Shown in pieces: positions 1 to 22,221 of a stretch of DNA of 22,221 nucleotides (within the stretch, counting starts at the first letter, position 1; each line of letters begins with the position of its first letter). The DNA comes from a virus: positions 1-22,221 of IMG/VR virus record IMGVR_UViG_3300010885_011298; one strand, 5' to 3'. The notes under the pieces were generated by a model. It was not told where the DNA came from. It saw nothing but the letters and a program-made list of their open reading frames with translations, and ran no database searches. The translations under genes were made by a program, and so were the position numbers.

Positions 1-2
1 AT

Positions 3-1736
3 TTAGTAAAAGACGGGGTAGTAACCGCGTTTAGCGTTGGATTCAGAGTTATGGATGCTGAATATAATGCTGCAACTGAGTTATTTGTAATCAAGCAATT
101 GGAGCTGGTAGAAATATCAATAGTTTCAGTGCCTGCTAATCAAAACACTCTATTTAGTTTGTCTAAGGCATTTAACGATGCTGATGAGTATAGAATATTT
201 AAACAGCAGTTTGCACCCGAAAGCGAGTCAGCTAAAGGGCTAGAATCCTCTAAGGAAGCAGACGGCATATCACAGAAGGAATGGAAAATGAATCCAGAAG
301 AAATCAAACAAATGGTTGCAGATGCAGCTAAAACAGCGGTTGAACAAACCACTAAAGCTTTTGCAGATCAAGCCGCTGCTAAGGCCGCTCAAGAAGCAAC
401 TAAAGCAGCTCAAGAAGCTGAATTAGAAGCACGCGTTAAGTCAGCAGTTGCTGCTGCAGTAGCAGCAACTCCAGTTGTAGCTCCTGTTGTACAAACAGTT
501 GACACCGGTGCTGAGCGTTTAATGGCTGAAGTTGAAAAACGTTTTAACGAACAACAACAAACAACTAAAGAAGTTTTAAGCAGTCTACAAGCAGCTCTAG
601 CAGAAAAGTCAGCAGAAATTGCTGCTATGCAAAAGTCCAAAATGACTTTTACAGATAAATCTGAACAAGAGCCAGTTAGTCTAGAAGAAAAAACTCATGC
701 AGTTATGCTAGCTTCAGTTCTAGGTAAGTCTCTTAGTGATACCAGTTATGGTCGTCAACTACTAGAAAAGTCTAGTACAGCTCACGTTCCGGGTGCTACA
801 CCTTGGGAACTAGAAGTTTCATTACAAATGGAACAAGCTTTACGTCGTAAATTAGTAGTGGCCCCACTATTCCGTCAAATTGCGATGAAGACTAACGTAA
901 TGAGTATTCCAGTTAATCCTGAAGTAGGATCAGCAACTTGGGTTACTGCTTTCAACCCTGTTGCAAATGCAACAGTAAGTCAAGACAATCCACCAACGTT
1001 GAATACATCGTCAGGTGGCGGTGCTAGAGCACATAAGCTAAATGAAGTTACTCTAAATGCATATAAAATTGCAACAAAAGAGTATGTAGGTTACGAAGAA
1101 GAGGAAGATTCCCTACTAGTACTAATGCCTATGATTCGTGAAGCTATGGTTCGTCGTTGCGCTAAAGCAATTGATAACGCTCTACTTTTAGGTCAAGGTG
1201 ATGGTACTATCCCAATTCAAGGTCTAGCATATCGTGCAGGTGCTTCAGTAACTGCTCAACAAAATGCAGTTGGTACTACTGTAACTTTAGCTAAAATGCG
1301 TGCGCTACGTGCCTCTTTAGGTAATTACGGTCTTGATCCAGCTGATGTAGCCTATATTGTTAGTAATGAAGTTTACTATGATTTAATGGAAGCAGATCAG
1401 TTCATGACTATGGAAAAAGTAGGTCCTCTAGCTACTGTTATTACAGGTCAAGTTGGTATGTTAGGTGGTTCCCCAGTTATTACATCTGGTGAATTTACTA
1501 CTAAAACTGCTGGTGCATTAACTGGTGGTGCAGGTACTACTTCTGCTGTATATACCAATATTGCTGCCCTTGCAGTTAATATTCCTAACTTCCTATTAGG
1601 AAGTCAGCGTGGTCTACGTATGGATACACAAGAACTTGCAGCTGAACAAGCTCGTGTAATGGTGGCTTCAATGCGTGTTGGTTTAACACAAATCACTCCT
1701 AGCGTTGGCGTTTCTGCCTTACGTTGGGTTGCCTAA
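3..1736 (+). CDS. HK97-type prohead protease / major capsid protein fusion (5' partial)
   Basis: The frame is open from the window edge (codons from position 3), so the gene begins upstream; the ATG at 51 lies inside a conserved protease block and is not a plausible start. Visible pieces in order: a protease C terminus with an AFSVGF block and an ELVEISIVSVPAN block (about 24-160), typical of HK97-family prohead proteases; a short acidic linker; an Ala/Glu/Lys-rich helical, delta-domain-like scaffold segment (about 288-650); then an HK97-fold capsid protein from about 670 to the end (N-arm with ELEVSLQMEQALRRKL, central SATWVTAFNP, C-terminal MRVGLTQITPSVGVSALRW). The known role of this pair is procapsid assembly followed by proteolytic removal of the scaffold arm. 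Arg codons in the capsid part are almost all CGT, as expected of a highly expressed gene. The catalytic residues upstream of the window cannot be checked. Confidence 0.9.
   Translation, partial: LVKDGVVTAFSVGFRVMDAEYNAATELFVIKQLELVEISIVSVPANQNTLFSLSKAFNDADEYRIFKQQFAPESESAKGLESSKEADGISQKEWKMNPEEIKQMVADAAKTAVEQTTKAFADQAAAKAAQEATKAAQEAELEARVKSAVAAAVAATPVVAPVVQTVDTGAERLMAEVEKRFNEQQQTTKEVLSSLQAALAEKSAEIAAMQKSKMTFTDKSEQEPVSLEEKTHAVMLASVLGKSLSDTSYGRQLLEKSSTAHVPGATPWELEVSLQMEQALRRKLVVAPLFRQIAMKTNVMSIPVNPEVGSATWVTAFNPVANATVSQDNPPTLNTSSGGGARAHKLNEVTLNAYKIATKEYVGYEEEEDSLLVLMPMIREAMVRRCAKAIDNALLLGQGDGTIPIQGLAYRAGASVTAQQNAVGTTVTLAKMRALRASLGNYGLDPADVAYIVSNEVYYDLMEADQFMTMEKVGPLATVITGQVGMLGGSPVITSGEFTTKTAGALTGGAGTTSAVYTNIAALAVNIPNFLLGSQRGLRMDTQELAAEQARVMVASMRVGLTQITPSVGVSALRWVA
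288..1736 (+). CDS. Major capsid protein from an internal in-frame start (alternative product)
   Basis: Inside the fusion frame, ATG at 288 follows an AGAAGGA Shine-Dalgarno-like sequence (274-280) with a 7-nt spacer, the best ribosome site in this part of the window. Starting here gives a 482-residue protein beginning MNPEEIKQMVADAAKTAVEQ, which is exactly delta domain plus capsid with no protease. Capsid protein is needed in hundreds of copies and protease in few, so a nested start would let one frame supply both. The alternative is that only the full fusion is made and the protease cuts itself out. The site is seen directly; its use is inference. Confidence 0.55.
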   Translation: MNPEEIKQMVADAAKTAVEQTTKAFADQAAAKAAQEATKAAQEAELEARVKSAVAAAVAATPVVAPVVQTVDTGAERLMAEVEKRFNEQQQTTKEVLSSLQAALAEKSAEIAAMQKSKMTFTDKSEQEPVSLEEKTHAVMLASVLGKSLSDTSYGRQLLEKSSTAHVPGATPWELEVSLQMEQALRRKLVVAPLFRQIAMKTNVMSIPVNPEVGSATWVTAFNPVANATVSQDNPPTLNTSSGGGARAHKLNEVTLNAYKIATKEYVGYEEEEDSLLVLMPMIREAMVRRCAKAIDNALLLGQGDGTIPIQGLAYRAGASVTAQQNAVGTTVTLAKMRALRASLGNYGLDPADVAYIVSNEVYYDLMEADQFMTMEKVGPLATVITGQVGMLGGSPVITSGEFTTKTAGALTGGAGTTSAVYTNIAALAVNIPNFLLGSQRGLRMDTQELAAEQARVMVASMRVGLTQITPSVGVSALRWVA

Positions 1737-1751
1737 TCTATTAATTTAGAT

Positions 1752-1778
1752 AAAGACAGGACTTCGGTCCTGTCTTTT
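1752..1778 (+). terminator. Hairpin with UUCG tetraloop after the capsid gene (probable intrinsic terminator)
   Basis: AAAGACAGGAC (1752-1762), loop TTCG (1763-1766) and GTCCTGTCTTT (1767-1777) form a perfect 11-bp stem closed by the very stable C(UUCG)G tetraloop, followed by only four U before ACAU. It lies 15 nt after the capsid stop codon. The short U tract suggests partial termination, which would make capsid mRNA more abundant than the downstream neck and tail messages. Confidence 0.75.
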
Positions 1779-1811
1779 ACATGCTTCGCTAGTCGGAGTA
1801 TGTAAAAGACA
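1771..1811 (+). promoter_or_regulatory. 18-bp alternative hairpin sharing a strand with the terminator
   Basis: TGTCTTTTACATGCTTCG (1771-1788) pairs with CGGAGTATGTAAAAGACA (1794-1811) over 18 positions, two of them G-U, around a 5-nt loop. Its 5' arm starts with the same TGTCTTT (1771-1777) that forms the 3' arm of the terminator at 1752-1777, so the two structures exclude each other. The hairpin ends directly before the ribosome binding site of the gene at 1824. It could act as an antiterminator, a processing site or a protective 5' hairpin; the sequence does not decide between these. Confidence 0.6.
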
Positions 1812-1823
1812 AGAGGAAAGAAT

Positions 1824-2390
1824 ATGACAAATCTAGTAACCAGAGCAGAATATAAGGCATATGCTGGTATATCTAGTACCACGCAAGATGCGGCAATCGA
1901 CTTCTTAATTCCTAAAATTTCAGATGCAGTAAGAATCTTTTGCAGAAATCCACTATTAGATACACAATCAACTATAACTGAAATCTATCAAGGCGGAAAT
2001 TCTATATTAATACCTTCAAGCGGTCCTGTAGTTGCAATTTCCTCAGTTAGCTATTCTCAAGATTATGGACAAACTTGGAATTCTTTAACCCAGTATAATG
2101 ACTGGATCTATGTAGAAAAAGAACAAGTTGTAAAATGTACATTTAATTCAGTATTTCCTTTACAGCCAGCAGGATATAGATTAATTTATGTAGCAGGTAA
2201 CGACGGCTGCCCAGATGGTTTAAAGTTAGGTGTTTTAGAGTTCATACAATATTACATGCGCCACGAAGGTGCAGTACACTCTAATGCAGCACCTGGTGGT
2301 AATAACCGTCAAATCGAATACATACTAAATAGTAAATTACCAGCATCAATTCAGCGTATTTTTGATCAATACGCCTTAACGGTAAATTAA
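1824..2390 (+). CDS. Head-tail connector / adaptor, HK97 gp6-like
   Basis: 188 residues. The N terminus (VTRAEYKAYAGI, then DAAIDFLIPKISDAVRIFCR) is the typical opening of gp6-like/YqbG-like DNA-packaging connector proteins, which form a ring between portal and tail. It continues with a beta-rich middle (TEIYQGG, VVAISSVSY, DWIYVEKEQ, YRLIYVAG) and a C-terminal helix (LKLGVLEFIQYYMRHEG). Length and order match the family. An AGAGGAAAG ribosome site (1812-1820) precedes the ATG. Its place right after the capsid gene agrees with this role. The next gene starts two bases after its stop codon, so the pair is probably translationally coupled. Confidence 0.8.
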   Translation: MTNLVTRAEYKAYAGISSTTQDAAIDFLIPKISDAVRIFCRNPLLDTQSTITEIYQGGNSILIPSSGPVVAISSVSYSQDYGQTWNSLTQYNDWIYVEKEQVVKCTFNSVFPLQPAGYRLIYVAGNDGCPDGLKLGVLEFIQYYMRHEGAVHSNAAPGGNNRQIEYILNSKLPASIQRIFDQYALTVN

Positions 2391-2392
2391 TT

Positions 2393-4123
2393 ATGGCATC
2401 TACTATAACTGCTCATATTGATTCTTTTATGCTCGGCATGAAAACGGCTATAGTAGAAGTATCTAAGAGAGAACTTAATACTTCAGTAGAATTAGATAAA
2501 ACTTTTAATAAAATTACTACAGATTTTAGAGATATTTATGATAGTTTAATGCCAAATATTCATGTAATAGATATTGATAATATATCTATTACAATATCTA
2601 ACGATATTGTAAATAATCCAGAAAAGTATTTTACTATAAAGGGAAGTAATTCCAGCAATATACAAGTATTAGCTAGTCAAGTACTAACAGATAGTGTACT
2701 AAAAACTCTTAGAAAAAATGTACGTGATGGATTAAAAACTTTTCATAGTAATTTACCAAAAGGTAATTTTAAAGGAAGTAACCCAATAGAGTATTTAAAT
2801 ACTTTAATGAGTCAGTTTATATTAAGTACTGAAAACTACTTAAATAATAATTCATATACTATGGAAGATAAAAGCACTAAAGTATTTGAACTTGGTTATA
2901 AATTTAGACAAAGTATATTTAGTATCTTTAATATTAGAAGTATACTGCAAATAGATGCAGGATCGTTTGGATTATCCAATCCTGATAAATATTTAGTATT
3001 TTTTGGAAAATCCTTTTCAGCTATGAAAACGAGTATAAATTCAAATATTAACGATTCAGTATTAGCTTCACTAAATAGTAGTATAAAAGTTTCACAAGTA
3101 TTTGATCCAAATAAAAGTGCAATTGGCGATATTATACACTTTGGTCACTCAGCAGTTAAATACAAAGAAGAAACTGAAGGCGGAGAATTAGTTACTCGTG
3201 AAGTTTTTCAAAGTCCCGGTTTCACGAAATTAGTATATAATACATTAAATATTAGTAAACCTACTGCCCAACAGTTAAAAGATTTGAACCCGAAGTATAT
3301 TAAAGAAACAGAACACTATAAGCACTCAATAGTTATTAATAAAGATTTAACTAAGGCGTATGGTGCTGTAGTACGTATAGGAATAAGTTTTACTCAAGAT
3401 CAATTACGCGATATTAATTTAGGTATGGCACCGCAAGAAGGATTATCTAGCGGCGGAAGAGGATCTAGTGATAAGTTAAAGCAGGATATATCAGTAAAGA
3501 ATATAGTAAGTATTCTAAAAAATCACCCTTTAGTAAAAGAAATAGCAACCGATACCTCATCTCCAAGTTTGGTAGATATGGCTAGAGATAAACTAGTAGC
3601 TGCATTTTCAGGTAAAACACAAAAACTTTTACCTAAATACGTATCTAAGCAAACAGGTACTACTATTGTAGAAAAACTTAAAAAAGTAAAAACTCCTTCC
3701 AAACCTATTAAGACTACTGCTAGTGTACCTAATACCGGTAGTATAAGTATAATCCCTAGTAAAACTAAGGGAAAGACGTCTCCTATAGTATCAGAGGTTA
3801 GTCTAACCTCCTTACAGTCACTTATTAATACCCATTTACAAAGTATGATTGCTGCTAATATGGGAGATGGTACTGAAAAAAGAATTCTAAATTATCGTAC
3901 TGGTAGATTTGCAGGTTCAGTAAATGTAGAATCTTTAAGTCAAAGTAGACAGGGTATGATTACGGCTTTTTATCGCTATATGAAAAATCCTTATCAAACA
4001 TTTGAACCAGGATATGCACAGGGAAATCCTAAAACAAGAGACCCTAAACTGCTAATATCGCAATCAATCAGAGAAATTGCTGCAACAAGGGTAGGTAATC
4101 AACTAAGGGCACAGGCACTATGA
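2393..4123 (+). CDS. Unrecognised virion/neck-region protein, 576 residues
   Basis: I do not recognise the family with certainty. The protein is polar and rich in Asn, Ser, Lys and Ile, with no signal peptide or membrane segment. There is a helical N-terminal half and a Lys/Thr/Ser/Pro-rich, probably disordered linker at about residues 425-475. A compact C-terminal block follows (roughly residues 480-576) containing NYRTGRFAGSV, ITAFYRYMKNPYQTFEPG and KTRDPKLLISQSIREIA, which looks like the conserved, folded part. There is no clear Shine-Dalgarno; it starts two bases after the connector stop codon and its own stop overlaps the next start (ATGA at 4120). Position between connector and tail-completion gene suggests a neck, stopper or minor head role. 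Arg codons are mostly AGA, unlike the capsid gene. Confidence 0.6.
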   Translation: MASTITAHIDSFMLGMKTAIVEVSKRELNTSVELDKTFNKITTDFRDIYDSLMPNIHVIDIDNISITISNDIVNNPEKYFTIKGSNSSNIQVLASQVLTDSVLKTLRKNVRDGLKTFHSNLPKGNFKGSNPIEYLNTLMSQFILSTENYLNNNSYTMEDKSTKVFELGYKFRQSIFSIFNIRSILQIDAGSFGLSNPDKYLVFFGKSFSAMKTSINSNINDSVLASLNSSIKVSQVFDPNKSAIGDIIHFGHSAVKYKEETEGGELVTREVFQSPGFTKLVYNTLNISKPTAQQLKDLNPKYIKETEHYKHSIVINKDLTKAYGAVVRIGISFTQDQLRDINLGMAPQEGLSSGGRGSSDKLKQDISVKNIVSILKNHPLVKEIATDTSSPSLVDMARDKLVAAFSGKTQKLLPKYVSKQTGTTIVEKLKKVKTPSKPIKTTASVPNTGSISIIPSKTKGKTSPIVSEVSLTSLQSLINTHLQSMIAANMGDGTEKRILNYRTGRFAGSVNVESLSQSRQGMITAFYRYMKNPYQTFEPGYAQGNPKTRDPKLLISQSIREIAATRVGNQLRAQAL

Positions 4124-4557
4124 GTCGTAGAACATCAATAATTACTGCCCTAGCAGATAAGTTTAAAACCCTATTAAACGGTACTACTTATCCTTCAAAT
4201 GTTTACGGTAATGCCTACCCCAAACTAAAATTTTGGGATGAAGTCAACGACTTTCCCTGTATTTATATGAGCCCAGGCGGGGAGCAGCGCCAGTATGAAC
4301 CAGGCGGTTTTGCTTGGGGCCTTTTAAACGTAAGCATAAAAGTTTATGCACGTGGTGAAGATGCCCAAATGCAACTAGAACAGTTGCTAGAGGATATAGA
4401 AGGTGTAGTAGACTCTAATAGATCCCTAGTCTATGACGCCATAAAAAACTATGAAACAACAGAAATATTAATTGTTTCAATTACAACTGACGAAGGTTTA
4501 TTACAACCTTATGCCGTTGGAGAAATTAACTTACAGGTTCGTTATCAGATTATGTAA
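4120..4557 (+). CDS. Tail completion / tail terminator-like protein
   Basis: 145 residues, overlapping the preceding gene by four bases (ATGA), which points to coupled translation. It has an N-terminal helix (SIITALADKFKTLLNG), a beta-rich core (FPCIYMSPGGEQRQYEPGG, LLNVSIKVYARG), a helix (MQLEQLLEDIEGVVDSN) and a final strand pair (INLQVRYQIM). This alternation, the size and the position just before the major tail protein fit the gpU/gp10-like proteins that cap the tail tube and join it to the head. The assignment rests on fold pattern and gene order rather than a diagnostic motif. Confidence 0.6.
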   Translation: MSRRTSIITALADKFKTLLNGTTYPSNVYGNAYPKLKFWDEVNDFPCIYMSPGGEQRQYEPGGFAWGLLNVSIKVYARGEDAQMQLEQLLEDIEGVVDSNRSLVYDAIKNYETTEILIVSITTDEGLLQPYAVGEINLQVRYQIM

Positions 4558-4664
4558 GTATGCGTAGCCTACAGGCTATATAAGAAATCGTATTTCAAAT
4601 GCGCAAACACAGATAAATATCTCGTAATGTGCCGATGAGTACATAAAATTAAAGGAATAGAAAA
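4558..4664 (+). other. 107-nt leader of the major tail protein gene
   Basis: No convincing promoter or terminator is seen. Small inverted repeats are present (TAGCC/GGCTA at 4565-4578, AGATA/TATCT near 4611-4622). AAGGA at 4652-4656 lies 8 nt before the ATG at 4665 and is a good ribosome binding site. Confidence 0.5.
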
Positions 4665-6131
4665 ATGGCAACATTTAATCTAGTTAGAAATAGTAGAGTA
4701 TTCTACACTACTAATGTAAGCGCTACAACAGGTGTAGTAGCAGCTAGCGGTTTTACTACCGGTAATACACAAGAGATTCAAGTTCTTGATGGATTTACTT
4801 TTGGTCAAAATTCAAATGCTGATACTGTCACTATCTCCGAAGCTGGTGGAACACCAGTTCGTGGACAGCGTTCTTTCAATACAAGTCTAGGTCAAGCAGA
4901 CTTCTCGTTCTCAACCTATATTCGCCCTTATAAGGCAACTACTGTTAAAGCTGAAGAATATCACCTATGGAACTCACTTTTAGGTTCTGTAGCTATTGGT
5001 GATGCTAATGCTACTGCAATAGACTTTACAGTAGCGGGATCAGTTGGTTCTAGTCTTACTCCACTTAGCGTGTCCTATTCAGCTCCTACTATTACATTTA
5101 GTACAGATATGACAGTTGCTGGACCAGCATCAACTCCAGCATCACTAACTGTTGGCGAAGTCTTAATGGTTACAGGCCATGTTACTGCAGATCATAACAC
5201 TGCAATCAAAATTACGGGTGTAACAGCTGGTACTAGTGGTGGATTTACTGCTACTTGGATTTCAGCCCCTGCTAGTGTAAGTACTACAGCAGCTGACTGG
5301 ACCGACGTTAAATTAACAAGAACTGCATGGAACGCAAACAGCAGCTATGCTGAAGTTACAAGCTCACTAAGTAATAAAAATCAACTAGTTAAATTTGGTA
5401 TGATTATGTTAGTTGATGGCATTACCTATGTTATTGATAACTGCTGCTTGAATCAAGCTGTAATTGACTTTGGTTTAGATGGCATTGCAATGGTAGCTTG
5501 GACTGGTATGGGAACAATCCTACGTCAACTTGCATATCAACTAATACCTGCAATAACAAGCCCTTATGGAATTACTAGAAGTGATACATCAGCAAGTGTA
5601 GGTAATTATACTTATAAAAATACTACTGCTGACTTTATTACTAATAAGTTAAGCACTATTAGCTTAAAAGCCGGTATTGACGGAACTGGAACTGTATATA
5701 ACCTAGCCTTAACTGGTGGATCAATAACAATTAACAATAATGTTACCTATGTTACCCCAGCTAACCTAGGTGTTGTTAATCTACCAATTGGTTATTTCAC
5801 AGGTACACGTGCTATTAGTGGAAGTGTTACTGCTTACTTACGCACAGGTACAACAAATACTGCAGGTCTGTTAAGCACCTTATTAAGTGCAGCAGCTACT
5901 TCAGCAGGTATTGAGCCACAGTATCAATTAATCGTAGCAGTTGGTGGATCTACAGCTACAACTAGAGTTGAACTAGAATTACCAATGGCGTTCTTACAGA
6001 TTCCGCAGATTAACTCTGCTGCAGTTATGTCGACGACTATCAACTTTACTGCCGAAGGTCACTCATATGATGCTTCAAGTATTGATATCGAAAACACCAA
6101 CGAACTAGAAGTTCGTTACTATCACGGTTAA
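4665..6131 (+). CDS. Major tail (tube) protein
   Basis: 488 residues. The N-terminal part (ATFNLVRNSRVFYTT, EIQVLDGFTFGQ, VRGQRSFNTSLGQADFSFST, IRPY) has the strand pattern of tail tube subunits. The remainder is Thr/Ser/Ala/Gly-rich beta structure ending in AVMSTTINFTAEGHS and ELEVRYYHG. This subunit would polymerise around the tape measure to form the tube. It is larger than many siphovirus tube proteins; a beta-rich stretch at about residues 115-230 may be an inserted surface domain. The gene has its own good ribosome site, is followed by a terminator, and sits between the tail-completion and chaperone genes, the canonical position. No sheath gene lies beside it. Confidence 0.8.
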   Translation: MATFNLVRNSRVFYTTNVSATTGVVAASGFTTGNTQEIQVLDGFTFGQNSNADTVTISEAGGTPVRGQRSFNTSLGQADFSFSTYIRPYKATTVKAEEYHLWNSLLGSVAIGDANATAIDFTVAGSVGSSLTPLSVSYSAPTITFSTDMTVAGPASTPASLTVGEVLMVTGHVTADHNTAIKITGVTAGTSGGFTATWISAPASVSTTAADWTDVKLTRTAWNANSSYAEVTSSLSNKNQLVKFGMIMLVDGITYVIDNCCLNQAVIDFGLDGIAMVAWTGMGTILRQLAYQLIPAITSPYGITRSDTSASVGNYTYKNTTADFITNKLSTISLKAGIDGTGTVYNLALTGGSITINNNVTYVTPANLGVVNLPIGYFTGTRAISGSVTAYLRTGTTNTAGLLSTLLSAAATSAGIEPQYQLIVAVGGSTATTRVELELPMAFLQIPQINSAAVMSTTINFTAEGHSYDASSIDIENTNELEVRYYHG

Positions 6132-6143
6132 TCGTGATTTTAT

Positions 6144-6175
6144 AGGTACCGGCTTGATCACCGGTACCTCTTTTT
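6144..6175 (+). terminator. Intrinsic terminator after the major tail protein gene
   Basis: AGGTACCGG (6144-6152) and CCGGTACCT (6161-6169) form a 9-bp stem with an 8-nt loop, followed by C and five T (6171-6175). A smaller hairpin ATCACG/CGTGAT (6121-6138) overlaps the stop codon just upstream. Termination here would keep tail tube mRNA in excess over the chaperone genes downstream. Confidence 0.75.
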
Positions 6176-6204
6176 AGTATATTATAAAAATAGGATAATT
6201 ATCA

Positions 6205-6636
6205 ATGTCAAATGCAGCTCCTGCTCTTTCGTTAAAAACTCTTCTAGTACCCAGCAAAACAGTCGAAGTAGACTATCCTGGACTAAATGGATTTAAAGTT
6301 AACGTAGTATTTCTTTCGCGCGAAACCCTAGTAGGTATTCGTAAGAAGGCAACAAAAACAACCTATAAGAATCGTCAACCAGTTGATGAACTTGATGATA
6401 AGCTATTCTTACAACTATATGTAAATGCATGTATTAAAGGTTGGAAAGGTCTTAAACTTAGTTATCTTGAGCAACTTGCTCCAGTAGACCTAACAGGGCA
6501 AGACTTAGAATCAGAACTACCATGGGATCAAGATAATGCCCTATTTTTAATGCAGTCATCTGCTAATTTCGACGCATTTATCTCAGAAACTGTTACTGAG
6601 CTATCAAATTTCACGAAGACCAGTACATCGAGTTAA
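6205..6636 (+). CDS. Tail assembly chaperone, G-like (zero-frame product)
   Basis: 143 residues, with an AGGA site (6192-6195) 9 nt before the ATG. No family-specific motif is certain, but small acidic/helical proteins between the major tail protein and the tape measure gene are almost always tail assembly chaperones. They bind the tape measure and recruit tube subunits, and do not stay in the virion. The strongest support is the AAATTTC slippery site at 6606-6612, 24 nt before the stop codon, with a long second frame open directly after it, as in lambda G/GT. The C-terminal seven residues (TKTSTSS) are low complexity, as expected of a tail seen only in the non-shifted product. Confidence 0.8.
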   Translation: MSNAAPALSLKTLLVPSKTVEVDYPGLNGFKVNVVFLSRETLVGIRKKATKTTYKNRQPVDELDDKLFLQLYVNACIKGWKGLKLSYLEQLAPVDLTGQDLESELPWDQDNALFLMQSSANFDAFISETVTELSNFTKTSTSS

Positions 6637-6995
6637 ACGAAATCCTAAAATCCTACTTTCAGAATAGCTCCTTAGGAATGACTAAAGAAGCCTATTTTGA
6701 GATGTGTGAGTCCCTAGGCTCGGAGCCTATTGACTCAGAGATTCCTCTTGACTATAACGACCTACCTGTAGATGCTCAAGAAGCCTTACAGATGTATAAT
6801 AAGTTAAGAGATGAGTGGGATGGATTTAATGGAATATACCTGGGTAAGAATTACGCAGGTATACTAGATATATTCAATATACTAGATGTACCGGTCGAAG
6901 ATAGAAGAACTATGTTTGAATTGATTAACATGATTGATCTACATAGAAAGAATGCTATAGCGGAACAACGCGAAGCTACAAAGCAAAGTAAATAA
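6205..6995 (+). CDS. Tail assembly chaperone G-T frameshift fusion
   Basis: Join 6205-6612 with 6612-6995 through the slippery site: 136 residues of the G-like protein followed by 127 residues of a T-like domain, about 263 in total. The T part begins HEDQYIELNEILKSYFQN and continues with NSSLGMTKEAYFEMCESLG, GFNGIYLGKNYAGILDIFNI and a charged C terminus. The frame stays open and protein-like well upstream of the first ATG in that frame (6678), which has AGGA immediately against it with no proper spacing. An independent start there is therefore less likely. In lambda the rarer GT product links tape measure and tube subunits. A strong terminator directly follows the gene. Confidence 0.8.
6606..6612 (+). 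promoter_or_regulatory. Programmed -1 ribosomal frameshift slippery heptamer
   Basis: In the frame of the gene at 6205 the bases read A AAT TTC, an X XXY YYZ heptamer. After a one-base backward slip the two tRNAs re-pair on AAA TTT and decoding continues with CAC at 6612. The -1 frame is closed by TGA at 6597-6599 and open from 6600 to 6995, so the overlap of the two open frames (6600-6636) brackets the heptamer. No strong downstream pseudoknot is obvious; CCTAA/TTAGG near 6645-6676 could form a weak stem. Confidence 0.85.
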
Positions 6996-6997
6996 GG

Positions 6998-7030
6998 AAC
7001 CCCTGTACTGAAAAGTACAGGGGTTTTTTT
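6998..7030 (+). terminator. Strong intrinsic terminator between chaperone and tape measure genes
   Basis: AACCCCTGTACT (6998-7009), GAAA tetraloop (7010-7013) and AGTACAGGGGTT (7014-7025) form a perfect 12-bp stem running into a T tract (7024-7030). It lies 2 nt after the chaperone stop codon and is the strongest terminator in the window. Confidence 0.92.
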
Positions 7031-7052
7031 ATAAGCGAAAAAAATTTACTTA

Positions 7053-7081
7053 TTGACTTGTACTTCCGTAAATGGTATAAT
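7053..7081 (+). promoter_or_regulatory. Consensus sigma70 promoter for the tape measure gene
   Basis: TTGACT (7053-7058), a 17-nt spacer and TATAAT (7076-7081), with TGG before the -10 box (extended -10). Transcription would begin near 7088. It directly follows the strong terminator, so it starts an independent transcript for the tape measure gene. An AAGGA ribosome site (7126-7130) sits 6 nt before the ATG at 7137. Confidence 0.85.
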
Positions 7082-7100
7082 TGGGGCTGTGAATATTAAG

Positions 7101-7116
7101 ACGTAAAATTTTACGT
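7101..7116. promoter_or_regulatory. Perfect 16-bp palindrome in the tape measure leader
   Basis: ACGTAAAATTTTACGT is an exact inverted repeat lying about 13-28 nt after the predicted transcription start and 10 nt before the ribosome site. It could be a protein operator or a weak mRNA hairpin. No second copy is seen near the other promoter at 16619, so a shared regulator is not evident. Confidence 0.5.
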
Positions 7117-7136
7117 TTATGGAATAAGGAAAAGCT

Positions 7137-10100
7137 ATGGCAGATGAAATCAATATAGGCATTAAGGCTAGCGATGGCGGTACTATAGACGCTTTAGTTA
7201 CTAAAGCAGAAAAGTTAGAAGCAATTTTTGCACGACTATCTGCAGCTCCAGCTGTAAGAGTACCTATTGCAGTAGCACAAGCTCAGGTAGAAGTAGCCGC
7301 CTCTCAGGGTGTGGCACCAAGAACGCCAACAAGACCAAGAGCAGTTGCTGCAGCTGCCGCTAGTGGGCCGAATAATACTGCTAGCAATACTAATCTTAGT
7401 CGTGCTGTAACAGGAAGTACTGGTGCAGGAGCAAGAGACTTTGCCTCAGAAGCACAAGGCTTGGGCGGGCTTGTTCACGTCTATGCAACTTTTGCAGCTA
7501 ATTTATATGCTGTAAGTGCAGCATTTGGTGCCCTATCCAAAGCCGCAGATACCACTAATATGCTTAAAGGCTTAGATCAACTAGGAGCACAAAGTGGAAG
7601 ATCACTTGGTTCCTTATCTAAACAATTAGTAGAAGCCACTGATGGTGCACTATCTTTACGAGATGCAATGAATGCTACTGCTTTAGGCACGTCGGCAGGA
7701 CTAAGCGCAGATCAAATGCTGAGAATTACTGATGTTGCCAAAAAGGCGTCTTTGGCACTTGGTAGAGATATGGTCGACTCCATGGATCGTCTAACAAAAG
7801 GTGTTGTTAAAATACAACCAGAATTATTAGATGAATTGGGTATTATGACCCGAGTAATTCCTGCACAAGAAGCCTATGCTAAACAAATAGGTAAAAGTGT
7901 AGCTAGTTTGTCTACTTTTGAAAAACAACAGGCATGGGCTAATGCCGTATTAGCTGAAGGCGAGAAAAAATTTAGTGCAATTAAAATAGATACCAATCCA
8001 TATACTCAACTATCTTCTAGTTTAGCTAATTTAGCTCAGTCTTTTTTATCTATAGTTAATACTCCTGTTTCAGGAGTAATTTCTGTACTTACACATAATA
8101 CCTTATTATTAGGATTAGCTGTAGCTGCTGTTGGAAAAGCTCTACTAAGTATGGCTCTTCCTGAGTTGATGAAACAAAGATTTAATTATACCGAAACCAT
8201 TAAGAAGATGAAAGATGCAACAGAGTTTGAAAGACAAGCATCTAATGCTATGTTAGAAAATTTAAGAGCAGAAATTGGTCAACGCGATGCCTTACACGGT
8301 GCTGCTGCTAGAGAAGTATACATTAAAAAGAAAAAATCTTTGGGTGAGTTATCAAACCTAGAACAGACTGCCGCAAGTTTTAATACTGGTATAATTGGTA
8401 AAAAGACTGCAGGTTTATTAAGTATAGATACTTTTAGACTTAGCAATGATGAAATGGCTAGTATTAAAGAACGATCTAACTTTCTACTAAAAACTACAGA
8501 TGCAGCTAATCAAGCCGAAGGTAAAAGATTATCTGACCATTTAGACACAATGCATAAGTTTCGTACAGAAGCTGATCAGGTAGAGCAAGCTGCCACAGAT
8601 CAACATATGGCAAAAGACGTAAAAAATAATGAACTAGTAAATACTTTACAAAAGAAAACTGCTGAGTCTAATAAAAAATATGCTTTAGAAAATATTAAAA
8701 ATATTGCCGCAGAAACAGCTGCTAGAGATGGACTACTAGCAGGTATACGTAAAAGTAATCAGTTAATTGGTGAAGCAAGAAAAGCTCCAATAACTGTTAA
8801 AACAGGTATTACTCCTCTTGGAGCAGAAATAACTGAAATAGTACCTAAATTAAATTTTATGGATGGTGCTGCCCTAAGAGTAGGGAGTGCTATAGGTATG
8901 ATAGGTAATGCTGCAAAGGATGGATTTAGTACCCTACTAGGGTGGGCTAGTAAACTTGGCGAAATAGGCATGATTATAGCTGCGGCTGATATAGTATGGG
9001 AAATATTTTTCAACCTATTTAGTGGAAATAAAGAGGAATTAGAAAAATTTAGTAAATCCTTAGATAGTCTTTCAGAGTCAAGTAAAACCGTACATAATAC
9101 TTTAGCAGTACTATCTGATAATGAGGATCCATTAAGTAGAATTAGTATATCTGCTATATCTGCAAAATCAAATGCATTTAATACTTTAGCTGAAACAATT
9201 GGCAAAGTTACAAAAGATGGTGAAAAAGCTGCAAGTAAAATGGTCTGGGTTGATCAAATTGCAGATAGTTTTAAGAAACTTTATGGTGGTGATATAGCTA
9301 GCCAAATGGAGACCTCTTTAAGTACAGCTATTGAGGATAGTTTTAATTTATTAAAAGATAATACAGAGTTACAAGATAAATTTGTTAAAAATATAGGAAC
9401 TGTACTAAAAATACCTAATTTAGATATTCATAATATTGATTGGAGTAAATTAAGTCCTACTCAATTAACAGAAGCATTTAAACTTTTACCCAAAGCTATT
9501 CAGGCTAGTAATACCGAATTTGGTAATTTTAATTCATCTATAAAAGATTATACTGCAGCAGCAGATGCTGCAGTAAAAGCTACACAAGATTTTAATTTAG
9601 CAAATCAGAACAATGATCCCATGTATAAAATGGGAAGCTCTTTGCTAACCTTATCATCAAGTTTAGTATCTGTTACTGATAATGCGGATAAAGCTACTAT
9701 AACTTTTATAAATTTTATAAAAGATACTTCAAAATTAGCATTACTAACTCCTGATGTAGCCTTAGGTTTAGTAGGTATGAAAAATGGATTCTTAGAGAAT
9801 GCATCTGCTATACAGGAAAATATTAATAAAGTTAATGATTTAAGACAGGCATTAGTAGAAGCTGAAAAACAAGAAAATAGTTGGCAAAATAAATTAAAAG
9901 AATTCGTAGTTAATGCCTTAGAGTCTAATGTTAGAGGCCCTTTCAGCGGTCCCCCACCTGAAGCTCCTAAAAAATCAGATACAATTAGACAAGATTTAGT
10001 AGCATCAGAAAAACTTAAAGATGAAAATGAAAGTAAAAGAAGAGACCTAGAAACAGAAGCAGCTAAAAAGTTATCAGAAATTCAATTTGATACTTTTGTA

Positions 10101-13100
10101 AGAGGTAGTGAATACATAAAAGTTGCTCTTGGTAATGTAGGTCTTAAAATTGGTGTTGATATTGATAAAGCTTTAACATCCGGGTTAACCGGAGCTAGAG
10201 CCGCGCTTGCAAATGTTAGTATAGCTGAAAGAGAAAGAGATATAACGCAAGCACAGATAGATGCAACATATAATAATACTATCGCTCAAAATGCTTTAAC
10301 TTTAGCTATACAAGAGAATAATGCTTTACAAACTCTAGCTAATGAAGAGAAGAAAACAGGCAGAGATAGAGATACTGATAAAATAAAAAGATTGCAAATA
10401 GATGTAGAAGCCTATGGTAGAGCCCGAGAGATTATTAGAGGCCCAGCTTCTGGTATTGCTGATGCAACTAGAGCGTCACTTATTACAGGTAAAGCTAGAG
10501 GTATTGATTCTAATGATCCTGAAATACAGCTTCAACGAAAAGTTGGTTCAGCTTTACTACCTTCTAGTGATGCCGCAAATCAAGCTTCTATAAAAACCTT
10601 AGAAGCTAGAGGAAAAGTACTAGTAGAACAAGCCAAAGCAGCGGGAAGCCTAGCACAAGAATCTTATTTACGAAGTGTAGAAAATAGCCAGTTTGATAGT
10701 GCCTCTTTAAAATTACAGGCAGATAAGTTAAATATAGCTAATAGTATACTTGATACTCAAAGCGAAGCATTAGTAAAACAAAAACAAACTAATGAGGTAA
10801 TATTAATAGAACAAAAAGGTTATCAAGATCAAGAAGCTATAAAAGGTAAAATAGTTTCCCTTGAAGCACAACTAAAATTAACTGGTGATGAAAAATTAAA
10901 GCAGCAAATAAGTGAAGAAATAGCTTTAGAAAAAACAAGATTAATTAGATCCGGAACTTTAACTAATTCGGAAAAAGAAAATAAGTTATTACAAAATGGA
11001 GTTGATCTAATGAATATTAGATTGGCTAAATTAAAACAAGAACAAGAATATAGAAAACTAGTTTTAGATCAACAACAACTTCAAGCTACTAATATTTTAG
11101 AAGCAGAACAAGCCAGAGTCAATGGATATGTTCAACTAAATAGTTTATCCGAGCATGCTAAAGCATCTATTTCAGCTCAGCAGGCTAATGCAAGTGCTTT
11201 ATTACAGTTTAATCAAGATAGTGAAAAAGTACAACGAAATATAAATGATCTTAAAGATCAGTATAATGAAAAAGTAAAAGCTCTTCCCCCAGTACCTAAT
11301 GCTAAAGATCTAGCCGAAGGTCGTACAGATCCTTATGCAGAACAAAGACGTCAAAATCTTGAAAATGAAACAGCTGCTATAAAACCCCTACAAAAACAAC
11401 TAGATATTATTTCTGATACTTACTATGGAAAGAAACAGGTAAGAGATATAACTAGTGAAACCGCTTTACAAATTGCTAAAGAAAATGACGCCCTAAAACA
11501 GCAGTCAGATTACATGCAAAGTTTAGTTAGCACTACTGAAAATTTGGCAGCTTTGTTTGGTAATGTAGGTGATGCAATAGGTAAAAGTTTACAAGCAATA
11601 CAATCCGTTGCAGATGCAGAAGATAATTACTCTAGAAATAAAATTAAGTATAACCAACTAATTGAAGCAGGTAGTAGAAAGGGTGCTAACGCAGAAGCTC
11701 TAACAGCTGCTATAGACGCTACCAAACAGCTGGAAAAACTTGAAAAAAATAGAGTACAAGAAAAACTAAGAGATGATGCAAAAGTATTCAATGAATCTAA
11801 GAAAATGTTTGAAGAAGGAAGTATTGCCTACAAAGTTCTAAATGGGCTAGAAAAGAAAAATCATTTGGAAGCTACATATAATGCAGGTAAAGAAGCAGCT
11901 ATTAAAATGGGTTTCATTAAAGAAGAACAAATAGCCGAAGCCGAAGCTTCATTAAAATCTTTAGCATTAAAAGCCTCTAATGTACTAGAAGGTATAGGTA
12001 TTGATATACCAGGTATTTATGCTAGTTTTATGGATGTTCTTGGACCTTTTGGACCCCCAGCCGCAGCAGCCGCAATAGGTATGTTCTTGGGAGGTGCAGG
12101 AAGTGGTGCAGGGTCTGCACCATTTAGTTACGATGACTATAAGAAACAACAAAATTATTCAACTGGTACTGGAGGGGTTGCAGGTGATTCATCAGCAGCG
12201 AATACTGGTTTAACAAAAGCTCTAGATATATTATCAGCAGCAGCTACACCTCAGTTACAACTTACATCTTTGATGGCTGTATATTTAAAATCTATTGATT
12301 CTCATATACAAAATATTGGCATAGGTATTCAAGGAGCCAATGGTGGTTCCATGATGAATGCAAATGGCGTATATCAAGGACAACTAGGTGGACCTAGTGG
12401 TATAGCTGGATCAGTAGCAGGGGCTGTATTAGGTAGTGTTGGATTTACTGCAGGAGTTGGGGCTGTTACAACCACACTTATAAATGGTGCTGTTACATTG
12501 GGGGCTAGTTTAGCAGGGCTTAGTGGCATAGCAGGTGAAGTCGGTGTTCAACTTGCAACATCTGCTACTACTGCAGCTATAGGAGCTAGTTCATTAGCAA
12601 CTACTTTTGCAGAACTTGGATCAGTTGTACCAGGAATTGGAACAGCTATTGGTGCTGTTGTAGGTTTATTATTAGGGTCAATGCCAGCAGTTCAAAATTG
12701 GATAGCCGGTAGTAGTATTGCATTTCAGTCAGTAGCTGGATTCGGAGCCGAAATAAAAGATCAAACCTTGGGTATGGCTGCATCTAATCTACAAGTAGAA
12801 AAATTTACTGATGTGTTAGTACATACAGTCAATGAACCTAACCTTTGGCAAAGATTAACAGGAACAGGAGAAACTGCAAGTGATTCAGTAGCCCACGTAC
12901 TATCTCCCGCAGATGAAAGATTTGTCAAAGCCCTACAAGCAGTTTATGGTAATATACAAAAATCTTTAACTGCGGCATCCTCACTATTAGATGTAAGTAC
13001 AACAGGACTTAGTGACTTTAAAATTAGTCTTACAGATATAGATTTGTCTAGCGGAACAGATGCTGAAAAGCTAACAAGGCTACAAGGTGCAATTGGTGAT

Positions 13101-16100
13101 GCAGCAGACTCCTTTGCTAGAAAATTAATGCCTAGTATTGATAACTATACACAAGCAGGGGAAACCGCTTATACAGCTTATCTAAGACTAGCAAGTGCAC
13201 AGGAAAAAGCAACCTATATAACAAATCAATTAGGTATAGCAACGGTTAAATTTAGTCAGATAGAAGATACTAGATTAGTTAGTGCTGCGGCAATAACTAG
13301 AGAAAGTATTGTTCAAGCAGAAACATGGGTAAAAGGTATAGGTTCAGTAACTTATAGATTTATTGATCTTGCAGGTAAGGTAACACTGTTTACATACCCT
13401 ATAGATACATATGCAAAAAGTTTATCTAATATTGCAACTATCATTAAAGACTTACCATTAACTGCCACAGAAGATGAAATTGCTACCTATTATGTTACAT
13501 TAAAAAATATAGAGGCAACTTTTACCTCTATGGGATATAGTGTTAAAACATTAAACGAAAATTTAATAAATGGGGCCGGTGGATTATCTGCCTTAAGTAC
13601 TTCTTTAGCAACTTTTGAAGATAAGTTCCTTAGTAGTTCCGAAAAATTAACAATAGAACAAGCAAAAGTAGATATTCAGTTTAAGAGACTAGGGTTAACT
13701 ACTCCTAAAACTGCTCAAGAATTTACAAATTTGGTTAAAGGTTTAATGGCTTCTGGAGAAAGTTCCGGAGACTTATTAGGTAAAGTATTAAATTTAAGTG
13801 ATGGAATGAGTAATTTATTCGATTTAATGAATGCTGGTACTAAAACTCTATCAGATTTAGACTTAGCTTTAGCTAAACTAGATCAGCAAATTAAAATCTA
13901 TGACTTACTAAATAATTCTGAAGCTGCCTTAGCTCTTACTCGTCAAAAAGAATTAGATGCTATGGATGAAAGACTACGTCCAACACAACTATATATCTAT
14001 GCCTTAGAAGATGAAGCAAAAATTAGAGATACCCTAAGTAATAAGTTAAAAACAAATATTACTAACCTAAAAGGGTTCATTACAAGCTTAAATTCAGCAA
14101 AAGATCAACTGCTACTAGGTGCGCAAAGTACTCTCACCCCAGGAGAGAAATATGCGGAAGCCAAAGCACAATTAGATGCCTTAAAACAAGCGATTGCAAC
14201 CACAGGTACTGATGATGCCTCTATAGCAGCAAGAGATGCAGCCTTATCTAAACTACCCGCAGCAACAACAAGTTTCCTAGATGCCTCTAAGACTCTTTAT
14301 GCTAGTTCAGGGCAGTATAGTCAAGATTTTGCTAATGCTACTGATTACCTAAAGACTACAGTAGATAAGTTAACTTTGGCAAAAACTGATGCTGAAGTGC
14401 AATTAGCTGCAGTTGAAACAGGTAATACTTCCCTAGCTAAAATTGACCTTAATACTAAATCTACTGCAGAACTAATGAAAATGTTAACCGATGCTAGCGC
14501 TAAAACTGTAACAGCTGCAGCAGTTGGTGATGTACATGCAGATACTGGTAAAATGTACACTAGTAATGAAAAAATTGTAAATGATTTATATAAATCACTA
14601 TTTAATAGAGTTGCTGAAAAAGAAGGACTTGATTATTGGACTAATAAATTAGATACAAAAGCCTTAACAGCAGATACCCTAAAATCAACTTTACAAACCT
14701 ATTTACCTATTCATCATCTAACTGCTGACTCAACAGCAAGTTATATAAAAGATGCAATACGTGATGGTATGACTAAGGATGCCGCAGGTACATTTAATGA
14801 AATAAACTCTCGTGGTTATAGTTCACAACAAGTAGCAGACTTCCTATCAATTACTAAAGATGAAGTATTAGCTTGGGCTAAAGCAAATAATTTAGGTTCA
14901 TTTGCGGCAGATACAGCTAAAATTATTAATACATCCCTTACTGCACTTACAGATACTAGTACAGCAGTTGTAACTGCTAGTACCGCAGTTACTACAGCTG
15001 CTAGTACAGCTACTACTACACTAACTACAGCAGGAACAGCAGTTATTACAGCAGGAACAGCAGTTACTACAGTAGGAACAGCAGTTACTACAGCAGGAAC
15101 AGCTCTTACAGATACTTTAACTACTGCAGTTAATACTGGTTTAGTAAATACAAGTACTATAGCTACAGGTAGTACAACTGGTACAAGTGGTACAACAAGT
15201 AGTATTGTTGATAGTATTGTAACTACTATTGGAACCGGCATCACTACAGTAATAGATACTATTACTAGTGCTGTTACAAGTACAACAACAGGTACTGGTA
15301 TTGCCGATAGTATTATTAGTACAATTGGTGGAGGTATTAATACAGTACTAAGTACTATTACTAGTACTGTTACAGGTACAACAACAGGTACTGGTATTGT
15401 TGATACTATTGTTAGTACAATTGGTGGAGGTATTAATACAGTACTAAGTACAATTACTAGTGCTGTTACTACTGCAACATCTATTATTACTGATACAGGT
15501 ACTACTGCAGCAGCTGCTATAACGGATACAAGTGCTACTGCAGCAGTTGTTATCACTGATACAGGTACTACTGCAGCAGCTGTTATCACTGATACAGGTA
15601 CTACTGCGGTAACTGCTATTACTGATACAAGTACTACTGCAACAACTGCTATTACTGATACAAGTAGTACAAGTACTAAAGGTGGACCTTATGAGTATAT
15701 CGGTGCTGTTCGCTCAGCTTTAGATAGTGTTGATAGAGGTATAGGAGATGGAACTGGTGGTTATGATGCATTTGGCGGCAGTGCAGGAGACGATAGAGCC
15801 TGCCCCGCCCCTTGGATTAATATTACACTAGCTGACGGTTCCTTAATTCAGGCAGGCGACGTTAAACCAGGTATGCAAGTTTATACTTGTCATGAAATTA
15901 CTGGTGAATGGGGTAACTTTACAGTAACGCACGTATCTATGAGTGAGGATACACGTTGGAAAGTAGTCTTCCAAGAAGGTACAGAGTTTGTAGGAACATT
16001 TGACCATAGAATTTTAACAGACTATGGTTGGGTTCAAATAGATAAACTACAGGTTGGAGATAAAGTAGTTACACCAAGTGGATTTATTACGGTAAAATCA

Positions 16101-16571
16101 ACTAATTTCCATGATTTTGGAGCAGTTGTTAAGATTACAGTAGAAGATGCCCACACTTACTTAACCGAAGGATTTGTATCACACAATATAAAACCTAATG
16201 CATTTGATGGAGCAAAAGCTTTTAACTGGGACGAGTTACAAATACAACCATTTGCTGCAGGCGGTATAGCCTCTGGAATGAGTTTAGTAGGAGAGCAAGG
16301 CCCAGAATTAGCAGATTTCCAAAGACCCGCAAGAATTTATTCTAATGGTGATACTAAAGACTTATTTAATAATAAGGAGTTAGTTGCAGAAATCAAAGCC
16401 CTACGTGAGGAGGTAGCAAAACTCCGTGAAGATCAGCACGAACAAACAGGACACTTAATCGCCTCAACATACGACGCAAACAGCAAAGCCTCTACAAGAG
16501 TTGCAGCAGCAACAGAGAATGCTACGATCAACGCATCATGGAAAGATCGCTCAGCAGTAAAAATAGCCTAA
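7137..16571 (+). CDS. Giant tail tape measure protein with C-terminal DUF4214-like and Hint domains
   Basis: 3144 residues, the longest gene here. The N terminus (INIGIKASDGGTIDALVTKA, then ADTTNMLKGLDQLGAQSG and a conserved helical block to about residue 285) is typical of tape measure proteins. Long helical/coiled-coil segments follow, with four hydrophobic stretches at about residues 308-345, 602-632, 1616-1662 and 1751-1858, the last very Gly/Ala-rich. Near the C terminus are a DUF4214-like module (about 2473-2595), Thr/Ala repeats (about 2602-2848), a Hint domain (2889-3017), the common tape measure motif GMSLVGEQGPELADF and a final coiled coil. The protein sets tail length and probably helps DNA cross the envelope. 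Lambda scaling (about 0.15 nm per residue) gives roughly 370-470 nm of tail depending on which parts count. Confidence 0.93.
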   Translation: MADEINIGIKASDGGTIDALVTKAEKLEAIFARLSAAPAVRVPIAVAQAQVEVAASQGVAPRTPTRPRAVAAAAASGPNNTASNTNLSRAVTGSTGAGARDFASEAQGLGGLVHVYATFAANLYAVSAAFGALSKAADTTNMLKGLDQLGAQSGRSLGSLSKQLVEATDGALSLRDAMNATALGTSAGLSADQMLRITDVAKKASLALGRDMVDSMDRLTKGVVKIQPELLDELGIMTRVIPAQEAYAKQIGKSVASLSTFEKQQAWANAVLAEGEKKFSAIKIDTNPYTQLSSSLANLAQSFLSIVNTPVSGVISVLTHNTLLLGLAVAAVGKALLSMALPELMKQRFNYTETIKKMKDATEFERQASNAMLENLRAEIGQRDALHGAAAREVYIKKKKSLGELSNLEQTAASFNTGIIGKKTAGLLSIDTFRLSNDEMASIKERSNFLLKTTDAANQAEGKRLSDHLDTMHKFRTEADQVEQAATDQHMAKDVKNNELVNTLQKKTAESNKKYALENIKNIAAETAARDGLLAGIRKSNQLIGEARKAPITVKTGITPLGAEITEIVPKLNFMDGAALRVGSAIGMIGNAAKDGFSTLLGWASKLGEIGMIIAAADIVWEIFFNLFSGNKEELEKFSKSLDSLSESSKTVHNTLAVLSDNEDPLSRISISAISAKSNAFNTLAETIGKVTKDGEKAASKMVWVDQIADSFKKLYGGDIASQMETSLSTAIEDSFNLLKDNTELQDKFVKNIGTVLKIPNLDIHNIDWSKLSPTQLTEAFKLLPKAIQASNTEFGNFNSSIKDYTAAADAAVKATQDFNLANQNNDPMYKMGSSLLTLSSSLVSVTDNADKATITFINFIKDTSKLALLTPDVALGLVGMKNGFLENASAIQENINKVNDLRQALVEAEKQENSWQNKLKEFVVNALESNVRGPFSGPPPEAPKKSDTIRQDLVASEKLKDENESKRRDLETEAAKKLSEIQFDTFVRGSEYIKVALGNVGLKIGVDIDKALTSGLTGARAALANVSIAERERDITQAQIDATYNNTIAQNALTLAIQENNALQTLANEEKKTGRDRDTDKIKRLQIDVEAYGRAREIIRGPASGIADATRASLITGKARGIDSNDPEIQLQRKVGSALLPSSDAANQASIKTLEARGKVLVEQAKAAGSLAQESYLRSVENSQFDSASLKLQADKLNIANSILDTQSEALVKQKQTNEVILIEQKGYQDQEAIKGKIVSLEAQLKLTGDEKLKQQISEEIALEKTRLIRSGTLTNSEKENKLLQNGVDLMNIRLAKLKQEQEYRKLVLDQQQLQATNILEAEQARVNGYVQLNSLSEHAKASISAQQANASALLQFNQDSEKVQRNINDLKDQYNEKVKALPPVPNAKDLAEGRTDPYAEQRRQNLENETAAIKPLQKQLDIISDTYYGKKQVRDITSETALQIAKENDALKQQSDYMQSLVSTTENLAALFGNVGDAIGKSLQAIQSVADAEDNYSRNKIKYNQLIEAGSRKGANAEALTAAIDATKQLEKLEKNRVQEKLRDDAKVFNESKKMFEEGSIAYKVLNGLEKKNHLEATYNAGKEAAIKMGFIKEEQIAEAEASLKSLALKASNVLEGIGIDIPGIYASFMDVLGPFGPPAAAAAIGMFLGGAGSGAGSAPFSYDDYKKQQNYSTGTGGVAGDSSAANTGLTKALDILSAAATPQLQLTSLMAVYLKSIDSHIQNIGIGIQGANGGSMMNANGVYQGQLGGPSGIAGSVAGAVLGSVGFTAGVGAVTTTLINGAVTLGASLAGLSGIAGEVGVQLATSATTAAIGASSLATTFAELGSVVPGIGTAIGAVVGLLLGSMPAVQNWIAGSSIAFQSVAGFGAEIKDQTLGMAASNLQVEKFTDVLVHTVNEPNLWQRLTGTGETASDSVAHVLSPADERFVKALQAVYGNIQKSLTAASSLLDVSTTGLSDFKISLTDIDLSSGTDAEKLTRLQGAIGDAADSFARKLMPSIDNYTQAGETAYTAYLRLASAQEKATYITNQLGIATVKFSQIEDTRLVSAAAITRESIVQAETWVKGIGSVTYRFIDLAGKVTLFTYPIDTYAKSLSNIATIIKDLPLTATEDEIATYYVTLKNIEATFTSMGYSVKTLNENLINGAGGLSALSTSLATFEDKFLSSSEKLTIEQAKVDIQFKRLGLTTPKTAQEFTNLVKGLMASGESSGDLLGKVLNLSDGMSNLFDLMNAGTKTLSDLDLALAKLDQQIKIYDLLNNSEAALALTRQKELDAMDERLRPTQLYIYALEDEAKIRDTLSNKLKTNITNLKGFITSLNSAKDQLLLGAQSTLTPGEKYAEAKAQLDALKQAIATTGTDDASIAARDAALSKLPAATTSFLDASKTLYASSGQYSQDFANATDYLKTTVDKLTLAKTDAEVQLAAVETGNTSLAKIDLNTKSTAELMKMLTDASAKTVTAAAVGDVHADTGKMYTSNEKIVNDLYKSLFNRVAEKEGLDYWTNKLDTKALTADTLKSTLQTYLPIHHLTADSTASYIKDAIRDGMTKDAAGTFNEINSRGYSSQQVADFLSITKDEVLAWAKANNLGSFAADTAKIINTSLTALTDTSTAVVTASTAVTTAASTATTTLTTAGTAVITAGTAVTTVGTAVTTAGTALTDTLTTAVNTGLVNTSTIATGSTTGTSGTTSSIVDSIVTTIGTGITTVIDTITSAVTSTTTGTGIADSIISTIGGGINTVLSTITSTVTGTTTGTGIVDTIVSTIGGGINTVLSTITSAVTTATSIITDTGTTAAAAITDTSATAAVVITDTGTTAAAVITDTGTTAVTAITDTSTTATTAITDTSSTSTKGGPYEYIGAVRSALDSVDRGIGDGTGGYDAFGGSAGDDRACPAPWINITLADGSLIQAGDVKPGMQVYTCHEITGEWGNFTVTHVSMSEDTRWKVVFQEGTEFVGTFDHRILTDYGWVQIDKLQVGDKVVTPSGFITVKSTNFHDFGAVVKITVEDAHTYLTEGFVSHNIKPNAFDGAKAFNWDELQIQPFAAGGIASGMSLVGEQGPELADFQRPARIYSNGDTKDLFNNKELVAEIKALREEVAKLREDQHEQTGHLIASTYDANSKASTRVAAATENATINASWKDRSAVKIA
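14553..14925 (+). other. DUF4214-like module inside the tape measure protein
   Basis: At residue 2473 onward the protein reads MYTSNEKIVNDLYKSLFNR, then GLDYWTNKL: the LY...F.R....GLDYW...L signature of DUF4214. It is followed by a helical segment with DAIRDGMTKDAAGTFNEIN, GYSSQQVADFL and EVLAWAKANNLG, a pattern often seen beside such modules in tape measure C termini. The biochemical role of DUF4214 is unknown. Confidence 0.7.
15027..15110 (+). repeat. 21-nt tandem repeat, four copies, in the tape measure gene
   Basis: Units start at 15027, 15048, 15069 and 15090; each encodes a 7-residue variant of TAGTAVT. The array is in frame and forms part of a Thr/Ala-rich low-complexity segment that begins near 14940. 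Confidence 0.85.
15190..15471 (+). repeat. 96-nt (32-residue) tandem repeat, two close copies plus one degenerate, in the tape measure gene
   Basis: The copies at 15280-15375 and 15376-15471 begin GTACAACAACAGGTACTGG and share most bases, including GGTGGAGGTATTAATACAG. A more diverged copy of about 90 nt starts at 15190. Each encodes a TTTGTGI...IISTIGGGINTVLSTIT-like unit. The period is a multiple of three, so copy number could change without breaking the frame. Confidence 0.85.
15486..15683 (+). repeat. 33-nt (11-residue) tandem repeat, six copies, in the tape measure gene
   Basis: Units start at 15486, 15519, 15552, 15585, 15618 and 15651. Each encodes an ITDTGTTAAAV-like 11-residue unit; the last degrades into ITDTSSTSTKG. 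The array ends about 120 nt before the Hint domain and may serve as a flexible or extended linker. Confidence 0.88.
15801..16187 (+). other. Hint (intein / BIL-type) autoprocessing domain in the tape measure protein
   Basis: 129 residues, 2889-3017 of the protein. It starts with Cys2889 (CPAPWINITLADGSLIQAGD, then VKPGMQVYT; block A). It has GTFDHRILT with T2954 and H2957 (the TxxH of block B), GWVQIDKLQVGDKVV, and ends with VKITVEDAHTYL then TEGFVSHN, with penultimate His3016 and terminal Asn3017 (blocks F and G). These are the catalytic residues for N-S acyl shift and Asn cyclisation. Residue +1 is Ile3018, not Cys/Ser/Thr, so normal splicing by trans-esterification is unlikely and cleavage at one or both ends is expected. 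There is no space for a homing endonuclease. Confidence 0.85.
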
Positions 16572-16575
16572 CTAA

Positions 16576-16599
16576 CAAAGCCCCGTAACAGGGGCTTTG
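16576..16599 (+). terminator. GC-rich hairpin after the tape measure gene (weak terminator)
   Basis: CAAAGCCCC (16576-16584) and GGGGCTTTG (16591-16599) form a 9-bp stem around a 6-nt loop, 4 nt after the stop codon. The following bases (TGCTATCTAAATTTTA) lack a proper T tract, so termination may be partial or factor dependent. Confidence 0.6.
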
Positions 16600-16618
16600 T
16601 GCTATCTAAATTTTATAC

Positions 16619-16647
16619 TTGACCTTTACTGCTTATTTTGATATAAT
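16619..16647 (+). promoter_or_regulatory. Consensus sigma70 promoter for the tail tip genes
   Basis: TTGACC (16619-16624), a 17-nt spacer and TATAAT (16642-16647), with TG one base upstream of the -10 box (extended -10). Predicted start of transcription is near 16654, leaving a leader of only about 20 nt that contains AAGGA (16664-16668) before the ATG at 16674. Same layout as the promoter before the tape measure gene. Confidence 0.85.
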
Positions 16648-16673
16648 GGTACAATTGTTTTGTAAGGATGAAA

Positions 16674-18767
16674 ATGGCATATACTCAATATTCACAAGCT
16701 TGGCTGGAAGACCCAACCTCTATTTTTGGTATATTGGTTGAAGTCACAGTTTATGATGTGGTAGCTGCAGCTGAGAAAACGCTGTACTTATCCAACATTG
16801 GTTTTATAACTACGGATGCCTCCGTAAGTTACTCTCCTATAATTGCTGGCGGTATCAATTTTACTGAAACTTTACCCGTTGATGGAGCACCGACAATGTC
16901 ATTTGGTGACATTGAATTAGATAACTTAAATGGTGAATTAGATTCTTGGTTAGATAGTACAAAGTATATCTGGGTAAATAGATATATACAAGCGTATATA
17001 GGCGACCCATTTTGGCAGTGTGCTAATTTATCCGATGTTCACAGTAAGTTTCAGAAAATATTTGATGGTGTTATTGCAGACATTGATTCAAAGGCTAGAG
17101 ATAAAGTAAATATTAAAGTCAGAGATAAATTAAATAGACTTAATGTTCCTATTACCTCTAATAAAATTGGCACTTATGGTACTTGGTCTGCTGGTCAGAC
17201 TAATCAGGATACTATAAAGCCTTTAATATTTGGCGAAGTATTTAATATTAGCCCTATTTTAATTAGCCCTGCAAAAGCTTCTAGTTTAATAGCTACAAGT
17301 ATTTCGGGTACGTTTACCTGCTCATCTACTAACTTGGCCGTTGGACAATTAGTAAAAATTACTGGAACTATTACTGATACTACTTTATACGGAGATATTA
17401 CTGTAGCCGTGGGCGGAGCATTTACCCTAGCAAGTGCTTCCTCGACCCTACTACAAGTAGGACAAAGAGTTACAATTAGTGGTTCACCTTATGGCGTAAC
17501 TATAACTGGGTATTCAAATCCTACTACCTACTATATTATAAGTACTAATGGATCAACTACTTTTACCCTATCTGCTACCCTAGGCGGTTCAGCAATTACA
17601 ACTACTGCAGGAGTCTTATCCGCAGCTACAGTTAAAGCCCTAGGCGCTACAATTTCAGGATACACTAGTCCAACAAATTATTACATAACCGCCACTAATA
17701 GTTCAACTACTTTTACCCTGTCTACTAGTCTAGGCGGTAGTGCCGTAGTAACAACAATAGGTGCACTTAGTGGTGTAACAGTATCAAGTGATGCAACCTT
17801 TGGAAGACCTGAGTACTTACTAAATGATGGCAATACTGAGAGTTTAATAGAGTTACGAGATAACGGTGCTCCAATCTATAATAGCACACTTACTAGTGGG
17901 GCTGTACCTGACTTAACAAATGGAAAAGTAGTACTCAATAAACCACTAGCAGGAGCCCTAACTGCAAGCGTTCAAGGAATAAAGAACTCTATTAACTTAA
18001 GTACAGGTGATTTAGTATCTGGCACTTATAGTAATAATATTGCTAACTTAGTTGCCTTAATTGTTACCCAGTACGGTGTTGATAAATTATCCGCCTCTGA
18101 ACTAGACCTAACAAATTTAAGTGCATTTGCCACGGCCAATACTCAACCAGTAGGCATTATTGTCTCAGACTCAGCAACAGTTATCTCTGTATGTCAGGAG
18201 ATTGCAAATAGTATAGGTGCACAACTATTTATGACTCGTACTGGTAAATTGCAGATTTTACGTATTGGATCCCCTACCTCGGATAGTACTGTAACTATTG
18301 CAGATACTGATATCCTATTTCAGAGTTTAAATATTAATACTAGAACTGAGGTTGTTCCTACTACTAAAATAGGATACTGTAAAAATTGGACAGTACAAAA
18401 TAATTTAGTAACTGCTATATTTCCAGAACATAAAGCTTATTTTGCAGCAGACTATATAACTAAATCTGCCTTAGATAGCACAATTAAAGCAACATATAAA
18501 TTAAGTGCAGATGCTGTACAAAAGGATACTTTATTATTAACTTCTACTGATGCGAATGCAGAAGCGGCTAGACTTAATAATTACTATAAAGTACCAAGAA
18601 CAATATATTCTTTTGTAGGCACTGCTAAACTACTGTCCTTAAAACTAGGGCAGCAAGTAACACTAGTAAACTCTAGATTTGGTTTAACCTCTGGAGTAAC
18701 TGGACAAGTAGTCTCCTTAACACCTAACTGGTTGGAGGCTACTATTAACGTAGAGGTAATAGTTTAA
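16674..18767 (+). CDS. Tail tip / baseplate-hub-like structural protein
   Basis: 697 residues from ATG 16674. An in-frame ATG at 16668 overlaps the AAGGA ribosome site itself and so cannot use it. The N-terminal third (NIGFITTDASVSYSPIIAGG, MSFGDIELDNLNGELDSWLD, KIFDGVIADIDSKARDKVNI) resembles tail proteins that begin with a distal-tail or hub-like beta domain. A Thr/Ser/Gly-rich insertion follows (about residues 195-365) with two FCCH-like repeats of about 50 residues. The C-terminal part (IANSIGAQLFMTRTGKLQIL, VEVIV at the end) is hub-like. Position after the tape measure and before a fibre gene supports a tail tip role. Its stop codon overlaps the next start (TAATG), so the two are coupled. 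Confidence 0.65.
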   Translation: MAYTQYSQAWLEDPTSIFGILVEVTVYDVVAAAEKTLYLSNIGFITTDASVSYSPIIAGGINFTETLPVDGAPTMSFGDIELDNLNGELDSWLDSTKYIWVNRYIQAYIGDPFWQCANLSDVHSKFQKIFDGVIADIDSKARDKVNIKVRDKLNRLNVPITSNKIGTYGTWSAGQTNQDTIKPLIFGEVFNISPILISPAKASSLIATSISGTFTCSSTNLAVGQLVKITGTITDTTLYGDITVAVGGAFTLASASSTLLQVGQRVTISGSPYGVTITGYSNPTTYYIISTNGSTTFTLSATLGGSAITTTAGVLSAATVKALGATISGYTSPTNYYITATNSSTTFTLSTSLGGSAVVTTIGALSGVTVSSDATFGRPEYLLNDGNTESLIELRDNGAPIYNSTLTSGAVPDLTNGKVVLNKPLAGALTASVQGIKNSINLSTGDLVSGTYSNNIANLVALIVTQYGVDKLSASELDLTNLSAFATANTQPVGIIVSDSATVISVCQEIANSIGAQLFMTRTGKLQILRIGSPTSDSTVTIADTDILFQSLNINTRTEVVPTTKIGYCKNWTVQNNLVTAIFPEHKAYFAADYITKSALDSTIKATYKLSADAVQKDTLLLTSTDANAEAARLNNYYKVPRTIYSFVGTAKLLSLKLGQQVTLVNSRFGLTSGVTGQVVSLTPNWLEATINVEVIV
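17473..17772 (+). repeat. 150-nt (50-residue) tandem duplication in the tail tip gene
   Basis: Segments offset by exactly 150 nt encode YSNPTTYYIISTNGSTTFTL with SATLGGSAITTTAG, and YTSPTNYYITATNSSTTFTL with STSLGGSAVVTTIG. The DNA shares TCAACTACTTTTACCCT at 17553 and 17703. The pattern (Y..YYI...TT.F.LS...GG.A) resembles the FCCH-like beta repeats found in many phage tail proteins. Exact unit edges are approximate. Confidence 0.75.
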
Positions 18768-21700
18768 TGGCTACAATTGTTAATGATATTGATAGCACCC
18801 TACAAGGGGCTAGTGCCAGATTTATTGACCCCAGCGCAGATATTACTGCAACTCAGAACTATTTCCTTAAAGGTAATAATTCTGCAGATATAACTCCCTC
18901 TAACATAAGCCTTAATTTAGGATATAGTGGGTATACTGCACCTACATATGTATGGGAATATGCGGTTAATAATGCAGCAACTACTTGGATTAATTTAAAT
19001 AATACAAGTAATTCACTGGGTATTACGAATACAGATTTTAAAAATGCTGTAGGTACTGGTACGTCAATACAGTATAGATGCACAATTAGTCAAACTAATT
19101 GGCCTACAAAAATTGTCTACTATACTATTAACTATAATAAAACCACAAACAGCAGCCCAGTAGTCTCCCTAACTAGAGATAGTATAGTACTACCTACTAG
19201 TTCTGCTGATGTAGTAACATATACCTCCTCAGGAACTGATATTCGTGTGAGTATCAACGGAGTATATATTCCTTATGGAACTGGAGCTAATACATTTGAT
19301 GTTTCTGTTACAAGTAGTAACATAACAGCAGGATCTGCAACAACTGCAACAACTAGTGTAACTAATGATACTAGAAGATTTGGTGATCTATCTGGTATGA
19401 CTGCTGGAAGTACTACTATTGGTACAGTAACCTACACTATTATAGCTAGAGATGTTGATAGTGTAGCCACTACATTTGTAAAAATACAAACAATTACAAA
19501 AGCTGGCGTTGGCGCAGCTGGAACAAGCGGAAAAACTGTTTCCTTAACAACAGGTAATCAAGCATTTGCCTATACTGATGGCGGAATTACGCCCTCACCT
19601 TCTACCTCCCTACTAACTGCTACTGCACAAAATCTTAGTGGTACTGGATATTACGAGTTTTTAAAGTGGACAGGTAGTTCATGGACTACTCAACAAACTA
19701 GTACTACTAGTACATATACCTATACCCCACAGGCAGCTTACAGCTCAATGCCTGAACAAATACGTGTAGATGTACGTGATGGTAGCTCCATAGGTACAGT
19801 TATTGCTAGTGATACCCTATCCATGATGGGTATCAAACCAGGTAAAGACTCTATTACTGGATTCTTATCAAATGAATCTGCAGGAGTATCAACTGCTAAT
19901 GACGGTACCGGAGCAGACTACACTAATGTTGGCGGAACCTTCTATGTATATGACGGCTTAACAAATAAAACAGGTGATGCAAGTGTAACCTATAGTGTAG
20001 TCTCATTTAGCGGAGTTACTGTAAGTATTGCTAGTACCGGTGTATATACCGTAAGCAATTTAACTTCAGATACTGCAAGTGCTACTTTAAGAGCTGTCTA
20101 TGGCTCAATTACTATTGATAAAGTATATAATATATCTAGATCTAAAACAGGTGCTAGTTCAGTAACCGTTATCTATAGTAATGATAGCTTAACTGTACCA
20201 GTAAGTGCTATTAGTGGTATTGCTACTTGGACAGGCTCAGGTGGCGTTTTACAAGTATATGATGGAGCTACTGCCTTAACATTAGCTAGTACTTCACAGT
20301 CCAGTAGTTATCCTAGTACAGCGGGACAATTCATATTAGATATTAATAAGCGTAGTGGTGATACCCTAACTGAACCTACATATAGTGGTACAACTTCAGT
20401 TACCATCTCTGACTGGTCAGGAACAATTACTCAAAGTAGTACATATAGAATAACTGCTTATGTAAAAACATTAGCAGGTGTAAACTTAGCAGTGTCCAGA
20501 GATGTAACTATTACCTATGTAAAAAATGGTATAGATGGTACAAATGCTACTGCTTATTGGTTAACAGTTAGTGCTGCAGCTATACAAAAGAATTCAAGTG
20601 GTACATATAATCCTACTACGCTAGTACTAAATGCGTACTCTGCTACAGGTACTGGAGCACCTCAAGCCTATGCTGGGTACTTTAAAGTATATGAGGGTGC
20701 CTCACTACTATATGCTACTGTTGGGTCAAATGAGTCCACATATACACATACACCTACTGCAGGTATAAGTAGTGTAAAAATAGAACTGTATCAAGCAGGC
20801 GGAACAACTGTACTACTAGATAGTCAAATAATTCCAGTAGTAACTGATGGTAGCAATGGACTTAATGCTCCACTAGTTAGTATAACAGCCACTTCGCAAG
20901 TATTTGTACAAGCAAAAGATAATTCAGTTAGTCCATCTACAAGTACACTAACTGCAACTACTGTTAATATAACCAGCCCAACATATAATTGGTATTTATC
21001 TACAGATAATGGCGTAACTTTTGGCTCATCACTAGCTAGTACTAGTACTTTAAATGTAAATAGTTTTACTACTGCACCTAAAGTATATAAGTGTACAGTT
21101 ACCGCAACAGGAGTATCAGTATTTGATCAAATAACTGTACTTTCTGTAAAAGATGGTACTGATAGCTTAAATGCACTCCTAACAAATGAAAATCAAACTT
21201 TAAGTTGTAACAGTAGCGGAACTATTGCTCCAGCAGGACAACTACCAGTAACTAGTACTATGATAGTTGCTAAGGGTACTACAATTCTTAGTTCCGGGGT
21301 AACTTTTAGTAAAGTGTCCGAAACAGGGATGACAAGTACCATAGATGCTTCTAGTGGAGTTATTAGTGTAACCGCTGTTTCTTCTAATTCTGCTACTGCT
21401 ACTTATAGAGCAACTATAGGTAGCAGTTCAATAGATAAAGTTTTAAGTGTTAATAAATCAATTGATGGTACTACTAGTACTACTGTTACTTATACTAACG
21501 ATAGTTTAACTGTGCCACTAACTACTGCCGGAGTAGCTACTTGGGCTGGCAGTGGTGGGCAGTTACAGGTATATGAAGGTACTACTCTACTAACTTTAAG
21601 TTCTACTACTCAGAGTGTTACTACCCCAGGAACTAATGGACAGTATGTTTTAGATATAACTGCTATTAGTGGCGATACTCTAACTGAACCTACACTATCT

Positions 21701-22221
21701 GGAACAACAACAGTTACTTTAAGTGCTTGGAGTGGTACATTAACTCAAGCTACTGTATATAGAATAACAGCCTATATAAAAACATCAGTAGGTACTAATA
21801 TAGTAATATCTAGAGATGTTAGTATTAGCCCTAGTAAGGCAGGTGCTGACGCCACGGCTTATTGGTTAACAGTTAGTGCTGCAGCTATACAAAAGAATTC
21901 AAGTGGTACATATAATCCTACTACGCTAGTACTAAATGCGTACTCTGCTACAGGTACTGGGGCACCTCAAGCCTATGCTGGTAGATTTAAAGTATACGAG
22001 GGTGCTTCTCTACTCTATGCTACTGTTGGATCAAATGAGTCCACATATACACATACACCTACTGCAGGTATAAGTAGTGTAAAAGTAGAACTATATCAAG
22101 CAGGCGGATTTACTGTACTACTAGATAGTCAAATAATTCCAGTAGTAACTGATGGTAACAATGGACTTAATGCTCCACTAGTTAGTATAACAGCCACTTC
22201 GCAAGTATTTGTACAAGCAAA
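18767..22221 (+). CDS. Very long Ig-like-repeat tail fibre / tip protein (3' partial)
   Basis: The frame from ATG 18767 (TAATG overlap with the previous stop; GAGGT at 18753-18757, 9-nt spacer) is open to the window edge: over 1150 residues with no stop, so the gene is longer still. Composition is strongly Thr/Ser/Ala/Val/Tyr with few charges, the pattern of beta-sandwich repeats. Domains are separated by short linkers such as KNGIDGTNAT and KDGTDSLNA, as in phage fibres and central tip proteins. Repeated elements include NDSLTVP...ATWTGSGG.LQVY, DTLTEPTYSGTTSVT and AYWLTVSAAAIQKNSSGTYN. No enzyme domain is visible. As the last tail gene seen, it is a likely host-recognition component, but the receptor-binding end lies outside the window. 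Confidence 0.82.
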   Translation, partial: MATIVNDIDSTLQGASARFIDPSADITATQNYFLKGNNSADITPSNISLNLGYSGYTAPTYVWEYAVNNAATTWINLNNTSNSLGITNTDFKNAVGTGTSIQYRCTISQTNWPTKIVYYTINYNKTTNSSPVVSLTRDSIVLPTSSADVVTYTSSGTDIRVSINGVYIPYGTGANTFDVSVTSSNITAGSATTATTSVTNDTRRFGDLSGMTAGSTTIGTVTYTIIARDVDSVATTFVKIQTITKAGVGAAGTSGKTVSLTTGNQAFAYTDGGITPSPSTSLLTATAQNLSGTGYYEFLKWTGSSWTTQQTSTTSTYTYTPQAAYSSMPEQIRVDVRDGSSIGTVIASDTLSMMGIKPGKDSITGFLSNESAGVSTANDGTGADYTNVGGTFYVYDGLTNKTGDASVTYSVVSFSGVTVSIASTGVYTVSNLTSDTASATLRAVYGSITIDKVYNISRSKTGASSVTVIYSNDSLTVPVSAISGIATWTGSGGVLQVYDGATALTLASTSQSSSYPSTAGQFILDINKRSGDTLTEPTYSGTTSVTISDWSGTITQSSTYRITAYVKTLAGVNLAVSRDVTITYVKNGIDGTNATAYWLTVSAAAIQKNSSGTYNPTTLVLNAYSATGTGAPQAYAGYFKVYEGASLLYATVGSNESTYTHTPTAGISSVKIELYQAGGTTVLLDSQIIPVVTDGSNGLNAPLVSITATSQVFVQAKDNSVSPSTSTLTATTVNITSPTYNWYLSTDNGVTFGSSLASTSTLNVNSFTTAPKVYKCTVTATGVSVFDQITVLSVKDGTDSLNALLTNENQTLSCNSSGTIAPAGQLPVTSTMIVAKGTTILSSGVTFSKVSETGMTSTIDASSGVISVTAVSSNSATATYRATIGSSSIDKVLSVNKSIDGTTSTTVTYTNDSLTVPLTTAGVATWAGSGGQLQVYEGTTLLTLSSTTQSVTTPGTNGQYVLDITAISGDTLTEPTLSGTTTVTLSAWSGTLTQATVYRITAYIKTSVGTNIVISRDVSISPSKAGADATAYWLTVSAAAIQKNSSGTYNPTTLVLNAYSATGTGAPQAYAGRFKVYEGASLLYATVGSNESTYTHTPTAGISSVKVELYQAGGFTVLLDSQIIPVVTDGNNGLNAPLVSITATSQVFVQA
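20552..20916 (+). repeat. Fibre-gene repeat, copy 1 (period 1305 nt)
   Basis: This segment matches 21857-22221 with about 16 mismatches in 365 bases by hand count (about 96% identity), and the first roughly 105 bases are identical. It encodes an AYWLTVSAAAIQKNSSGTYN-type beta domain ending near SITATSQVFVQAK. The true repeat may extend further, because copy 2 is cut by the window edge. Confidence 0.92.
21857..22221 (+). repeat. Fibre-gene repeat, copy 2 (cut by window end)
   Basis: Second copy of the 20552-20916 segment, exactly 1305 nt (435 codons) downstream and in the same frame. The sequence upstream of each copy (about 20160-20540 and 21475-21840) is also related at protein level but much more diverged. 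The near-identity therefore begins sharply at about GCTTATTGGTTAACAG. Confidence 0.92.

Follow-up and report, generated by a model that had tools for sequence, protein, structure and literature searches.

Trimming of the tape measure protein (TMP) at its C terminus is known in phages lambda and T5, and what triggers it and what it serves are poorly understood. In T5, pb2 is cleaved after R1127, and its C-terminal fragment forms a trimer that occupies the cup of the hub at the tail tip (PMC10038345); in DT57C, the C-terminal fragment stays after ejection (PMC10713586). The T5 cleavage is proteolytic, with the host involved according to the title of Zweig and Cummings 1973, and proteolytic processing of the TMP gpH during lambda tail assembly is likewise cited in PMC10038345. 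A-type BILs, by a different chemistry, form an N-terminal thioester and cyclise a C-terminal Asn, giving mostly cleavage products with some splicing by aminolysis (PMC4031507, PMC7765530). Their splicing is of low yield, and in the Magnetospirillum BIL it occurs only after the +1 Tyr is mutated to Cys (PMC4031507). BILs sit in variable, non-conserved bacterial proteins (PMC7765530). In the open-access literature, to which our search was confined, we found no report of a Hint in a TMP or of the virion Hint family described here.

We analyzed a stretch of 22,221 nucleotides of viral DNA (the window), from a 22-kb record that is probably a fragment of the genome of an uncultured tailed phage. The head genes run from a capsid protein fused to a protease-like N terminus through a head-tail adaptor and a neck protein to a tail terminator, and the tail genes from a major tail protein through two tail assembly chaperones to a TMP of 3144 residues, followed by two large genes. 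The ORF at 51-1736, where phrog_80 and phrog_267 match in a single frame so that the major capsid protein is seemingly fused to a head maturation protease-like N terminus, is open at the contig start; at the other end, the contig stops within the coding region of a large, repetitive protein of the tail region (18767-22219), whose internal repeats are nearly identical. The gene of interest is as follows.

7137-16571, plus strand: ORF of the TMP, 3144 aa (N-terminal part matched to phrog_3779, E 2e-44, and 40-42% identical to T5-like pb2 proteins)

This reading frame is uninterrupted over its 3144 codons. Profile and gene order both agree with a T5 pb2-like tape measure protein, and, judged from the phrog_3779 match and the place between the chaperones and the downstream tail genes, the product is a TMP. 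It resembles T5 pb2 in its related N terminus and in that a cut near the C terminus would free a helical C-terminal piece, but T5 pb2 is cut by proteolysis, and its fragment has a muralytic domain, of which none is seen in the window fragment. Lambda gpH is also a tail TMP, but it is processed proteolytically and no Hint has been reported in it.

Near its C terminus, the window TMP carries a Hint domain with the following parts.

15801-16187, plus strand: Hint domain, residues 2889-3017 (profile, 2lwy match, AlphaFold, Foldseek and leave-one-out HMM)
15801-15803, plus strand: Cys1 (C2889), the predicted N-terminal nucleophile, kept in 46/46 unique virion-type domains
15996-16007, plus strand: block B TxxH, here TFDH, residues 2954-2957 (in relatives, His in 36/36 and Thr or Ser in 36/36, in a set for which Cys and HN were required for cutting out the domain)
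16146-16160, plus strand: block F DAHTY, residues 3004-3008 (DAHT is part of the pattern used to gather relatives)
16182-16187, plus strand: block G His-Asn, residues 3016-3017 (TIGR01443 and relatives)

The first-pass annotation, made from the letters alone, had read 15801-16187 as a complete Hint near the TMP C terminus, and this is borne out, with all catalytic blocks present and a confident fold. Its residue numbers (C2889, TFDH 2954-2957, H3016-N3017, then Ile directly after the His-Asn at I3018 and 127 residues left to the TMP C terminus) were all correct, and the block F His of DAHTY can be added to the motifs that it listed. The profile search and structure prediction that it had proposed gave a TIGR01443 (intein_Cterm) score of 17.2 bits, above the cutoff of 15.6, and a PF07591 (PT-HINT) score of 26.7 bits (7e-6) for the C-terminal piece and 21.1 bits for the whole protein, the former 1 bit below the Pfam gathering cutoff of 27.7. 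AlphaFold models the Hint fold with a pLDDT of 93.4 and a pTM of 0.85. With this model, inteins and BILs head the Foldseek matches, with TM of about 0.8-0.9, and the Hedgehog Hint is matched also (TM 0.82); the solved BIL structure 2lwy is matched both in structure (TM 0.86) and in sequence (1.5e-5). A leave-one-out HMM of phage relatives matches exactly residues 2889-3017 (E 8.5e-45) and matched 0/200 shuffles and 0/13 related TMP-locus ORFs. That E value and the shuffles rule out a chance match; an annotation or frame artifact is likewise ruled out, with the ORF continuous and the domain boundaries those of the HMM. The presence of the domain and its fold in the TMP is thus virtually certain, and we consider its predicted catalytic competence very probable. 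It could instead be catalytically inactive in the TMP and merely a folded spacer, given that activity is so far a prediction and that some BILs splice only after a +1 mutation (PMC4031507), but all of the catalytic positions examined are intact, which makes an inert domain improbable.

The A-type BIL hallmarks of sequence, fold and site are all found here, namely the Hint fold, Cys1 with TxxH, the C-terminal His-Asn, the lack of Cys, Ser or Thr at +1 and a site in a hypervariable region. The Clostridium thermocellum BIL 2lwy, which we take to be A-type, resembles the window domain in each of these respects. A B-type BIL has no intein C-terminal motif, but here HN is present. A true (class 1) intein was rejected; I3018 stands in place of a +1 nucleophile, and the site is a variable linker rather than a conserved one. 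The inteins of phage terminases, DNA polymerases and helicases (L010, H46-H68) do share the Hint fold and block motifs, but they occupy conserved enzyme sites, carry a +1 nucleophile (Ser in the DNA polymerase intein L010) and splice. A pretoxin Hint was also rejected; the likeness to PT-HINT of polymorphic toxins lies in the weak profile match and in a Hint upstream of a C-terminal piece, but the score is below the cutoff, the downstream piece is a conserved TMP tail module with no toxin domain, and myxobacterial pretoxin-like Hints start CFxAGT. The window domain is therefore best read as an A-type-BIL-like Hint of a phage-virion subfamily. It differs from bacterial BILs by its position in a phage TMP and by its subfamily, whose members mostly start CPxP, end SHN-[KIVA] and lie in virion proteins. 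What is new is the host protein for this A-type-BIL-like chemistry, which we infer, and the virion-specific subfamily.

We split the TMP into body, linker and tail by BLAST against related TMPs. The body is conserved to about residue 2447 and the tail from residue 3033 onward, with the following features between and beyond.

14478-16232, plus strand: hypervariable linker holding the Hint, residues 2448-3032 (from alignments; 586 aa here, 11-446 aa in related TMPs)
14559-14663, plus strand: DUF4214, residues 2475-2509 (Pfam PF13946, 24.7 bits, cutoff 23.2)
14948-15670, plus strand: stretch of low complexity, rich in Thr, Ala and Ile, with tandem repeats of 21, 96 and 33 bp (from composition and repeats)
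16188-16568, plus strand: C-terminal fragment I3018-A3144, 127 aa, the would-be release product (last ~110 residues conserved in Hint-less TMPs)
16287-16319, plus strand: VGEQGPELADF motif, in a predicted beta hairpin (sequence and fragment model)
16374-16556, plus strand: predicted long C-terminal helix, residues ~3080-3140, a candidate coiled-coil plug (AlphaFold of the fragment)

The window linker thus holds DUF4214, the Thr/Ala/Ile-rich tandem repeats, a Gly/Asp-rich spacer and the Hint, and related TMPs carry different inserts in the same linker, such as the apparent DUF4214 repeats of L108 (by eye). Judged likewise by eye outside the window, DUF4214 accompanies Hints in L027-L031 or occupies the same TMP linker (L108, and 14559-14663 of the window). 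Downstream of the Hint, 109 aa match the C termini of Hint-less TMPs at 51-62%. Modeled as a monomer, the C-terminal fragment gives a beta hairpin and a ~60-residue helix (63-123) at medium confidence (mean pLDDT 68). The structural matches of the tail model include TMPs, and the first of them, an unnamed phage protein, is the sole significant one. We found no membrane-insertion stretch of the kind seen near the T5 cut, with no 19-residue Kyte-Doolittle window above 1.6 near the Hint.

A complete Hint with A-type-BIL hallmarks, followed by a C-terminal piece that is conserved as a TMP module, would be expected to cleave. The Hint, in the variable linker that joins the TMP body to the conserved C-terminal module, would fold first; Asn3017 would then cyclize, breaking the N3017-I3018 bond, and a Cys2889 thioester would form and be hydrolyzed at A2888-C2889. 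Because the +1 residue is Ile, no branched intermediate should form, so that cleavage would dominate and splicing be minor. In the window TMP both Hint junctions are flanked by large pieces, and the cut would detach the 127-residue C-terminal piece from the tape, probably while the tail is assembled or afterwards, so that this piece could remain in the tail tip on its own, as a helical plug, when the tape is ejected, like pb2C in T5. The fragment is well placed for a pb2C-like part, by analogy with T5. The first-pass annotation had likewise preferred cleavage to splicing, and on the expected chemistry (the HN end, Ile at +1 and the conserved C-terminal module) this holds, while the cutting itself, its junctions, order and timing we infer. 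It had also proposed an autocatalytic analogue of lambda maturation; a C-terminal TMP cut does have precedents, of which T5 pb2 is closer than lambda gpH because pb2 is cut near the C terminus and its fragment is kept in the tail tip, and the maturation role is best taken as a suggestion. That a dedicated virion Hint cuts the TMP autocatalytically and frees a tip piece is, as a whole, our best explanation, held at an even balance; we think it reasonably probable that cleavage dominates in vivo, and the T5-like separation of tape and tip plug falls at or a little short of an even chance.

Alternatively, the Hint could leave by BIL aminolysis with A2888 joined to I3018, which would make the mature TMP like its Hint-less relatives. 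Every catalytic residue for this is present, and the relatives do have a continuous body-linker-tail TMP. However, the Ile at +1 has counterparts (K/I/V/A/Y) in nearly all relatives, as if the family were fixed for non-nucleophiles, and relatives with the Hint at an extreme N or C terminus have nothing useful to join, so that we consider splicing quite unlikely as the main outcome.

Autocatalytic cleavage of the TMP must also be set against the rest of the TMP family. No Hint was found in related TMP loci, nor in 31 whole contigs of phages with related TMPs, a search in which 9/9 positive controls were recovered; the window is the only TMP of its group found with a Hint, in a set from which records very near the window may be absent. 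As all related TMPs were found without it, the Hint step is dispensable across the family, which counts against our explanation, and the Hint-less TMPs would have to rely on proteases or go uncleaved. Further points against it are the Thr at +1 in the myxobacterial relative L209 and the medium-confidence, monomeric nature of the fragment model. The Hint might then be a passenger that cuts but happened to enter a hypervariable linker that tolerates it, the cut being neutral and without a role in maturation. The variable length of that linker and its other inserts would suit such a passenger, as would the sole occurrence in a TMP and the closest kin, L012 and L013 (60-63% identical), which lie in a virion-region protein unrelated to the TMP. 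Against this, the Hint stands directly before the C-terminal module, on the same side as the T5 cleavage, and purifying selection acts on the residues of the domain in relatives, with dN/dS of close pairs well below 1 (e.g. 0.135 for L012/L013; deep pairs were saturated and left out). A neutral passenger is accordingly unlikely.

To gather relatives of the Hint, we scanned viral contigs twice by alignment-based searches and also scanned 195 myxobacterial genomes, of which 24 had matches. The relatives comprise >60 unique Hint domains, with Cys1 and His-Asn in almost all and a +1 nucleophile almost never. In the first survey, Cys1 was kept in 46/46 unique virion-type domains and HN in 44/44 with complete ends, with K/I/V/A/Y at +1, and the second viral-contig scan agrees on all three. 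Conservation of block F is not independent, since DAHT was in the search pattern, but Cys1, block B and HN lay outside it, and the Cys1 and HN counts of both surveys come from a profile that was run on every ORF, among them members left out of its construction. When viral contigs were scanned with a single sequence, Hint plus tail, no relative turned up. By tblastn against 50,697 phage records, two Hints close to that of the window gave hardly any match, and of two more distant ones, one gave nothing and the other mostly terminase and helicase inteins with a weak Drexlerviridae match without HN.

Where identifiable, the host proteins are virion or tail proteins; the others have no family match. 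The Hint lies in J-type central tail fiber proteins (L060, L061), in T4-like phrog_358 proteins adjoining baseplate wedge genes (L036, L043), in a virion structural protein (L038) and in a protein encoded close to a gene for an internal-virion transglycosylase (L012). In L012 and L013, as in the window, it precedes a C-terminal module, part of which is found in proteins of cultured phages; in these cultured phages no virion-type Hint was found. Two prophage genes (about 440 and 720-960 aa) that lie near each other in L011, L023 and myxobacterial genomes both have a virion-type Hint at the end, with 5-14 residues after it. One protein (L166, 15-1604) has two tandem Hints.

The position of the Hint in its host protein bears on which of its two reactions matters. 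In L190 (3971-4957), L193 (3971-5035) and L194 (3977-5029), the Hint is N-terminal, 3 residues after a Met, and, with HN retained but Cys1 and the block B His both lost, is predicted to be a natural C-cleavage-only form; this loss and retention points to a C-terminal reaction apparently selected for its own sake. In eight others (L179, L180, L186-L189, L191, L192), the phage protein starts Met-Ala followed by a complete Hint (MA/CS...HN/K), so that a useful protein would come only from the C-terminal cut. Conversely, many relatives have the Hint 4-16 residues from the protein C terminus, which suggests that it is the Cys1 step that matters in them; releasing so short a piece would be pointless, and the shared function could be at Cys1, a further point against our explanation. 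A thioester on the TMP body (or on a J-type tail protein) might be attacked by a lysine, a lipid or a peptide, and a covalent link to some component of the tail tip or the host would result, as with Hedgehog. Such transfer fits the many relatives with the Hint as the C-terminal domain of J-type and other tail proteins, where no reaction but N-terminal cleavage or transfer would have consequences, and the Foldseek match to the Hedgehog Hint. However, an adduct-recognition region is not evident after the window Hint, the N-terminal relatives lost Cys1 and retained HN, and no acceptor is known, and we regard transfer in the window TMP as improbable.

If, as we prefer, the TMP carries its own cleavage enzyme, the step can be tested by two point mutants, with no hunt for a protease. 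Where T5 and lambda depend on proteolysis, the tape measure of this virus may cut itself. More tentatively, phages may use a dedicated Hint subfamily (mostly CPxP start, SHN-[KIVA] end) as built-in processing modules of virion proteins, which here would replace the proteolysis of the T5 and lambda TMPs; the module would move between unrelated tail proteins and, in those that need just the C-terminal cut, would lose the N-terminal catalytic half. The recurrence of the virion Hint family suggests a general, little-noticed route of phage tail-protein processing.
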